Assembly: GCF_001639145.1 (NCBI RefSeq)
Contig: NZ_LROY01000001.1
Location: forward strand, 1,180,501 to 1,244,500
DNA length: 64,000 bases
Source: Microbulbifer sp. Q7
Lineage (GTDB): Bacteria > Pseudomonadota > Gammaproteobacteria > Pseudomonadales > Cellvibrionaceae
Direction: 5' to 3'
In this document: one piece after another, positions 1-64,000 of the stretch
How the letters are laid out: each line of letters opens with the position of its first letter
Position numbering within the stretch: the stretch's first letter is position 1
Made by a program: the position numbers and the translations under genes
Notes under the pieces: generated by a model
Seen by the model: the letters and a program-made list of their open reading frames with translations, nothing else
Told to the model about the DNA's origin: nothing
Databases searched by the model: none

Positions 1-1473
1 GTCAAGGCGGACGTTGCGGTAAAAAACGGGCGCATCGCGGGCATCGGCAAGGCGGGCAATCCGGATGTGCAGGACGGGGTCGAGATCGTTATCGGCCCGG
101 GAACCGAGATCATTGCCGGGGAAGGGTCGATCCTGACCGCGGGCGGCATCGATGCACATATCCATTTTATCTGTCCGCAACAGGTGGAAGAGGCGCTGAT
201 GTCCGGTGTGACCACCATGATCGGCGGCGGTACTGGTCCGGCGACGGGCACCAATGCCACCACCTGCACCCCAGGCCCGTGGAATATCGGCAAAATGCTG
301 CAGGCTACCGACAGCCTGCCGATGAACTTTGGCTTTCTCGGCAAGGGCAATGCGAGTTTGCCAGAGGCCCTGGAAGAACAGCTGGATGCCGGCGCCTGCG
401 GTCTGAAATTGCATGAAGACTGGGGCACTACACCGGCGGCGATCGACTGTTGTCTGACGGTGGCGGAAAAATACGATGTGCAGGTGGCGATTCACACTGA
501 CACCCTGAACGAATCCGGTTTTGTGGATGACACCATCGGCGCCTTCAAGGGCCGTGCGATTCACACCTATCACACGGAGGGGGCCGGTGGCGGCCATGCG
601 CCGGACATTATCAAGGCCTGCGCGTCGGACAATGTTCTGCCGTCGTCCACCAATCCCACGCGCCCGTTCACGGTAAACACTGTAGACGAACATCTCGACA
701 TGCTGATGGTGTGCCACCACCTGGACACCAGCATTCCGGAAGATATTGCGTTTGCCGATTCCCGCATTCGCAAGGAAACCATTGCCGCCGAAGATATTTT
801 TCACGACCTCGGCGCCTTCAGCATGATTGCATCGGATTCTCAGGCGATGGGCCGTGTGGGCGAAGTGATTACCCGCACCTGGCAGACCGCGCACAAAATG
901 AAAGTGCAGCGCGGCAACCTGGCAGAAGACTGCTCCGGTGAAACCGCCGGCGCGGATAATTTCCGGGCGCGCCGTTATATCGCCAAGTACACCATCAACC
1001 CCGCTATTACCCACGGCGTTGCCCACGAGGTGGGCTCCATCGAGGTTGGGAAACTGGCGGACCTGGTACTGTGGAAGCCCGCCTTTTTCGGCATCAAACC
1101 TTCGATGATTTTGAAAGGCGGGATGATTGCCGCCGCGCCCATGGGCGATCCCAACGCTTCCATTCCCACGCCACAACCCGTGCACTACCGGCCCATGTTC
1201 GGCGCCCACGGAATGGCCGCGGCGAAAACCTCGGTGACCTTTGTGCCGCAGGCGGCGCTGGAAAACAGCGTGGGGCAAAAGCTGGGCCTGCAGCGCAATC
1301 TGGTGGCGTGTAAAAATACGCGCAATATCCGCAAGAAAGACATGCTGCTGAACGACTGGCAGCCGGACGTCAGCGTCGATCCGCAAACCTATGAAGTGCG
1401 TGCCGATGGCGAGTTGTTGACATGCGAGCCGGCCACAGAACTGCCACTGGCCCAGCGCTACACACTGTTTTGA
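1..1473 (+). CDS. ureC: Urease alpha subunit UreC, 5' end cut by the window edge
   Basis: Catalytic subunit of the cytoplasmic nickel enzyme that hydrolyses urea to ammonia and carbamate. The frame is open from base 1 ([16 protein letters not shown]...), giving 490 residues; UreC is normally about 567, so roughly 80 N-terminal residues lie outside. Visible hallmarks are the metal-ligand HIH of HIHFICPQ, the lysine that is carbamylated to bridge the two nickel ions (GLKLHEDWG), and the flap/catalytic histidine segment MVCHHLD. The protein ends in the usual RYTLF. ureE follows after 47 bases, so ureD, ureA and ureB are expected upstream, outside the window. Confidence 0.98.
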
Positions 1474-1520
1474 CGGTTCTGGATAACAGCGTGGATCGGC
1501 GCATGAACGGGAGCACAAAC

Positions 1521-2030
1521 GTGACACTGGATATTTACCAACGCCTTGGCACCCACAGCGGCAAAACCGCACAGTATGTTGTGGTGCTGGATCACCTGCA
1601 GCGTGACCGTGGCCGGTTGCGCGCGCAGGCCACCGACGGCAGCGAAGTGCGCATTTTCTTGGAGCGGGGAAAACCGCTGCAGGTAGGTGAAATTCTACAG
1701 AGCCAGTGCGGCAAGCTGGTGGAGGTGGTGGGGGCGGAAGAGCCGGTAACCACCGCCCGCTGTGAAGACTGGTTTCTGTTTAGCCGCGCCTGCTATCACC
1801 TGGGAAACCGCCACGTAAAACTGCAGCTTGGCAATGCAGATAGTGGCCGATGGCTGCGGATTACCCCCGACCACGTACTGGAAGAAATGCTTGAGCTGCT
1901 CGGGCTCAGCCTGACGCGGGAACACGCGGTATTTGTCCCCGAGTCCGGTGCTTACAGCGGTGGGCATGCCCATGGCCACTCCAGCGGCCACCAACACAGT
2001 CACGGTCATCATGAACATCACCACCACTGA
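1521..2030 (+). CDS. ureE: Urease accessory nickel metallochaperone UreE
   Basis: UreE delivers Ni2+ to apo-urease through UreG. The 169-residue protein starts with the family's N-terminal pattern (TLDIYQRLG), has the central DHVLEEMLELLG segment, and ends in a His-rich nickel tail ([18 protein letters not shown] and further histidines to the stop). I chose GTG at 1521 because GGGAG lies 7 bases upstream and the protein then begins at the conserved domain; an in-frame ATG at 1503 would add six residues but has no clear ribosome site. The His-tail coding region overlaps the start of ureF by 20 bases, implying coupled translation. Confidence 0.93.
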   Translation: MTLDIYQRLGTHSGKTAQYVVVLDHLQRDRGRLRAQATDGSEVRIFLERGKPLQVGEILQSQCGKLVEVVGAEEPVTTARCEDWFLFSRACYHLGNRHVKLQLGNADSGRWLRITPDHVLEEMLELLGLSLTREHAVFVPESGAYSGGHAHGHSSGHQHSHGHHEHHHH

Positions 2031-2685
2031 CGCGGCGCTGTTGCGCCTGCTGCAGCTCTCCAGCGCCAGCCTGCCGGTTGGGGGCTATGCCTTCTCCCAG
2101 GGGCTGGAATATGCGGTGGATGACGGTTGGGTGACAACACTGGATCACACCCGCGACTGGCTCTCGGTGCAGTTGAAGGCATCCCTCGCACAGGTCGACT
2201 GCCCCATTCTGTTGCGCTGCCATCGGGCCCTGCAGGGCAACGACGTGAAACGGCTGCGCTACTGGAATGACTACGCACTTGCCTGCCGGGAAACCCGCGA
2301 ACTGCGCCTGACCGATACCGCCACCGGCAATGCCCTGGTGCGGCTGCTGGTGCAGCTGCAGGTGGCGCAGCCCTTCACCCAGAAAGAAACCAGCTTCGTG
2401 GCCGCCTTTGCCATCGCCGCCCACCACTGGCAGCTGAATGAGGACGCCGCGCTACTCGGCCTGGTGTGGGCATGGCTGGAGAATCAGGTGGCCGCCGCGA
2501 CCAAACTGGTGCCGCTGGGGCAGACGCAGGCCCAGCAATTGATTGGCGAAATACAACAACAGGTACCTGCGGCCATCCTGCACGCGCGTGCGCTGCAAGA
2601 TGCCGATCTCGGTGCTGGCCTGCCCGCGCTCGCTATCGCCAGCGCGCAACATGAGCACCAGTACAGTCGCCTGTTCCGGTCTTAA
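2011..2685 (+). CDS. ureF: Urease accessory protein UreF
   Basis: UreF joins UreD (UreH) and UreG in the complex that opens apo-urease and gates nickel and CO2 delivery. The 224-residue product has the family opening [20 protein letters not shown] and the all-helical body with RETRELR. The start is the ATG at 2011 inside the ureE His-tail, which gives a normal family length; an in-frame ATG at 1933 would merely read the ureE tail in another frame. ureG follows after 23 bases, so this is one operon. Confidence 0.95.
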
Positions 2686-2708
2686 TCCGTATTTGGGAGA
2701 GCAATACC

Positions 2709-3350
2709 ATGACCACATCCAACAAACAGACCCTGCGAGTGGGCATCGGCGGCCCGGTAGGCTCGGGCAAAACGGCGCTGTTGCGTGAGCTGTGTGGCGC
2801 CATGCGCGAGCACTACGACATCGCCGTGGTCACCAACGATATTTACACCCAGGAAGATGCAAAGTTTCTCACCCAGCACGAGGCGTTGAGTGCGGATCGC
2901 ATTCTCGGTGTGGAGACGGGCGGTTGCCCGCACACCGCCATTCGTGAAGATGCGTCGATGAACCTGGCGGCTATCGACGAGCTTATCGCCCGCCACGGCG
3001 CGCTCGATGTGGTTTTTGTGGAGAGCGGCGGGGACAACCTGAGTGCCACCTTTAGCCCGGAACTTTCCGACCTGACCATCTACGTGATTGACGTATCCGC
3101 CGGTGACAAGATCCCGCGTAAAGGTGGCCCGGGTATCACCCGCTCCGACCTGCTGATTATCAATAAGATCGACCTGGCTCCTCTAGTTGGCGCTTCGCTT
3201 GAAGTCATGGACCGGGATGCCAAAAAAATGCGCGGCGAGCGCCCCTTTGTCTTTTCTAACCTGAAAGTGCAGAAGGGCTTGAAAGAGATTATCCAGTTCA
3301 TCGTGCGCGAGGGCATGCTGGAAGAAAAGGCCATCCCCGCAATCGCTTAA
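2709..3350 (+). CDS. ureG: Urease accessory GTPase UreG
   Basis: SIMIBI-class GTPase that powers nickel insertion into urease. The 213-residue protein has the P-loop [12 protein letters not shown] near residue 12, the nickel-binding Cys-Pro-His motif in [13 protein letters not shown], the ESGGDNL switch segment and the guanine-specificity NKIDLA. GGGAG precedes the ATG. It is the last recognised accessory gene of the operon; the small His-rich gene 37 bases downstream is probably co-transcribed. Confidence 0.98.
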
Positions 3351-3387
3351 GTTACCCCCTGATAAAATTCAAGAAGTAGAGAGCAAC

Positions 3388-3594
3388 ATGAAACTGAAAA
3401 AAATCCTGTTAGTGTTTACCACGTTTGTTTGCGTCACGTTTAGCCTGTTTTCCCAGGCTCACGAAGGCCATGCGCCTGCTGGCGTGATTCACGAAATGCA
3501 CCATATGCTGTGGCTTGCCATGGCGCTGTCGGTGAGTGCGTTGGCGGTTTTCCTGATCAGAAAATCCGTGAAAAGCCGCTCAGAAAAACCGTGA
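3388..3594 (+). CDS. Small His-rich single-span membrane protein downstream of ureG
   Basis: A 68-residue protein with a signal peptide (MKLKKILLVFTTFVCVTFSLFSQA), a short exported segment rich in metal-ligating residues (HEGHAPAGVIHEMHHM), one hydrophobic helix and a basic tail (RKSVKSRSEKP). AGTAGAGAG precedes the ATG. I do not recognise a named family. The G...H...H..LW pattern after the signal is reminiscent of the start of HupE/UreJ nickel permeases, but only one further membrane span is present. Position in the urease operon and the His content make a periplasmic nickel-binding or permease-partner role plausible; this is inference. Confidence 0.75.
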   Translation: MKLKKILLVFTTFVCVTFSLFSQAHEGHAPAGVIHEMHHMLWLAMALSVSALAVFLIRKSVKSRSEKP

Positions 3595-3648
3595 TACGCG
3601 AGACCAGCAATCGACGCGCTCCGGACGAATCACCGGGACGCGAAGAAC

Positions 3649-3700
3649 GGGCGGTGGGTAACGGTTTTTACAGGCGTTACCCGGTGCTTTGCCGCTATCC
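3649..3700 (+). repeat. Short hairpin resembling a miniature copy of the palindromic repeat family
   Basis: GGGTAACG (3656-3663) and CGTTACCC (3675-3682) pair perfectly over 8 bp with an 11-base loop. The right flank CCCGGTGCTTTGCCGC matches the right flank of the long copies at 26.9, 38.3 and 42.4 kb, so this looks like a shortened member. It lies between the convergent urease operon and response-regulator gene, where it could end transcription from either side. Confidence 0.5.
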
Positions 3701-3749
3701 AGGCCGCTAGCATCCGCTAGCCGCTGCCAGCCCCTGTCAGCCCCATCAC

Positions 3750-4700
3750 TCAAGAATCCGGGTTTATCGCCCGAATCGCAATGCCCGCCGCGGCGGTCCG
3801 GTTCTCCACCCCGAGCTTGGAGAATACTCCCTCCAGGTGTTTGTTCACCGTGCGTGGGCTCACGCTGAGAATCTCACCGATTTCCCGGTTCGTTTTGCCA
3901 TTGGCAATCCAGAACAACACCTCCGACTCCCGTTTGGTGAGCGACAACTTCTCGCGCAAGATATCCTCACCGGCGGGACCGCCGTCGTCCACCAGCTTTA
4001 ATAAAAACATCATTGCATCCCGCTGCTCGATAAACACCACCGCCAGCGGCTGGCGTAAACCCTCGAGCTTCAGCTTCTGCCCTCCGTCCGGATTGCGCGA
4101 AAGCCAAACCTGTAAATGCCCAGCAACTTGCGCTTGCGCATCGGGTTCCAGTGCGCCGGCGCTACTCAGCAGGGCATAGGTTTGCGGGGTAGCCCAGTGC
4201 ATGCGGCCTTCGGTGTCCACCGTAAACAGAAACTGTCCCGTCGAGTCCAGTGCCTGGTGGGCGCTGGAGGTCAGGCGCGCATTACTCAGGTGTACCTTCA
4301 TGCGCGCCAGTAATTCATTGGGCTGGATCGGTTTGGTCAGGTAATCCACGCCACCACTTTCGAGGCCCCGCACAATGCTTTCCGATTCGGTCAGCCCCGT
4401 CATAAAAATCACTGGAATCGATGCCAGCTCCGGGTCGGCCTTCAGCAAGCGACAGGTTTCGAATCCATCCAGCCCCGGCATGAGCGCATCCAGCAGGATC
4501 ATATCCGGGCGCAGGCGGCGGGCAATGTTTAGCGCCTGGCTGCCATCCAGCGCGACCAGCACGTCGATCCCAGCCTGCTCCAGAATATCGTTAATCAGGC
4601 TCAGGGTGTCGGGCGAATCGTCCACTACCAGCACGATATCGCCGGTTTGCGCGTCCGCCGCCGGTTGCGAGCGGCTCGCTGTATCGTCACAGGTTTTCAT
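3750..4700 (-). CDS. LuxR/NarL-type response regulator, coupled to the permease-kinase
   Basis: Output regulator of the adjacent hybrid kinase. The 316-residue protein has an N-terminal receiver (VLVVDDSPD; phosphoacceptor Asp in ILLDALMPGLDG; TGL; KPIQ), a PAS-like middle region (FLFTVDTEGRMHWATPQTY) and a C-terminal LuxR HTH (LTKRESEVLFWIANGKTNREIG...SPRTVNKHLEGVFSKLGV). Its ATG overlaps the stop codon of the upstream kinase in an ATGA junction, so the pair is translated together. The three-part REC-PAS-HTH layout differs from simple NarL proteins. Location between urease and urea-transport genes suggests it controls them (inference). Confidence 0.9.
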   Translation of the reverse strand: MKTCDDTASRSQPAADAQTGDIVLVVDDSPDTLSLINDILEQAGIDVLVALDGSQALNIARRLRPDMILLDALMPGLDGFETCRLLKADPELASIPVIFMTGLTESESIVRGLESGGVDYLTKPIQPNELLARMKVHLSNARLTSSAHQALDSTGQFLFTVDTEGRMHWATPQTYALLSSAGALEPDAQAQVAGHLQVWLSRNPDGGQKLKLEGLRQPLAVVFIEQRDAMMFLLKLVDDGGPAGEDILREKLSLTKRESEVLFWIANGKTNREIGEILSVSPRTVNKHLEGVFSKLGVENRTAAAGIAIRAINPDS

Positions 4701-7700
4701 GCACGCTCCTTGTTTTCCAGCGCTTCGCTCAACTGCTCGAAGCGCATGGTGTCCGCCAGCTGGCGGAATTCGTCGACTCGATGTGCGTTTATCACCGACG
4801 CTTCCGCAAGCCGGTCGAGCGTGCGGTGCACACCGCTGCGGTAGCCGATACGGGCGTACGCCAACAGCTCCGCTACCAGTGGATGCTCCGGAAGCACTTC
4901 TGCTTCTGTGGGTGGGGTTAACGTGGGCCGAATAGCCGTGTCGGTATCCATCCCGTAGACCCACTCCAGTTTCAGTAATCGAGCCAGGGTGTCGAACAAC
5001 TTCTGGTTCACCAGGGGTTTCACCAGGTAGGCATCGTGATCGGCGGGTTCACTGTCGCCGGGGGTGAGGTGTCGCTCCTGGGCATCCGCCGAGAGCATGA
5101 CAATGGGCGCGGATATTTTGCGCGCGCGCAGTTCCTGCGCAAGATCCAGCCCGTTGATGCCCGGCATCGTCACATCCAGCAGAAACAGATCCGGACGTTG
5201 ATGCTGCACCAGCGCCAGGCAATCCTCGCCGCTTTGTGCCTCCAGTATGGAAAAGCCCAGGGGGGTCAGCAGGTCGCCAATCAGCCCGCGGTGAATCGGC
5301 TCGTCGTCCACCACCATCACGCTGCGCCGTGGACCCCGATAGCCGCTGATGCGGCGTTCCGGTACTTCACTGCGGCGCTCGTCCTCCACCCACGACAGCA
5401 ACAGGGACACGGTGAAGCGGCTGCCTTTGCCCACTGCACTTTCCAGGCGCAATTCGCCGCCCATGATTTCCGTCAGCAGATAGGCAATGGTCAGCCCCAG
5501 CCCGGTGCCGGTAGCCACCGGTGTGGTGCCGTTGCGCACCCGCTCAAAGGGTTTGAGAATGCGCGCCTGGTCTTCCCGGTGTATGCCCACGCCGGTATCA
5601 ACAATGGTGAACTCGGCCACCTGATTGCGATAGCGGATGTGGAATTCCACCTTACCCTCACGGGTATACTTGATTGCGTTGGACAGGAGGTTGATCAGTA
5701 TCTGTCGCAGCCGCTTCTCATCGGCGATTACCGTCGTTGGCAGCGGGTTGTGGATGTGGAAATAGAAGCGCACGCCTTTTGATTCGGCCTGTGGACGAAA
5801 CATGTCCACCATCTGTTCGAGTAACTCGGGCAGTCGCACGTGGTTGCGATAGATATCCAGGCGTCCCGCTTCAATTTTGGAAATATCCAGCAGACCCTCA
5901 ATCAAATCGGTCAGGTACTCCCCGCTGCGCTTGATGATGCGCAGCCCATTGCGATGTTTGTCGGGAATATCCTGCTGCTGGTTGAGCAGTTGCGCATAGC
6001 CGAGTATGGATTGCAGGGGGGTGCGCAGCTCGTGGCTGATGCCCGAGAGGTAACGGCTCTTGGCACTGTTGGCGCGGTCCGCCTGCTCCTTTGCGGCCTG
6101 CAGGGCGCGGTCGGTTTCCTTGTGCGCTTCGATTTCATTCAGCAAAAGGCGCGTCTGGCGGTTGGACTCCATCTGCGCAACGATGCGGCTGTCGTGGGTC
6201 AGCAGGAACAGCCAGGCGAGCACACCGGCGATTAGCAACAGCACCACGAACAGGGTCCACATCGCTTGGCTGAGCAAAGCGGCATCACTCTCGCTGGCGG
6301 GCTGAAGCTGGCCGTAAATCAGCGACAGAACCCCCGCAATCCCCACGCTGGCACCCAGCAACAAAAAGGCAAAGCGCCCCAGCCGCGAGTCCACCCCGTT
6401 CACCACCTGTTCCGGCACCAGCATTTTGGCAAAGGCGGCAAGCTGCTGGGAAAGGCGCGCATCCGGTTTGCAGGCGTCCAGGCAGCGGGAGTCCAGGGAG
6501 CAACACAGTGAGCAGATCGGGCCGCGGTAGGCCGGGCAGTGGCTCATGTCGGCGGGTTCGAAATCATTTTCGCAGATGCAGCAGGTCTGTGCGGACTGGA
6601 TATGGGTGCTGCCCGCAGGTGCATCATCGCCATCAAAAAAATCCTGGTGACGCGCGAGATAAAAATGGCCGCGGGTGACAAGGCCCAACAGCGGAACCAT
6701 CACAAAGCAGATGCCGAGAGAGATAAAGCTGGCGAAATTTTTCGCCCCCTCACCAAAGTGGCCCAGATAGCACACGATACCGATCACCGATGCCAGCAGC
6801 ATGGAGCCCACGCCCACCGGGTTGAAGTCGTACAGGTGCGAGCGCTTGAACTCCACGTAGGACGGACTGATACCCAGCGGTTTGTTGATCATCAGGTCTG
6901 CGGCGAGGCAGCCCAGCCAGCTGATGGCGACCAGTGAAAAAATACCGAGCACGCCTTCCAGTGCGCGGTAAATACCAAGCTCCATCAGAATCAGCGCGAT
7001 GCTGACATTGAACACCAGCCACACCACTCGCCCGGGATGGCTGCGGGTCAGCCGTGAGAAAAAGTTCGACCAGGCGATGGAGCCTGCGTAGGCGTTGGTG
7101 ACGTTGATCTTCATCTGTGAGATGAGCACCATCACGCCCGCCAGAATCAATGCCATGGTGGGGGATTGAGTCACGTAGTTGAAGACGCTCTGGTACATAT
7201 ACACCGGGTCTGCGGCCTGCTCGGCCGAAGCGCCGTCGGTGATGGCGAGGTAAGCGAGAAACGAGCCAAACAGCATCTTGATAACCCCGATCAGGATCCA
7301 GCCCGGCCCGGCCAGGGTTAGCCAGAACCACCAGCGTCGGCGATTTTCCCGGGTTTTCTCCGGCATAAAACGCAGGTAATCCACCTGTTCGCCAATCTGC
7401 GCCACCATCGCAAAAAACACCGCACTGGCTGCGCCAAACAGCATCCAGTCGAATGCCGCCCCCGTGGGATTGTGTTGCGGTGTGTACTGGGTCCAGTCGT
7501 CGACCCGCGACAGTTCAAACCACGCCGCAATCCCCAGCGCCAGGCACTGCAGCAGCAGCCACAGGGGCTGGGTGCCAATCTGGAATTTGCTTACCGCCTG
7601 GATGCCGTGGGTCACGATGGGGATGACCGCGACCGCGCAAAATATGTAGCCGATGGCGGGAGGGATGCCCAGCAGGGCGTGCAGGGCCGAGGTGAGAATG

Positions 7701-8104
7701 GCGGCCTCGATGGCAAAAAAGATAAACGTGAACGAGGCGTAGATCAGTGAGGTGATGGTGGAGCCGAGGTAACCGAAGCCGGCGCCGCGGGTAAGCAGGT
7801 CGATATCCAGCCCGTGTTTGGCGGCGTAGTAGGTGATCGGGAAACCGGTGATGAAGATGACCGCGGCCACGGCGAGCATGGCCGCCACCGTATTGACGAA
7901 CCCGTAATTCAGGGTGACCGCAGCGGCGATCGCTTCCAGTGCGAGAAACGCGGTGGCCCCCAGAGCGGTTTTGGCTACCTGTTCAATGGTAAAGCGGCGC
8001 CCGCGCACCGCGGTAAATCGCAGTGCGAAGTCTTCGAGGGTCTCGTCCCCGACCCACTTGTTGTAGGTCCGCCGGACGCGGAATACCTGTTGTGCGGGTC
8101 GCAT
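4697..8104 (-). CDS. Hybrid histidine kinase with NCS1-type permease sensor module
   Basis: A protein of about 1,135 residues. Residues ~20-480 form a multi-span membrane module like NCS1 purine/cytosine/allantoin symporters (YNKWVGDETLEDFALRFT...). A nine-cysteine segment follows (~505-545), then two more hydrophobic spans, a HisKA domain (SHELRTPLQSILGY, His ~690), HATPase_c (DTGVGIHRED ~838; GTGLGLTIAYL ~868) and a receiver (VMVVDDEP ~928, Asp in LFLLDVTMPG ~975, LVKPL ~1028). Start chosen at ATG 8104; a GTG at 8152 would add 16 residues behind AAGGCGGA. It shares an ATGA junction with the response regulator and is divergent from the porin-urt genes. The permease half may sense or co-transport urea or a related nitrogen compound (inference). 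Confidence 0.9.
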   Translation of the reverse strand: MRPAQQVFRVRRTYNKWVGDETLEDFALRFTAVRGRRFTIEQVAKTALGATAFLALEAIAAAVTLNYGFVNTVAAMLAVAAVIFITGFPITYYAAKHGLDIDLLTRGAGFGYLGSTITSLIYASFTFIFFAIEAAILTSALHALLGIPPAIGYIFCAVAVIPIVTHGIQAVSKFQIGTQPLWLLLQCLALGIAAWFELSRVDDWTQYTPQHNPTGAAFDWMLFGAASAVFFAMVAQIGEQVDYLRFMPEKTRENRRRWWFWLTLAGPGWILIGVIKMLFGSFLAYLAITDGASAEQAADPVYMYQSVFNYVTQSPTMALILAGVMVLISQMKINVTNAYAGSIAWSNFFSRLTRSHPGRVVWLVFNVSIALILMELGIYRALEGVLGIFSLVAISWLGCLAADLMINKPLGISPSYVEFKRSHLYDFNPVGVGSMLLASVIGIVCYLGHFGEGAKNFASFISLGICFVMVPLLGLVTRGHFYLARHQDFFDGDDAPAGSTHIQSAQTCCICENDFEPADMSHCPAYRGPICSLCCSLDSRCLDACKPDARLSQQLAAFAKMLVPEQVVNGVDSRLGRFAFLLLGASVGIAGVLSLIYGQLQPASESDAALLSQAMWTLFVVLLLIAGVLAWLFLLTHDSRIVAQMESNRQTRLLLNEIEAHKETDRALQAAKEQADRANSAKSRYLSGISHELRTPLQSILGYAQLLNQQQDIPDKHRNGLRIIKRSGEYLTDLIEGLLDISKIEAGRLDIYRNHVRLPELLEQMVDMFRPQAESKGVRFYFHIHNPLPTTVIADEKRLRQILINLLSNAIKYTREGKVEFHIRYRNQVAEFTIVDTGVGIHREDQARILKPFERVRNGTTPVATGTGLGLTIAYLLTEIMGGELRLESAVGKGSRFTVSLLLSWVEDERRSEVPERRISGYRGPRRSVMVVDDEPIHRGLIGDLLTPLGFSILEAQSGEDCLALVQHQRPDLFLLDVTMPGINGLDLAQELRARKISAPIVMLSADAQERHLTPGDSEPADHDAYLVKPLVNQKLFDTLARLLKLEWVYGMDTDTAIRPTLTPPTEAEVLPEHPLVAELLAYARIGYRSGVHRTLDRLAEASVINAHRVDEFRQLADTMRFEQLSEALENKERA

Positions 8105-8368
8105 GGTGTGTTGTTGCCCGTCGTTATCGTTGCCCGTAAATATTCCAACCACCGGGTTCCGCCTTGGTTATTTGTTCTTTTATGCAACAAGAATACCGGA
8201 TTCTGTGTGGTTTCCTGCCATCTTTAGTGTACGTCTCCGCATATTTCTGGAAACCGTCAAATGACGTAGTTACCGGCCCCAATACGCGTATGGCTCCCCT
8301 GTGCCTGCGGTCGAATAATCGATAGCACCAAAAAATAACCAATCGAGACGACAACAGAGGGGATGACC
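8105..8368. promoter_or_regulatory. Divergent promoter region between kinase and porin-urt genes
   Basis: About 260 bases with no credible gene, separating the leftward kinase/regulator pair from the rightward porin and urea transporter. It is AT-richer than its surroundings and must hold promoters for both units. TACGTC (from 8230) and GACGTA (8264-8269) form an interrupted inverted repeat that could be a regulator site, but I cannot assign a binding protein. GAGGGG just before 8363 is the ribosome site of the porin gene. Confidence 0.5.
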
Positions 8369-9526
8369 ATGGAGATGTGTTCAACAGGAAAACGACCGCA
8401 ACAGGCGCTTCAGTCGAGAAGCTCCTGGTTGCGTGGTGCTTGTGCGGTGGGTGTGCTGGCCGCGAGCATGGTGTCGCTGCCGGCGGCCGCCAAACAGTTC
8501 GAGTCCGAAGGTGGCCAGACATTCAGTATCGGTGCCGGCTTTCGCTCCCAGTTCCAGTCGGTGGAAGGCGATAGTGCGTTCACCATGCCGGATATCCGCG
8601 TGTACACCTCCGGCCAGCTGAGTGACACGGTGAAGTTCACCTTCAACCTGCAGCAGCGGGACGGCGATACCGTGGATGTGCTGGATGCCATTGCCCAGTT
8701 CGAATTCAGCCCCGCGTTCAATATCTGGGCCGGGCGCATGCTGACGCCTGCGGATCGAATTGAAATGAGTGGCCCCTACTATGCCCTCAGCTGGAACCAG
8801 TATCGCCAGCCGCTGTACGCCTCCGACCAGGGCGGCCAGGCGGGTCTGATCGGCCGTGACGAAGGGATTACCTTCTGGGGCACCGCCGGTAAATTCCAGT
8901 ATGCCGCGGGTAGCTTTATTGGCCTCGACGAATACAGCAACCAGGACGAGAACCCGCTGTACGCCGCGCGCTTTGCCTACAACTTCCTGAATATGGAATC
9001 CAACCCCGGGTACTACACCAGCTCCACCTACTACGGTGGCCTGGGCAATATCTTTACCCTGGCACTCTCCCTGCAAAGTCAGGAAGACGGTGTGGGCAGC
9101 GCAGAATCCGCCGGTGACTTCTCCGGCTGGACAGTCGACATGCTGTCGGAAACCGTACTGGATGCCGGCGGAGTGATCACCGTTGAGGCGGAGTACAAGA
9201 GCTTCGATGCGGACTACACCCTCGCTTCCCAGCCGATGACCGGCGACTGCTTCTGCCTGTTTGATGGCGAGTCTGCATTTGCCACCGCAGCCTATTTATT
9301 CCCGAGCAATGTCGGCCCGGGCAAATTCCAGCCGTACCTGCGCCTCGTGGAAAACAGCCCCTCCGATGCCGACAGCAGCAGTTCCACCGAGCTGGGCCTC
9401 AATTATGTGGTCAATGGCCACAACACCCGCCTGAACCTCAGTTTTGTTTCCGGTGATGCCAATGCATCGGGCTATGCGGGCGCGGATGTCGATGTATTGA
9501 GTCTCGGTATGCAAGTCCAGCTTTAA
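8369..9526 (+). CDS. Outer-membrane porin-like protein upstream of urtA
   Basis: A 385-residue protein with an N-terminal signal peptide ending near SLPAAA and then a beta-barrel pattern of alternating polar/aromatic strands (e.g. FSIGAGFRSQFQ, VKFTFNLQQRDGD, FNIWAGRMLTPADR), ending in LSLGMQVQL. It resembles phosphate-selective (OprO/OprP-like) porins in general style, without a specificity I can read. ATG 8369 is preferred over 8363 because GAGGGG then sits 6 bases upstream. urtA starts 65 bases downstream, so it probably supplies the outer-membrane path for urea or short amides (inference from position). Confidence 0.8.
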   Translation: MEMCSTGKRPQQALQSRSSWLRGACAVGVLAASMVSLPAAAKQFESEGGQTFSIGAGFRSQFQSVEGDSAFTMPDIRVYTSGQLSDTVKFTFNLQQRDGDTVDVLDAIAQFEFSPAFNIWAGRMLTPADRIEMSGPYYALSWNQYRQPLYASDQGGQAGLIGRDEGITFWGTAGKFQYAAGSFIGLDEYSNQDENPLYAARFAYNFLNMESNPGYYTSSTYYGGLGNIFTLALSLQSQEDGVGSAESAGDFSGWTVDMLSETVLDAGGVITVEAEYKSFDADYTLASQPMTGDCFCLFDGESAFATAAYLFPSNVGPGKFQPYLRLVENSPSDADSSSSTELGLNYVVNGHNTRLNLSFVSGDANASGYAGADVDVLSLGMQVQL

Positions 9527-9591
9527 GACCTGTACACGCGCAGCCGCCACGGTGTGCTGCGCCATCAAAAAAGAATACAAGGAGTCATTCC

Positions 9592-10878
9592 ATGAACATG
9601 AAAAAGATTATCGCCAGCCTGGCTTTCGCTGCGGGCACCAGCGTGGTGAGTGCCGCCGCACTGGCCGCAGAGACCATTAAAGTGGGTGTGCTGCACTCCC
9701 TCTCCGGCACCATGGCCATCAGTGAAACTACCCTCAAAGACACCGTGCTGATGATGGTGGAAGAGCAGAATCGCAAGGGCGGCCTGCTGGGTAAACAACT
9801 GGAAGCGGTGGTGGTTGACCCGGCTTCCGACTGGCCGCTATTTGCGGAGAAGGCGCGCGAGCTGCTCACCAAAGAGAAGGTCGATGTCATCTTCGGCTGC
9901 TGGACATCGGTATCGCGCAAGTCGGTACTGCCGGTGATTGAGGAGCTGAACGGACTCATGTTCTACCCGGTACAGTACGAGGGTGAAGAGTCCTCCAAAA
10001 ATGTGTTTTACACCGGCGCTTCCCCCAACCAGCAGGCCATTCCTGCCGTGGATTACCTGATGTCAGACCTGGAAGTTGAACGCTGGGTGCTCGCAGGCAC
10101 CGACTACGTGTATCCACGCACCACCAACAAGATTCTTGAGGCGTACCTGGCAGACAGTGGCGTCGCCAAAGAAGACATCATGATCAGCTATACGCCATTC
10201 GGTCACTCCGACTGGCAGAGCATCGTGTCCGATATCAAAAAGTTCGGCAGTGCGGGTAAAAAGACCGCCGTGGTCTCCACTATTAACGGTGACGCCAATG
10301 TGCCGTTCTACAAAGAACTCGCCAACCAGGGCGTGAGCTCCGAAGACATTCCTGTGGTGGCGTTTTCCGTGGGTGAGGAAGAACTTTCCGGTATCGATAC
10401 CGGTCCGCTGGTTGGGCACCTGGCCGCATGGAACTACTTTCAGGGTATCGATAGCGAGGCCAACGACTACTTTGTTCAGCAGTGGAAGAAGTTCATTGGT
10501 GATGAAAAGCGCGTAACCAATGATCCTATGGAAGCCACCTATATCGGTTTCAACATGTGGGCCAAGGCGGTGGAAAAAGCGGGTACCACGGAAGTGGATG
10601 CCGTAGAACAGGCGATGATCGGTATCGAGTTCCCCAATCTGACCGGCGGTGTTGCCAAGATGAATAAAAATCACCACCTGTCCAAGCCGGTATTCATCGG
10701 TGAGATCCAGGATGACGGCCAGTTTGAAGTGGTGTGGGCAACCGACGACGTCGTACCCGGCGATGCCTGGTCCGACTTCCTGCCGGGCTCCAAAGACCTG
10801 ATCGCCGACTGGACCGCACCCATCAAATGCGGCAATTACAACACCAAGGCCGAAGCTTGCAGCGGCCAGGTTCAGTAA
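9592..10878 (+). CDS. urtA: Urea ABC transporter substrate-binding protein UrtA
   Basis: Periplasmic binding protein that hands urea to the UrtBC permease. The 428-residue protein has a cleavable signal peptide (MKKIIASLAF...AALA) and the branched-chain amino acid/urea-type fold (IKVGVLHSLSGTMAISET, DPASDWPLFAEKARELL, FGCWTSVSRKSVLPV, NGLMFYPVQYEGEESS, TNDPMEATYIGF) typical of UrtA. AAGGAG precedes the ATG. The gap to urtB is about 280 bases and holds two hairpins, a layout that would favour excess binding protein over permease. Confidence 0.97.
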   Translation: MNMKKIIASLAFAAGTSVVSAAALAAETIKVGVLHSLSGTMAISETTLKDTVLMMVEEQNRKGGLLGKQLEAVVVDPASDWPLFAEKARELLTKEKVDVIFGCWTSVSRKSVLPVIEELNGLMFYPVQYEGEESSKNVFYTGASPNQQAIPAVDYLMSDLEVERWVLAGTDYVYPRTTNKILEAYLADSGVAKEDIMISYTPFGHSDWQSIVSDIKKFGSAGKKTAVVSTINGDANVPFYKELANQGVSSEDIPVVAFSVGEEELSGIDTGPLVGHLAAWNYFQGIDSEANDYFVQQWKKFIGDEKRVTNDPMEATYIGFNMWAKAVEKAGTTEVDAVEQAMIGIEFPNLTGGVAKMNKNHHLSKPVFIGEIQDDGQFEVVWATDDVVPGDAWSDFLPGSKDLIADWTAPIKCGNYNTKAEACSGQVQ

Positions 10879-10966
10879 TCCCGACGATAACGGTGAGTGG
10901 TTCCTTTTTTCTTCACGGATGATGGAAAGAAAAAACCTCAAGTGAGCTCACCGCATATCACAGGGT

Positions 10967-11055
10967 TAGCCGAAGCGCTCTCTGCCTGTAGAGCACTTCG
11001 GTTAGGGAGTTAGCCCCGGCAATACTTAATGTATTGGACTGTCCGGGGCTTGTTT
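10967..11055 (+). terminator. Two tandem hairpins between urtA and urtB (partial terminator or processing site)
   Basis: Hairpin 1 pairs 10967-10981 with 10990-11004 (15 positions, one mismatch and one G-U). Hairpin 2 pairs AGCCCCGG (11012-11019) with CCGGGGCT (11043-11050), with an inner CAATA/TATTG stem, followed by TTGTTTCGTTTTT. Such structures after a binding-protein gene usually protect or end part of the transcript so that urtA is made in excess over urtBCDE. Confidence 0.6.
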
Positions 11056-11160
11056 CGTTTTTGTATGGTTACAGTGCCTGGCAAATCATCCTCGCGGAGC
11101 AGACCGATTTCTGCCCAGTGACGAGCCGCATTGTGGCCGAGCCGTGTCGCGGAGTTTTTT

Positions 11161-12783
11161 GTGAAAAAATTGATACTGAGTTGTGCCCTGCTGATGACGG
11201 CATTTGCCGCCATTTGCGTGCAGGCGCAGACGCACTCTGTACCACCTGCCGTGGAGGCCACGCTACAGCAGTTAACGAAGGCCAGCCTGCGTGAGACCGG
11301 GGAACTGGTGAAGCAGCTGGAGGATTCCGGTGGTGCCGCCATGCGGCCACTGTTTGAAACCATGCTCGCCGGTGATCTGCACTATCACAAGCCCACCGGA
11401 AATCTGATGGCGGTTAGCAAAAATACCGCCGGCGATTACCTCGGTCGGGATGTATTTACTGGCGCAGATCTGGGGGTACAGGCGCGGCGGGACATCAAGA
11501 AAATTCGCGTAAACAACCGGCTGCGCGGTCAGCTGCGCGACGCCATCGCGCGGATCAATCTGCTGCAGGGCAACCCCGAGCAGCAGCGCATGGCGCTACT
11601 GGCCATGCTGGACGATCTGTCTACCGACAACATGCGCCTGCTACAAAGCGCCTCCGAGGCCGGGGTAAGTGCCGAGGTTGCCGACCTGATCAGCCTGGCG
11701 GAAGCCATGGTGCGCCTACGGGAAAGTAACGTCACCGATGAGCGTGTTGCGGCGATTAACGCCATGAGCCACCACCTGGAGGCCCCGGTGCGCAATCAAC
11801 TGCGCCGGTTGCTTGACAATGAAAATGAAGGGGATGATGCCGTGAGGGCAGCAGCCCAAAAGGCGCTGGATAAAATTACCGAGCGCATCGAATTCTACGG
11901 CCAGCTGGAGCAGCTGTTTTTTGGGCTCAGCCTCGGCTCTGTGCTGGTCCTGGCCGCCATCGGCCTTGCCATTACGTTTGGTGTAATGGGTGTGATCAAT
12001 ATGGCACACGGCGAAATGATCATGCTCGGCGCCTACACCACCTACGTGATTCAGCAGCTGATGCCAGAAGCCATCGGCTACTCACTATTGATTGCAGTGC
12101 CCGCGGCCTTTCTGGTGTCCGGTAGCGTGGGGGTGCTGATCGAGCGCGGTGTCATCCGTCATCTACAGGGGCGGCCGCTGGAAACCCTGCTGGCGACATT
12201 TGGCATCAGCCTGATTTTGCAGCAAGCGGTACGCAGTATTTTTTCGCCACTGAATATGCAGGTGGTAACCCCGGAGTGGATGAGCGGCTCGCTGGCGATC
12301 AATCCAGTCTTTTCTGTTACTTATAACCGTCTGTATATCCTGCTGTTTGCGCTGGCGGTGTTTGCGGCACTGGTGATGGTGTTGAAAAAAACCTCGCTCG
12401 GGCTCAACGTGCGCGCGGTCTCTCAAAATCGTGACATGGCAAAAGCCATGGGTGTTCGCACGGAAATGGTGGACGCCATGACCTTTGGACTCGGCTCTGG
12501 CATTGCTGGTGTGGCCGGTGTTGCCCTGTCGCAGTTGACCAATGTGGGCCCGAATCTGGGGCAGGCATACATCATCGACTCGTTCATGGTGGTGGTATTC
12601 GGTGGTGTGGGTAATCTGCTCGGTACACTGGTGGGTGGGTTCTCGCTCGGTGTGGCGAATAAATTTCTCGAGCCGGCGACGGGCGCGGTGCTGGCAAACA
12701 TCATCGTACTGGTCTGCCTGATTCTGTTTATCCAGAAGCGTCCCAAAGGGCTGTTTCCCCAGCGTGGGAGGGCCGCAGAATGA
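11161..12783 (+). CDS. urtB: Urea ABC transporter permease UrtB
   Basis: Inner-membrane permease of the LivH type. The 540-residue protein has a signal peptide (KKLILSCALLMTAFAAICVQAQ), a periplasmic region of about 220 residues typical of proteobacterial UrtB, then the LivH-like core (FFGLSLGSVLVLAAIGLAIT...INMAHGEMIMLGAYTTYV; NVRAVSQNRDMAKAMGV; VVVFGGVGNLLGTLVGG). I chose GTG 11161 because CGGAG precedes it and translation then starts directly at the signal peptide. It overlaps urtC at an ATGA junction. Confidence 0.95.
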   Translation: MKKLILSCALLMTAFAAICVQAQTHSVPPAVEATLQQLTKASLRETGELVKQLEDSGGAAMRPLFETMLAGDLHYHKPTGNLMAVSKNTAGDYLGRDVFTGADLGVQARRDIKKIRVNNRLRGQLRDAIARINLLQGNPEQQRMALLAMLDDLSTDNMRLLQSASEAGVSAEVADLISLAEAMVRLRESNVTDERVAAINAMSHHLEAPVRNQLRRLLDNENEGDDAVRAAAQKALDKITERIEFYGQLEQLFFGLSLGSVLVLAAIGLAITFGVMGVINMAHGEMIMLGAYTTYVIQQLMPEAIGYSLLIAVPAAFLVSGSVGVLIERGVIRHLQGRPLETLLATFGISLILQQAVRSIFSPLNMQVVTPEWMSGSLAINPVFSVTYNRLYILLFALAVFAALVMVLKKTSLGLNVRAVSQNRDMAKAMGVRTEMVDAMTFGLGSGIAGVAGVALSQLTNVGPNLGQAYIIDSFMVVVFGGVGNLLGTLVGGFSLGVANKFLEPATGAVLANIIVLVCLILFIQKRPKGLFPQRGRAAE

Positions 12784-13976
12784 GCACAGTAAATACCGCA
12801 ATAAACAAAATCGGCCGGCTCTTCACTGAGCTGCGCCAGCCCGGTAAGGGTTCTTCCATTCTGGTGGGTGCACTGCTGGTAACAACGCTGGCCATGTCTG
12901 CCGCCAACCTGTTGTTGCCTGCGGAATCGCCGTTGTATGTCAGTACTTACACCATCACCCTGATGGGAAAATATCTATGCTTTGCCATGTTGGCCATGGC
13001 GGTGGATATCATCTGGGGCTATTGCGGCATCCTGAGTCTCGGCCACGGGGCGTTCTTTGCGCTCGGCGGTTACGGCATGGGCATGTACCTGATGCGCCAG
13101 ATTGGTGACCGCGGTGTGTATGGCAATCCGGATCTGCCGGACTTTATGGTGTTTTTAAACTGGCAGGAACTGCCGTGGTACTGGTTTGGTATGGATCAGT
13201 TCTGGTTCGCCATGCTGGTGGCACTCGCCGTGCCGGGGCTGCTGGCCTTTATCTTTGGCTGGCTGGCGTTTCGCTCGCGGGTGACCGGCGTATATCTGTC
13301 CATCATGACCCAGGCGTTGACCTATGCGCTGATGCTGGCGTTTTTTCGCAATGAAATGGGGTTCGGCGGCAACAACGGGCTCACGGATTTCAAGGATATT
13401 CTCGGGTTTGATTTGCAGGCCGATGGCACACGGGTGGCGCTGTTACTGACGACCACGCTGCTGGTGGTGATCGCCTTTATCAGCAGCCGCGCGATTGTGC
13501 AGTCGCGCCTTGGCCGCGTGATTGTGGCGGTGCGGGATGCGGAGGCGCGTGCGCGCTTTCTCGGCTACCGCACCGAACACTACAAGGTATGGCTGTTCGT
13601 GTACTCGGCACTGATCGCGGCGCTGGCGGGCGTACTGTATGTACCGCAGGTGGGGATTATCAATCCCGGTGAATTTACCCCGCTCAACTCCATTGAGGTG
13701 GTGGTATGGGTGGCGGTGGGTGGCCGCGGCACGCTGTACGGCGCCATCGTTGGCGCCTTGCTGGTGAACTACGCCAAGACCCGCTTTACCGCCATTATGC
13801 CCGACGGCTGGCTGTTTGCCCTCGGCGCCTTGTTTGTGATCGTTACCGTGTACCTGCCCAAAGGGCTGGCAGGTTTGTTGCAACGCTCTCCTGATGACGC
13901 CCCTGTGCCGCCGGCGCAGGATAAAGTCCCTGCGGGCAACCGCGGAGGAATCGGCCCCCAGGAGGTCAACGCATGA
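12780..13976 (+). CDS. urtC: Urea ABC transporter permease UrtC
   Basis: Second, LivM-type permease subunit that pairs with UrtB. The 398-residue protein has multiple membrane spans and the family segments WGYCGILSLGHGAFFALGGY, VTGVYLSIMTQALTYALMLAF and EVVVWVAVGGRGTLYGAIVGA. Both ends overlap neighbours at ATGA junctions (urtB stop at 12781-12783; urtD start at 13973), so urtB-C-D-E are translationally coupled. Confidence 0.96.
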   Translation: MSTVNTAINKIGRLFTELRQPGKGSSILVGALLVTTLAMSAANLLLPAESPLYVSTYTITLMGKYLCFAMLAMAVDIIWGYCGILSLGHGAFFALGGYGMGMYLMRQIGDRGVYGNPDLPDFMVFLNWQELPWYWFGMDQFWFAMLVALAVPGLLAFIFGWLAFRSRVTGVYLSIMTQALTYALMLAFFRNEMGFGGNNGLTDFKDILGFDLQADGTRVALLLTTTLLVVIAFISSRAIVQSRLGRVIVAVRDAEARARFLGYRTEHYKVWLFVYSALIAALAGVLYVPQVGIINPGEFTPLNSIEVVVWVAVGGRGTLYGAIVGALLVNYAKTRFTAIMPDGWLFALGALFVIVTVYLPKGLAGLLQRSPDDAPVPPAQDKVPAGNRGGIGPQEVNA

Positions 13977-14818
13977 CAAATTTCGATTCAATTACCGGGC
14001 CCGCGCGGGAGTTGCTGCGCCGGGATACGGCGTGGCCGTTTCTGGTGCCGCGCCGGCGCTCTCCGGATGTCTCCAAGAATGTCATTCTGTATCTGGAGTC
14101 GCTGAATGTCAGCTTTGATGGTTTCAAAGCGTTAAACGATCTCACCCTGTATGTGAACGACGGGGAGCTGCGCTGCCTGATCGGCGCCAATGGGGCAGGC
14201 AAGACCACTCTGATGGATGTGATTACCGGCAAGACACCCTGCGACAGTGGCAGCGCCTGGTTTGGCCAGAATATCGACCTGCTGGCCCACGACGAGGCGG
14301 AAATTGCCCAGCTGGGCATCGGGCGGAAGTTCCAGAAACCCACGGTATTCGAAGCGCACACGGTGTTCCACAACCTGGAATTATCCCTGCAGGGGAGCAA
14401 GGGTGTGTGGAGTGCACTCACCGCGCGCCTCTCCGGTAGTGAGCGGGATCGTATCGATGAGGTGCTCAATATCATCGGCCTGGAGAAGTCCCGCTACCAG
14501 TTGGCCGGGTCCCTGTCCCACGGTCAGAAACAGTGGCTGGAGATCGGCATGTTACTGGCCGCCGAGCCGCGGCTATTGCTGGTGGATGAGCCGGTGGCGG
14601 GTATGACCGCGGAAGAAACCGAGCGCACCGCGGAGTTGCTTACCTCTCTGGCGGGCAAGCACACGGTGATTGTGGTGGAGCACGATATGGAATTTGTGCG
14701 CAGTATTGCGCGTACCGTCACGGTGCTGCATCAGGGCTCGGTACTGGCGGAGGGCACGATGGACCAGGTACAGAACAACCGCGAGGTTATTGAAGTGTAT
14801 CTCGGGGAGGAAGCATGA
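13973..14818 (+). CDS. urtD: Urea ABC transporter ATP-binding protein UrtD
   Basis: LivG-type ATPase of the urea importer. The 281-residue protein has Walker A (GANGAGKTTLMDVITG), the ABC signature LSHGQKQWLEIG, Walker B (LLLVDEPVAGM) and the switch His in VVEHDMEFV. About 40 residues precede the ABC domain, which begins at YLESLNVSFDGFKAL; such an extension is usual in UrtD. ATGA overlaps join it to urtC and urtE. Confidence 0.96.
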   Translation: MTNFDSITGPARELLRRDTAWPFLVPRRRSPDVSKNVILYLESLNVSFDGFKALNDLTLYVNDGELRCLIGANGAGKTTLMDVITGKTPCDSGSAWFGQNIDLLAHDEAEIAQLGIGRKFQKPTVFEAHTVFHNLELSLQGSKGVWSALTARLSGSERDRIDEVLNIIGLEKSRYQLAGSLSHGQKQWLEIGMLLAAEPRLLLVDEPVAGMTAEETERTAELLTSLAGKHTVIVVEHDMEFVRSIARTVTVLHQGSVLAEGTMDQVQNNREVIEVYLGEEA

Positions 14819-15510
14819 TCCGGATTGAAAAACTCAATCAGAAATACGGCGGCACCCAGATTCTGTGGGATCTCGATCTGGACATCGAGCAGGGCTCCTG
14901 TACCTGCATTATGGGCCGCAATGGTGCCGGTAAGACGACGTTACTGAAGTGCCTGATGGGTCTGTTGCCGGCCAGCGCTGGGCGCATTCTGTATCGGGGT
15001 AAACCGATTGAAGGTAGCCCGGCGCAGGCGCGGGCCAAAATGGGCATTGGCTATGTGCCCCAGGGGCGAGATATTTTTCCGCTGCTGACGGTGGAGGAAA
15101 ATCTGCAGATCGGATTACCGGCGCGGGGGGACGGGCTGAAGAAAATTCCCGATCGGGTGTTCGAATTGTTTCCGGTATTGAAAGATATGCTGCACCGTCG
15201 CGGTGGCGACTTGTCTGGTGGTCAGCAACAGCAGCTGGCCATTGGTCGCGCGCTGGTGATTGACCCCAAGGTGCTGATTCTGGATGAGCCGAATGAGGGT
15301 ATCCAGCCGAATATCGTTCGCCAGATCGGGGATGTCGTCACGCAGCTGAACGAGAGCGACGGGCTGACGGTGATTCTTGTGGAGCAGAAACTGGGGTTTG
15401 CGCGGCGGGTGGGTAAAGAGTTCCGCCTGATGCAGAAAGGCTCGGTGGTGGCCGCGGACAAGATGGCAAACCTGGACGATGCGCTGATTCGGCAATATCT
15501 GGCAGTGTAA
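14815..15510 (+). CDS. urtE: Urea ABC transporter ATP-binding protein UrtE
   Basis: LivF-type ATPase that dimerises with UrtD. The 231-residue protein shows Walker A (GRNGAGKTTLLKCLMG), the UrtE-type segment GYVPQGRDIFPLLTVEENL, signature LSGGQQQQLAIGRAL, Walker B (VLILDEPNEGIQPNIV) and LVEQKLGFARR. It begins four bases inside urtD and closes the urea block. The next gene (MOSC) is convergent; the 68-base gap holds a GCAATCG/CGATTGC inverted repeat that may serve as a shared terminator. Confidence 0.96.
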   Translation: MIRIEKLNQKYGGTQILWDLDLDIEQGSCTCIMGRNGAGKTTLLKCLMGLLPASAGRILYRGKPIEGSPAQARAKMGIGYVPQGRDIFPLLTVEENLQIGLPARGDGLKKIPDRVFELFPVLKDMLHRRGGDLSGGQQQQLAIGRALVIDPKVLILDEPNEGIQPNIVRQIGDVVTQLNESDGLTVILVEQKLGFARRVGKEFRLMQKGSVVAADKMANLDDALIRQYLAV

Positions 15511-15578
15511 TCGGGGGCAGGATTGGGGAGTGCAATCGGGCGGTATAGAGTCCCGCGGTATAGGATCCCGCGATTGCG

Positions 15579-16388
15579 TCAGCGCACTTCCACCCGGTCA
15601 CCGATGTGTATGCTGGCCGGTGCCTGCACGGCGGAAGCCGGGGCCAGGTTCATCCCAAAATAAATCTGTCCGTCTTCCCAACGCCGGTAGCTGGCCAGCG
15701 TGCGCAGGGGTTCTTTCTGCGCGCGTCCGGTAAACGGATGCAGGCCGGGGATGGCGCAGCGCGCACAGGGGTGGGTGCAATCGAATACCAGGGGGCCGTC
15801 ATGGGTATGGATCGTGAGGGTTTTCCAGTGGTCTTCAGCGAAGGGTTCGCAGCCACTGATCACCAGGTTGGGGCGGAAGCGCAGCATGGATACCGGCTCG
15901 GCGAGGCGACTGTTGAGATCATCCAGAGAAGCCTGACTGATCACCAGCAGTGGCGCAGCGTCGGCAAACCCCACCTGACGATCTTCCCGCGGCGACGCCA
16001 ACGGCCGCTGGAATTCTTCACCCATGGCGACGAGACGCACCGCTGTGCCTAGCTGCTCACTCAACCACTGCGCGGCCGCATCGCCGGCATCGCGCGCAAG
16101 CACATCGTCATCCCAGACCCGCACCGTTCTCACATCGGCACCAATCTCAGGCTGGGGTACATCAATACTGACCCCCTCGGCATTTTCCAGGCGTACGCCG
16201 ACCCCGGTTACCGTGGCTTTGAGTTGCGCCATGGAACGCAGGCGGCGCTGGGTAACGAACTGATTTTCGTCGTCTACCAGCATCCAGCGGCGGTCGTTGA
16301 CCGCACCGAACTGGTCCAGTGGCAAAGACTTGCACTTGTGCCCCTGCAGGGATTTAACCGGAAAATGGTAGAGCGCGGAGATTCGCAC
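15579..16388 (-). CDS. MOSC-domain protein (YcbX/mARC-like, no ferredoxin domain)
   Basis: A 269-residue protein with the MOSC N-terminal barrel (ISALYHFPVKSLQGHKCKSLPLDQFGAVNDRRWML) followed by a MOSC domain (FRPNLVISGCEPFAEDHWKTLTI...CTHPCARCAIPGLHPFTG). The CTHPCARC cysteines match the molybdenum-cofactor-binding Cys region of YcbX and mitochondrial amidoxime-reducing component. It lacks the C-terminal 2Fe-2S domain of E. coli YcbX. Likely role: Mo-dependent reduction of N-hydroxylated compounds or sulfur handling; electron partner unknown. GTG start with AAGGAA 8 bases upstream. Confidence 0.85.
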   Translation of the reverse strand: MRISALYHFPVKSLQGHKCKSLPLDQFGAVNDRRWMLVDDENQFVTQRRLRSMAQLKATVTGVGVRLENAEGVSIDVPQPEIGADVRTVRVWDDDVLARDAGDAAAQWLSEQLGTAVRLVAMGEEFQRPLASPREDRQVGFADAAPLLVISQASLDDLNSRLAEPVSMLRFRPNLVISGCEPFAEDHWKTLTIHTHDGPLVFDCTHPCARCAIPGLHPFTGRAQKEPLRTLASYRRWEDGQIYFGMNLAPASAVQAPASIHIGDRVEVR

Positions 16389-16514
16389 CGTCGATTCCTT
16401 AATAGGTCGATTCTTTTATACGCTGATTCTTTCATGGATTGATGCTTTCCTGAAGTATGTCGCGCAATCCACGCCGCGCATCACGTACATTAACCTGATC
16501 CTATGTTTCCCTGC

Positions 16515-19500
16515 CTACCATTTTTTGTGGAATCCCAAGCGCGCCTCGAACGATTCCAGTTCACCGGAATCAATATCCTGGGTGTAGTCGATGATGCCGA
16601 ACAGGCTGGTTGTGCCACTGAAGTCGACCGTCAGGCCGATCCCGGTTTCCAGCATTGTCTGCCCCCGGCCTACGAATATGGGGGTGGTATTGAAATAGAC
16701 CGGGTCGGAGCCGTGGTCTTCGTGCCAGATGTTGGCCTTGAAGTAGGGGCGCCACAAGTTGTTTCCATGCAGGATATCGGCAACAAATCGACCTCCGATG
16801 CGTGCGGTCAGTGCATTTACATTATCGAATGAGATATTTGAGAATCTGTCCTGCGAACCGCTCATGTTTTGGTGTTGCCAGATCAGTTGCCCCTGGGGTT
16901 CCAGCGTCCAGGTCCCATCGAGTGGAATGGGGATACCCACCTCCATGGAGGCCGTAATTTCGTTGCCATCGATATCCGCGCTCACCCCTCGGTAAGAGCG
17001 GCTCTCTCCGTCAAAACTGGATAACAACAGCACGCCGTCAAAGTAGGCGCCGCCGGGCCAGTGGTGAGTCCAGTAGCCGCCCAGGTTGTGTTGATCCAGC
17101 TCGACCTTGCCGGTTGCGAGGTTTTTCTGCGCCAGCGCGAATCCGCTCACATCGCCATTGGCGCCACCGCGACCGATCATCACACCGAATATATCCCTTT
17201 GCCCGCCGGCACTGCTGCGACCGTAAATGGGAACACCGAGCTGTATTCCCCACAGGTTCCCATCGTACTTCTGGTCGACGGTGCCTCCCTGGCTGAGCTT
17301 GAGCTGGTCGCCGAAAGCGCGTACCCAAAGCGCGCTGCTGCCGTTATTGCGCTTGGACCAAGCTTGCTCGCCCTCGCGCTCGTGAAACGTGCCAACGGTC
17401 TCCATGGTCAGAGCCCGACTCACCGAGGGCAGTGCAACATGGGTGGGCACCTCGGGCCGATAGATCGGAGTGATGATCCCGGTGCCGCCAGACGACGAGC
17501 TGCCGCTTGAGCTGGAGCTGCCACTGGACGAACTACTGGAGCTGCTGGAAGAGCTCCCGGAGGAACTGGAGCCGCTGCTGGAGCTGCTGCCGGAAGAGCT
17601 TCCGGAGGAGCTGGAGCCCGAGGAGCTCGAAGACCCGGACGAACTACTGGACGTGCTGCCACCGGAGCTACCGCTGGACGAGCTACTGGAGCTGCTGCTC
17701 GAGGAACTGGACCCACTACTGGAGCCGGAGGAACTCGACGAGCCGGAAGAGCTGCTGGACGTGCTGCCGCCGGAGCTACCGCTGGATGAGCTACTTGAAG
17801 TGCTGCCACCGGAACTACCGCTGGACGAGCTACTGGAGCTGCTGCTAGAGGAACTGGACCCGCTACTGGAGCCGGAGGAACTCGACGAGCCGGAAGAGCT
17901 GCTGGACGTGCTGCCGCCGGAGCTACCGCTCGAAGAGCTACTTGAAGTGCTGCCACCGGAGCTACCGCTGGACGAGCTACTGGAGCTGCTGCTAGAGGAA
18001 CTGGACCCGCTACTGGAGCCGGAGGAACTCGACGAGCCGGAAGAGCTGCTGGACGTGCTGCCGCCGGAGCTACCACTAGAAGAGCTACTGGAGCCGCTAC
18101 TAGAGGAGCTGGACCCGCTACTGGAGCCTGAGGAACTCGACGAGCCGGAGGAACTGCTGGAAGTGCTGCCACCGGAGCTTGAGCTGGACGAGCTGCTACC
18201 GGAACCGCCCGAGCTTGAGCTTGACGAACTACTCGACGAGCTATTGGCCATATGGGATCGCAGGTACCAGTTGTTCTCGGTACCCGCACTTACCCCTCCG
18301 CGAAACAGCAAGTATTCATAGGGCCCGGCAGCGACAATGTTCGCCAGGGAAAAAGTACTCGGTGTGCTGCGGCCGTCGATGACCAGATTGACCAGAATGC
18401 CATCTGCAACCGTGAGTGCGCCGGGGCCATTGGTGTTGTTGATAAACAGCTGGGTAGAGCCCTGCTCATTGCCGATGGTGCGCAAGTAATCGGAGGGCGA
18501 GTCATCACTGGCCAGGAATGTATCGAGTGCCATGCGCCCATTCTGGCCGAGGTAGTCGCCGGTGAGGGAGAGAATATCGAAGGGGCTGTTATTACCGGTC
18601 ATATCGATCAGGCCAGCGTTTCTCAAGTCAACGCTATTGCCGGGTACCGCCGGTGCGATTCGTCTCTGGCCCTGGTTGGCAAACAGTGTGGCACTGCGGT
18701 CGATAAAAAGGCTGCCCGTGTTCGTCCCACTGTCGCCAAGTATCAGGTCGCCATTCATGGTCAGTTCGGACCCGCTGAGCAGTCTGATCTGTTCCCATTG
18801 GGTCAAGCGGTCGGGTCGGCCACCGATGGTGTTTTCCCACTCCAGCTCGTCCGTTCCGAGACCGCCATTGATGGGGTACCCCATCAGGTTGGTGTCGGTC
18901 AGCCCGATCAGGCGGACGTTATCGTCGCCATCTTGCATATCCAGATTGCGGACCTGTCCGCCACTCCAGGTCAGCTCGTCATTATCCGCACCGGCCATAT
19001 AGCTGGTTAGCACTCCGCCGAGGATCGTCGCCTGATCTTTCCCGTCGCCCTGTTGCACCGAATTTACAAAGCCACCCTCCATCACGAAGGTGTCATCGCC
19101 CGAGCCCTGATCCACCTGAGCGTTGATACGGGCACCGGCGCGATTGATGACGGTGTCACTGCCACCGTCCAGTGACACGGCTGTGCCCTGAATGGTGCCG
19201 CTGTTGTCGACAATGGTGTCCGCGTCACCAGTGACCAGAATTCCCGAATTAATCGTGGCGCTCGCCTCGTTGGTGATACGCAGGGAACCATTGCCAGACG
19301 CCGTAATACCCTGGTTCAGCGTGCCCTGGTTGACGACGGAATTGTCACCGTCACCATTAATGGTCAGGAACTGGTTGATGTTTCCTGTGGCGCGGTTGAC
19401 GATGTTGTGGTCGCCATCGCCGGACATCTCCAGCCCCTGGTTGATGGTTCCCACATTGTCAAAGTTCAGCAGGCCAATGTTGAGCAGGCTGACACTTTGG

Positions 19501-19781
19501 AGAACGCCGGCATTGTCGATGGTGAGCGTCCGCACATCGGTGGCGGCGATGGTCCCATTCAGGCTGGCCCCCGGCAGAATATCAATCGTTAAGTCTCTGA
19601 GGTTGTCGACCGCAAATCCAGGATCGCTACCGGAGCAGGTGATGGTGTCGCCGGACATCGGCGGGACCGGCTGGCAGTCTGCTTGTGCCCAGGGAGCCAA
19701 AACGCCAGATGTGCAAAGCAGGATGACGAGGAGTGCGAAGGGCGCTGCCCTGTAGCTGGGCTGTCGATGCGTCAAATCCAT
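16515..19781 (-). CDS. Autotransporter with poly-Ser/Gly linker
   Basis: A 1,088-residue type V secreted protein. After a signal peptide (ending near APWAQA) comes a passenger of about 480 residues made of beta-solenoid-style repeats (LTIDNAGVLQSVSLLNIG, IVNRATGNINQFLTINGDGDN, VNQGTLNQG, DTVINRAGARINAQVDQGSGDDT). Then follow about 255 residues of Ser/Gly/Thr only, and a C-terminal autotransporter barrel of about 300 residues (SALWVRAFGDQLKLSQGG... to ARLGFHKKW, ending in an aromatic). Probably an adhesin or surface-display protein. The low-complexity linker is encoded by a tandem DNA repeat (separate entry). Poly-Ser linkers are a known habit of Saccharophagus/Microbulbifer-type bacteria. Confidence 0.88.
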   Translation of the reverse strand: MDLTHRQPSYRAAPFALLVILLCTSGVLAPWAQADCQPVPPMSGDTITCSGSDPGFAVDNLRDLTIDILPGASLNGTIAATDVRTLTIDNAGVLQSVSLLNIGLLNFDNVGTINQGLEMSGDGDHNIVNRATGNINQFLTINGDGDNSVVNQGTLNQGITASGNGSLRITNEASATINSGILVTGDADTIVDNSGTIQGTAVSLDGGSDTVINRAGARINAQVDQGSGDDTFVMEGGFVNSVQQGDGKDQATILGGVLTSYMAGADNDELTWSGGQVRNLDMQDGDDNVRLIGLTDTNLMGYPINGGLGTDELEWENTIGGRPDRLTQWEQIRLLSGSELTMNGDLILGDSGTNTGSLFIDRSATLFANQGQRRIAPAVPGNSVDLRNAGLIDMTGNNSPFDILSLTGDYLGQNGRMALDTFLASDDSPSDYLRTIGNEQGSTQLFINNTNGPGALTVADGILVNLVIDGRSTPSTFSLANIVAAGPYEYLLFRGGVSAGTENNWYLRSHMANSSSSSSSSSSSGGSGSSSSSSSSGGSTSSSSSGSSSSSGSSSGSSSSSSGSSSSSSGSSGGSTSSSSSGSSSSSGSSSGSSSSSSSSSSSSSGSSGGSTSSSSSSGSSGGSTSSSSSGSSSSSGSSSGSSSSSSSSSSSSSGSSGGSTSSSSSSGSSGGSTSSSSSGSSSSSGSSSGSSSSSSSSSSSSSGSSGGSTSSSSSGSSSSSGSSSSGSSSGSSSSSGSSSSGSSSSSSSSSSSGSSSSSGSSSSGGTGIITPIYRPEVPTHVALPSVSRALTMETVGTFHEREGEQAWSKRNNGSSALWVRAFGDQLKLSQGGTVDQKYDGNLWGIQLGVPIYGRSSAGGQRDIFGVMIGRGGANGDVSGFALAQKNLATGKVELDQHNLGGYWTHHWPGGAYFDGVLLLSSFDGESRSYRGVSADIDGNEITASMEVGIPIPLDGTWTLEPQGQLIWQHQNMSGSQDRFSNISFDNVNALTARIGGRFVADILHGNNLWRPYFKANIWHEDHGSDPVYFNTTPIFVGRGQTMLETGIGLTVDFSGTTSLFGIIDYTQDIDSGELESFEARLGFHKKW
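17480..18250 (-). repeat. Tandem repeats coding the poly-Ser/Gly linker
   Basis: The linker DNA is built from near-identical blocks beginning GACGTGCTGCC(A/G)CCGGAGC on the plus strand at 17650, 17758, 17905 and 18052, with a diverged block at 18160. Spacings are 108, 147, 147 and 108 bases, so the unit is 36 codons with an optional 13-codon insert. All lengths are multiples of three, so copy-number change keeps the frame and would change only linker length. Confidence 0.85.
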
Positions 19782-19916
19782 AGGTGTTTCTCAGCGTCAT
19801 TTCCCGTGACCCGTGTGCCGGTTTCTGGCCAGACCGTGGTAGTTGATCCGCGGATGTCAGTATTGACAGCTTTAGTTGGTTATTGGGATGGCCCAAGTTT
19901 AGGCCGGCACCGGTGT

Positions 19917-19949
19917 TTGACGGGGTTTTCGCAGGCACTGTGGTACGAT
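19917..19949 (+). promoter_or_regulatory. Candidate promoter of the diguanylate cyclase gene
   Basis: TGGTACGAT (19941-19949) fits an extended -10 box (TGnTAnnnT). TTGACG at 19917-19922 is a -35-like hexamer but sits 21 bases away, longer than ideal. Start codon at 19994. Confidence 0.35.
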
Positions 19950-19993
19950 TCCGCGTCATTTATTCAATAAAATAAGCGTGGGAAGTGAGCGCG

Positions 19994-21694
19994 ATGGAGT
20001 TCGCACGGTGGGTTTGGGGAGTGGCGCTGATCGGCCTTTCGCTGAGCGCCTGGGCGAGCCCGTTTGTTGCCGGGGAGGGGCAGGGTCCGCAAAGCCTTGC
20101 TCCGTATTTGCAAATCCTGGTCGATGAGCCGGGTAAGCTGGAGCTTCAGGATGTTCGGGCGGCGACACAGCAGCGGTGGCAGAGTGGTGCCAGTGCAAAC
20201 TTTGGTTTTAGTGACGCGGCCTACTGGGTAGCAATTACTCTACGGAATCCCAGCGATGCCCCCTTGGGGATGATCATTCGCCAGGATTACCCACTGATTG
20301 ACCAGCTGGATTTCTGGCAGCCTTCCCTTGATGGCGGCTGGCGGCATACAGCAACCGGTGACCGGCGCCCATTCAACTCGCGGCCGTTGAATTTGCGCGA
20401 TTTCGTTTTCCCGGTCACGCTACCGGCGAATACCACACACACCTTTTACCTGCGCTACCAGACGGCGGGCTCGATGAATATCGGCCTTAGTGTCAGCAGT
20501 GAGGCCGCATTTCTACCGCAACTGGGGAAAGAGCAACTATTGCTCGGTATCTACTACGGTGGCTTCCTGGTTCTGGTGATCTATAACCTGTTCCTCTTTC
20601 TGGCCGTGCGGGATCGGGCCTACGCCTATTACATGGGTTATGCCATCAGTTATGGGCTTTATTTCGGGGTGCATAATGGTGTTTCTTTCCAGTACCTGTG
20701 GCCCGGAAACCCCTGGCTGGCCAATCAGAGCCTGCTGATTCTGCTCGGACTGACATTGATCTTCGGCATCCAGTTTGTGCGCACTGTTTGCTCTGGCCCC
20801 CGACTGGCACCGCGTACCGACCGGGTTGCCCGTGGGATTCTGTACGCACTGTTCCCGTTAACGGCGATTGCACCTTTCGTCGGTTATGGGCCGATGATCG
20901 TGTTGCTTGCGCTATTTACCCTGGTGCTTTCCATTCTGTTCATGGTGATGGGGGTGATCAGCCTGTTACGCGGCTCGGTTCCCGCGCGTTACTTTTTGGT
21001 GGGGTGGACGGCTCTGTTGGTGAGTGTAGTCATCTACATGCTGAAAACGTTCGGCCTGGTGCCGCACAACGCATTTACCCACAACGCCTTTCAGGTGGGG
21101 GCGTTGGTGGAAATGGTGCTGTTGTCGCTGGCGTTGGGTGCCAGGGTAGGGGAAATACAGCGGTACGGTTATACGGACCAGTTAACCACGCTATTCAATC
21201 GTCGCTACTTTGATGAGCGGTTGACGCGGGAGTTTACCCTCGCCGCTCGCAGTGGGACACCGCTGGCATTGCTACTTCTTGACCTCGACCATTTCAAGGC
21301 GATTAACGATCGACTGGGGCATGTCCGCGGTGATGATGCCCTGTGTGCGGTCGGGCAGCTGTTACGAAAGCAAGTGCGCAAACCGGTATTGGCCTGTCGT
21401 TATGGCGGCGAGGAGTTCGCAATCCTCCTGCCTCGTACCGACCGTGAGCAGGCATCCGCGGTTGCCGAACGACTGCTCAAGCTGGTGTCGGAGCTGGCAC
21501 TGGACGGAATATCGCTGAGTGCAAGTATCGGTATTGCCTCGTTCGAACGCCAAAACTATACCTCCGCCGTGCAGCTCATTGAAGCCGCTGACGCCGCACT
21601 GTATCGCGCCAAACAGTCTGGTCGTAATCGGTTTGAGTTGGCGCAGTGTGATTCAGATGTGAATCCGCCAACATTGGCAGCGGTGACACAATAA
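19994..21694 (+). CDS. Membrane diguanylate cyclase, 7TMR-DISM + GGDEF
   Basis: Makes c-di-GMP in response to an extracytoplasmic signal. The 566-residue protein has a signal peptide (MEFARWVWGVALIGLSLSAWA), a periplasmic 7TMR-DISM extracellular domain (FSDAAYWVAITLRNPSD...QDYPLIDQLDFWQP...TFYLRYQTAGSM), seven membrane spans from GIYYGGFLVLVIYNLFLFL, and a C-terminal GGDEF domain (TDQLTTLFNRRYFDERL; DLDHFKAINDRLGH; active site RYGGEEFAILLP). The residues five before GGEEF are not RxxD, so the usual product-inhibition I-site is absent. ATG 19994 preferred to GTG 19985 because GGGAAG is well spaced from it. Confidence 0.92.
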   Translation: MEFARWVWGVALIGLSLSAWASPFVAGEGQGPQSLAPYLQILVDEPGKLELQDVRAATQQRWQSGASANFGFSDAAYWVAITLRNPSDAPLGMIIRQDYPLIDQLDFWQPSLDGGWRHTATGDRRPFNSRPLNLRDFVFPVTLPANTTHTFYLRYQTAGSMNIGLSVSSEAAFLPQLGKEQLLLGIYYGGFLVLVIYNLFLFLAVRDRAYAYYMGYAISYGLYFGVHNGVSFQYLWPGNPWLANQSLLILLGLTLIFGIQFVRTVCSGPRLAPRTDRVARGILYALFPLTAIAPFVGYGPMIVLLALFTLVLSILFMVMGVISLLRGSVPARYFLVGWTALLVSVVIYMLKTFGLVPHNAFTHNAFQVGALVEMVLLSLALGARVGEIQRYGYTDQLTTLFNRRYFDERLTREFTLAARSGTPLALLLLDLDHFKAINDRLGHVRGDDALCAVGQLLRKQVRKPVLACRYGGEEFAILLPRTDREQASAVAERLLKLVSELALDGISLSASIGIASFERQNYTSAVQLIEAADAALYRAKQSGRNRFELAQCDSDVNPPTLAAVTQ

Positions 21695-21753
21695 ACGCAC
21701 TGAAAGTATCGATCGCCTAACCCCCGGCACTTGACCCCCAGAAGGAATTCAGT

Positions 21754-22287
21754 ATGAAAACCCCTGCCAGCATATTGCTTACCATTTTACTCAACTCACC
21801 GCTGGCGCTGTCCGCAGAGTTTTCCAAAGGACCAGTGATTAAGAATTATGGCGGTGTTGCGGAAGTGAAGCAGACCGTGCCGCTGTCGGGGCAGGAGCGA
21901 TTCAAGGTGGTGTTCGATGTGTCGGATCAGGGCGATAAAGACAAAGCCAATCGCCGTTTTGAGAGTCTCGCCCGCTTCCTGAATATGCAGGCTCGCGCGG
22001 GGGTTCCCCCTGAGCAGATTGCGCTGGCGCTGGTGGTGCATGGTAAGGCGGGGTTTGACCTGCTCAATGATCAGCAGTTTGAGGAAAAGTTCGGTGCTAA
22101 AAATCCCAACGCACCTCTGCTGAAGGCGCTACAGGAACATGGTGTGACGATACACCTGTGTGGCCAGTCGGCCGCTTACCACCGCATTGAAAATACGCAC
22201 TTACTACCTGGCATCAATATGGCACTGTCAGCCATGACGGCAAACGCCCTGCTGCAGCAGCAAGGGTACACTCTGAATCCGTTTTAA
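21754..22287 (+). CDS. Periplasmic DsrE/DsrF-like protein
   Basis: A 177-residue protein with a signal peptide (MKTPASILLTILLNSPLALSA) and a DsrE-like alpha/beta fold: FKVVFDVSDQGDKDKANRRFESLARFLNM, ALALVVHGKAGFDLL, and a conserved C-terminal cysteine in GVTIHLCGQSAAY, followed by a hydrophobic helix. The single Cys is where DsrE/TusD proteins carry sulfur, so a sulfur-relay or redox role is possible. AGAAGGA precedes the ATG. It follows the diguanylate cyclase by 59 bases with no visible terminator, so co-transcription is possible. Confidence 0.8.
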   Translation: MKTPASILLTILLNSPLALSAEFSKGPVIKNYGGVAEVKQTVPLSGQERFKVVFDVSDQGDKDKANRRFESLARFLNMQARAGVPPEQIALALVVHGKAGFDLLNDQQFEEKFGAKNPNAPLLKALQEHGVTIHLCGQSAAYHRIENTHLLPGINMALSAMTANALLQQQGYTLNPF

Positions 22288-22315
22288 AAGGGCACCCGCG
22301 GTGTGTCCTCTCCAG

Positions 22316-22828
22316 TCAGCGCAGTAGCAGTTCGTTGTCGATGGGGATGAATCTGCTCGCGGCACTGATCAGTGTGCCTGCGGTCAGTGCGCGAACCCCA
22401 TACACTTCGACTACTTTGCCGTAGTCGCAGCGTAGCTTGTTCACCAGAAGATCAAAATCCCCATCGCCGGAAACCAGAATGACGGTGTCTGCGACACGGC
22501 CATATTCCAGCGCGTCGATGGTGATCCCCACATCCCAGTCGCCTTTTGCCGAGCCATCGGAGCGCTGGATATAGGGTTTCAGTTTTACCTCGAAGCCGAT
22601 GGCCCTGAGTATATTTTGAAATTCCCGCTGCTTTGGATCACCGCGATCAATGGCATAGGCAATGGCGGTGGTGACCTGTCTTCCTTGTGTGGCCCTGGAC
22701 CAGAAAGCGTTGTAATCGAAGTTGCAGCGGAATGTCTGTCGGGCCGTGTAGTACACATTCTGCACATCCACAAAAATTGCCACTTTTTCGACGTCGCAGG
22801 GTTTTGAATTTTGATCACTGGTATCCAT
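22316..22828 (-). CDS. NYN-domain (LabA/DUF88-type) putative ribonuclease
   Basis: A 170-residue PIN-like NYN protein. The acidic active-site positions are visible: VAIFVDVQNVYYTAR near residue 17, WDVGITIDALEY, and ILVSGDGDFDLLVNKLR, the typical D-N/D/DGDFD set. Family members are thought to be Mg2+-dependent RNases. It is convergent with the DsrE-like gene and sits 35 bases after the start of the downstream-encoded PAS kinase, so the kinase and NYN gene are likely separate units with the kinase on the same strand below it. Confidence 0.85.
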   Translation of the reverse strand: MDTSDQNSKPCDVEKVAIFVDVQNVYYTARQTFRCNFDYNAFWSRATQGRQVTTAIAYAIDRGDPKQREFQNILRAIGFEVKLKPYIQRSDGSAKGDWDVGITIDALEYGRVADTVILVSGDGDFDLLVNKLRCDYGKVVEVYGVRALTAGTLISAASRFIPIDNELLLR

Positions 22829-22863
22829 CAGGGCCTTTCTTGTGGTTGCGGCTTCGATATTTC

Positions 22864-24735
22864 CTACTGGGTCTCGACGGGAGTCCCTGCGTGTCGTTTG
22901 TATTTCCGAATGGCAGAAATCAGCTGCGGGAAAGCAATGGGCTTGGTCAGGTAGTCATCCATACCCGCCTCCAGTGCCGCAGTTCTCTGTTCACTGAAGG
23001 CCGCGGCAGAGAGGCCGATAATTGGGACCTGGCGGATTTCCGGTAGCTGACGAATTTCCCGGGTGGCCTCAAGGCCGTTCAGGCCGGGCAACTGGACATC
23101 CATAAATATCAGGTCGGGGCGTATCGTCAGTGCTTTTTCAACGCCCTCACGCCCGCTGGTGACAAATGTGGTGATTACGCCTATATCATCGCAGAAGGCC
23201 TGCATCAGCGCCTGGTTGAGCGCGTTGTCTTCGACAATCAGCGCCCTGATGCCTCGCAGCTCTGCAAGGGCACTGTTATCACTTTCTGGCTGTGGTGCCA
23301 CCGGACTTCCACAGCGCAGTGGTAGCCGCACCTGAAAGCGGGTTCCACGTTCGCGTTCGCCGTCCAAACAGATCTCGCCGCCCAGAAGTTCCACCAGACT
23401 GCGGGTAATCGGAAGCCCCAGGCCGGTGCCCCGGGCCTGCCCATCGGCGGACTTGTCTACCTGCTCAAACGGCTCAAAGATAACCGCCCGCTGTTCCGTG
23501 GGGATGCCAATTCCATCATCGATAACTTCGATGAGTAGAATTTCTGTGCCAGCCTGATCCGTTTGTTGATTAAATTTAACTTCTATCGTGCTCGCTTTCG
23601 GTGAAAACTTGATGGCATTGCCCATCAGGTTGATCAGTATCTGTGACAGCTTGCCGCGATCACATCGGACGAATTCGGGCAGTCGTGGATCCATATCGCA
23701 CGAAAAGTGCAGTGATTTTTTGGCGGCAAGCGACTCACAGGAAACAAGGATGCTCTTGATCAGGCCGCGCAATTGGAAGTCTTCATCAATGGCTTCGATT
23801 TTCCCGGCCTCGATGCGGGAGATGTCCAGGACATCATTGACCAGTTCCGCCAGCCCCTGACCGCTGATGGCAATTTTTTCCAGAAAGCCGCGAAATTCTG
23901 GCGGGAGGTCACGCGTTGTACTGCGGTTCAACAGCAACTGGCTGAAACCGACAATACCGTTAAGCGGTGTGCGAATTTCGTGACTCATGTTGGTGAGAAA
24001 CTGGGTCTTGGAGCGGCTGTAGAACTCTGCTTTTTCCTTGGCCTGAACCAGTTCCCGTTCCAGCGCCTTGCGATCCGTGATATCCAGGATGACGCCAATC
24101 AGCCCCCCCAGGCGGCCATCTTCCAGTTCATAGGCGGCCTTGTTGAATATCACGTCATGCAGGCTGCCATCGGCATAGACCACTTGTGCCTCGTAGATCT
24201 GCTGCCCCCGCTGCAGCATCAGTTCGATATCTTTTTCGTGATAGATCTTCGCCTGTGGACCCGGTGAAACCCCGTAAACCGACCGCCCAACGATGTTCTC
24301 CCGGCTCTTGCCAAGAAAGACCTCGAATGCCCGGTTGCAGCCGGTATAAATACCTTTGGCATTTTTGTAGAAAATCGGCGCGGGGATGGCATCAATCAGG
24401 ATCTGGAGAAACTGAAGCTGATCAGAAAGTGCCAGCTCAGTGGCTTCCCGCTCCAGCAGTTCCCGCTGATAGCGAGCGTTCAGACTTTCCTGATGTGTGA
24501 GCATCGCCGAGAGACGCGCGATGAGCCGACGGTGCCGGCGATACATCAGATAGCAGCCGATACCAACCAGGGCGACGGCAAGGAAGATTCTTGCCAGCGT
24601 ACCCAGTAACTCCTGGTCGCGTGGAAGCCACAGGACGAGCATCCACTCGCTGATGCCCAATAAGGTTACAACCGCAAGGCCCCCAGGCAGATAGTAGCGC
24701 TTGAGTGGGAACTGGGTCCGGGATGAAAAAATCAT
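22864..24735 (-). CDS. PAS-containing hybrid sensor histidine kinase
   Basis: A 623-residue membrane kinase. Two N-terminal spans (YYLPGGLAVVTLLGISEWML; LLGTLARIFLAVALVGIGCYL) enclose a very short periplasmic loop. A coiled segment leads to a PAS/PAC domain (LIDAIPAPIFYKNAKGIYTGCN...), HisKA (SHEIRTPLNGIVGFSQ, His ~253), HATPase_c (DDGIGIPTEQ; GTGLGLPITRSL) and a C-terminal receiver (ALIVEDNALNQ, Asp in LIFMDVQLPGLNG, YLTKPI). The short loop and PAS suggest cytoplasmic or redox sensing. No dedicated response regulator lies beside it. Confidence 0.92.
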   Translation of the reverse strand: MIFSSRTQFPLKRYYLPGGLAVVTLLGISEWMLVLWLPRDQELLGTLARIFLAVALVGIGCYLMYRRHRRLIARLSAMLTHQESLNARYQRELLEREATELALSDQLQFLQILIDAIPAPIFYKNAKGIYTGCNRAFEVFLGKSRENIVGRSVYGVSPGPQAKIYHEKDIELMLQRGQQIYEAQVVYADGSLHDVIFNKAAYELEDGRLGGLIGVILDITDRKALERELVQAKEKAEFYSRSKTQFLTNMSHEIRTPLNGIVGFSQLLLNRSTTRDLPPEFRGFLEKIAISGQGLAELVNDVLDISRIEAGKIEAIDEDFQLRGLIKSILVSCESLAAKKSLHFSCDMDPRLPEFVRCDRGKLSQILINLMGNAIKFSPKASTIEVKFNQQTDQAGTEILLIEVIDDGIGIPTEQRAVIFEPFEQVDKSADGQARGTGLGLPITRSLVELLGGEICLDGERERGTRFQVRLPLRCGSPVAPQPESDNSALAELRGIRALIVEDNALNQALMQAFCDDIGVITTFVTSGREGVEKALTIRPDLIFMDVQLPGLNGLEATREIRQLPEIRQVPIIGLSAAAFSEQRTAALEAGMDDYLTKPIAFPQLISAIRKYKRHAGTPVETQ

Positions 24736-24904
24736 AGCGGAGTTCTGTAATGGCGTTTAGGCCTATCACACTACGCATGCTGGCTGGCTCAGGCAATATC
24801 CTACAGCGGTGAAATTCACTGGAAAGTGGAAATCTACCGGGAGTAACAAGACGTGCTGGTTATTTTTTTCTTCGTTGATTAGAAGCTGACAAACGTTTTG
24901 GCGC

Positions 24905-24931
24905 AAAAAAGCCCGCATGAGCGGGCTTCTT
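24905..24931 (-). terminator. Rho-independent terminator of ettA
   Basis: Read on the minus strand, GAAGCCCGC pairs with GCGGGCTTT around a TCAT loop and is followed by a T-run (TTTTTTGCGCC). It lies 19 bases past the ettA stop. Confidence 0.85.
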
Positions 24932-24949
24932 TGCTTTCTCTAAAACCGA

Positions 24950-26614
24950 TCAGGTTTTGAGCTTTTTGTACTGCATCCGATGCGGCGTAGCATTCTCACC
25001 GTTGCGCGCCACGAAGTCCTCGTGGTATTCGGTATAGTTGCCTTCGAAGAACACCACGTTGCTGTCGCCCTCGTAGGCGAGGATGTGGGTTGCCACCCGG
25101 TCGAGGAACCAGCGATCGTGCGAGATCACCATGGCGCAGCCGGGGAAGCTCAGCAGGGCTTCTTCCAGTGCGCGCAGGGTTTCGATGTCGAGGTCGTTGG
25201 AGGGTTCGTCCAGCAGCAGCACGTTGGCGCCCTGTTTCAGGGTGTAGGCCAGGTGCAGGCGACCGCGCTCACCACCGGAGAGTTCGCCGACGCGTTTCTG
25301 CTGATCGCTGCCCTTGAAGTTGAAGCGGCCGATATAGTTCCGCGAGCCCACTTCGTAGTTGTTGATCTTGAGCAGGTCGTGGCCGTCGGAAATGCATTCC
25401 CACACGGTCTTGTTGTCGTCCAGGTTCTCGCGGCTCTGGTCGACGCTGGCGATCTGCACGGTTTCACCGATTTTGATTTCGCCGGAATCCGGTTGCTCCT
25501 TGCCAGTGATCATGCGGAACAGGGTGGATTTACCGGCGCCGTTACCGCCGACGATGCCGACGATGGCACCCTTGGGTACGCGGAACGACAGGTTGTCGAT
25601 GAGTACGCGGTCGCCGAAGGATTTGCTCACGTTGACCAGCTCGATCACATTGTCACCCAGGCGCTCGCCCGGCGGAATGTAGATCTCGTTGGTCTCGTTG
25701 CGGGCCTGGAATTCCTGGGACTGCATTTCTTCGAGGCGGGACAGGCGCGCCTTGTTCTTGGACTGGCGGCCCTTCGGGTTCTGTCGCGCCCACTCCAGTT
25801 CCTTCTGCATGGCCTTGGCACGGGCCTGTTCACCTTTCTGCTCCTGCTCCAGGCGCTTCTCTTTCTGCTCCAGCCAGGTGGTGTAGTTACCTTCCCAGGG
25901 AATACCGTAACCGCGGTCCAGTTCCAGAATCCAGCCGGCCACATTGTCGAGGAAGTAGCGGTCGTGGGTAATGGCCACCACGGTGCCGTCGAAGTCGTGC
26001 AGGAAGCGCTCCAGCCAGAATACGGATTCCGCATCCAGGTGGTTGGTGGGTTCGTCCAGCAGCAGCATGTCCGGGCGCGACAGCAACAGGCGGCACAGGG
26101 CCACACGGCGCTTTTCACCGCCGGACAGGTTGTTCACGTCGGCGTCCCAGGGTGGCAGGCGCAGGGCGTCGGCGGCCACTTCGAGGCGGTGTTCCAGGTT
26201 GTGCGCGTCCCAGGCCTGGATGATGTCTTCGAACTGTTGCTGCTTTTTGGCCAGGGCGTCGAAGTCGGCGTCGGGCTCGGCGTAGTCGGCGTAGACCTGT
26301 TCCAGGCCGGCGAGGGCGTCGATGGCTTCGCGCATGCCGTCTTCGACGTTACCGCGCACGTTCTTGGCGGGGTCCAGCTGGGGCTCCTGCGGCAGGTAGC
26401 CGACCTTGATGCCGGGCATGGCGCGGGCTTCACCGTTATAGTCCTGATCGACCCCGGCCATGATGCGCAGCAGGGTGGACTTACCGGCACCGTTGAGGCC
26501 GAGTACGCCGATTTTGGCGCCAGGGAAGAAGGACAGGGAAATATCTTTCAGAATTTCACGCTTGGGCGGAACAACCTTGCCCACGCGGTTCATTGTGTAT
26601 ACGTATTCAGCCAT
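24950..26614 (-). CDS. ettA: Energy-dependent translational throttle protein EttA (ABC-F)
   Basis: ABC-F ATPase that binds the ribosomal E site and gates entry into elongation according to ATP/ADP ratio. The 554-residue protein (E. coli EttA 555) has two ABC cassettes: Walker A GLNGAGKST and GGNGAGKST, signatures LSGGEKRRVALC and LSGGERGRLHLA, and Walker B LLLDEPTNHLD and LLLDEPSNDLD, with the arm/linker region between. Start is ATG 26614 (MAEYVYTMNRVGK), matching the family N-terminus; an upstream in-frame ATG would add 21 unrelated residues. Confidence 0.97.
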   Translation of the reverse strand: MAEYVYTMNRVGKVVPPKREILKDISLSFFPGAKIGVLGLNGAGKSTLLRIMAGVDQDYNGEARAMPGIKVGYLPQEPQLDPAKNVRGNVEDGMREAIDALAGLEQVYADYAEPDADFDALAKKQQQFEDIIQAWDAHNLEHRLEVAADALRLPPWDADVNNLSGGEKRRVALCRLLLSRPDMLLLDEPTNHLDAESVFWLERFLHDFDGTVVAITHDRYFLDNVAGWILELDRGYGIPWEGNYTTWLEQKEKRLEQEQKGEQARAKAMQKELEWARQNPKGRQSKNKARLSRLEEMQSQEFQARNETNEIYIPPGERLGDNVIELVNVSKSFGDRVLIDNLSFRVPKGAIVGIVGGNGAGKSTLFRMITGKEQPDSGEIKIGETVQIASVDQSRENLDDNKTVWECISDGHDLLKINNYEVGSRNYIGRFNFKGSDQQKRVGELSGGERGRLHLAYTLKQGANVLLLDEPSNDLDIETLRALEEALLSFPGCAMVISHDRWFLDRVATHILAYEGDSNVVFFEGNYTEYHEDFVARNGENATPHRMQYKKLKT

Positions 26615-26737
26615 TAGAGCTCTAATCCAGTCGGTCAGAATTTGCGCGCAAGTTATCAGGTTGGTGGGAAACTTCAACCTGTGGGGGGCGGATAGCCCTG
26701 CGGTGGTTTTCGGTCAGGTTTAGTGGCGTCGCTGCTA

Positions 26738-26844
26738 CCGGTAAACCCCATGCGAGACACGAGCTAGGCGCCCCCCCTCAACCCATCCATGGGGGCTCGG
26801 ACGCGGCCGTCCAGGCCGCGTACCGTCTTGCGAGGGGTTTCCCG
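26738..26844 (-). repeat. Palindromic repeat, degenerate copy in reverse orientation
   Basis: Outer arms 26739-26758 and 26825-26844 are imperfectly complementary (AAACCCC...GAC against GTC...GGGGTTT). The inside, read on the minus strand, has GAGCCCCCATGGATGGGTT, matching the core of the copy at 40980-41127. It lies back to back with the next copy, both in the ettA/hibch gap. Confidence 0.6.
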
Positions 26845-26929
26845 ATATCAGCGCCTTTGCTTTGAGTATCGTGCTTTCTACGGTCTTCCGAGTTGCCGGC
26901 TACGAAGTAAGGGAGGTCAGTGCTAAGGC

Positions 26930-27078
26930 GGAGTGGCGGGGAAAGGTTTTTAAAAGCGTCGGCGACAGGGGCCGAAGGCGCCGCGTTGAAGCGGCCGGGC
27001 CACGTCGCCGACGCAGCGTACAGGGATGTATCCACAGCGGTTTTGAAAACCTTTCCCCGGTGCTTCGCCGCCACCATA
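26930..27078 (+). repeat. Palindromic repeat with nested inner palindrome
   Basis: Outer arms 26937-26955 and 27041-27059 pair over 19 bp with one G-U. Inside, GCGTCGGCGAC (26956-26966) pairs perfectly with GTCGCCGACGC (27004-27014). The core TACAGGGATGTATCCACAGCGG follows the family pattern, and the right flank CCCCGGTGCTTCGCCGCC extends the stem. Upstream of the HIBCH gene it would form a very long RNA hairpin. Confidence 0.8.
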
Positions 27079-27183
27079 GGAGCGTTAGGACGTACCACCG
27101 AACATCGCAGGGTGAAGGAGGTAATGCCACCACCACCCCATCTATGTTTAACTTTGCCCCAAATAAGACAAGCGGGAACCAGT

Positions 27184-28290
27184 ATGACCCAGGAATCACC
27201 TCTTATCGTCGAGCGTCAGGGCCCCATCGGTAAACTGACGCTCAATCTGCCAAAAGCCCTGAACGCACTTAATCTGGACATGATTGACCGGATGGCAGCC
27301 CAGCTGGATGTGTGGGAATCTGATGACAGTGTTGCCTGCATCTGGATCGAAGGTGCCGGCGGCAAGGCCCTGTGTGCCGGTGGTGATGTGGTGGCACTGT
27401 ACAAGGCATCAGGAAGTTACGGTGAGCAGGGTGCGAGCCAGTTTGTGCAGGACTTCTTCACCCGCGAGTATCGCCTCGACTACCGCATTCATACCTATCC
27501 GAAGCCCATTGTGGTGTGGGGCAGCGGCATTGTTATGGGGGGCGGCATCGGGATCATGAGTGGTGCCAGCCATCGCATTGTTACCGAGACCACCCGTATG
27601 GCCATGCCGGAAATCACCATCGGCCTGTTCCCGGACGTGGGGGGTAGCTGGTTCCTGAATCGCATGCCCGGCCGTACCGGTCTGTTTCTCGGCCTTACCG
27701 GTGCGCAGTTCAATGGCACCGATGCGCTCTACTGCGGCATGGCGGATCGCTTGCTGCCGAGCGAGGCCAGGGGGGCGCTGCTCGATCGGCTGGCAGAGCA
27801 ACCTTTTGCTGACAATGGCCCGGAGAACCATACACTGGTCAGCCGCGCCGTGCAGTCGCTGGAACTGACTGCAGCGGAGCAGCCGGCGCCCAATCTGCGC
27901 ACGCATTACGATGCGATCCAGCAACTCACCGATGCTCCCACCCTGCCAGAAGTCTACCGGGATATCGTCAATTACAGCGGTGAAGACCCCTGGCTGCAGC
28001 GCGCCGCCAAAACACTCAAGGCTGGTTGCCCGCTGACGGCCTGGATTGTGTGGGAGCAATTGCGTCGCGGCAAACACCTGTCGCTGGCACAGGTGCTGCA
28101 GATGGAACTGGCACTGGCCATGAATATGTGCAGCAATGGGCAGGTAAAAGAAGGGGTGCGTGCCCTGTTGATCGACAAGGATCGCAACCCGCAGTGGCAG
28201 CCTGCGCGGATCGAAGACGTCACCCTGGAGCAGGTAGAGGCGTGCTTTCACGCGCCGTGGGACGGAGAGCATCCCCTGGCGGATTTGTAA
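27184..28290 (+). CDS. 3-hydroxyisobutyryl-CoA hydrolase / enoyl-CoA hydratase family
   Basis: Crotonase-fold enzyme of valine catabolism that releases 3-hydroxyisobutyrate from its CoA ester. The 368-residue length and motifs (GPIGKLTLNLPKALNALNLDM; GKALCAGGDVVALY; WGSGIVMGGGIGIMSGASHR; MPEITIGLFPDVGGSWFLNR) fit HIBCH rather than the shorter enoyl-CoA hydratases. The next gene, mmsB, oxidises the product, which supports the call. ATG 27184 chosen; upstream extension would read through the palindromic repeat. Family members can instead be hydratases, so substrate is not proven. Confidence 0.88.
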   Translation: MTQESPLIVERQGPIGKLTLNLPKALNALNLDMIDRMAAQLDVWESDDSVACIWIEGAGGKALCAGGDVVALYKASGSYGEQGASQFVQDFFTREYRLDYRIHTYPKPIVVWGSGIVMGGGIGIMSGASHRIVTETTRMAMPEITIGLFPDVGGSWFLNRMPGRTGLFLGLTGAQFNGTDALYCGMADRLLPSEARGALLDRLAEQPFADNGPENHTLVSRAVQSLELTAAEQPAPNLRTHYDAIQQLTDAPTLPEVYRDIVNYSGEDPWLQRAAKTLKAGCPLTAWIVWEQLRRGKHLSLAQVLQMELALAMNMCSNGQVKEGVRALLIDKDRNPQWQPARIEDVTLEQVEACFHAPWDGEHPLADL

Positions 28291-28363
28291 ATTCGCCACT
28301 CTGGCAGAGCAGCGAGCTGAACAAGCAGCTGAATAAAAAGAATAAATCGATGGAGTTGAGAGC

Positions 28364-29272
28364 ATGAACCCGATTAAGAATATTGCCTTTATTGGCCTCG
28401 GTAATATGGGTGGCCCCATGGCTGCGAACCTGGTCCGGCAGGGTTTTAACGTTACCGCCTTCGACCTGTCCGCGCCCATGCTGGAGAAGGCGGTAGCGAA
28501 CGGTTGCCAAAAGGCGGACAGCGCCCATGAGGCTATCGAAGGTACGGATGCGGTAGTGTCCATGTTGCCCAGCGGCGAAGCGGTGCGCTCTTTGTACCTC
28601 GGGGTGCATGGTTTGCTGCAGGGGATGAATGCGGAAACCCTGCTGATTGACTGCTCTACCATTGCCGCCAACGATGCACGCCAGTTGATCGCCGCTGCCG
28701 GCGAGCGCGGCATTGCTGCGCTGGACGCACCGGTTTCCGGTGGCACGGCAGCGGCGACAGCGGGTACGCTGTCATTTATGTGTGGCGGTGATGAAAACGC
28801 CATCGCCTGCGCGCGTCCGGTGCTGGAAGCCATGGGTGCGAATGTTTTTCACGCGGGCCCTGCCGGCAGCGGTCAGGTGGCGAAAATCTGCAACAACATG
28901 CTGCTGGCCATTCAAATGATCGGCACCGCCGAGGCGTTGCAGCTGGGGGTGGATAACGGCCTTGATCCGGCGGTGCTGTCCGACATCATGCGGGCCAGCT
29001 CCGGTGGTAACTGGTCGCTGGAGAAATACAATCCTTATCCCGGCGTGATGGAGAATGTCCCCGCCGCGCGTAACTATGAGGGCGGTTTTTCGGTGGGTTT
29101 GATGCTGAAAGACCTGGGGCTCGCCATGGATACGGCGGCAGGCAGCGCGTCCTCGACGCCGCTCGGTGCACTCGCCAAAAATCTTTACCAGCTGCACGGT
29201 GGCGATCCCATCAACCAGGTACTGGACTTTTCTTCCATTCAAAACCTGTTTCGTCGCCCGGTGGGGGACTGA
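28364..29272 (+). CDS. mmsB: 3-hydroxyisobutyrate dehydrogenase MmsB
   Basis: NAD-dependent oxidation of 3-hydroxyisobutyrate to methylmalonate semialdehyde in valine breakdown. The 302-residue protein has the Rossmann motif GLGNMGGPMAANL, substrate-binding DAPVSGGTAAATAGTLSFM and the catalytic-Lys region GSGQVAKICNNMLLA. AGAGCATG start with GTTGAGAG upstream. It forms a two-gene unit with the HIBCH gene 73 bases upstream. Confidence 0.93.
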   Translation: MNPIKNIAFIGLGNMGGPMAANLVRQGFNVTAFDLSAPMLEKAVANGCQKADSAHEAIEGTDAVVSMLPSGEAVRSLYLGVHGLLQGMNAETLLIDCSTIAANDARQLIAAAGERGIAALDAPVSGGTAAATAGTLSFMCGGDENAIACARPVLEAMGANVFHAGPAGSGQVAKICNNMLLAIQMIGTAEALQLGVDNGLDPAVLSDIMRASSGGNWSLEKYNPYPGVMENVPAARNYEGGFSVGLMLKDLGLAMDTAAGSASSTPLGALAKNLYQLHGGDPINQVLDFSSIQNLFRRPVGD

Positions 29273-29301
29273 TAGAAAAATCAGCGCGGCGTCCTGTGCG
29301 A

Positions 29302-29315
29302 TTGATTTGAATCAA
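29302..29315. promoter_or_regulatory. FNR/Anr box upstream of ompW
   Basis: TTGATTTGAATCAA is a perfect match to TTGAT-N4-ATCAA. Its centre (29308.5) predicts, for a class II promoter at -41.5, a start near 29350, and GTTACC at 29335-29340 is in -10 position. Expect activation under oxygen limitation by the Fnr homologue encoded at 31797-32522. Confidence 0.85.
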
Positions 29316-29429
29316 AGGGCGCGTGTGCCCAATCGTTACCCTGTGCCCGTCTCAAAGAAGCGCCACACCAATAACGCTAAACAGCGTGCCGGCGAGACGG
29401 AAGCATAGATAAATGATTGGGAGATCATC

Positions 29430-30119
29430 ATGAAAAAAATGGTGCTTGGCACTGCTCTGGCCGCCTGTATTTCCGGTTCCGCTTTTGCCTATGACGGCGG
29501 TGATTTTATTTTCCGCAGTGGCGCAATTACCGTGAGCCCGGAGGTGAGTTCCAGTGCACTGTCTTTGGGGGGTGCCACCCTGGAAGGGACGGCCGCGGGC
29601 GTTGACGACGGCACGGCACTGAGCCTGATCGGCACCTATATGTTGCGCGATCACTGGGGAGTGGAAGTGATTGCAGCCACGCCGTTTAGCCATGACCTGA
29701 AGGTGTCCGGCCTGGGCGAAACCTTCGACCTGGGGGAAACCCGTCACCTGCCGCCTACCGTGGTGCTGCAGTACTACCCGTTGCAGGCCTCTTCCCGTGT
29801 GCAGCCTTACGTGGGGCTGGGCCTGAATTACACGGTCTTCTTTGAGGAAAAGGTCAGCCGCGAGGCCAATGATATTTTTGCCTCCCTCGGCGCAACCGGC
29901 GACGCTTCGGTAACCCTGAAGAATTCCTCTGGCATTGCTGCCGAAGCCGGTGTCGATGTCGCGTTTGGCGCGGATCAGCGCTGGTTACTGAACCTGTCGG
30001 TGTGGTGGATGGATATCGATACCGAGGCCACGGTGGACGTGCCGGGTGTCGGCACCATCAGCGCCGCCGTTGAGCTGGATCCGCTGGTCTACAGCGCAGG
30101 GTTTGGCTACCGCTTCTAA
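29430..30119 (+). CDS. ompW: OmpW-family outer-membrane protein
   Basis: An eight-stranded outer-membrane barrel thought to pass small hydrophobic compounds. The 229-residue protein has a signal peptide (MKKMVLGTALAACISGSAFA) and OmpW signatures: DFIFRSGAITVSPE at the mature N-terminus, MLRDHWGVEVIAATPFSHDL, HLPPTVVLQYYP and the terminal YSAGFGYRF. It contains a longer insertion after LPPT...VGLGLNYTVFF, which is usual for the family. The perfect FNR box upstream agrees with oxygen-responsive control of ompW in enterobacteria. Confidence 0.93.
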   Translation: MKKMVLGTALAACISGSAFAYDGGDFIFRSGAITVSPEVSSSALSLGGATLEGTAAGVDDGTALSLIGTYMLRDHWGVEVIAATPFSHDLKVSGLGETFDLGETRHLPPTVVLQYYPLQASSRVQPYVGLGLNYTVFFEEKVSREANDIFASLGATGDASVTLKNSSGIAAEAGVDVAFGADQRWLLNLSVWWMDIDTEATVDVPGVGTISAAVELDPLVYSAGFGYRF

Positions 30120-30184
30120 CCGTTTCTCCTGCACGCCTGTGGCTCACGGTAATGCCGTTGAGCGACAGGCTAAGCCCCCGGCAA

Positions 30185-30198
30185 TTGACCTAAATCAA
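30185..30198. promoter_or_regulatory. FNR/Anr box upstream of hemN
   Basis: TTGACCTAAATCAA differs from the FNR consensus by one base. With the box at -41.5 the start falls near 30233, and TACCTT at 30221-30226 is a well-placed -10 element. Confidence 0.8.
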
Positions 30199-30276
30199 GT
30201 GTCGGGGGTGGCCGCCTCGGTACCTTACGCGGCAGTACGAAGCACAATCGCTTCCCCGCACAAGTAAGGACAAGAG

Positions 30277-31725
30277 GTGCCTCCTCCGATGGTCGATCAA
30301 AGCGACTCCGCAGTTTCCGACATCAGCACGCCACGCGGCGCGGGCGACCAATCCACTGCGCCCCTTTCCACGGAACTGCTGTCCCGCTATGCGGGGCCCT
30401 GTCCACGTTACACCTCTTATCCCACCGCTGACCGCTTTGTCGCGATGCAGGGAGACGACGGCACGGCAAAGCCCTGGCATGCACTCAAGGACGTGGAAAC
30501 GCTGTCACTGTATGTGCACATCCCGTTTTGTCGTTCGCTGTGTTACTTCTGCGCCTGCAACAAGATCATCACCCGGCAATACGGCCTGGCCTCCAGTTAT
30601 CTCGACAATGTACTGAAAGAGGCCCAGTGGTACCGCGACCGGGTCGCGCGGGCGCCGGTGGTACAGCTGCACCTGGGGGGCGGCACACCGACCTTCCTGA
30701 ACGACGGCGACCTGCGACGCCTGATGGAGGGCCTGGGGGAAATTTTTGACCTGCGCATTGGCGACGATGTGGAGTACAGCATCGAGGCCGATCCGCGCAC
30801 GCTGGAAATCGAAACTTTGGATACCCTGCGGGAGCTGGGCTTCAATCGCCTGAGCCTGGGCATTCAGGATTTTAATCCGGACGTTCAGCGGGCAATCAAT
30901 CGCATCTGCAGTGTGGAGCAGGTGCGGGCGCTGACCGAAGGCGCGCGCGCGCGCGGGTTCAGCTCTATTTCCTACGACCTGATTTACGGCCTGCCGGGGC
31001 AGGATGTGGCGAGCCTGGAAAAGACGGTCGACGCCGTGCTCGACCTGGCGCCGGATCGCATTGCCCTGTATCACTACGCCCATCTGCCCCATCGCTTCAA
31101 GGCACAGCGTCTGATCGACAGCGACCTGATGCCCCCGCCGGCCGAAAAAATTGCCATGCAGCTCGCGGCCAGCCGCCGACTCACGGACGCCGGCTACGTC
31201 TTTCTGGGGATGGATCACTTTGCGCGCCCGGATGATGCGCTCGCGACTGCTGCCACAGAAGGGCGCCTCGCGCGCAACTTCCAGGGTTATACACTGATGC
31301 CGGCGGATGCGCTGGTCGGTCTGGGGGCCTCGGCCATCAGTTACAGCCGCGATGGTTACTGGCAGAACCACCACAGTCTCAAAGAGTACGCCGGCGCAAT
31401 CAACGCACGCGGCGAAGCCATCTGTCGCGGCTGGCAGCTGAGCGAAGATGACCGCCTGCGCCAGTGGTTGATCATGGAGTTGATGTGCCACCTGCGCCTC
31501 GACAAGCGGGCGTTGGAACAGCGCACAGGGTTGCCGTTTGCCGACGGGTTTGCCCCGGAACTGGCGCGCCTGCAGCCCATGTTTGACGACGGATTGCTGG
31601 GGCAGACCGAGAGTGACCTTTTCGTCACCGAGCGCGGACGCTGGTTCCTGCGCAATGCCGCCGCGGCCTTTGATACCTATCTGCACGGCACCGAGCCGTC
31701 AGCCCTTTACTCGCGGGTGCTTTAG
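30277..31725 (+). CDS. hemN: Oxygen-independent coproporphyrinogen III oxidase HemN
   Basis: Radical-SAM enzyme of anaerobic haem synthesis: two oxidative decarboxylations to protoporphyrinogen IX. The 482-residue protein has the cluster motif CRSLCYFCAC (CxxxCxxC), LGGGTPTFL, SIEADPRTL, RLSLGIQDF and the C-terminal HemN domain. GTG 30277 has AAGGA 7 bases upstream; ATG 30289 is an alternative four codons later. The N-terminus is about 30 residues longer than the E. coli protein before YAGPCPRYTSYPTADRF. FNR box upstream fits anaerobic induction. Confidence 0.95.
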   Translation: MPPPMVDQSDSAVSDISTPRGAGDQSTAPLSTELLSRYAGPCPRYTSYPTADRFVAMQGDDGTAKPWHALKDVETLSLYVHIPFCRSLCYFCACNKIITRQYGLASSYLDNVLKEAQWYRDRVARAPVVQLHLGGGTPTFLNDGDLRRLMEGLGEIFDLRIGDDVEYSIEADPRTLEIETLDTLRELGFNRLSLGIQDFNPDVQRAINRICSVEQVRALTEGARARGFSSISYDLIYGLPGQDVASLEKTVDAVLDLAPDRIALYHYAHLPHRFKAQRLIDSDLMPPPAEKIAMQLAASRRLTDAGYVFLGMDHFARPDDALATAATEGRLARNFQGYTLMPADALVGLGASAISYSRDGYWQNHHSLKEYAGAINARGEAICRGWQLSEDDRLRQWLIMELMCHLRLDKRALEQRTGLPFADGFAPELARLQPMFDDGLLGQTESDLFVTERGRWFLRNAAAAFDTYLHGTEPSALYSRVL

Positions 31726-31796
31726 ACGTCGGGAATCGATACAATTCCGCAATAGCAAACCAGATATATGCGCCGTGTGGCGAAAACGGTACTTCG

Positions 31797-32522
31797 ATGA
31801 AAGAAAATTCGACAGCGGTCAGTTGCGGCAGTTGCTCCGTGCGCCGGCTGTGCCTGCCTGTTGGCCTGAGCGATGACGATATCGCCCGCCTGGAGCAGGT
31901 GACGCGCAAGAAACGGGTGGTCAGGGCCGGCGAAACCCTGTTTCGTGCCGGTGACCCCTTTGCCAGCCTGTACGCGATTCGTTCGGGCAGTTTCAAGTCG
32001 GCGGTGATTGGTGCGGACGGCGATACCCAGGTCACGCATTTTGCGTTGCCCGGGGAGTTGCTGGGTCTGGACGCTTATAGCGGCGGTTCACATCCCGGGT
32101 TTGCGGAAGCACTGGAAGACAGCAGTGTGTGCGTATTGCCCTTCACCCAGCTGGAGGCACTCGCGCAGCAGGTGCCGGCGCTACAAAAGCAGATTTACAG
32201 CATCTTTTCCGAAGAACTGAAGCAGGAGAACGAAGCCCTGCTGTTACTGGGCAAGCGCTCGGCGGACAGTCGGCTCGCGGCGCTGCTGGTGAATATCTCC
32301 AGCCGCTACTCCCGCCGTGGCTATTCCGCGAGCGAATTTGTGTTGTCCATGCCGCGCATGGATATTGCCAACTACCTGGGGTTGACTGCAGAAACCGTCA
32401 GCCGACTCATTTCCCGCTTTCAGAAGCAGGGGCTGATCCAGGTGCAGGGGCGCTCGGTGACCATTCTGGATTTCATCGCTCTGAGCGAACTCGCCGGCAC
32501 CCACTGCAGTTACGAAAACTAA
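31797..32522 (+). CDS. fnr: FNR/Anr-type oxygen-sensing transcription regulator
   Basis: CRP-family activator with an oxygen-labile [4Fe-4S] cluster. The 241-residue protein has the N-terminal cysteines in SCGSCSVRRLC (CxxC-x5-C) plus the fourth ligand in SSVCVLPF, a cyclic-nucleotide-type sensor domain (LFRAGDPFASLYAIRSGSFKS), the dimer helix and a C-terminal HTH whose recognition helix TAETVSRLISRF has the FNR-type E..SR contacts. It sits amid genes with matching FNR boxes. The gene starts 71 bases after hemN; its own upstream region shows no clear FNR box. Confidence 0.95.
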   Translation: MKENSTAVSCGSCSVRRLCLPVGLSDDDIARLEQVTRKKRVVRAGETLFRAGDPFASLYAIRSGSFKSAVIGADGDTQVTHFALPGELLGLDAYSGGSHPGFAEALEDSSVCVLPFTQLEALAQQVPALQKQIYSIFSEELKQENEALLLLGKRSADSRLAALLVNISSRYSRRGYSASEFVLSMPRMDIANYLGLTAETVSRLISRFQKQGLIQVQGRSVTILDFIALSELAGTHCSYEN

Positions 32523-32528
32523 TCCCCT

Positions 32529-32552
32529 ACACCGCCGCTTGTGCGGCGGTGT
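32529..32552. terminator. Hairpin between fnr and the hemerythrin gene
   Basis: ACACCGCCGC pairs perfectly with GCGGCGGTGT around TTGT (10 bp). It lies between convergent genes and has no long T-run on either side, so it may end both transcripts weakly or stabilise their 3' ends. Confidence 0.6.
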
Positions 32553-32563
32553 CCTCTGCTCGG

Positions 32564-33121
32564 CTATGCGGCAGTGTCTTCCGCCAGCGTCTCATACATC
32601 GCGTCGTACAGCCGCTTCACGCCGGCGTTGAAATGCACGCTCTGCTGTTCGCGCAGGCGATCCTGGATGGCATTCCACTCATCAATAGTCAGCAGGTCGG
32701 CGACCAGCGGGAACAGGATTTCGTTTTCACGCTGCAGGTGGCGGCGCTGCAAATCGATATATTCCCGCGCGGCGCCGAATAGCGCCTCTCGTTCCACGGC
32801 GGCATCGTTGGCCACGGCGTTAAACAGTTTGCTCATTTTGCGGGTGGCGGCCGCAATCTGGTGGTGTTCCTTGAGGGTCTTGTTGATCACATCGCGCACA
32901 TCGACGGGCTTGCCCAGCAAGTGCTCAAACACCAGGTCCTCGATCGGGTGGTGCCACTGGTCCGGATACACGGAAAAGTAATCCAGCGCCTCCAGAATCA
33001 TTCCCAACGTCGCCGGATCCCGTTCCTGTTTGGTCAGTTGCTCCAGCAAACCTTCAAATACTTCGAGAAGTCGCTGCATATGTTTGTGGTCGCAGCAAAG
33101 CTGACGGTAGATGCTGTGCAT
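32564..33121 (-). CDS. Hemerythrin-like protein
   Basis: A 185-residue four-helix hemerythrin/HHE protein that binds a di-iron centre. The spaced ligands are visible: DHKHMQRLLEVF, YPDQWHHPIEDLVFEHLL (H...HP.E), LKEHHQIAAATRKM and HLQRENEILFPLVADLL. Such proteins bind O2 or NO or help iron-sulfur repair. GGAGG lies 7 bases before the ATG. The FNR-type box 67 bases upstream and the neighbouring hemN and fnr genes support a role in low-oxygen physiology. Confidence 0.9.
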   Translation of the reverse strand: MHSIYRQLCCDHKHMQRLLEVFEGLLEQLTKQERDPATLGMILEALDYFSVYPDQWHHPIEDLVFEHLLGKPVDVRDVINKTLKEHHQIAAATRKMSKLFNAVANDAAVEREALFGAAREYIDLQRRHLQRENEILFPLVADLLTIDEWNAIQDRLREQQSVHFNAGVKRLYDAMYETLAEDTAA

Positions 33122-33187
33122 GTTTTGCCTCCATGTCTTAACCCGGGTGCCAGTCGTAACATTGTTATCGGAACGGGAAAATGTCGG

Positions 33188-33201
33188 TTGATCTGGGTCA
33201 A
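33188..33201. promoter_or_regulatory. FNR/Anr-type box upstream of the hemerythrin gene
   Basis: TTGATCTGGGTCAA keeps both half-sites with one change (GTCAA on the right). On the minus strand a -41.5 placement predicts a start near 33153, with AACAAT (33161-33166, minus) at -10. Confidence 0.7.
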
Positions 33202-33453
33202 GTGGTGGTCCGGTTGCTGGCGCCGTTTGCGCCGGGGCGATGGGGTAGCGAACGCTCGAACGGGGAGGCCGGAGAACTTGAAGCGCGTCGCCTATCTGCT
33301 TGAAATGGTTTCATGTGCACCCTTTGCACCGCGGGCATCCCCTTGGTGTACAATGCGCCGCTTTCTGGGGCGGGCCGGTCATATTTGGGTCGGAATTTGC
33401 CCTTGTCGAGATTATGCTTGCGCGATTCGCGCCTTATCATCCGAGGGAATACC
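33202..33453 (+). promoter_or_regulatory. Upstream region of glyA
   Basis: No gene is supported here: an in-frame extension of glyA to 33313 has no family counterpart. TGTACAAT (33347-33354) is a likely -10 region with TTGCAC (33324-33329) as a weak -35. The transcript would have a 5' leader of roughly 90 bases; I recognise no riboswitch in it. Confidence 0.4.
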
Positions 33454-34716
<1,263 letters not shown>

Positions 34717-34754
34717 TGGATCGCGGCAACGCTGCCGCGGCTAGTATTTGAGCG

Positions 34755-34785
34755 AAAAAGCGACTCCCCGGAGTCGCTTTTTTTG
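34755..34785 (+). terminator. Rho-independent terminator of glyA
   Basis: AAAAGCGACTCC pairs with GGAGTCGCTTTT across CC, followed by a run of T (to 34784). A strong textbook terminator 38 bases after the glyA stop. Confidence 0.92.
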
Positions 34786-35121
34786 TGCCTGTCTGATGTG
34801 TGCAGGCCACTCAGGCTTTCCTGTCTCTCCTGTTATTAGTGTCTGAGGCGTAGTGTGTTCGCTCCTTTGTCCCGATGGTCTCTAGATCAAAATTTCTTCT
34901 TTTGGTGCTTAATTGAATTTTTATTCGATTTTATGTGAAGTGGTATGTAGAATTACGCGCTCATATAGCAAATGTGAATAATGCGGTTGTCATCTATTTC
35001 GAACTGCGCGCGCCCGCTTTTTGCCCGCGTAGTGCAATGAGCGAACCGTGGACAACAACAAAACAAATCCACGGCCCTGCGGTATCTGGGTCGGAACACC
35101 ACTTGGCTGTAGGAGAACAAC
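34786..35121 (+). other. AT-rich gap upstream of the amine oxidase gene
   Basis: About 340 bases without a credible gene, markedly AT-richer (around 34880-34980) than the flanks. It presumably contains the promoter of the amine oxidase. TAGGAGAACAAC before 35122 is a strong ribosome site. I see no terminator, repeat or known regulatory motif. Confidence 0.4.
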
Positions 35122-36783
35122 ATGCGTAGCCGTAAATCCCTCTCCCCGCTTTCGAGCCTGATGCGACGCCTTGGGGCCGCTCAGGAGCTGTCCGAAAAGA
35201 CGGGTATCTCATCCGATGAAAGCCTCGACATTATCAATGAAGGCACGCGCCACGTCGGTGCGAATGCCTCCGAAGAAGGCCGTCGCCAGTTCCTGAAGCA
35301 GCTGGGTCTTGGCGCCGCGGCGCTGGGTACTGCTGGTGCCACCAGTACCTTTTCTGGCCCCGCGAAAGCAGATCCCAGCTCGGCCGCCGGGCGTGTGGCG
35401 GTCATCGGTGGTGGTGTCGCCGGCGTGCGCTGTGCACACCGACTGCAGCAGTACGGCATTGCGAGCAAGGTATTTGAAGGCAACACCCGTCTGGGCGGCC
35501 GTGTCAGCACCAACCGCAGTATTTTCGGTCGCCCGGTAGAGCGTGGCGGCGAGCTTATCTCTACCGAGCACACCTATACACGTAACCTGGCCAGCAACCT
35601 GGGCCTGGATGTGGAAGATGTGAACGGTAACGCGGTGCCCGGTGGCAACGAGCTCTACTACGTCAATGGCCAGCACTACACCGAGCACCAGCTGAACGCC
35701 GAGTGGCGCGATGTGTACCAGATCTTCAAACGCGCACAGCAGGACGCCCCCTGGGTACCGACCTACGAAAGCAACAATGCGATGCACCGCGAGCTGGATC
35801 ACATCGATGTGAATAGCTGGCTGGATTACGTCGGTATCGGTGCGAACTCCAACATGGGACAGGTGTTCCAGGCGGACATCGTGGCCGAATACGGCATTCA
35901 GCCGGAGGAGACCACCGCGCTGAACCTGATTTACCTGCTGGCCTGGAACCCGATCAACACCGCGCTGCCACTGGCGGGCACCGACGAACGCTTCCGGATT
36001 GCCGGTGGTAATGATCAGCTGGTCACCCGCATGGTCGAAGAGCTGCCAGAGGGCACCATTGAGACCGCGCGCAAGCTGGTTGCCATTCAGGGCAATCTCA
36101 ACGGCCCGTACAACCTGGTCTTCGAAGACGGCTACGAATACACCTGTGATCGCCTCGTACTGGCACTGCCGTTCTCTACCCTGAGAGATGTGGACATCGA
36201 CCCGCGTATTTACAATGGCTTCCGTCCGCAGAAACGTATGGCCATTGAGCGTATGGCGTTTGGTTCCAACGGCAAAATGGCCATGCAGTGCGCCTCCCGC
36301 CCGTGGACTCAGCCACAGGTGGTCAACGGTGAACTGTTTACCCCGAACGGTGTGACCTACGTTGGCCGCCCGGAGCTGTTCGACACCTGGGACTCCACAT
36401 CGGTGACCGGTGGTACCGATGGCATCCTGGTGAACTTCTTCGGTGGCGATTACGGCAAGCAGATCGGTAGCGACCAGCCCTTCGCGGCGCCCACCAGTGA
36501 CGACCTGAATCACTTCTTCGGCATTGTCGACAACGTATTCCCGGGCACCAGCAATGCGTTCACCGGTACCGCAATGCTGTCCAAGTGGTCTGCCAACCCG
36601 TGGTCCAAGGGTTCCTACTCCACCCAGACGTTCGGCGACTACACCGAGTGGTGGGGCTCTGCCGGCCTGCAGGAAGGCAATATCCACTTCTGCGGCGAGC
36701 ACACTGCGCTGGAAGCGTTCGGCTATATCGACGGCGCGATCAGCACCGCGGAGCGAGCCGCAAAGGAAATCCGTCAGGTCTGA
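35122..36783 (+). CDS. Tat-exported FAD-dependent amine oxidase
   Basis: A 553-residue flavin monoamine-oxidase-family enzyme. The dinucleotide-binding motif GRVAVIGGGVAGVRCAHRL is at ~90, followed by the GG motif LGGRVST and a C-terminal FAD segment (GNIHFCGEHTALEAFGYIDGA). Before it lies a twin-arginine signal (RRQFLKQLGLGAAALGTAGA, from ~54) ahead of an A-x-A cleavage site (PAKA). An N-terminal extension of about 53 residues in front of the RR motif is unusual; the strong AGGAG before 35122 and absence of a later start argue it is real. The next gene encodes a polyamine-type binding protein, so polyamines are plausible substrates (inference). Confidence 0.88.
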   Translation: MRSRKSLSPLSSLMRRLGAAQELSEKTGISSDESLDIINEGTRHVGANASEEGRRQFLKQLGLGAAALGTAGATSTFSGPAKADPSSAAGRVAVIGGGVAGVRCAHRLQQYGIASKVFEGNTRLGGRVSTNRSIFGRPVERGGELISTEHTYTRNLASNLGLDVEDVNGNAVPGGNELYYVNGQHYTEHQLNAEWRDVYQIFKRAQQDAPWVPTYESNNAMHRELDHIDVNSWLDYVGIGANSNMGQVFQADIVAEYGIQPEETTALNLIYLLAWNPINTALPLAGTDERFRIAGGNDQLVTRMVEELPEGTIETARKLVAIQGNLNGPYNLVFEDGYEYTCDRLVLALPFSTLRDVDIDPRIYNGFRPQKRMAIERMAFGSNGKMAMQCASRPWTQPQVVNGELFTPNGVTYVGRPELFDTWDSTSVTGGTDGILVNFFGGDYGKQIGSDQPFAAPTSDDLNHFFGIVDNVFPGTSNAFTGTAMLSKWSANPWSKGSYSTQTFGDYTEWWGSAGLQEGNIHFCGEHTALEAFGYIDGAISTAERAAKEIRQV

Positions 36784-37142
36784 TTCTGCCTGGCTGGCCC
36801 GGCGCCCGAGGAGGGCGCCGGGGATCTTCGAACCGCTGGTATTTCAGTACCACACGTTCACAAAAATGCCCCCGGGCTGTGAAATTGAGCCTGGATTCTG
36901 TTTTAATACGCGCCCTCGAAAATCGAATACAGGTTCCGGCCCCGCTCATTTTTATTCGGGCCTGAAGCTGGCAGTCGGTTTTCTCCAGCACCAAGGATGC
37001 GTTGCTCATCGATGGTTTGCGTCAGCGAACCGGCACTTTCGAGTCCAAGCGGTTTCAGGAATCGATGCTTTTGCCCGGGCGGGAATGCCCTGTGAAAGCG
37101 CAGAATACACCGTGCAGCCAGGCTGCAGATCGAGAGTAGATA
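36784..37142 (+). other. Gap between amine oxidase and polyamine-binding protein, with GC-rich hairpin
   Basis: CCCGGCGCCC (36798-36807) pairs perfectly with GGGCGCCGGG (36813-36822) right after the oxidase stop, but no T-run follows, so it may be a transcript-stabilising stem or weak terminator. The rest of the 359 bases shows no gene I can support. Confidence 0.5.
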
Positions 37143-38240
37143 ATGCGTTCTTTATCCCATGTGTTGGTCATTTTGACCGCAGCCTTCGGGCTGACCCTCC
37201 ACGCACAGGCCCGCGAGTTACACTTCGCCAACTGGTCTGAGTCCATTGCCGAAGACACCATCGCCGACTTTGAAGCCGCCACCGGCATCAAGGTGCATTA
37301 TTTTGAATTTGACGATATCGAGGAGCTGGAAGAAGTCTGGTTACAGGAAGGTCGCCGCTTCGACATCATCGTCCCCGGTTCTGACAATATCCCCAAGTAC
37401 ATCGCTGCCGGCCAGTTGCAAAAGCTCGATCGCGATCGCATCGACAACTGGTCGCAGAATGATCCCGCGTTTATGCAGCGCCTCGCCCTGTTTGACCCGG
37501 ACAACGAGTACGCCATCCCCTACCTGTGGGGTACCGTCGGCATCGGCTACAACGTGCAGGCGGTGGAGAAAGCCTTTGGTGGATACCTGCCGGAAGACAG
37601 CTGGGACCTGCTGTTCGACCCGGAAAATCTGGGTAAGCTCGACCACTGTAATGCCACCCTGATGCGTTCCCCGGAAGAAATCTTCGATGTTGCGCTCAAG
37701 TACCTGGGCAAAGACCCCAACTCCATGAGCATTGCCCACCAGTACATGGTGGCCAACCTGCTGTCCAAGGTACGCCTGCACGTTACCGATTTCGACTCCG
37801 GTGAATATGTCGAAGACCTGGCCAGCGGCAAACGCTGCATCGCCCACGCCTGGAGCGGCGACGTACTGGTCGCCCAGCAGATGGCCAAAGAGGCGGGCCA
37901 GACGTTCGACATTCGTTACGTGATGCCCAAAGAGGGCTTCCCCCTGTGGATCGATGTGGTTTCCATGCCCAGCAACGCGCCGAATGTGGATGCCGCCTAT
38001 CAGTTCCTGAACTACCTGATGCAGCCCAGCGTCATCGCCAACATCAGCAACGAAACCCAGTACGCCAACGCCAATATGGCGGCGCAGGACCTGGTGGACC
38101 CCGAGTTGCTCAGCAACCCCGCGGTCTACCCGCGCCCACAGGAGCTGGAGCGCACCTGGATTCCCGCTGCCACCAAGCCTCGGGTACTCGCCCTGCGCCA
38201 TAAGCTGTGGCAGCGAATTATCGAGCGGGAAGACATTTGA
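37143..38240 (+). CDS. Periplasmic polyamine-type substrate-binding protein (PotD/PotF-like)
   Basis: A 365-residue type II solute-binding protein with a signal peptide (MRSLSHVLVILTAAFGLTLHAQA). Family motifs: LHFANWSESIAEDTIADFEAATGIKVHYFEFDD, FDIIVPGSDNIPKYIAAGQL, IPYLWGTVGIGYN, SWDLLFDPENLGKL and HAWSGDVLVAQQM. These match spermidine/putrescine-binding proteins. No PotABCGHI permease or ATPase genes are adjacent, so it either works with a transporter elsewhere or as a sensor/scavenging partner of the amine oxidase. Confidence 0.9.
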   Translation: MRSLSHVLVILTAAFGLTLHAQARELHFANWSESIAEDTIADFEAATGIKVHYFEFDDIEELEEVWLQEGRRFDIIVPGSDNIPKYIAAGQLQKLDRDRIDNWSQNDPAFMQRLALFDPDNEYAIPYLWGTVGIGYNVQAVEKAFGGYLPEDSWDLLFDPENLGKLDHCNATLMRSPEEIFDVALKYLGKDPNSMSIAHQYMVANLLSKVRLHVTDFDSGEYVEDLASGKRCIAHAWSGDVLVAQQMAKEAGQTFDIRYVMPKEGFPLWIDVVSMPSNAPNVDAAYQFLNYLMQPSVIANISNETQYANANMAAQDLVDPELLSNPAVYPRPQELERTWIPAATKPRVLALRHKLWQRIIEREDI

Positions 38241-38306
38241 TCGTTTAGCGCGGACTAAAGGGCTCCCTAGCTACGAAGTCGACTGCTCCGATGCGAAGCA
38301 AGGCTG

Positions 38307-38400
38307 CCGGGGAGGGCTTTTCAAAACCGTCGTCGCCATGGATGGCGGCGCCGGAGCGTACATGGATGTACTCGCAGCGATTTTGAAAAGCCCTCCCCGG
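38307..38400 (+). repeat. Palindromic repeat with perfect 20-bp arms, upstream of nrdR
   Basis: 38307-38326 and 38381-38400 are exact reverse complements (CCGGGGAGGGCTTTTCAAAA and its partner). The core GTACATGGATGTACTCGCAGCG follows the family pattern. It sits between the polyamine-binding protein and nrdR; the nrdR promoter must lie between it and 38515 (about 115 bases) or upstream. Confidence 0.85.
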
Positions 38401-38514
38401 TGGCCTTGCGCCACCTGAAGCTGTGAGTGGTTCCACGAATCCCCGCCGCCTGGAGCAGCCTAAATTTCCGCCTTGTGGTAAACTGCCGCCCACTTTTTCG
38501 AGGGCCCTCTCCCC

Positions 38515-39000
38515 ATGCACTGTCCCTTCTGCAGCGCAGACGAAACCAAAGTTGTAGATTCCCGCCTGGTGGCCGATGGCGACCAGGTGCGCCGCCGGCG
38601 TGAGTGCCTGCAATGCCACGAGCGTTTCACTACCTTCGAAACCGCCGAGCTGGTGCTCCCGCGGGTGGTCAAGCAGAACGGCCAGCGCGAACCCTTCAAC
38701 GAAGACAAGCTGCGTGCCGGCATCCAGCGCGCCGTCGAGAAGCGCCCGGTCAGCACCGAGCGGGTAGAAGCCGCCGTCGCCCAGATCAAGCATGCACTGC
38801 AGGCCACTGGTGAGCGCGAACTGCCCGCCATGCATATCGGGGAGCTGGTCATGGAGCAGCTGCGCGAGCTGGATCAAGTCGCCTTCGTGCGCTTTGCCTC
38901 CGTATACCGCCGCTTTGAAGACGTCAGCGACTTCAGTGACGAGATCGAGCGCCTGAATACACCGAAAGCGACGAAAGGGAACAAGGAGGAGGCGAAGTAA
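38515..39000 (+). CDS. nrdR: Transcriptional repressor NrdR
   Basis: Zinc-ribbon/ATP-cone repressor of ribonucleotide reductase genes. The 161-residue protein has the zinc knuckle cysteines ([13 protein letters not shown]...[16 protein letters not shown]) and the ATP-cone ([28 protein letters not shown]...[16 protein letters not shown]). It overlaps ribD at TAATG (stop 38998-39000, ATG 39000), the usual nrdR-ribD arrangement. Confidence 0.97.
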
Positions 39001-40133
39001 TGGCCTTCACCCCACGGGAACTGATGGCCCGCGCCATCCAGCTCGCCGAGCGCGGACGCTACACCACCATGCCCAACCCCCGGGTCGGCTGCGTGATAGC
39101 CGACGCCGACGGCAAGATCGTTGGTGAAGGCTGGCACAAGCGCGCAGGTCTTGGCCACGCCGAAGTCGAGGCACTGCAGGACGCAGGACAGGCCGCCAAA
39201 GGCCAGATTGCCTACGTCACCCTGGAACCTTGCAGTCACACGGGTAAAACCGGCCCCTGCGCCGACGCGCTGATCGCCGCCGGTGTCGTCAAAGTTGTTT
39301 ATGGCATGGAAGACCCCAATCCCGCAGTGGGCGGGAAAGGGTTACAGAAACTGCGCGATGCGGGCATTGAAGTGGAAGGCCCATTGCTGGAAGAATCCTG
39401 CCGGTCCCTGAACCCGGGCTTCATCAAGCGCATGACCCTCGGGCTGCCCCTGGTACGGACCAAGTCCGCCATGAGCATCGACGGCCGCACCGCCATGGCC
39501 AGCGGCGAATCCAAGTGGGTCACCGGCCCCGCCGCCCGCGCCGATGTGCAGGCCCTGCGCGCGCGCAGTTGCGCCATTGTTACCGGCGTCGACAGCGTGC
39601 GCCACGACAACCCGAATATGAACGTGCGCCCGGATGAAATGGCGCTGTCGGAAGCGGAAGCCGCCGCTGCGGCAGAAAAACAGCCCCTGCGGGTGATTGT
39701 CGACAGCAAACTGCGCACCCCGGCCAAGGCCTTTATATTGCAGGGCGAAGCCCCCACATTGGTGGTCACAACCGCGGCGGCTGACGACGAGCGTCGCGCT
39801 CGGCTGGAGAAGGCCGGTGCCGAAGTGCAGGTACTGCCCGCGGACAAAGACGGCCGCGTGCACCTGGGCGAACTGCTCAAAGAGCTCGCCCGCCGCGAGT
39901 GCAACGAAGTGCTCGTGGAGAGCGGTGCAACCCTCACTGGCGCGTTTATGTATCAGGGCCACGTGGATGAACTCATCGTCTACATGGCGCCCAAGATTCT
40001 CGGCTCCAGCGCGCGTCCGCTGTTTGAGCTACCGATTGAGCGCATGGGCTCCATGCTGCCCATCACCATTACCGATATGCGCGCGGTCGGCCACGACTGG
40101 CGTATTACCGCGACAACCGATATCGAGCGGTAA
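39000..40133 (+). CDS. ribD: Riboflavin biosynthesis deaminase/reductase RibD
   Basis: Bifunctional enzyme: N-terminal zinc deaminase and C-terminal NADPH reductase acting on the pyrimidine intermediates after GTP ring opening. The 377-residue protein has the deaminase signature HAEVEAL plus PCSHTGKTGPCADAL, and the reductase motif TKSAMSIDGRTAMASGESKWVTG and VLVESGATLTGAFM. AAGGAGG precedes the ATG, which overlaps the nrdR stop by one base. A palindromic element separates it from ribE. Confidence 0.97.
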   Translation: MAFTPRELMARAIQLAERGRYTTMPNPRVGCVIADADGKIVGEGWHKRAGLGHAEVEALQDAGQAAKGQIAYVTLEPCSHTGKTGPCADALIAAGVVKVVYGMEDPNPAVGGKGLQKLRDAGIEVEGPLLEESCRSLNPGFIKRMTLGLPLVRTKSAMSIDGRTAMASGESKWVTGPAARADVQALRARSCAIVTGVDSVRHDNPNMNVRPDEMALSEAEAAAAAEKQPLRVIVDSKLRTPAKAFILQGEAPTLVVTTAAADDERRARLEKAGAEVQVLPADKDGRVHLGELLKELARRECNEVLVESGATLTGAFMYQGHVDELIVYMAPKILGSSARPLFELPIERMGSMLPITITDMRAVGHDWRITATTDIER

Positions 40134-40160
40134 GCGCGAGGGTGCTTCTAAAAAGCAGGA

Positions 40161-40258
40161 TTTTCGCGCGAGGGCCAGGAAGCCCCGCGCGCAGGACCGG
40201 AATGTATAGGAATACATGAGGAACCGAGCACGGAGCTGACGACGCCCTCGCGGGAAAA
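40161..40258 (+). repeat. Second-type palindromic element between ribD and ribE
   Basis: Arms 40161-40175 and 40244-40258 pair over 15 bp with one mismatch (TTTTCGCGCGAGGGC and its partner). The centre has ATGTAT/ATACAT (40202-40217). The core CGGAATGTATAGGAATACATGAGG resembles the centre of the element at 47.0 kb rather than the main family. It occupies almost the whole 148-base ribD-ribE gap. Confidence 0.65.
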
Positions 40259-40281
40259 GACAATTTTTAGGAGTGCCCGGA

Positions 40282-40944
40282 TTGTTTACTGGAATTATTG
40301 AAGCCGTTGGTGAGATTACCGCGCTGCAACCGAAAGGCGGCGATCTGCGCCTGCGGGTAAACACCGGCAAGTTGGACCTGTCCGACGTCAAACTCGGCGA
40401 CAGCATCGCCACCAACGGCGTCTGCCTCACCGTGGTAGACCTGCCCGGCGATGGCTACTGGGCCGACGTCTCGGCAGAAACACTCGCCGTTGCGACACTG
40501 AACGACTGGAAGCTGGGCGACAAGGTCAACCTGGAAAAGGCATTGACCCCGCAGACCCGCCTCGGCGGGCATATGGTCAGCGGCCACGTGGATGGTATCG
40601 GCGAAGTGGTATGGCGCAAGCCCACCGCCCGCGCCGAGCAATTCCGCCTGCGCGCCCCGGACGAACTGGCCAAGTACATTGCCCACAAGGGCTCCATCAC
40701 CGTCGACGGCACCAGCCTCACGGTGAATGCGGTCGACGGCGCCGAATTCGAGCTCACCATCGTGCCCCATACCATCGCCGAAACCGTGATCGGCGGTTAC
40801 CAGGCTGGGACCAAGGTGAACCTCGAAGTAGACCTGATAGCGCGCTATCTGGAGCGGCTACTCTTGGGAGATGCCGCCGCCGAGCCCAAAAGTGAAGGGC
40901 TGACGATGGAGTTTCTGGCGCAGCACGGCTTCTACAAGGCCTGA
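40282..40944 (+). CDS. ribE: Riboflavin synthase alpha subunit RibE, TTG start
   Basis: Dismutates two 6,7-dimethyl-8-ribityllumazines to riboflavin. The 220-residue protein has the two lumazine-binding barrels (FTGIIEAVGEITALQPKGGD..., GDSIATNGVCLTV; then GGHMVSGHVDGIGEV..., GSITVDGTSLTVNAVDG). Family proteins begin MFTGIIE, and the codon at that position is TTG 40282 with AGGAG 8 bases upstream; a GTG at 40273 would overlap the ribosome site. Usual length about 220. Confidence 0.95.
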   Translation: MFTGIIEAVGEITALQPKGGDLRLRVNTGKLDLSDVKLGDSIATNGVCLTVVDLPGDGYWADVSAETLAVATLNDWKLGDKVNLEKALTPQTRLGGHMVSGHVDGIGEVVWRKPTARAEQFRLRAPDELAKYIAHKGSITVDGTSLTVNAVDGAEFELTIVPHTIAETVIGGYQAGTKVNLEVDLIARYLERLLLGDAAAEPKSEGLTMEFLAQHGFYKA

Positions 40945-40979
40945 TCGAGGCGATGTAGTTTGAATTGAAGCGGATGATG

Positions 40980-41127
40980 CCGGGTAAAGCTTTGCGAGAC
41001 GTTGATTCGCTTCGCTCACCCTGCGGGCGCCTTTGGCGTCCAAAGCGTACGCTTTGTCCGCGAGAGGGACCTCGCGGAAGAGCCCCCATGGATGGGTTCA
41101 CGGCGTGTCTCGCAAAGCTTTACCCGG
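40980..41127 (+). repeat. Palindromic repeat with perfect 21-bp arms between ribE and ribBA
   Basis: 40980-41000 and 41107-41127 are exact reverse complements (CCGGGTAAAGCTTTGCGAGAC and partner). The interior is longer than in other copies (about 106 bases) and has the core AGCCCCCATGGATGGGTTCACGGCG, shared with the degenerate reverse copy at 26.7 kb, plus inner inverted repeats (CGTACGCTTTG, GGACCTCGCGG). Confidence 0.85.
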
Positions 41128-41221
41128 TAGCAGCCGCGCCACGGACTAGCGACGAAGTCACGGTGCAGCGTGCGAAATTTGAGATTTGCCTCGTGGGCGA
41201 ATCGAAAGAACTAGAGGTTTT

Positions 41222-42337
41222 ATGGAACTCAATAGCGTTGAAGAACTGATCGACGATATCCGTCAGGGCAAAATGGTCATCCTGATGGACGACGAAGATC
41301 GCGAGAACGAAGGTGACCTCGTCATCGCCGCCGAACAGGTGCGTCCTGAAGACATCAACTTCATGGCCACCCACGCCCGCGGCCTCATCTGCCTGACCCT
41401 CACCGGCGATCGTTGCGATCAGCTCGACCTGCCGCTGATGTCCCGCGACAACGGCGCCCAGTTCAGCACCAACTTCACCGTCTCCATCGAAGCCGCCGAA
41501 GGCGTCACCACAGGCATCTCCGCCGCCGACCGCGCGCGCACCATTCGCGCCGCCGTCGCCCGCAACGCCAAGCCTTCCGACATCGTCCAGCCCGGCCACA
41601 TCTTCCCGATCAAGGCCCAGCCCGGTGGCGTACTGAGCCGCGCCGGCCATACCGAAGCCGGCTGTGACCTCGCGCGCCTCGCCGGCTTCGAGCCCGCCGC
41701 CGCCATCGTCGAAATCATGAACGAAGACGGCACCATGGCCCGCCGCCCGGACCTGGAAAAGTTTGCCCAGCAGCACAACCTCAAGATTGGCACCATCGCC
41801 GACCTGATCAACTACCGTGCGCTGAATGAGAAAACCGTCGAGTGCGTCAACGAGCGCAACGTGCAGACCGAATTCGGTGAATTCAAGCTGCGCACCTACC
41901 TCGACAAGGCCCGCCGCGAACGCCATTTCGCGTTCAGCCTGGGCGACTTCCAGCCGGAAGAACCCACGCTGGTGCGCGTCCACGTCGCCAGCACCCTGCG
42001 CGACGTCTTTTCACTGCGCCGTGGCGACGAAAAATATGAACCCTGGACCTTCCGCAACGCGCTGAAAAAAGTGGCGGAAGAGGGCAAAGGCGTGGTGGTG
42101 GTGATCTGCCACAACGAAACCACCGATGAAATCGAAGAGAGCATCGACTGGCTGATCAGCGGCAAGCAACAGCGCCCAAGCCAGGATCTGGTGTACAAGC
42201 AGGTGGGCACCGGCTCGCAGATTTTGCGCGATCTGAAAGTGCGCAAAATGCGTTTGATGAGCGCGCCATTCCGCTTCAGTGCCATTTCCGGTTTTGACCT
42301 GGAAGTGGAAGAGTACCTGAATGCAGAAGAACTTTAG
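41222..42337 (+). CDS. ribBA: 3,4-dihydroxy-2-butanone 4-phosphate synthase RibB fused to a degenerate RibA domain
   Basis: The N-terminal ~205 residues are RibB, which makes the four-carbon unit of lumazine ([64 protein letters not shown]). The C-terminal ~165 residues follow GTP cyclohydrolase II in outline, but the zinc/catalytic segment that should read SECLTGD...RCDCG is [15 protein letters not shown]: all three zinc cysteines are missing, so the cyclohydrolase is probably inactive. Full RibA is encoded at 45723-46334. ATG 41222 gives 371 residues. Confidence 0.94.
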
Positions 42338-42433
42338 GCAATCACTGAGAAGCTACTGCGCATCTTTCAGCGATTTCCGTGGATGGAAAGCATAGGGTTT
42401 AAGAACCCGAATTTTTGAATCGAAGGTGGAGTG

Positions 42434-42526
42434 CCGGGGATCAGTTTTCAGGAGCGTCGCAAACAGGAAGTTTGCGCCGCAGCGCCCAGGGATGGGTCTA
42501 CAGCGGTCCTGAAAACTGATCCCCGG
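42434..42526 (+). repeat. Palindromic repeat with perfect 20-bp arms between ribBA and ribH
   Basis: 42434-42453 and 42507-42526 are exact reverse complements (CCGGGGATCAGTTTTCAGGA and partner), and the flanks GGTGGAG/CTCCACC extend the stem to about 30 bp. The core CCCAGGGATGGGTCTACAGCGG follows the family pattern. The 265-base gap holds nothing else I recognise. Confidence 0.87.
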
Positions 42527-42602
42527 TGCTCCACCGCCACTGCCCCAGGGCTCGAAGTACAAAACGGGTCCGGCAGGGAACTAGCAGAAAACGGAAAAAA
42601 CT

Positions 42603-43073
42603 ATGAGCAATATCAAAGTCATCGAAGGCGATTTCGTAGGCAGCACCGGTAAGTACGCGCTGCTGGTAAGCCGCTGGAACAGCTTCGTTGTAGAAAGCCT
42701 GAAAGACGGCGCACTGGACACCCTGCGTCGCAAAGGCATCAAAGACGAAGACATCACCATTTACTACGCACCGGGCGCTTTCGAATTCCCGCTCGCCGCG
42801 CAGAAAATTGCCGAAACCAAAAAGTTCGACGCAGTGATCGCCCTCGGCGCTGTCATCCGCGGTGGCACCCCGCACTTCGAATACGTCGCCGGCGAATGCA
42901 CCAAAGGTCTCGCCCAGGTCTCCATGAACACCGGCATCCCTGTGACCTTCGGCGTCCTCACCGTAGACTCCATCGAACAGGCCATCGAACGCTCCGGCAC
43001 CAAAGCTGGCAACAAAGGCTGTGAAGCCGCCGAAACCGCCCTCGAAATGGTCTCCCTGATCGGCAAAATCTGA
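42603..43073 (+). CDS. ribH: 6,7-dimethyl-8-ribityllumazine synthase RibH
   Basis: Condenses the RibB product with the RibD-pathway pyrimidine, usually as a 60-mer shell. The 156-residue protein has the family motifs [58 protein letters not shown] and [17 protein letters not shown]. nusB follows after 18 bases, the common ribH-nusB pairing. Confidence 0.97.
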
Positions 43074-43090
43074 ACCGAGAAAACACTGAA

Positions 43091-43531
43091 ATGACCGTAA
43101 CCGCATCCGCCCGCCGCAAGGCACGCCACTACGCCATGCAGGCCCTGTACCAGTGGCAAATGGCAGGCTCCAACCTGAACGCCATCGAAGCCGAGTTTCA
43201 TGCCGACAACGACATGAGCAAAACCGACGTGGCCTACTTTCGCGAGCTGCTCCACGGCGTGGCGAAAAACCTCGACGAAGTCGAAGAGACCTATAGCCAG
43301 TACCTCGACCGCAACGTTGAAGAACTCGACCCGGTGTCCCGTGCCCTGTTGCGCATGTCCACCTTCGAGATGAAAAATCGCGTCGACGTACCCTACAAAG
43401 TCGTCATCAATGAAGCCGTCGCTCTCGCCAAGAAATTTGGCCCCACCGACGCCTTCAAATTTATCAACGGTATCCTCGACAAAGTTGCCGCCAAAGAGCG
43501 CAGCGTCGAAGTAAAGGCCGACAAAGGCTGA
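43091..43531 (+). CDS. nusB: Transcription antitermination factor NusB
   Basis: All-helical RNA-binding factor that joins NusE in rRNA antitermination. The 146-residue protein has ARRKARHYAMQALYQWQM at the N-terminus, RALLRMSTFEM, YKVVINEAVALAKKFG and DAFKFINGILDKVA. It continues the ribH-nusB-thiL-pgpA series with very short gaps. Confidence 0.97.
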   Translation: MTVTASARRKARHYAMQALYQWQMAGSNLNAIEAEFHADNDMSKTDVAYFRELLHGVAKNLDEVEETYSQYLDRNVEELDPVSRALLRMSTFEMKNRVDVPYKVVINEAVALAKKFGPTDAFKFINGILDKVAAKERSVEVKADKG

Positions 43532-43538
43532 ATTGCAC

Positions 43539-44504
43539 ATGCCCGGCCCCGGTGAATTTGAACTGATTCGGGAGTACTTCACCTCCCGCTTTCAGACCGG
43601 GTCCCGGTCGGGCACTGCCGACAATGGGGTAGAGTTGGGCATTGGCGACGACTGCGCATTGCTGAATCCTCCCGTCGGTAAAACACTCGCCACCAGCGTC
43701 GATACCCTGGTGGCGGATGTGCATTTTCCGGCAAACGCCGACCCTTATCGAATCGCCAGCCGTGCACTGCGGGTCAACCTCTCCGACCTCGCCGCAATGA
43801 ATGCCGAACCCCTGTGGTTCACCCTTGCGCTTACCCTGCCGCACAGCGATCCCGCTTGGCTGGAGCCCTTTGCCCGCGGCCTGGCAGAAACTGCGCACGC
43901 ATTTGGCATCACCCTGGTGGGTGGCGACACCACCAAAGGCCCGCTGTCCATCACCATTCAGGTCACCGGTGCCTGTGCGCGCCCCCTGCGGCGGGATGGC
44001 GCCAGCGCCGGGGATATCATCTATGTCTCCAACCAGCTGGGGGCGGCCGCCGCCGCTCTGCCCGTCGTGCTGGGTGACGTAGCCGTGAGCCCCCGGCAAC
44101 AGCAGCAGGCTGAGACCGCCTACTATGCGCCCGAACCGCAGTTTGCCGTGGCCCGGGCTGTTGAAGGCTACGCCAGCGCCGCACTGGATATATCCGATGG
44201 ATTGCTGGCCGACCTCGGGCATATCTGTGATGCTAGCCAGCTGGGAGCCGATCTGAACCTGGACCAGCTCCCCATCGCCGCGCTGGCCCAGAGCCTGCAG
44301 GCAGGCGCGGCACTGGAAACGGCTCTGACCGGCGGCGACGACTACCAGCTGTGCTTTACCGTGCCGGCACGGCATCGTGACGCGGTACAGGCACTGCAGT
44401 TACCCATTACGCCCATTGGCCACCTGCGCGAAGAGCCGGGTATTCGCTGTCAGTGGAACGGTAAGCCCTGGCAGCCCCGGGGTACCGGCTACCAGCACTT
44501 TTGA
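43539..44504 (+). CDS. thiL: Thiamine-monophosphate kinase ThiL
   Basis: Phosphorylates thiamine phosphate to the active diphosphate. The 321-residue protein has EFELIREYF, GIGDDCALL (Mg/ATP-binding acidic loop), TSVDTLVADVHFP, ASRALRVNLSDLAAMNAEP, LVGGDTTKGPLSITI, ALDISDGLLADLGHI and GGDDYQLCFTV. ATG 43539 chosen, seven bases after the nusB stop; an in-frame TTG at 43533 would add two residues. Confidence 0.96.
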   Translation: MPGPGEFELIREYFTSRFQTGSRSGTADNGVELGIGDDCALLNPPVGKTLATSVDTLVADVHFPANADPYRIASRALRVNLSDLAAMNAEPLWFTLALTLPHSDPAWLEPFARGLAETAHAFGITLVGGDTTKGPLSITIQVTGACARPLRRDGASAGDIIYVSNQLGAAAAALPVVLGDVAVSPRQQQQAETAYYAPEPQFAVARAVEGYASAALDISDGLLADLGHICDASQLGADLNLDQLPIAALAQSLQAGAALETALTGGDDYQLCFTVPARHRDAVQALQLPITPIGHLREEPGIRCQWNGKPWQPRGTGYQHF

Positions 44505-44524
44505 CGGGCAGGAATTGAACACCC

Positions 44525-45025
44525 ATGACGAGCGCACACACTGTTACCCCGACCTTTGCCCAGCTGCTGCGCAGCCCGGTGCTGCTCCTGGCCTTTGGAT
44601 TCGGGTCCGGGCTGGCGAAGAAGGCCCCCGGCACCTTCGGTACTCTGGCGGCGATACCCCTGTGGTACGGCCTCCAGTTCCTGTCGCCGGTCGCCTATAT
44701 GGGAGTACTTGTGGTGGCATTTGCCCTGGGATGTTACCTGTGCGGCGCCGCCTCAAAAGCACTCGGGGTGCACGACCACGGAGGGATCGTGTGGGATGAG
44801 TTTGTCGGCTACTGGCTGACCATGTTCCTGGCCCCCGCTGGCTGGCTGTGGGCCCTGTACGGCTTTGTGCTGTTCCGTATCTTCGATATCGCCAAGCCCC
44901 AGCCCATCGGCTGGGCAGACCGTCGGCTTCATGGTGGCCTAGGCATCATGCTCGACGATATACTGGCAGGAATCTACGCCGCGCTGGTGTTGCAGGGCAC
45001 GGCTTATTTGGTTTACTCACTATGA
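44525..45025 (+). CDS. pgpA: Phosphatidylglycerophosphatase A
   Basis: Inner-membrane phosphatase that removes phosphate from phosphatidylglycerophosphate. The 166-residue protein has the PgpA motifs FGFGSGLAKKAPGTFGTL, VHDHGGIVWDEFVGYWLTM and FRIFDIAKPQPIGWADRRLHGGLGIMLDDILAG. It is the usual partner of thiL and lies 20 bases after it. Confidence 0.96.
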   Translation: MTSAHTVTPTFAQLLRSPVLLLAFGFGSGLAKKAPGTFGTLAAIPLWYGLQFLSPVAYMGVLVVAFALGCYLCGAASKALGVHDHGGIVWDEFVGYWLTMFLAPAGWLWALYGFVLFRIFDIAKPQPIGWADRRLHGGLGIMLDDILAGIYAALVLQGTAYLVYSL

Positions 45026-45049
45026 CCATAACGATGAGGCAGGATGCCC

Positions 45050-45703
45050 ATGAAGCTGCGCAATATAGTGCCGTTTGTTGTTTTGCTGACGGTGTCGCTG
45101 GCAGTGCCAGTGATTGGAAACACACAGGATGTCAGGTTACAGGCGATATTTGGCACCAGTGCCATGTTCGAAATTGACGGCAAACAGCGATTGCTGAAGC
45201 CGGGCAGGGCATCCCCGGAAGGGGTAACGCTGGTGTCCGCAACCAGCGATCACGCCGTGGTGGTGGTTGGCGGTCGCGAGCAGAAGCTCACCCTGGCCGC
45301 CCCCGTTGCCGCCAACTACGCCCAGGTGGACCGGCCGGAAGTACATTTGAGCCCGGACAGCCGCGGCCACTACAACACCACAGCCTGGATCAACGGCCGC
45401 CGAGTGCCCGTGATGGTGGACACTGGGGCGACAAGTATTGCGTTTAACTACCCGATGGCGAAAAGTCTCGGGCTGGATTTGTCCGGTGCCCGCGCGATCA
45501 CTGTCTCCACCGCCAGCGGTGTAGAGCGCGCGTATAAAATACAGCTGGCCAGTGTCACCATCGGCGGCATCACCGTACGCAATGTGGATGCGACCGTACT
45601 GGGGGCTGATTTTCCCCAAGTGACCCTGCTGGGGAACAGTTTTTTGAGCCGTGTGGATATGCAGCAGCAGGATGGTCTGTTACTGCTGCGCGCACGCAAT
45701 TGA
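45050..45703 (+). CDS. Exported retropepsin-like aspartic protease (clan AA)
   Basis: A 217-residue protein with a signal peptide ([23 protein letters not shown]), a short beta-rich region ([22 protein letters not shown]) and a single retropepsin domain with the catalytic signature [13 protein letters not shown] and a second motif [11 protein letters not shown]. It matches bacterial TIGR02281-type proteases, which act as dimers in the periplasm; substrates are unknown. An ATG at 45044 would add two residues. ribA follows after 19 bases, so it probably shares the rib transcript. Confidence 0.88.
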
Positions 45704-45722
45704 TCGAATACGAGGTATCAGT

Positions 45723-46334
45723 TTGACCATTCGTTATGTGGAATCTTCCAAGCTGCCCACATCCTGGGGCATGTTTGAGATGCACGGTTTCGAGGAAGTG
45801 GAAACCGGTAAGGAGCATGTCGTGCTGAGCATGGGGGATCTGGATACAGACGCGCCAGTGCTGGCTCGCATCCACTCCGAGTGTTTGACTGGTGATGCCC
45901 TGTTTTCACTGCGCTGTGATTGCGGCGCGCAGCTGCAGTACGCGCTGCACCGGATTGCCACCGAAGGCCGCGGTGCGGTGTTTTACCTGCGTCAGGAAGG
46001 CCGTGGTATTGGCCTATTGAACAAGATTCGCGCCTATAAACTGCAGGATTGTGGTGCGGATACGGTGGAGGCCAATGAACGGCTGGGTTTCGGTGCCGAT
46101 ATGCGGGATTACTCCATCCTGAAGCCGATGATTGATCACCTGGGTATCAAATCCATTCGCCTGATGACCAACAACCCGCGCAAGGTGAAGGCGTTGCAGG
46201 ATCTGGGCGTGGAAGTCACCGAGCGCCTGCCGCACCAGTCCGGGCGTAATCCCCACAATACCAATTACCTGTCCACCAAGAAGGGCAAGTTGGGTCACCT
46301 GTTCGACGATGAGGATGGCTCAGAGCGCTCGTAA
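45723..46334 (+). CDS. ribA: GTP cyclohydrolase II RibA, TTG start
   Basis: First committed enzyme of riboflavin synthesis. The 203-residue protein has the zinc-binding motif in [21 protein letters not shown], the [18 protein letters not shown] active-site region and [12 protein letters not shown]. The protein begins at the family N-terminus [12 protein letters not shown] with TTG 45723, and GAGG sits 8 bases upstream; the only upstream ATG in frame (45651) lies inside the protease gene. This intact RibA complements the degenerate domain of RibBA. Confidence 0.95.
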
Positions 46335-46372
46335 TGAGCGATGGAGAGGAAAGCGCTCATTACGAGCGGTTT
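46326..46372 (+). terminator. Hairpin overlapping the ribA stop codon
   Basis: CGCTCGTAATGAGCG (46326-46340) and CGCTCATTACGAGCG (46354-46368) are perfect 15-bp complements, followed by GTTTTC. The left arm includes the last codons and the TAA stop of ribA, so ribosomes finishing ribA would disrupt the stem. Confidence 0.7.
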
Positions 46373-46502
46373 TCACTGTCACAAACCTTTCACGAAAGCG
46401 TCACGGGAAGGCAACGTTAAAACGCCAATCTATACGTGAGCAAGATGCAGATCACGCGAAACGCTCAGGAAGAGCAAATCAGTTACTCAGGGAGAGCGTG
46501 GT

Positions 46503-46521
46503 CACAAATTGTGTCTATACT
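46503..46521 (+). promoter_or_regulatory. Candidate promoter with overlapping operator-like palindrome
   Basis: CTATACT (46515-46521) matches the -10 region favoured by sigma-S and sigma-70. CACAAATTGTG (46503-46513) is a perfect odd palindrome just upstream. No good -35 hexamer is present. It would start transcription near 46528, in front of a terminator at 46581-46610. Confidence 0.45.
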
Positions 46522-46527
46522 CAAAGT

Positions 46528-46610
46528 TATCTGATCGTTGGCGGTCGAGAAAGGTGATGTACCTCCAGCGTTAGGATATAAGGGCCGGCTTTATGCCGGC
46601 TTTTTTCTTT
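46528..46610 (+). ncRNA. Candidate small RNA of about 80 nt
   Basis: The stretch between a promoter-like CTATACT and a clear Rho-independent terminator (GCCGGC-TTTAT-GCCGGC followed by TTTTTT, 46585-46607) has no coding sequence. Inside, AGGTGATGTACCT can form a small hairpin next to CTCC, so the unit carries ACCTCC, complementary to Shine-Dalgarno sequences. The organisation of promoter, short body and terminator is that of a trans-acting sRNA. No known RNA family is recognised. Confidence 0.45.
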
Positions 46611-46844
46611 TTGTTTGCCGTCGAGAAAAATGACATCCATGTCATTTGTCTCTCCGACGCAATCGAAAACGCTGGCGCAGAGGCGTGGCTCTGCTGGGTT
46701 TTCGATCGCTCGCGCCGGCCTGCGGCCGCGGGCGCTACATCCTGTAACGCCGGGTACTACGTAGCTCGTTTGTTTTTTTATCCTATTGCGCAGGGGCGGC
46801 TGCCCTGATAAATTGCGCGAAATTCCACCAGCGGAGGCTTGTTG

Positions 46845-46883
46845 ATGAGTGTATCCAACCCCCGCCGGGCCAGCCGCGACTGA
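46845..46883 (+). CDS. Possible 12-codon leader peptide upstream of rsgA
   Basis: ATG at 46845 follows GCGGAGG with 7-base spacing and opens a reading frame MSVSNPRRASRD ending at TGA 46881-46883. It lies about 310 bases before rsgA, ahead of a long palindrome. Only the strong ribosome site supports it. Confidence 0.3.
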   Translation: MSVSNPRRASRD

Positions 46884-46943
46884 CCGTAACCTCGTCAGCC
46901 ACCTGCCCGGCAAGTTCCCTTTTGTCGGGTTCCCCCGGAACCC

Positions 46944-47080
46944 CTGAAAAATTACTGCGCGTCTGCCTGGCGATTCCCGGCGGTGCTCGGAATGCTCATG
47001 TACTTAAGTACACTCCGCTTCCTGTGCTCCGGCGGCAACCACCAGACAGCCGCTCGCTGCATCTTTCAGCGGTCCCGCCC
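46944..47080 (+). repeat. Long imperfect palindrome upstream of rsgA
   Basis: An approximately 135-base imperfect inverted repeat centred on GTACTTAAGTAC (47000-47011). Matching blocks include CTGAAA/TTTCAG, CTGCCTGGCG against the CCACCAGACAG side, and CGGCGGTGCTC against TGCTCCGGCGGC. The centre (CGGAATGCTCATGTACTT) resembles the ribD-ribE element at 40.2 kb. The rest of the 860-base ribA-rsgA gap (46611-46840) has a smaller ATCGAAAAC/GTTTTCGAT stem near 46663-46712 and no supported gene. Confidence 0.55.
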
Positions 47081-47192
47081 GGAAACCCCATCCAAGCGTG
47101 CCCCTGTCCAGAGTACCTCTGGATATGAGGCTAGAATGACCTGTGCCTGACAGTCACAAAATTGTGCCAGGTACTTTTGAGGGTTTAGGACA

Positions 47193-48323
47193 TTGAGTAA
47201 ATCCCTGATTTCACGCCGCCCGGCATTTCGGCGCGGTGTTTCTAACGGTGGCCAGGAAAAGCCTGCGGCGGCGGAGTCGCCCTTGCGCAAGCTGGGCTGG
47301 AAGCCGTTTTTCCAACAGCAGCTGAGTCTGGACGAGCTGAACGACTGCGAGCCGGTCAAGGTCATGGCCGTGCACCGCAGCCAGATCGAGGTGACGGGCG
47401 AGGCCGGCGATGAGGCGGTGTTGGTTCATGGCCCGCTGTTTGACGATGCCAGCGAGCGGCCCACGGTGGGCGATTGGCTGTTGCTGGAGCGTGCATCCCG
47501 CAAGCCGCTGCGCCGCCTGGAGCGCAGTAGTCTGTTCAAGCGTATGGCGCCGGGCGCTCGGCAGGCGCAGTTGATTGCGGCGAATGTGGACAACGTGCTG
47601 ATCGTCTCCTCCTGCAACCACGACTTCAACCTGTCGCGGGTGGAGCGCTATCTGGCGCTGGTGAAGGAGGCTGGCTGTCGCGCCTGCCTGGTTCTCACCA
47701 AAGCCGATCTGGACCAGAACCACGATCCCTACCGCACTGCCCTCAAGGGCCATCGCGACCTGCCAGTGGTACTGGTGAATGCGCTCGACGCGGAGAGTGT
47801 GGCGCCGCTGCGCGAATACTGCCGCAGCGGCGAAACCCTGGCGCTGCTGGGTTCATCCGGTGTGGGTAAGTCCACTTTGCTGAACAGCCTCGCCGGCGCC
47901 GAGCTGGCCGCCACCGGTGGTATACGGGAAGACGACAGCAAGGGCCGGCACACCACCCGACACCGCGCACTCTATGCCATTCCCAACGGTGGTCTGTTGC
48001 TGGACAGCCCGGGTATGCGTGAACTGGGTCTCGCCGATGTATACGATGGCCTTGCGGCGACCTTTGCGGATATCAGTGCACTGGCCGCCAAGTGTCGGTT
48101 TGCCGACTGCGCTCACGAGTCGGAACCGGGCTGTGCGGTGCAGGCTGCCATCGAATCGGACACCCTGGATGAGCGTCGCCTGCGCAACTGGCGCAAGCTG
48201 GAACGGGAGGTGCGTCGCAATACGCGCACACTGGCGGAGTCGCGCGCGGACGACAAAGCGCTGGGGCAGATGTACCGCTCGGTGCAGAGCCACGCGCGAG
48301 CACGCAAGACTAGGGAAGAGTAG
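47193..48323 (+). CDS. rsgA: RsgA-type ribosome-associated circularly permuted GTPase, TTG start
   Basis: Checks maturation of the 30S subunit. The 376-residue protein has an OB-like N-terminal domain (VMAVHRSQIEVTGEAGDEAVLVHG), then G motifs in permuted order: G4 LTKADL, G1 GSSGVGKSTLLNSL, G3 DSPGMREL, and the C-terminal zinc site CRFADCAHESEPGCAV. The start is TTG 47193, with GGA and GAGGG upstream and no in-frame ATG before the domain. The opening LGWKPFFQQQLSLDEL resembles the second, divergent RsgA paralogue found in many proteobacteria, so another rsgA may exist elsewhere. Confidence 0.9.
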   Translation: MSKSLISRRPAFRRGVSNGGQEKPAAAESPLRKLGWKPFFQQQLSLDELNDCEPVKVMAVHRSQIEVTGEAGDEAVLVHGPLFDDASERPTVGDWLLLERASRKPLRRLERSSLFKRMAPGARQAQLIAANVDNVLIVSSCNHDFNLSRVERYLALVKEAGCRACLVLTKADLDQNHDPYRTALKGHRDLPVVLVNALDAESVAPLREYCRSGETLALLGSSGVGKSTLLNSLAGAELAATGGIREDDSKGRHTTRHRALYAIPNGGLLLDSPGMRELGLADVYDGLAATFADISALAAKCRFADCAHESEPGCAVQAAIESDTLDERRLRNWRKLEREVRRNTRTLAESRADDKALGQMYRSVQSHARARKTREE

Positions 48324-48345
48324 GGAAGAGTAGGGAAGACTAGGA
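48311..48345 (+). repeat. Tandem 10-mer across the rsgA stop codon
   Basis: TAGGGAAGAG is repeated about three and a half times (48311, 48321, 48331, 48341). The first unit codes the last residues, and the TAG of the second unit (48321-48323) is the rsgA stop; later units carry further TAG triplets. Confidence 0.8.
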
Positions 48346-48364
48346 ATATAGTGATCCTGCCAAA

Positions 48365-48409
48365 TAAAAAAGGCCCACTGGCGTTTCGTCAGCGGGCCTT
48401 TTTTTTAAT
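48365..48409. terminator. Bidirectional terminator between rsgA and the DUF885 gene
   Basis: AAAAAAGGCCC...GGGCCTTTTTTTT with a mostly paired GGCCCACTGGCG/CGTCAGCGGGCC stem around TTT, A-run on the left and T-run on the right. It serves the convergent rsgA and peptidase genes. Confidence 0.9.
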
Positions 48410-48417
48410 TTTCGAGA

Positions 48418-50301
48418 TTAATTGGGGGCTGCCTGGCCCGCGGTATCGGGCACCGGCGGGGTAAGGCTTATTTGGCCGCCCTGGGATTCGATCCAGTCAT
48501 TCATCCGGCTTTCCAGTACATTGAGCGGCAGCGCCCCGGCGCCCAGCAACGCGTCGTGGAACTGGCGGATATCAAAATTGTTCCCCAGTGCTTCCTCCGC
48601 GCGCGCACGGATTTCCTTGATCTTCAGCTGGCCCACCTTGTAGGCCAACGCCTGACCCGGCCACACCAGATAGCGGTCGATTTCCACTACGATGTCGTGT
48701 TCCGGCTTTGCGCTGTTATTGACAAAGTACTGGATGGCCTCGTCCCGGCTCCAGCCCAGCTGGTGCATGCCGGTATCCACCACCAGCCGCACCGCGCGCC
48801 ACATATCGTAGGTGAGGGCTCCGAATTCATTGTAGGGATCGGTGTACAGGCCGAGGTCATACCCGAGGCTTTCGGAATACAGCCCCCAGCCCTCCACAAA
48901 CCCGGTGTAGAACTTGTTGCGACGCAGCGGGTGGATATCCCCCTGTTCCTGGGCGAGGGCAATCTGCAGGTGATGCCCCGGCATGGCTTCGTGCACTGTC
49001 AGTGCTTCCATCTCCCATTTGGGTCGGCTTTTCAGGTTGTAGGTATTGGCAAAAAATACCCCGGCGCGGCCCGCTTCCATGGAGCCCGGCTGATAGTAGG
49101 CGGTGGTCTGCGATTTTTCCGAGTAGCCCGGGATCGGCTTCACACCGTAGGGCAGCCGCGGCAGGGTGCCGAACAACGCGGGCAGCTCGCCGTCGATGCG
49201 CTTGGCAATATCCCGGTAGTCTTTCAGCAGGTCTTGTTTATTCTCATAGTAAAACTGCGGGTCGTTGCGCAGGAATTCGGTAAACGCCTTGAAGTCGCCA
49301 TCGAAGCCGGTTTTCTGGATGATGCGATCCATCTCGCCGCGAATACGGCGCACTTCCTCTAGACCAATGCGGTGAATTTCTTCCGGGCTCAGGTCGGTGG
49401 TGGTTTCTTCCCGCACTTTGTAGGCGTACCAGCGAATCCCATCCTCATTTTTGGTGAAGGCAATTTCGGTGTTGGCCTTGGGAATATATTCACGCTCAAC
49501 GTATTCCGCAAAGCGTTTCCAGTTGGGAATCAGGGTTCTCTGGTAGATATTCTGCGCGCGCGTGCGCAGACGATTCTGTTGCGCTACGGGAATGCTTGCG
49601 GGCATTTCGTAGAACGCTTTGAGCAGCGGGCTCTGCTTGGGATCTGCCGGGATCAGTGCGCGGATCTGTCCGGGGAGGTCGCGCAGGGTAATCTGTGGTG
49701 GCGTAAGTTCTTGCGCCAGCCCCATCTCCATAAGAATACGGGTTTGTTCGATCAGTCCCGGCAGTTTGTCGAGGCGCGCGAGAATATCTTCATAGTCTGC
49801 GGCGGTGCGCTTGGGCATGGCATTCAAGACACTCGGTACACTGCGCTGGATGCCGCTCATGTGGTTCACTGGCAGCAGGTGTTCGGGAAACTGGTAGCCG
49901 CGCACTTGCAGGAGCAGGTCCTGGTAGAGCAGTTGGTAGTCGAGCTTTTCCGCGTCGCTGAGTTTGTCTTCGTTGAGGTGGCGGCTGGCGACGAGCAGAT
50001 CGCGGGTCTGCCCTTTACGGCGCTCGATAGCTTTGATGGATTGATCGGTCCAGTCCTGTTCGCCGCCGGGATAGCCCCGATAGGTGGCGGACTCTGGATA
50101 GCTTTCCATAATCCAGCGGTACCGCAGGTCTTGCAGTGCCTGCAGCTTTTCACTGGCACCATTCTTGGGTAACGCGTCCATGGCCTTGTCGAAGGTTTTA
50201 TGGTCCATCGCCTGCACATTCAGGCTGGTGGCCATAATGGCTGCGGATAAGCTGGGAAGCTTTGGGTTCAGGATTTTTTTTACGGAAAGGGAAAAGGACA
50301 T
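48418..50301 (-). CDS. DUF885-family exported metallopeptidase
   Basis: A 627-residue protein with an N-terminal export signal and the DUF885 (M-type zinc peptidase) motif TVHEAMPGHHLQIAL, which holds an HExxxGHH-like ligand set, plus GFVEGWGLYSESLGYDLGLY and YLVWPGQALAYKVGQLKI, all characteristic. Members are periplasmic or lipoprotein carboxypeptidase-like enzymes of uncertain substrate. ATG 50301 chosen (AGGAAG 6 bases upstream); the frame runs further but no family sequence lies there. Confidence 0.9.
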   Translation of the reverse strand: MSFSLSVKKILNPKLPSLSAAIMATSLNVQAMDHKTFDKAMDALPKNGASEKLQALQDLRYRWIMESYPESATYRGYPGGEQDWTDQSIKAIERRKGQTRDLLVASRHLNEDKLSDAEKLDYQLLYQDLLLQVRGYQFPEHLLPVNHMSGIQRSVPSVLNAMPKRTAADYEDILARLDKLPGLIEQTRILMEMGLAQELTPPQITLRDLPGQIRALIPADPKQSPLLKAFYEMPASIPVAQQNRLRTRAQNIYQRTLIPNWKRFAEYVEREYIPKANTEIAFTKNEDGIRWYAYKVREETTTDLSPEEIHRIGLEEVRRIRGEMDRIIQKTGFDGDFKAFTEFLRNDPQFYYENKQDLLKDYRDIAKRIDGELPALFGTLPRLPYGVKPIPGYSEKSQTTAYYQPGSMEAGRAGVFFANTYNLKSRPKWEMEALTVHEAMPGHHLQIALAQEQGDIHPLRRNKFYTGFVEGWGLYSESLGYDLGLYTDPYNEFGALTYDMWRAVRLVVDTGMHQLGWSRDEAIQYFVNNSAKPEHDIVVEIDRYLVWPGQALAYKVGQLKIKEIRARAEEALGNNFDIRQFHDALLGAGALPLNVLESRMNDWIESQGGQISLTPPVPDTAGQAAPN

Positions 50302-50370
50302 CGTACTTCCTGTCTCTGTTTTATTTGTCGTGTATTCGTAGCGCTTAACGTTGATGTTAAGGCAGAGCGC

Positions 50371-50450
50371 AGGGTGGAGCATTTGGAAACCGTCGCAAAC
50401 AGGGATGAATTCACAGGGGGCGCCTAGCCCGGTTCCAAATGCTCCACCCT
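50371..50450 (+). repeat. Palindromic repeat upstream of the DUF885 gene
   Basis: 50371-50388 pairs with 50433-50450 over 18 bp without mismatch (AGGGTGGAGCATTTGGAA and partner). The core ACAGGGATGAATTCACAGGGGGCGCC keeps the family GGGATG..TTCACAG. Right flank CTGTGATCTGCCGCC matches other copies. Confidence 0.8.
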
Positions 50451-50510
50451 GTGATCTGCCGCCACTAAGTATGTTCGGAGCACCGATCTAGGTGCCGGGG
50501 CGGCCAACCA

Positions 50511-50604
50511 CCGGGTATTCGTTTTCAAAACCGCTGTGAATACATCCCTGTACGCTGCGTCGGCGACGTCCCTGTCGCCGACGCTTTTGAAAACGAATAC
50601 CCGG
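50511..50604 (-). repeat. Palindromic repeat with perfect 20-bp arms, reverse orientation
   Basis: 50511-50530 and 50585-50604 are exact reverse complements (CCGGGTATTCGTTTTCAAAA and partner). The core, read on the minus strand, is TACAGGGATGTATTCACAGCGG. It also has the inner palindrome GCGTCGGCGAC/GTCGCCGACGC found in the 26.9-kb copy. It lies 38 bases after the dxs stop, in opposite orientation to the copy at 50371, and may end dxs transcription. Confidence 0.87.
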
Positions 50605-50642
50605 CACTTGGCCTTCGATTCGAGTAATGCGCGTTGTTAGCG

Positions 50643-52574
50643 TTATATTGCTGCTGCCTGTCCTTTTGGCTGGGACTGGTGCATTTGCGACTGGCGTTCG
50701 CGGATTTGTTGTTCGATACCCTGGGCATCAAGGCCGATTTCGGCGAGCAGTTTGGGGTGCTTGCCGTGTTCGATGATTTTGTCGGGCAAGCCCAGTTGCA
50801 GCAGGGGCACCGGAACAATGCGTTGGTTCAGGTATTCTGAAACTGCGCTGCCCGCGCCGCCGGCAACGGTGTTTTCTTCGAGCGTTACCAGCAACTCGTG
50901 GCTATCGGCCAGGCGGTCAATCAGTGCTTCGTCCAGCGGTTTCACCCAGCGCATGTCCACCAGGGTTGCCCCGAGTTTTTCTGCCGCTTCACGCGCCGGG
51001 GCCAGCAAGGTGCCGAAGCTCAGAATGGCAATGTCCTTGCCTTCCTGAATCACGCGGCCTATGCCCACCGGCAACGCGGTCATTTCTTTTTCGATTGCGA
51101 CACCCGGGCCAGTGCCGCGCGGGTAGCGCACAGCGGATGGGCCCTGGTGCTGGTATGCGGTGTACAGCAGCTGGCGGCATTCGTTCTCGTCAGCAGGCGC
51201 GGCGATGACGAGGTTCGGCAGGCAGCGCATAAACGTCAGGTCGAAGCTGCCCGCGTGGGTGGGGCCGTCTTCGCCAACCAGGCCAGCGCGGTCGATGGCG
51301 AAGGTCACATCCAGGTTTTGGATGGCCACGTCGTGCACCAGTTGGTCGTATCCACGCTGCAGGAAGGTGGAGTAAATGGCCACTACCGGCTTCTGGTCTT
51401 CACAGGCGAGGCCGGCTGCGAGGGTAACCGCGTGTTGCTCGGCAATGGCCACATCGTGGTAACGCTCCGGAAAGCGCTCGGCGAACTCGACCATACCGGA
51501 GCCTTCACACATGGCCGGGGTGATGCCGACGAGCTTGTCATCCTGCTCGGCGGTATCGCACAGCCACTGGCCAAAAATATCCTGGTACTTCGGGCCTTTT
51601 TTCTTTGTCTCGCTGTTTTTTTCTGCCGACGGAGCCACCTGGACCTTGGGCTCCGGCTCGAGCTTGTTGAGCGCGTGGTAGCCCACCGGGTCTTCTTCCG
51701 CCGGGCCAAAGCCCTTGCCCTTGGTGGTGACGATGTGCAGCAGCTGCGGACCGCGCTGGTTGCGCAGGTTGCGCAGGGTGTGCACCAGGTCCTGCATATT
51801 GTGGCCATCGAGCGGGCCCACGTAGTTGAACCCCAGCTCTTCAAACAGCGTGCCGGGGGTAATCATGCCTTTGACGTGTTCTTCGGTACGGCGCGCCAGC
51901 TGCCAGGCTTTGGGAATGACAGACAGGATCTTGCGGCTGCCCTCGCGCATGTTCAGGTAGGTTTTGCTGGCGAGAATACGCGCGAAGTAGGTGGCGAGGC
52001 CGCCCACGTTCTTGGAGATGGACATGCGGTTGTCGTTCAGCACCACCAGCATGTCTCTGCCGGTGTGTGCCGCATGATTCAGGGCCTCGAACGCCATACC
52101 GGCGGTCATGGCACCATCGCCGATCACCGCCACCACCTTGCGCTCGTCCGGCGAGCCCAGGGCCATGCCCAGCGCTGCACTGATGGAGGTGCTGGAGTGA
52201 CCCACACCAAAGGTGTCGTAGGGGCTCTCGCTGCGCTTGGGGAAGCCCGACAGGCCGCCCTGCTGGCGAATGGAGAGCATCTGCTCGCGGCGGCCGGTAA
52301 GAATTTTATGCGGGTAGGTCTGGTGGCCCACATCCCACACCAGCCGGTCTTCCGGGGTGTTGTAGATGTAATGCAGGGCGATGGTCAGCTCCACCACGCC
52401 GAGTCCGGCGCCAAAATGGCCGCCAGTCTGGCCCACGCAGTAGAGCAGGTATTCGCGCAGCTCGCTGGCCAGCTCGGGCAACTGTTTTTCCGGCAGCGTG
52501 CGCAGTTGGGCCGGGTCGTCGATCTGGTCGAGCAGCGGCGTGGACGGGCGCTGGCGGGGTATCTCGTCGAACAT
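50643..52574 (-). CDS. dxs: 1-deoxy-D-xylulose-5-phosphate synthase Dxs
   Basis: First enzyme of the MEP isoprenoid pathway: thiamine-diphosphate-dependent condensation of pyruvate and glyceraldehyde 3-phosphate. The 643-residue protein has the TPP motif [62 protein letters not shown] and [18 protein letters not shown] 52574 ([17 protein letters not shown]) fits the family start; frame open upstream has no match. Its usual partner ispA is 9.4 kb away on the same strand. Confidence 0.97.
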
Positions 52575-52755
52575 CAAGGGTCCTGATTCGGGCATCCGGG
52601 CCCCGCACGCCTGGCGGCAGCCCAAGGTATCAATTGCAACTGATATAAGAAGCGGATTGTATGCCCACCGCGGGGAGATTGCATCCCGCGCGAATGCTGG
52701 CTCGCCGGTCAGCCTCTTCCTGTGTCTGCCGGCGATGCTCGCTCCGCTGGCGGAT

Positions 52756-54459
52756 TTACAGCCAGCCCAGTATCAGATACACGCCGAGCAGCAGCACCAC
52801 GCCGGCCACCATACTGCCGGTGAGCCAGTTGCGGGCCATGATGCCGTCGGCGCGGTGGTGGCTGGCCACACCCTCGATCATGCGCTCGACACCGCCGACC
52901 GCGGCGCCGCGCAGGCGCTGGTCGAGGGCAAACAGCCGGTCAAACAGGGCGCGCATGGCGTCGGGTACCAGCCGGCGATAGATCCATTCCGCATCCAGGT
53001 TGACCGACGGCAGCTCCGGCGGATACAGGTGGCGCAGGTTCAGCCACACGAACGCCAGTGCCGAGAAGAACAGCAGTTGCAGTTGTGTCAGCACGTGTGT
53101 GACATCGTAGGGAGTGTAGGACATCTCGTAGGGCAGCAGGCTGTAGAGCGCCTGGGGATAGATGCCGATGGTCAGGCACAGGGCCGCGGCAATGCTCATG
53201 GCGATCAGCATGTTCACCGGCGGCTCGCGCGCGGGGAGCTTGGCGTCGTGCGCAAAGAACGCAAAGTAGGGGATCTTGATACCGGCATGGTGGAAGACAC
53301 CGGCTGATGCAAACAGCAGGATCAGCCACACCCAGTCATGGCCATTCTTGATCGCCGCGCTCATCACCATGGACTTGCTGACAAAGCCACTGAACAGCGG
53401 GAAGGCGGAAATCGACGCGGCGCCGATAATGCACAGCACCGTGGTCTTGGGCATTTTCTTGTACAGGCCGCCCAGTTCAGAACCGTTGATCTTGCCGGTG
53501 ACATGCAGCACGGCGCCCATGGACATGAACAGCAGGCCCTTGAAGATCACATCGTTAAACGCGTGGGCCACCGCGCCGTTGATGGCCAGGGAGGTGCCGA
53601 TACCAATGCCCACCACCATAAAGCCCAGCTGGTTGATCAGGCTGTAGGCCAGCACCCGGCGCAGGTCGTTTTCGATCACCGCATAGAAAATGGGGAAGCA
53701 GGCCATGGTGGCACCGATATACACCAGCAGCTCGGTGCCGGGATAGGCGCGCGCCAGCGCGTAGACCGCCACCTTGGTGGTGAAGGCGCTGAGGAATACG
53801 GTACCGGTGGGGGTGGATTCCGGATAGGCGTCGGTGAGCCAGTTGTGGAAGAACGGGAAGGCGCACTTGATACCGAAGGCGAGGAAGATCATCCAGCCTG
53901 CGGGGTTGTCGAGGACGCTGCCGTCCAGACCAATGGGCCCAAAGGCGAGCGAATCGTGGGTCTGCCCGTAAAAAACGATGCCGCCGAGCAGCAGCAATCC
54001 GGAGAGGATATGCAGGGTGAAGTAGCGCAGCCCCGCCAGGTACGCGCGCCCATTGCGGCGCGCCCACACCAGAAATACCGACGTCAGCGCCAGCAGTTCC
54101 CAGAAGATAAACAGGGTCAGCAGGTCGCCGGCAAACACCGCACCCAGTGCGCTGCCCGCATACGCCATGCTGGCCACCTGTTGCAGGGTGTCGCGCACAT
54201 GCAGGGCGTAGATGACCGAGATCAGCGCCGCGATGTGGTACAGGTAGCCGAACAGCAGGCTCAGCTTGTCTGCCTTGAACAGCAGCAGGTGAAAATCGAG
54301 AATCGCGTAGTGACCGAAGCTAGTTTCACCGAGCAGCCATAAATTGGCGAGACCGACCACCGGCACCGCAATAAACAACAGCGTCCGCGCCCAGCCGCGC
54401 AGAAACAGCCCCAGTGCGGCGGCGATAAAGAAGGGCACAAATGGCGCTACTTCAAACAT
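52756..54459 (-). CDS. MrpD/NuoM-like proton-translocating antiporter subunit (third copy)
   Basis: A 567-residue membrane protein of the proton_antipo_M family. The core spans include [47 protein letters not shown] (functional Lys/His of helix 7-8), [26 protein letters not shown] and [21 protein letters not shown]-terminal extension with extra membrane span ([23 protein letters not shown]) is longer than MrpD. It ends the Mrp-like operon and overlaps the preceding small gene by 8 bases. ATG 54459 preferred over 54465 because GGAGGG is then well spaced. Confidence 0.9.
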
Positions 54460-54796
54460 GCTCATGCCCTCCGCTCACCGGTGCCGGGGCATGTGCCGTG
54501 TCAGATTCATGCTGTGCATTGCCGACGTTGTCGAAGTCGGCCAGTTCGCGCTTATCGTAATAGTCTTCCGGCCGCATCAGAAAGGTGCGCATCCACTTGG
54601 CGGCGAATACCAGAACCACACAACCCACGAAACCGTAAACCGGGTAGAACCCGGGCAGGCCTTCCGCGCGGAATTCCGTGTGGCGATGAATCACAAAGTC
54701 CAGTGCGAATAACAAGATACAGATACCGTAGAACACCCGCAGCATTGTGCGGATGTTGTCCGGATTGTCGAAGAACGCCTGTTTTTCACCACGCAT
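54452..54796 (-). CDS. Small two-span membrane protein of the Mrp-like operon
   Basis: A 114-residue protein with two hydrophobic spans (MLRVFYGICILLFALDFVIH; YPVYGFVGCVVLVFAAKWMRTFL) and a soluble, His-containing tail (GGHEHV). Not a named Mrp subunit that I recognise. It is wedged between two antiporter-subunit genes with an 8-base overlap on one side and 16 bases on the other, so it is very likely an accessory or structural subunit of the same complex. Confidence 0.8.
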   Translation of the reverse strand: MRGEKQAFFDNPDNIRTMLRVFYGICILLFALDFVIHRHTEFRAEGLPGFYPVYGFVGCVVLVFAAKWMRTFLMRPEDYYDKRELADFDNVGNAQHESDTAHAPAPVSGGHEHV

Positions 54797-54812
54797 TAGG
54801 GCACCTTTTAAA

Positions 54813-56282
54813 TCAAATCCCAGCCTTGATCAGCTGGTAGAACGCATCGGGAAACAGCAGTAAATAAATACAGCCCGCCGCGGTAATGCTGAGGGCAATC
54901 AGGGAGGGCAGCGGTGCCTCTTTGATGGCGACAGCCCCGCCGGCGGTGACCGCACCCGGATTGTTGTTGGTAAAGAACGCGCGCAGCGGAATCGGCAGCA
55001 GGTAAGCGATACTCAGCAGCGAGCTGATCATCAGCAGTGCCATCAGGATCCACTGTTCTGCCTCGAAGGTACCCAGCATGAGATACCACTTGCTCCAGGT
55101 GCCTCCCGTGGGCGGGATACCGATGATGCACAGGCTGGCCACCAGGAAGGCGGTCATGGTGATCGGCATTTGCCGGCCCAGCCCGCGCATTTCATGGATT
55201 TCGGTTTTGTGGGCCGCTACCAGAATGGCGCCGGCGCAGAAAAACAGGGTGATCTTGCCAAAAGCGTGCATCACGATATGCAGTGCACTGCCGGTCATGC
55301 CCGCGCTGGTGGCGAGCAGCGCACCCAGGGTGATATAGCCGAGCTGGCTGACCGTGGAATAGGCGAGGCGTTTTTTCAGGTTCTGCTGGCGCAAGGCAAT
55401 GATGGACGCGAGCAGAATGGAGGCCGCGGCCAGATACAACAGCCAGTTGGTGGCGGGAATACTGCGCAGGGTTTCAAAGCCGAATATCAGCAGGCACACC
55501 TTCAGCAGTACAAAGACCCCCGCCTTCACCACCGCCACCGCATGCAGCAATGCACTCACCGGCGTCGGCGCCACCATGGCTGCCGGCAGCCAGCGATGGA
55601 ACGGCATGATCGCCGCCTTGCCCACGCCGAATACAAAAAATACCAGCAATACCGACAACAGGGCGGCAGAAGTGTCCGGCGAGAAGACACCGCCGGGCTG
55701 GAACGACAGGGTGCCCGTCAGCAACCAGGTGGCGATGATCGCCAGCAGGAAAAAGCCCACGGACGTGCCGAGCAAAATGCCCAGGTAAGTGCGCCCGCCC
55801 TGACGCGCCTTGTCGGTACCGGCGTGGGTGACCAGCGGATAGGTACAGAGCGTCAGCACTTCATAGAAAATAAACAGCGTAAACAGGTTCTCGGCAAATG
55901 CGATCCCCATGACCGCGCCAATGGAAACCGCGAACAGGCTGAAAAAGCGGGTCTGGTTTTTTTCCCCGTGGCCGCGCATATAACCGATGGCGTACACCGT
56001 GGTGATGATCCACAGAAAGCTCGCCACCAGCGCAAACAGCAGCCCGAGCGGTTCAACGCGAAACGCCAGCGCCAGCCCGGGGAGAATATCCAGCCAGTGC
56101 ACCGCAATGGTGTCGCCGTCCAGCATGGGCTGGTAGAGCTGCGTCACCACCGCGGACAATGCGCTGGCGGCAATCAGTGAAACGGCCTCGCGCACATTTT
56201 CCCGGCGGGCGGTGAGCTGAATACCCACCAATGCCAGCAGAGGGATCAGCAGGGTAAGTTGTAACAGAAAGGATTCACTCAT
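54813..56282 (-). CDS. MrpD/NuoL-like antiporter subunit (second copy)
   Basis: A 489-residue proton_antipo_M membrane protein. Key spans: FAENLFTLFIFYEVLTLCTYPLV (Glu in helix 5), GVGKAAIMPFHRWLPAAMVAPTPVSALLHAVAVVKAGVFVL and QQNLKKRLAYSTVSQLGYITLG. The VSALLHAVAVVKAGVF segment is closer to NuoL/MrpA than to MrpD, so it may stand in for the missing N-terminal half of MrpA. Start ATG 56282 overlaps the stop of the previous gene at ATGA. Confidence 0.92.
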   Translation of the reverse strand: MSESFLLQLTLLIPLLALVGIQLTARRENVREAVSLIAASALSAVVTQLYQPMLDGDTIAVHWLDILPGLALAFRVEPLGLLFALVASFLWIITTVYAIGYMRGHGEKNQTRFFSLFAVSIGAVMGIAFAENLFTLFIFYEVLTLCTYPLVTHAGTDKARQGGRTYLGILLGTSVGFFLLAIIATWLLTGTLSFQPGGVFSPDTSAALLSVLLVFFVFGVGKAAIMPFHRWLPAAMVAPTPVSALLHAVAVVKAGVFVLLKVCLLIFGFETLRSIPATNWLLYLAAASILLASIIALRQQNLKKRLAYSTVSQLGYITLGALLATSAGMTGSALHIVMHAFGKITLFFCAGAILVAAHKTEIHEMRGLGRQMPITMTAFLVASLCIIGIPPTGGTWSKWYLMLGTFEAEQWILMALLMISSLLSIAYLLPIPLRAFFTNNNPGAVTAGGAVAIKEAPLPSLIALSITAAGCIYLLLFPDAFYQLIKAGI

Positions 56283-57754
56283 TGCGCAGCGCCTCCAAGC
56301 AGGAATTGGGCGGCTGCGGCAGATACTTCTACCGGCAGGCGGGTATCGATTCCGAAATAGACATTGGCGGCGATCAGCAGCCACGCCGGCAACAGAATAC
56401 CCAGCGGGGCCTCCTTCACCGTGTCATCTGTGGGAGCCTGGAAATAGGCCGCTTCCACCAGTTTCCAGATATAAGCCACCGCCAGCAGTGAACCGAGCAC
56501 CACCAGGATGGCTACCCCCCACAGCTGCTGCTCGACCGCCGCGGCAATCAGGTACCACTTGCTCACAAAGCCCACGGTCAGCGGCATGCCGATCAGGCTG
56601 AGCCCGCCCACCACGATCGCCGCCATGGTCCAGGGCATGGTGCGGCCAAGGCCGCGAAATTGCTCGATGCGGCAGCCGCCCAGTTGATAAACGAGCCCAG
56701 CCAGCGCCAGAAACAGCCCGCCCTTCATCAGGGCGTGATTGAACAGGTGTAGCAGTGTGGCCTGCAGTGCGGTGGCCGTGCCGATGCCGATACCAACCAC
56801 CATGTAGCCGATCTGCGCCACGCTGGAAAACGCCAGCATACGTTTGATGTTGGCCTGGTAAATGGCGACCGTGGATGCCGCGAACACGCCCACCAGCCCC
56901 AGCCCGATCAGCAGGGTGTCCAGCGGCAAGTGCGACAGGGAAAAGTCCACCCCGAACACGGTAAAGGTAAATCGCAGCAGCAGATACAGTGCCACCTTGG
57001 TGGCCGTAGCAGCGAGAAAGGCGGTAACGATAGAGGGCGCGCAGCTGTAGGCGTTGGGCAGCCACAGGTGCAGCGGAAACAGCGCGAGCTTCAGGCAGAT
57101 GCCCACAAAGATAAACGCAAATGCCGCGAGTACGGTGGTGGACTCGCTGAGTGGCGGAATGCGCTCGGCCAGGTCCGCCATATTCAGGGTGCCGGTCATC
57201 ATGTACAGGAAGCCGATCCCGATCAGGATAAACGTGGCCCCGATGGTGCCCATGATCAAATACTGGAAGGCAGCCCAGAGCGCGCGCCGGTCTTTGCCCA
57301 GTGCGATCAATGCATAGGTCGAAAGGGATGAGATCTCGAGGAAAACAAACACATTGAACGCATCGCCGGTTGCCACAATCCCCAGCAGCCCGGCAAAGCA
57401 CAGCAGGTACAGGGTGTAGAACACCGTTTGCCGGTTGGCTTCCAGTTCCCGTGCCACGCTGGTGCGGGCCGCAGCCAATACCGCCGTGCTCAGTGCGGTG
57501 ACAATCAGCAGCACCCAGGCATTCAGCAGGTCAATGCGATACTCGATGCCCCAGGGTGCATGCCAGCCCCCGAGCTCATAGGTGATGGGGCCAGACAGGT
57601 ACACCTGCTGCAGTAATAAAACACTGACCACCAGCGCGGCCAGGCTCACCGCCAGGGTGAACAGCCACGCGAGGGTGGCCTTGCGGATAAACAGGCAGGA
57701 GGGCGCCGCCATTAACGGCAGAATAACCTGCAAAATGGGAAGATGTGCCAGCAT
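56279..57754 (-). CDS. mrpD: MrpD-type Na+/H+ antiporter subunit
   Basis: A 491-residue membrane subunit with MrpD/NuoN-like sequence: ATGDAFNVFVFLEISSLSTYALIALG, LKLALFPLHLWLPNAYSCAPSIVTAFLAATATKVALYLL and QANIKRMLAFSSVAQIGYMVVG. It lies directly after mrpC, the standard MrpC-MrpD order. Three base pairs separate it from mrpC; the stop overlaps the next gene. Confidence 0.93.
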   Translation of the reverse strand: MLAHLPILQVILPLMAAPSCLFIRKATLAWLFTLAVSLAALVVSVLLLQQVYLSGPITYELGGWHAPWGIEYRIDLLNAWVLLIVTALSTAVLAAARTSVARELEANRQTVFYTLYLLCFAGLLGIVATGDAFNVFVFLEISSLSTYALIALGKDRRALWAAFQYLIMGTIGATFILIGIGFLYMMTGTLNMADLAERIPPLSESTTVLAAFAFIFVGICLKLALFPLHLWLPNAYSCAPSIVTAFLAATATKVALYLLLRFTFTVFGVDFSLSHLPLDTLLIGLGLVGVFAASTVAIYQANIKRMLAFSSVAQIGYMVVGIGIGTATALQATLLHLFNHALMKGGLFLALAGLVYQLGGCRIEQFRGLGRTMPWTMAAIVVGGLSLIGMPLTVGFVSKWYLIAAAVEQQLWGVAILVVLGSLLAVAYIWKLVEAAYFQAPTDDTVKEAPLGILLPAWLLIAANVYFGIDTRLPVEVSAAAAQFLLGGAAQ

Positions 57755-57757
57755 GGT

Positions 57758-58165
57758 TTATTGCTCCTTACCGGCAGAGGTCTGGGCGGCGGCAGCCTGT
57801 TGCGCGCTGCGCTCCTGCAGGGCTTCTTCGGCCTGGATGTCGCGCTCTTCGATGGACCCGTAAGCGCCTTTGATGCGGATGATAAGCGCCAGAGCCAGCG
57901 AGGTGGTCGCAATGCCGACCACAATGGCGGTGAGAATCAGCACGTGGGGCAGCGGATTGGAATACAGGGTTACGCCTTCACTGAGAATCGGTGCGCTACC
58001 ACCGTCCACTTTGCCGACGCTGATATAGAAAATGAAAACCGAGGTCTGAAAAATATTCAGCCCGATAATTTTTTTAACCAGGTTGCCCTGGGCAATGACC
58101 ATATACAGGCCGATCATCATCAGTGCGATAACGATCCAGTAATTGTAGTGTGATGCCAGTAACAC
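57758..58165 (-). CDS. mrpC: Na+/H+ antiporter subunit MrpC (NuoK-like)
   Basis: A 135-residue NuoK-like membrane protein with three spans: WIVIALMMIGLYMVIAQGNLVKKIIGLNIFQTSVFIFYIS and PLPHVLILTAIVVGIATTSLALALIIRI, the latter typical of MrpC (HVLILTAIVVG). I chose GTG 58165, two bases after the previous stop (TAAGGTG), because GGGAGGG lies 9 bases upstream and the protein then starts at the domain; ATG 58198 would add 11 residues. The Ala/Gln-rich C-terminal tail is extra. Confidence 0.92.
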   Translation of the reverse strand: MLLASHYNYWIVIALMMIGLYMVIAQGNLVKKIIGLNIFQTSVFIFYISVGKVDGGSAPILSEGVTLYSNPLPHVLILTAIVVGIATTSLALALIIRIKGAYGSIEERDIQAEEALQERSAQQAAAAQTSAGKEQ

Positions 58166-58166
58166 C

Positions 58167-59231
58167 TTATCCGGCCCTCCCTTCTGCGCCCTGCACATCG
58201 TCCAGCGGCGGTAATACCGCTGAGGAAGCCGTTGCAGGAGTTTGCACGCTGCGCACACGCAGCTGCGCGGAAAACAGATAAAACACCATAATCATCACCG
58301 CCGCCACGGTGATGCCCACACCCAGCTCAATGGCGATGATGCCCACATGCTGGCCGGTCACCGGATTGCCGGCGAGTGCGCCGTAATCCAGAAAATTCTT
58401 GCCGCTGACCAGGCTCAGCAGGCCCACGCAGCCATAGATCAGCACGCCCACCGCCGACAGCATTTGCACCAGACCGTGGGAGGCCACCTTGCGCACGGCG
58501 TCGAGGCCGAACACCAGTCCGTAGAGGATAAAGCCCACCGCAAAAATCACACCCGCCTGGAAGCCTCCGCCGGGGCCGTACTCGCCGTGGAACTGCACAT
58601 ACAGTGCGTACAGCATGATGGGCGCGATCAACACCTTGGCTACCACGCGCAACACGATATCGCGGGATTGCGCTTCCACCGGCGTTTGCGGGCTGGCCTG
58701 CAGCGGCTGCTCGGCGCGTGCCATCAACAGTGACAGCACGCCGAGACCGGCAGTGAAAATCACCACCACCTCACCGAAGGTATCGAATCCGCGATAGCTG
58801 GCCAGTACCGAGGTGACAATGTTGGGAATGCCGATCTCCGCCATGGATTCGGAAATATAGTGCGGTGCCACGTGCATGTGCGCCGGCGCATTGGCATCGC
58901 CAAAAGAGGGCATGTCGACGGTGGCCGCGATCAACATGGCACCCACCGAAGCCACCAGCGCGATTGCCAGGCGCGCGCGGGCGCGATCGGCGCGCTGGTA
59001 ACGGCCACACAGCGCGAGCGTCATCACGATCAGCAGCGGGGAAATACCCGCACCCACGGCGGCCTCGGTAAACGCGACATCTACCGCGCCCATGGTCATG
59101 AAAAAGCCCGCGGACAGCAGCCCGTAAATCCCCGCCAGCATCGCGGCGGCAAACAGGTCCTTGATCCAGGCAATGGAAATGGCGGTGGCCAGCAACAGTG
59201 CCAGCAGGGCAATATCCAGCAGCAGGTCCAT
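58167..59231 (-). CDS. Fused MrpA C-terminal (DUF4040) and MrpB antiporter subunit
   Basis: A 354-residue membrane protein joining two Mrp parts. Residues ~1-80 match the MrpA C-terminal/MbhD DUF4040 domain (AWIKDLFAAAMLAGIYGLLSAGFFMTMGAVDVAFTEAAVGAGISPLL). After a second MbhE-like part (FDTFGEVVVIFTAGLGVLSLL) comes an MnhB domain (APIMLYALYVQFHGEYGPGGGFQAGVIFAVGFILYGLVFG). The NuoL-like half of MrpA is absent here; separate antiporter subunits follow in the operon. ATG 59231 chosen. Confidence 0.9.
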   Translation of the reverse strand: MDLLLDIALLALLLATAISIAWIKDLFAAAMLAGIYGLLSAGFFMTMGAVDVAFTEAAVGAGISPLLIVMTLALCGRYQRADRARARLAIALVASVGAMLIAATVDMPSFGDANAPAHMHVAPHYISESMAEIGIPNIVTSVLASYRGFDTFGEVVVIFTAGLGVLSLLMARAEQPLQASPQTPVEAQSRDIVLRVVAKVLIAPIMLYALYVQFHGEYGPGGGFQAGVIFAVGFILYGLVFGLDAVRKVASHGLVQMLSAVGVLIYGCVGLLSLVSGKNFLDYGALAGNPVTGQHVGIIAIELGVGITVAAVMIMVFYLFSAQLRVRSVQTPATASSAVLPPLDDVQGAEGRAG

Positions 59232-59307
59232 CAATTACGCTCCCGGAGGATTTGTTGTTTTGGTCTCATAGCGATCGTCATCGTGAAGACATGCGGTGAA
59301 TGGGACA

Positions 59308-59712
59308 TCAGGCCCGGGTGTCATCGGCCGCCTCGACGGCGGTGTCCGTTGTATTGCCCGCGCTTGCCGCCGTCGAGCTGGCGGCTGCAGGCTGCGCGGC
59401 TCCCGTTGTCACAGGCGGCAGCCGCAATGCACTGAGCTGGGCCGAGCGCGCCAGTGCGTGGCTGGCGGTGGGGCTGGTGAAGAAAATAAACAGCATGATC
59501 ATACCCAGCTTGAACAGGGCCAGCGACCAGCCGGCCGCCAGCATCAAACCGCTGATGATCAAAAAGGTGGCCAGGGTATCGGTCACGCCGGCGGAGTGCA
59601 TACGGGAATAGAAATCGGGGAAGCGCAGCAGTCCGATGGCCCCGGTCAGCATAAAAAAGCAGCCCAGCAATAGCAGCAGGCCACTGGCAAACGTCAGCAG
59701 CGAATCAATCAC
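59308..59712 (-). CDS. mrpG: Na+/H+ antiporter subunit MrpG
   Basis: A 134-residue three-span protein with the MrpG signature GLLRFPDFYSRMHSAGVTDTLATFLIISGLML and FKLGMIMLFIFFTSPTASHALAR. Its C-terminal third is an Ala/Thr-rich extension not usual for the family. The GTG start (59712) lies inside the end of mrpF (8-base overlap), with ACGGAGG as ribosome site. Confidence 0.92.
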   Translation of the reverse strand: MIDSLLTFASGLLLLLGCFFMLTGAIGLLRFPDFYSRMHSAGVTDTLATFLIISGLMLAAGWSLALFKLGMIMLFIFFTSPTASHALARSAQLSALRLPPVTTGAAQPAAASSTAASAGNTTDTAVEAADDTRA

Positions 59713-59992
59713 CGGTCACCTCCGTTGCAGACGCCGCGTTCGCAGTACGGAACTCAAAGTACCGCAATACACCGATCACACTCACGAAGTTGATCAGCGC
59801 ATAGACCAGGGCGATATCCAGAAACTCCGGTTTGCCGAAGGTAAAGCAGATGACCGCAATCAGCAGTACGGTTTTAGTGCTGAACATGTTCACCGCGAGA
59901 ATCCGGTCGTGAATACTCGGGCCGCGTACCGCGCGGATTAAAGCCAGCGACATGACCACCAGCAGTGCCACGAGGGTTGCATACAGCATCAT
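59705..59992 (-). CDS. mrpF: Na+/H+ antiporter subunit MrpF
   Basis: A 95-residue three-span protein matching MrpF (ALIRAVRGPSIHDRILAVNMFSTKTVLLIAVICF...FLDIALVYALINFVSVIGVLRYFE), including the conserved GP...DR. It overlaps mrpE at its start and mrpG at its end. MrpF has been linked to cation and bile-salt efflux in Bacillus; here it is part of the full complex. Confidence 0.94.
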   Translation of the reverse strand: MMLYATLVALLVVMSLALIRAVRGPSIHDRILAVNMFSTKTVLLIAVICFTFGKPEFLDIALVYALINFVSVIGVLRYFEFRTANAASATEVTGD

Positions 59993-60522
59993 GAGGGCGA
60001 CCCCGCTTTGGTGTTACCGGAGCCCTGGTTTTCCGTCAATTTCCGAATACGCTGTTCCATCTCACCTTGTTTCACTTCGTCCAGCCCCGCACGGGTTAAG
60101 GCGTGTACCAGAATGGAGCCACCGCTCACGTCGATGGCCACGGTGCCAGGGGTCAGGGTAATGGAATTGGCATACAGCACCTTCCCCAAATCCGTCTTCA
60201 GGGTGGTGGGGATGCGTTCACTGCAGGGGGAGATGGTATCTGGTGCGTTTATTTTTCCGCGCAGCAGGCCGCCCCATACGCAGCGTGCCACCTCCAGGTT
60301 ACTGGCAATGATTTTGCGCAGTAGCCAGAGGTAGTAGCGGGGCAGTGTGGACCACAGCTCCAGCGGCAGGGACTCACCGTCCACGACCTTCATACGGCGG
60401 GCAATGGCGATCACAAAAAGAATGGAGATCAACCCGAATGCGAGCAGCAGGGGGGTGTAATGGCCGGAGTTGGCCAACCAGATGAAAGCGAGAACGGCAA
60501 ACAGGCAAAGGGTGTAACGCAT
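59989..60522 (-). CDS. mrpE: Na+/H+ antiporter subunit MrpE
   Basis: A 177-residue MnhE-family subunit: N-terminal hydrophobic spans (YTLCLFAVLAFIWLANSG; LLLAFGLISILFVIAIARRM) and the conserved cytosolic part (YLWLLRKIIASNLEVARCVW; VLYANSITLTPGTVAIDVSGGSILVHAL). First gene of the nine-gene operon, so the promoter should lie in 60523-60591. ATG 60522 chosen; a GTG at 60540 adds six residues. The operon order E-F-G-(A'B)-C-D differs from the Bacillus order A-G. Confidence 0.93.
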   Translation of the reverse strand: MRYTLCLFAVLAFIWLANSGHYTPLLLAFGLISILFVIAIARRMKVVDGESLPLELWSTLPRYYLWLLRKIIASNLEVARCVWGGLLRGKINAPDTISPCSERIPTTLKTDLGKVLYANSITLTPGTVAIDVSGGSILVHALTRAGLDEVKQGEMEQRIRKLTENQGSGNTKAGSPS

Positions 60523-60591
60523 GAATGTTCTACTACACAAACTTTACAGAAACCGCTGAGTACACGCCTCGGCGGGGCAACCAATTTGGCA

Positions 60592-61050
60592 TTATTTTCC
60601 GATGACATCTTCGCAGCGGTAGTGGTTTTCAAATACCGTGAGCATCACAGACTCCGCTGTTGCGCCTTCTGTCTCTGGCGGTGCAAGCCCAGCCACTTTG
60701 GCGATCAGCGCGTTGATGGTTTCGGCGCGGGGCAGGCAATAGCGGCTGCTAATTTTCTGCTCTGTCTCTGCGGACAGCCGGCCGGTGCGCGTGCGAATGG
60801 CGCGGGCGACAAACAGGGAGGGGCGATCTTCCGCCGCGATAATCTCGGTACTGGCCGACAGATAGCCCTGGATAAAGGCGCGGCAGGTTGTGGCGCCCGA
60901 ATCCTGTGGATCTATTGCATGAGATTTACAGGCTTCGATCAATCCAGTTGCGGTGAGTGGTTCCATGGCCACGGCGGGCTGCCCGCCGATAGTGGTCGTC
61001 ACAGCCGCCAAAATGGCGGGCGCGAGCACCCTGGGCAGAAGTCGCTTCAT
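60592..61050 (-). CDS. Exported Rap1a/Tai-like protein
   Basis: A 152-residue protein with a signal peptide (MKRLLPRVLAPAILAAVTTTIGGQPAVA). The cysteine pattern and order (LIEACKSH...CRAFIQGYLSAS...RYCLPRAETINALIAKVAGLAPPETEG...YRCEDV) match the Rap1a/Tai fold, known from immunity proteins of type VI effectors but also common as orphan periplasmic proteins. No effector gene is adjacent, so an immunity role is not supported here. Start uncertain between 61050 and 61056. Confidence 0.7.
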   Translation of the reverse strand: MKRLLPRVLAPAILAAVTTTIGGQPAVAMEPLTATGLIEACKSHAIDPQDSGATTCRAFIQGYLSASTEIIAAEDRPSLFVARAIRTRTGRLSAETEQKISSRYCLPRAETINALIAKVAGLAPPETEGATAESVMLTVFENHYRCEDVIGK

Positions 61051-61280
61051 ACGCATCACTCGTCACGTTTATCGTTTTTTTTGTCAGCGTTTTTTTGTGA
61101 GTTTTTATGCTTGCGTTTACTTTGGCACTTTATTTGTGCGGAAGATTGCCAAAAGTGTGAAAAAGTGTGTGAAGCCGTGTAAATTCTACGGGCGGAGTCA
61201 GGCCGCTGCTGGTGCGCAGCGGCGCTGCGAATGCGGTCGGCACGGCGTCTGAACAGGTACAACGAACGAGGTGGCAGCGG

Positions 61281-62003
61281 ATGGCAAATGAGTTGGTAAA
61301 AGCCCGCATCCTGGTGGTGGATGGGAGCGAAGACGCCCGCGATGCGCTGGCTGACCTGTTGGCATCTGCCGGGTATGGCGCAGTGACGGCGGCCGACGGG
61401 GAGCAGATGCTCGTCTGCCTGCAAGCGCACCCGATTGACCTGGTCCTACTGGAAGTGGACCTCGCTGGTAGCGACGGGTTTGAACTCTGCCGATACCTGT
61501 GTAGCGACGAGAACCGGCCACCGGTGGTCTTCGTTACTGCGCGGGGTGATGAAGTCGACCGTGTGGTGGGGCTGGAAATGGGGGCGGACGACTATGTGGT
61601 GAAGCCCTACTTCGAGCGCGAGCTGCTGGCGCGGGTGAAAGCGGTGCTGCGCCGGGCGAAGCGGCCTCCACGCAGCGGCAAGCGCGGGGTATTCACCTTC
61701 GCCGGCTGGCGTTTTTGCCCGGTGCAGATGCAGCTACTCGACCCGGAAGGCAACATCGTTCCGCTTTCTTCCAGCGAAACCGAATTGCTGCTGGCGTTTG
61801 TGCAGCATCCGCAGGAGCCGCTCTCGCGGGATCGCCTGCTGGACCTGACCAAGGGGCGCGAGAGTTTCCCGTTTGATCGCAGTATCGACTCCCATGTGAG
61901 CCGCCTGCGCCGCAAGCTGGGTGACGATGCCAAGCAGCCGGAGGTCATCAAGACGGCCTGGGGGACAGGCTATATCTTTACCTACGCGGTGGAAGCGGGC
62001 TAA
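61281..62003 (+). CDS. Orphan OmpR-type response regulator with atypical receiver
   Basis: A 240-residue regulator: receiver domain (ILVVDGSEDARDALADLLASAGY) and winged-helix DNA-binding domain (ETELLLAFVQHPQEPLSRDRLLDL...IDSHVSRLRRKLGDD...TAWGTGYIF). Two receiver positions are changed: the acidic pair is Asp14-Gly15 instead of Asp-Asp, and the phosphoacceptor position in LVLLEVDLAGSDG is Glu58 (GAA) instead of Asp. Thr86 and Lys108 are kept. The change mimics phosphorylation, so it may work without a kinase; none is adjacent. ATG 61281 fits the family start. Confidence 0.9.
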   Translation: MANELVKARILVVDGSEDARDALADLLASAGYGAVTAADGEQMLVCLQAHPIDLVLLEVDLAGSDGFELCRYLCSDENRPPVVFVTARGDEVDRVVGLEMGADDYVVKPYFERELLARVKAVLRRAKRPPRSGKRGVFTFAGWRFCPVQMQLLDPEGNIVPLSSSETELLLAFVQHPQEPLSRDRLLDLTKGRESFPFDRSIDSHVSRLRRKLGDDAKQPEVIKTAWGTGYIFTYAVEAG

Positions 62004-62015
62004 CAACAACGGAAG

Positions 62016-62945
62016 TCAGTGGCTGCGGGCCACAATGTAGTCCGCGAGCTGCTGCAGCACCCGGGTGTCGACTGTATCCACACCGGCAGCCACGTCGTTC
62101 AGGGCGCGGGCGGCTTCCGCCTGCAGCGTCTGTGCTTCGGCGCGGGCCCCGTCCAGGCCCAGCAGGGAGACATAGGTGGGTTTGTTGCGCGCCGCATCGG
62201 CACCCTGGGTTTTGCCCAGCGTCTCGGTATCCGCGGTCACATCGAGAATGTCGTCCTGCACCTGGAACGCCAGACCAATGGCCTCCGCATAGCGGCTGAT
62301 GGCGGCAAGCTGCGCGTCGTTGGCGCCGCCGATCAGGGCGCCAATGCGGGCGCTGGCCACAATCAGTGCGCCGGTTTTCAGGCGGTGCATTTCTTTCAGC
62401 TGTGTCAGCGTCAGGCTTTGCTCCACCGCCGCCAGATCAATGGCCTGGCCGGCAACCATGCCGCGGGCGCCAGAAGCGCGCGCCAGCTCGCCAATCACGC
62501 GAACTTGCAGGGGCGCCGGCAGCGGCGAGGCGGAAAGCAGTTCGAACGCCTGGCACTGCAGCGCGTCCCCGGCGAGGATGGCGGTAGCCTGATCAAACTG
62601 GATATGGCAGGTGGGGCGGCCGCGGCGCAGGTCGTCGTCGTCCATTGCCGGCAGGTCATCGTGTACCAGTGAGTAAGCGTGTACACACTCCAGCGCCGCC
62701 GCTGCTTCGTGGCTGAGCGCGATGGCATCCTCGCCCCCCAGTGCGCGGGCGGCGGCGTACACCAGTGCCGGGCGCAGGCGCTTGCCGGGGCCGAGTGCAG
62801 CGTAATTCATGGCCGCGAACAGGGCATGTGCGGTGGACTGGTCAGCAAGGGCGTGCTTCAGGGTCTGTTCGACCCGGTGGCCAGACGTCTGCAAAAACGC
62901 CTTAAGGCCCGCAGACATACCCGCAGGCTTGGTGGAAGTGCTCAC
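62016..62945 (-). CDS. ispA: Farnesyl diphosphate synthase IspA
   Basis: Short-chain prenyl transferase making geranyl and farnesyl diphosphate. The 309-residue protein has the first Asp-rich motif in VHDDLPAMDDDDLRRGRPT, GALIVASARIGALIGGA, and the second Asp-rich motif FQVQDDILDVTAD. GTG start at 62945 directly after the xseB stop (TAAGTG). A bacterial xseB-ispA pair is standard; the third member, dxs, is displaced. Confidence 0.96.
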   Translation of the reverse strand: MSTSTKPAGMSAGLKAFLQTSGHRVEQTLKHALADQSTAHALFAAMNYAALGPGKRLRPALVYAAARALGGEDAIALSHEAAAALECVHAYSLVHDDLPAMDDDDLRRGRPTCHIQFDQATAILAGDALQCQAFELLSASPLPAPLQVRVIGELARASGARGMVAGQAIDLAAVEQSLTLTQLKEMHRLKTGALIVASARIGALIGGANDAQLAAISRYAEAIGLAFQVQDDILDVTADTETLGKTQGADAARNKPTYVSLLGLDGARAEAQTLQAEAARALNDVAAGVDTVDTRVLQQLADYIVARSH

Positions 62946-63218
62946 TTACTCCGCATCTCCAGCGCCGGGGTTTGCGGAAAATTCATCCGGGGTGTCGAAC
63001 GGCAGCTCCTGGACCTGGCCGTTCTCCTCCATCAATACCTTCACTTTCTGCTCGGCGCTGGCCAGCTTCTTCTGGCATTCGTGGGTCAGTTTCACCCCGC
63101 GCTCAAAATCCGCCAGCGCCTCATCAAGGGGCAGGTCGCCACTTTCCAGGCGCTCGACCAGTTGCTCCAGTTCTTCCAGTGCGCTCTCGAAGGTCGCGGT
63201 CTTCTTTTTGGCTGCCAT
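62946..63218 (-). CDS. xseB: Exodeoxyribonuclease VII small subunit XseB
   Basis: A 90-residue coiled-coil protein that pairs with XseA to degrade single-stranded DNA. The family sequence is clear: [56 protein letters not shown] 63218 chosen; upstream extension to 63338 has no counterpart. Co-transcribed with ispA. Confidence 0.95.
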
Positions 63219-63376
63219 GGGAATATCTCTGATGGGACTGCAGGAGCGGGCAACCTTAGCGGCAACCGCAAAGGGGGTCAATCTCATGCCCCCTGCGACA
63301 ATATGGCGCACTTGCGCGCGGGGCTTTTTCGATAACATTTGCGCTTCGATAACGAACCCTCGACAAGGAAGAAGCT

Positions 63377-64000
63377 GTGTCCCGCTTTACTGTTGTTGCA
63401 TTTTTCCCGGCTGCGCTGCTGCCAATGGGGCTTGCCGTGGCCGCAAGTCCGCAAAACCCGGATAGCGTGCTTGAGCAGGTGATTGTCACGGCCACCCGCG
63501 AGGCCAAGGTGCGCGCTGAGCTGGCAGAGTCGGTGGGGGTGATTGACGAGGCCGCGCTGGAACATATCGCACCTGCGCACCCGGCCGATGCGCTCAATCG
63601 GGTGGCCGGGGTGCATGTGAACAACCTGGGCGGGGAAGGGCATATGACGTCCATTCGCCAGCCCATCTCCACTGCCGGGGTTTATCTGTTTCTGGAAGAC
63701 GGTATTCCCACACGCCCCACCGGTTTCTTTAACCACAACGGCCTTTACGAGATCAACGTGCCCCAGAGCGCGCAGCTGGAGGTCACCAAGGGCCCGGCTT
63801 CCGCGCTCTATGGCAGTGATGCCATCGGCGGGGTGATCAATGCCGTCACCAAGGCGGCACCGGATTCGCCTGAAATTACCCTCAATGGTGAGCTGGGCGC
63901 CGACGGTTGGCAGCGCGCATTGATTTCCGGCGGCAACAAACTCGGCGAGCACAGCGCCTTCCGTCTGGACCTGAACAGCACCGCCAGCGAGGGCTTCCGC
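63377..64000 (+). CDS. TonB-dependent outer-membrane receptor, 3' end cut by the window edge
   Basis: 208 codons are present and still open at base 64000. The protein has a signal peptide ([19 protein letters not shown]), a TonB box-like segment ([14 protein letters not shown]) and a plug domain ([36 protein letters not shown]...VEVTKGP type motif [25 protein letters not shown]). Substrate cannot be told from the plug; family members take up siderophores, vitamin B12, sugars or copper chelates. GTG start with AAGGAAGAAG upstream. Confidence 0.92.

Follow-up and report, generated by a model that had tools for sequence, protein, structure and literature searches.

The window analysed here, a 64,000-nucleotide stretch of the Microbulbifer sp. 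Q7 genome, carries several long hairpins whose arms differ in sequence from copy to copy and yet are matched within each copy, which raises the question of what these hairpins are and what keeps their arms paired. In the most probable reading they represent a single element scattered between genes, with a single-stranded working form, that belongs to a divergent Microbulbifer lineage of the TwoAYGGAY (RF01731) architecture. The plan of this element is known; the lineage, its abundance, the evidence for one strand and the turnover of its arm alleles are new.

The window contains an element of 120-190 bp in six well-formed copies and a seventh, degenerate one. The six long matched hairpins named in the original prediction head the list of 18 inverted repeats found there, with arms of 28-32 nt that are 81-93% complementary and a spacing of 44-106 nt, and the variable arm hexamers that it quoted were all found in the window copies. 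The copy at 38288..38419 (+) lies between a potF-like gene and nrdR (NCBIfam names), has an A-type core and scores 138.8 bits with R1, a covariance model built from five window copies. Its left arm (38298..38329, +) is 91% complementary to the right arm (38378..38409, +; from the inverted-repeat listing). Between the arms, the fold and the RF01731 alignment place a first inner hairpin at 38331..38351 (+; loop ATGGAT at 38338-38343 in Rfam notation) and a second at 38358..38371 (+; GTAC-ATGGAT-GTAC, loop at 38362-38367). Two further copies flank ribBA in the riboflavin gene cluster, one 5' of the gene (40960..41147, +; C-type core with an extra internal insert, 58.7 bits) and the other between ribBA and ribH (42415..42545, +; B-type core, 138.6 bits). 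The copies at 50351..50470 (+; 89.1 bits) and 50492..50623 (-; 139.4 bits) are the halves of a 3'-to-3' inverted pair, of which the second is downstream of the adjoining dxs gene (50643-52625, -). The sixth copy (26917..27079, +; 126.6 bits) has an A-type core whose hairpin 1 is lengthened by an insert of about 31 nt, which is absent from the sister genome G042. The degenerate copy predicted at 26738-26844 proved real: it is a C-type copy on the minus strand (26724..26850) with a GGCGCC-TAGC module and a CCATGGATGG loop, seen by its fold and unlisted by R1. The mini copy proposed at 3656-3682 was not upheld, as it lies inside an R1 match (3635..3703, +; 15.1 bits) whose E value of 6.48 is indistinguishable from chance, and it is at best a weak, possible core-less remnant.

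The outer stem of each copy is about 30 bp long and often carries CCGGG and TTTT, and its intervening segment is different in each copy of the window. This stem also has a recurrent tandem U.G/G.U wobble. The inside of the stem is conserved and consists of two small hairpins with ANGGAY loops, such as the ATGGAT found twice in the 38307 copy. RNAalifold gives the same structure on five copies, and 22 of its 44 pairs have changed at both positions in one copy or more. Among 110 copies extracted from the genome, ANGGA occurs in the inner part of the sense strand in 108 and of the antisense strand in 2; counted strictly per copy, 60 have two or more, 48 have one and 2 have none. In 83 of the 110 copies the CA(N)GGA(Y)G motif is present two or more times. 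Loop 2 reads GGGA or TGGA in 90 of the 112 distinct alignment rows, and ACGAAG stands about 22-23 nt ahead of the AAG of the stem in 22 copies of the 110.

A search of the genome and its relatives with a covariance model, which the original prediction had proposed, yielded more than 100 own copies with covarying pairs. In its own genome (G000), R1 gave at least 140 matches at E <= 10, a lower bound with 150 of 652 candidates scored. These 140 matches represent 112 places, as 28 are hits to the opposite strand of one already counted. The 110 extracted copies leave out one partial match and the window match at 3635-3703, and at least four further copies lie beside extracted ones (in L031, L279, L292 and L296). 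In addition, the pattern ACANGGATGTN{3,12}CAGCG was matched 20 times against 0 for the reversed control, and some of the 20 are not elements. Element matches in Microbulbifer congeners range from none to 85 or more (lower bounds, in which both strands may count): G007, whose genome is 80% complete, and G044 have no R1 match, and G003, G004, G009, G011 and G019 have one or two. In twenty congener stretches picked for other genes, which are congeners' DNA and no true negative set, R1 gave one match of 29.9 bits (L393, from the element-bearing G006) and one of 13.5 bits. The 20-base core ACAGGGATGTATTCACAGCG occurs in at least 120 stretches of genome contigs, and among the 80 matches listed are Halomonas, Marinobacter, Sedimenticola, Porticoccus, Zobellella, Pectobacterium and others. 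Of 41 core-bearing loci taken from these 80 and tested, R1 matches 39, the match in L078 being the inner hairpin alone and that in L125 being cut by the contig end. Plasmid and phage collections gave no match for one 136-base element copy.

The original prediction knew of no named family with this pattern, a statement that has to be revised, as the architecture is the TwoAYGGAY plan, though scoring below the cut-off of the model. RF01731 aligns over its whole length to the 38307 copy at 32.9 bits against a cut-off of 43, and it finds nine places in the own genome at E <= 10, the best at 39.7 bits and all under that cut-off. Both TwoAYGGAY and the Microbulbifer element have a covarying enclosing stem around two hairpins with GGA terminal loops (ANGGAY in relaxed form), and TwoAYGGAY is likewise multi-copy in several other gammaproteobacterial genomes. 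In contrast, the Microbulbifer element stays under the Rfam cut-off, exceeds 100 copies and has mostly ARGGAY loops. Strict AYGGAY loops are in the minority (loop 1 is ATGGAT/C in 17 of 112 rows and loop 2 is TGGA in 25 of 112), and most loops are ARGGAY or shorter (AGGGAY or AGGAN). Across the class, 19 of 229 genomes match RF01731 at E <= 0.01 and 11 exceed the cut-off; six of the latter have 6-11 matches each, 11 being a lower bound. The matched copies in other gammaproteobacteria fold to the same plan (two of the 21 extracts folded from other genomes, L415 and L417, were mis-cut). Their arms vary from copy to copy in G270, G125 and G138, and match within each copy. R1 finds five of 19 fetched above-cut-off and one of 10 below-cut-off RF01731 loci at E < 1e-11 in three genera (G238, G270 and G125; E 4e-15 to 7e-12), and it misses the other 14 of the 19, including the best-scoring ones of G210, G198 and G077. 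As the architecture is shared and the scores are below the cut-off, the Microbulbifer copies appear to follow the TwoAYGGAY plan in a lineage beyond the reach of the Rfam model. In the accessible descriptions of TwoAYGGAY, its external stem is called "not well conserved", its function is poorly understood and its Rfam type label is Cis-reg. The accessible parts of PMC2864571, PMC11701678 and PMC4333381 hold no description of TwoAYGGAY as a repeat.

The pairing of the arms is maintained throughout the genome. In an alignment fitted to R1 (116 matches from 68 stretches, some of which repeat one copy in overlapping loci; 112 distinct rows, three of them reverse-strand matches of listed copies), 95.9% of cells are paired versus 70.1% in shuffles, and the covariation score is 0.690 versus 0.196, with 0 of 500 shuffles as high. 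In the outer stem, 97.1% of cells pair and 28 of 29 pairs show a two-sided change. At the core-bearing loci of other genera, a two-sided change is seen in 29 of 29 outer pairs, 93.1% of cells pair and the covariation score is 0.754 versus 0.167 in shuffles (alignment likewise fitted to R1). Since these loci were picked by their core, the arms are the independent part of this test. Two of the five measures in these genera are barely above shuffles (38 versus 35.4 pairs with two-sided change, and 141 versus 136.6 pair types), with 14 and 86 of 500 shuffles as high. Copies with unmatched arms throughout the genome, or arms identical in most copies, would have spoken against selection on the fold; instead, the arms pair and are nearly unique to each copy. 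Two own copies have a median of 31 and a maximum of 56 of 60 arm letters in common, and the 49 copies with the form C-N-N-GG-N6-TTT contain 38 distinct hexamers. Private matched arms in each copy are what is expected if pairing is kept and arm sequence is free.

The mismatches that do occur are of unequal kinds. The arms of the 110 own copies contain 192 G.U against 32 A.C, both scored alike on the sense strand. Without the two conserved wobble columns, G.U outnumbers A.C by 47 to 3 in the outer stem and by 32 to 12 in the inner part (112 aligned rows, fitted alignment). Between orthologous copies of G000 and G042, the 29 most alike pairs have 12 G.U-type against 4 A.C-type changes (p 0.08), and 23 pairs of 0.75-0.94 identity have 36 against 7 among one-sided changes (p 9e-6). 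Strand-symmetric mutation would give equal numbers of G.U and A.C. The excess therefore means that folding is maintained on one strand, the sense strand, in single-stranded form, and RNA and single-stranded DNA would both fit. G.T is better tolerated than A.C in DNA hairpins too. Covariation and the excess of G.U over A.C both support selection on the fold, as the original prediction had read it.

How the arms change can be followed at orthologous sites. The sister genome G042 is 92.2% alike over 63.5 kb, and both flanks were matched in the fetched G042 stretches for 93 of the 110 own copies; the other 17 had no two-flank match, an absence that says little as these stretches were picked around G042 copies. 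Four of the 93 sites were short or empty and 89 were compared, of which 76 had an element between the flanks in G042 and were used for the arm histogram, with the closest match taken where there was more than one. Arm identity in these 76 pairs forms two heaps, with 30 pairs at 56-60 of 60, 18 at 44-55 and 28 below 44; for comparison, non-orthologous copies are mostly at 24-36 of 60. The site between ribBA and ribH holds an element in 13 of 13 syntenic relatives (12 by script and G045 by its sequence), with the arm hexamers GATCAG, TATCAG, TATAAG, GATACG, GGGAAG, TATTTG, GCAAAC or GCGAGC. Of 13 genomes compared there, 10 have the same hexamer in the left and right arms, G052 and G020 deviate by a single letter, and the hexamers do not match in G042, whose copy is a one-armed chimera with a G050-like left arm and a G000-like right arm. 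G021 and G038 are one compensated pair away from G000 at this site. The orthologous-site script is incomplete: it scored G045 at ribBA-ribH and G040 at 50371/50511 as empty, and elements are present in their sequences.

At many sites, a wholly different yet matched arm allele is found, and at two window sites this allele is common to more distant species. At the 50371 site, the sister G042 has another arm allele, though the G000 and G042 flanks are 93-95% alike. The G000 allele is common to G002, G045 and G021 (57, 53 and 51 of 60), and the G042 allele to G038, G050 and G051 (56, 54 and 54 of 60). The 50511 site likewise has two alleles, one joining G000 with G045 (57) and the other G042 with G050 (58). 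The sites at 26930 and 38307 have the same arm lineage in both sisters (59 and 54 of 60). The 40980 copy has arms identical at 60 of 60 letters in G021 and 58 of 60 in G040, and was not found in G042. The claim that the arms differ by compensated change rather than simple duplication is therefore borne out in part: compensated changes do occur within an arm lineage, as at ribBA-ribH, but many of the differences are replacements of whole alleles. Cores have also been exchanged with both arms retained, in two A/B swaps (C1:56199 and C2:2252145), and these swaps and four gains or losses of a GGCGCCTAG module between the sisters are the only such events counted as real, since the core types in this comparison were assigned by rough patterns. 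Shared cores with private arms are expected if exchanges that split an arm pair are selected against; such selection would leave the cores shared and the arms private.

In many own copies and in the window copy at 26724-26850, the place of the usual 3' core segment is taken by a G-run module that ends in GGCGCCTAGC. It is found in copies of different core types and was gained or lost between sister genomes with the arms unchanged.

The copies behave like a dispersed mobile repeat, with inverted pairs and uneven numbers among relatives. All 16 element pairs within 400 bp of each other are inverted; 13 are 5'-to-5', and nine of these are 173-184 bp apart from start to start. The members of a recent duplicate in G000, which has a relative at a third site in G042, have about 160 bp in common in unrelated surroundings. 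A search for ectopic arm donors gave a best non-orthologous match of 57 of 60, which is one recent duplicate family; all other matches reach at most 56 and mostly about 30. Stop codons are close to the copies (medians 51 and 40), which answers where they lie relative to genes as the original prediction had wished to see. By crude ORF calls, 28 copies are found between convergent genes and 4 between divergent ones, 17 of 110 are inside a called ORF and 6 are without a neighbour. No mobiliser was found among Y1 transposases (PF01797), which do not track copy number in 40 congeners, 37 of them with a match: G012 and G022, with 53 and 52 element matches, have no Y1 match, the own genome has a single one of 29 bits, and the element-poor G003, G009 and G014 have strong ones. 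An identity as RAYT/Y1-linked REP was rejected for this reason. ERIC and YPAL are intergenic palindromic repeats of more than 100 bp in Gammaproteobacteria whose sequence is conserved throughout, and to our knowledge they have no double ANGGAY hairpin. The Microbulbifer element is likewise intergenic, palindromic and longer than 100 bp, and would be set apart from both by this description. REP, BIME and REPIN sequences are alike in having more than 100 intergenic copies and inverted doublets, according to the accessible parts of PMC2817692 and PMC3116915. The Microbulbifer element is unlike REP/BIME in its hypervariable arms around a conserved core and in the absence of Y1 tracking. Inverted pairs and more than 100 copies without such tracking point to a BIME-like habit and not to a RAYT-linked REP, and the element would spread as a non-autonomous repeat.

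Matched arms could also arise without any selection for folding if one arm were copied onto the other by template switching within the hairpin. Such copying would explain the near-perfect arms, transversions included, and is compatible with the existence of a one-armed chimera in G042 and with 48 two-sided arm changes in the 23 pairs of 0.75-0.94 identity, a class that mixes lineages. However, the 29 most alike orthologous pairs (element identity >= 0.94) contain 26 one-sided arm changes and 0 two-sided ones, in a class set by whole-element identity that disfavours two-sided changes without excluding them. Point changes thus strike one arm singly with no quick copying to the other, though slow copying may occur, and bigger arm differences arrive already matched. 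Copying would not yield the G.U over A.C asymmetry either, and the G042 chimera remains unrepaired. This mechanism, which the original prediction had offered beside selection, is not needed and is improbable; almost every copy can have matched arms of its own in its absence. Greater weight can be given to a purely DNA-level mobile palindrome of the REP/BIME or IS200/IS605 kind, in which the folded single-stranded DNA is the substrate of transposition and has no RNA role. It accommodates the abundance, the inverted pairs, the use of both orientations, the nearness to stop codons and the recent duplicate, and the strand asymmetry fits single-stranded DNA as well. The Y1 transposases that fail to follow copy number argue against it, as does the lack of any replication-strand bias in coarse bins with GC skew from the fetched stretches only, and it leaves the conserved ANGGAY loops unexplained. 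It is a possible account, though not the favoured one.

A cis-regulatory mRNA element acting on the adjoining gene, in line with the type label of Rfam, is suggested by the two copies that flank ribBA. Yet co-directional gaps hold 30 sense and 25 antisense copies (p 0.59, crude ORF calls). This absence of orientation bias would be unexpected of an mRNA element and weighs most heavily against such a role. Moreover, the element is missing at the same site in relatives, as at 38307 in G018, G051, G050, G052 and G040, and in the accessible part of PMC2864571 TwoAYGGAY is marked 'n' for cis-regulation, so that this role seems quite unlikely. Ordinary intrinsic terminators would likewise be strong hairpins near stop codons, but the right arm has no T-run 3' of it (consensus GCCAC), and the covarying inner hairpins would be left unexplained, which makes this the most implausible of the four accounts.

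If the hairpins are instead a divergent TwoAYGGAY lineage, the long outer stem, whose sequence can vary as long as it pairs, would present two small hairpins with ANGGAY loops. The working form would be a single strand, RNA or single-stranded DNA, with the two loops held by one dimeric protein. By loop sequence, the leading candidate for this protein is CsrA/RsmA, an assignment that is plausible but tentative. A link of TwoAYGGAY to CsrA/RsmA has been proposed in the accessible part of PMC4333381. The RNAs that sequester CsrA/RsmA, such as CsrB and RsmZ, likewise have GGA in hairpin loops and in pairs. Unlike CsrB or RsmZ, each one multi-site sRNA, the Microbulbifer elements are dispersed single ones with putative CsrA binding. 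If CsrA binds, each transcribed copy would be a landing site or a decoy for it. There is one copy of csrA in the own genome, and no csrA match in 5 of 40 congener genomes. In a bolder form, TwoAYGGAY would be a widespread gammaproteobacterial mobile element and not a cis-regulatory RNA, a folded strand with a dual CsrA-type site that spread by using, or was tolerated through, the Csr system rather than a Y1 transposase, and whose arm alleles are older than species and swapped whole at fixed sites; this is speculative and on balance unlikely. An orphan Rfam motif hereby gains testable biology in the form of its copies, covarying stems, strand-specific fold, allele turnover and candidate binding protein.

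Seven congeners (G003, G004, G009, G010, G014, G043 and G049) have 5-19 csrA matches and 1-11 element matches, and most other congeners have one csrA and many elements, a contrast that shared ancestry may explain. The number of csrA genes was dropped as a correlate, with G006 having 9 csrA and 65 element matches and G011, G019 and G044 being low in both.

Other short repeats and look-alike sequences were also encountered. The ribBA gaps of relatives (L193, L202 and L204) also contain further short hairpin repeats, which belong to the GTAGGGTGGATAAGCGCAGCG and CTGTAGGAGCCTGCTTGCAGGCG types. The window has a near-threshold Rfam sX9 match at 46998-47071 (+; 43.0 bits, cut-off 44). A similar stretch lies between ribBA and ribH in G020, which would make it a possible second dispersed repeat. 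Read on their antisense strand, A-type elements (window 50477-50587, +; L007, L010, L011 and L013) resemble the Yersinia sRNA Ysr224 of Rfam at 22-33 bits against a cut-off of 70. At the beginning of the window (1-193, -), there is a match to the Rfam family 5_ureB_sRNA of 64.4 bits (cut-off 40), which is cut by the window end.
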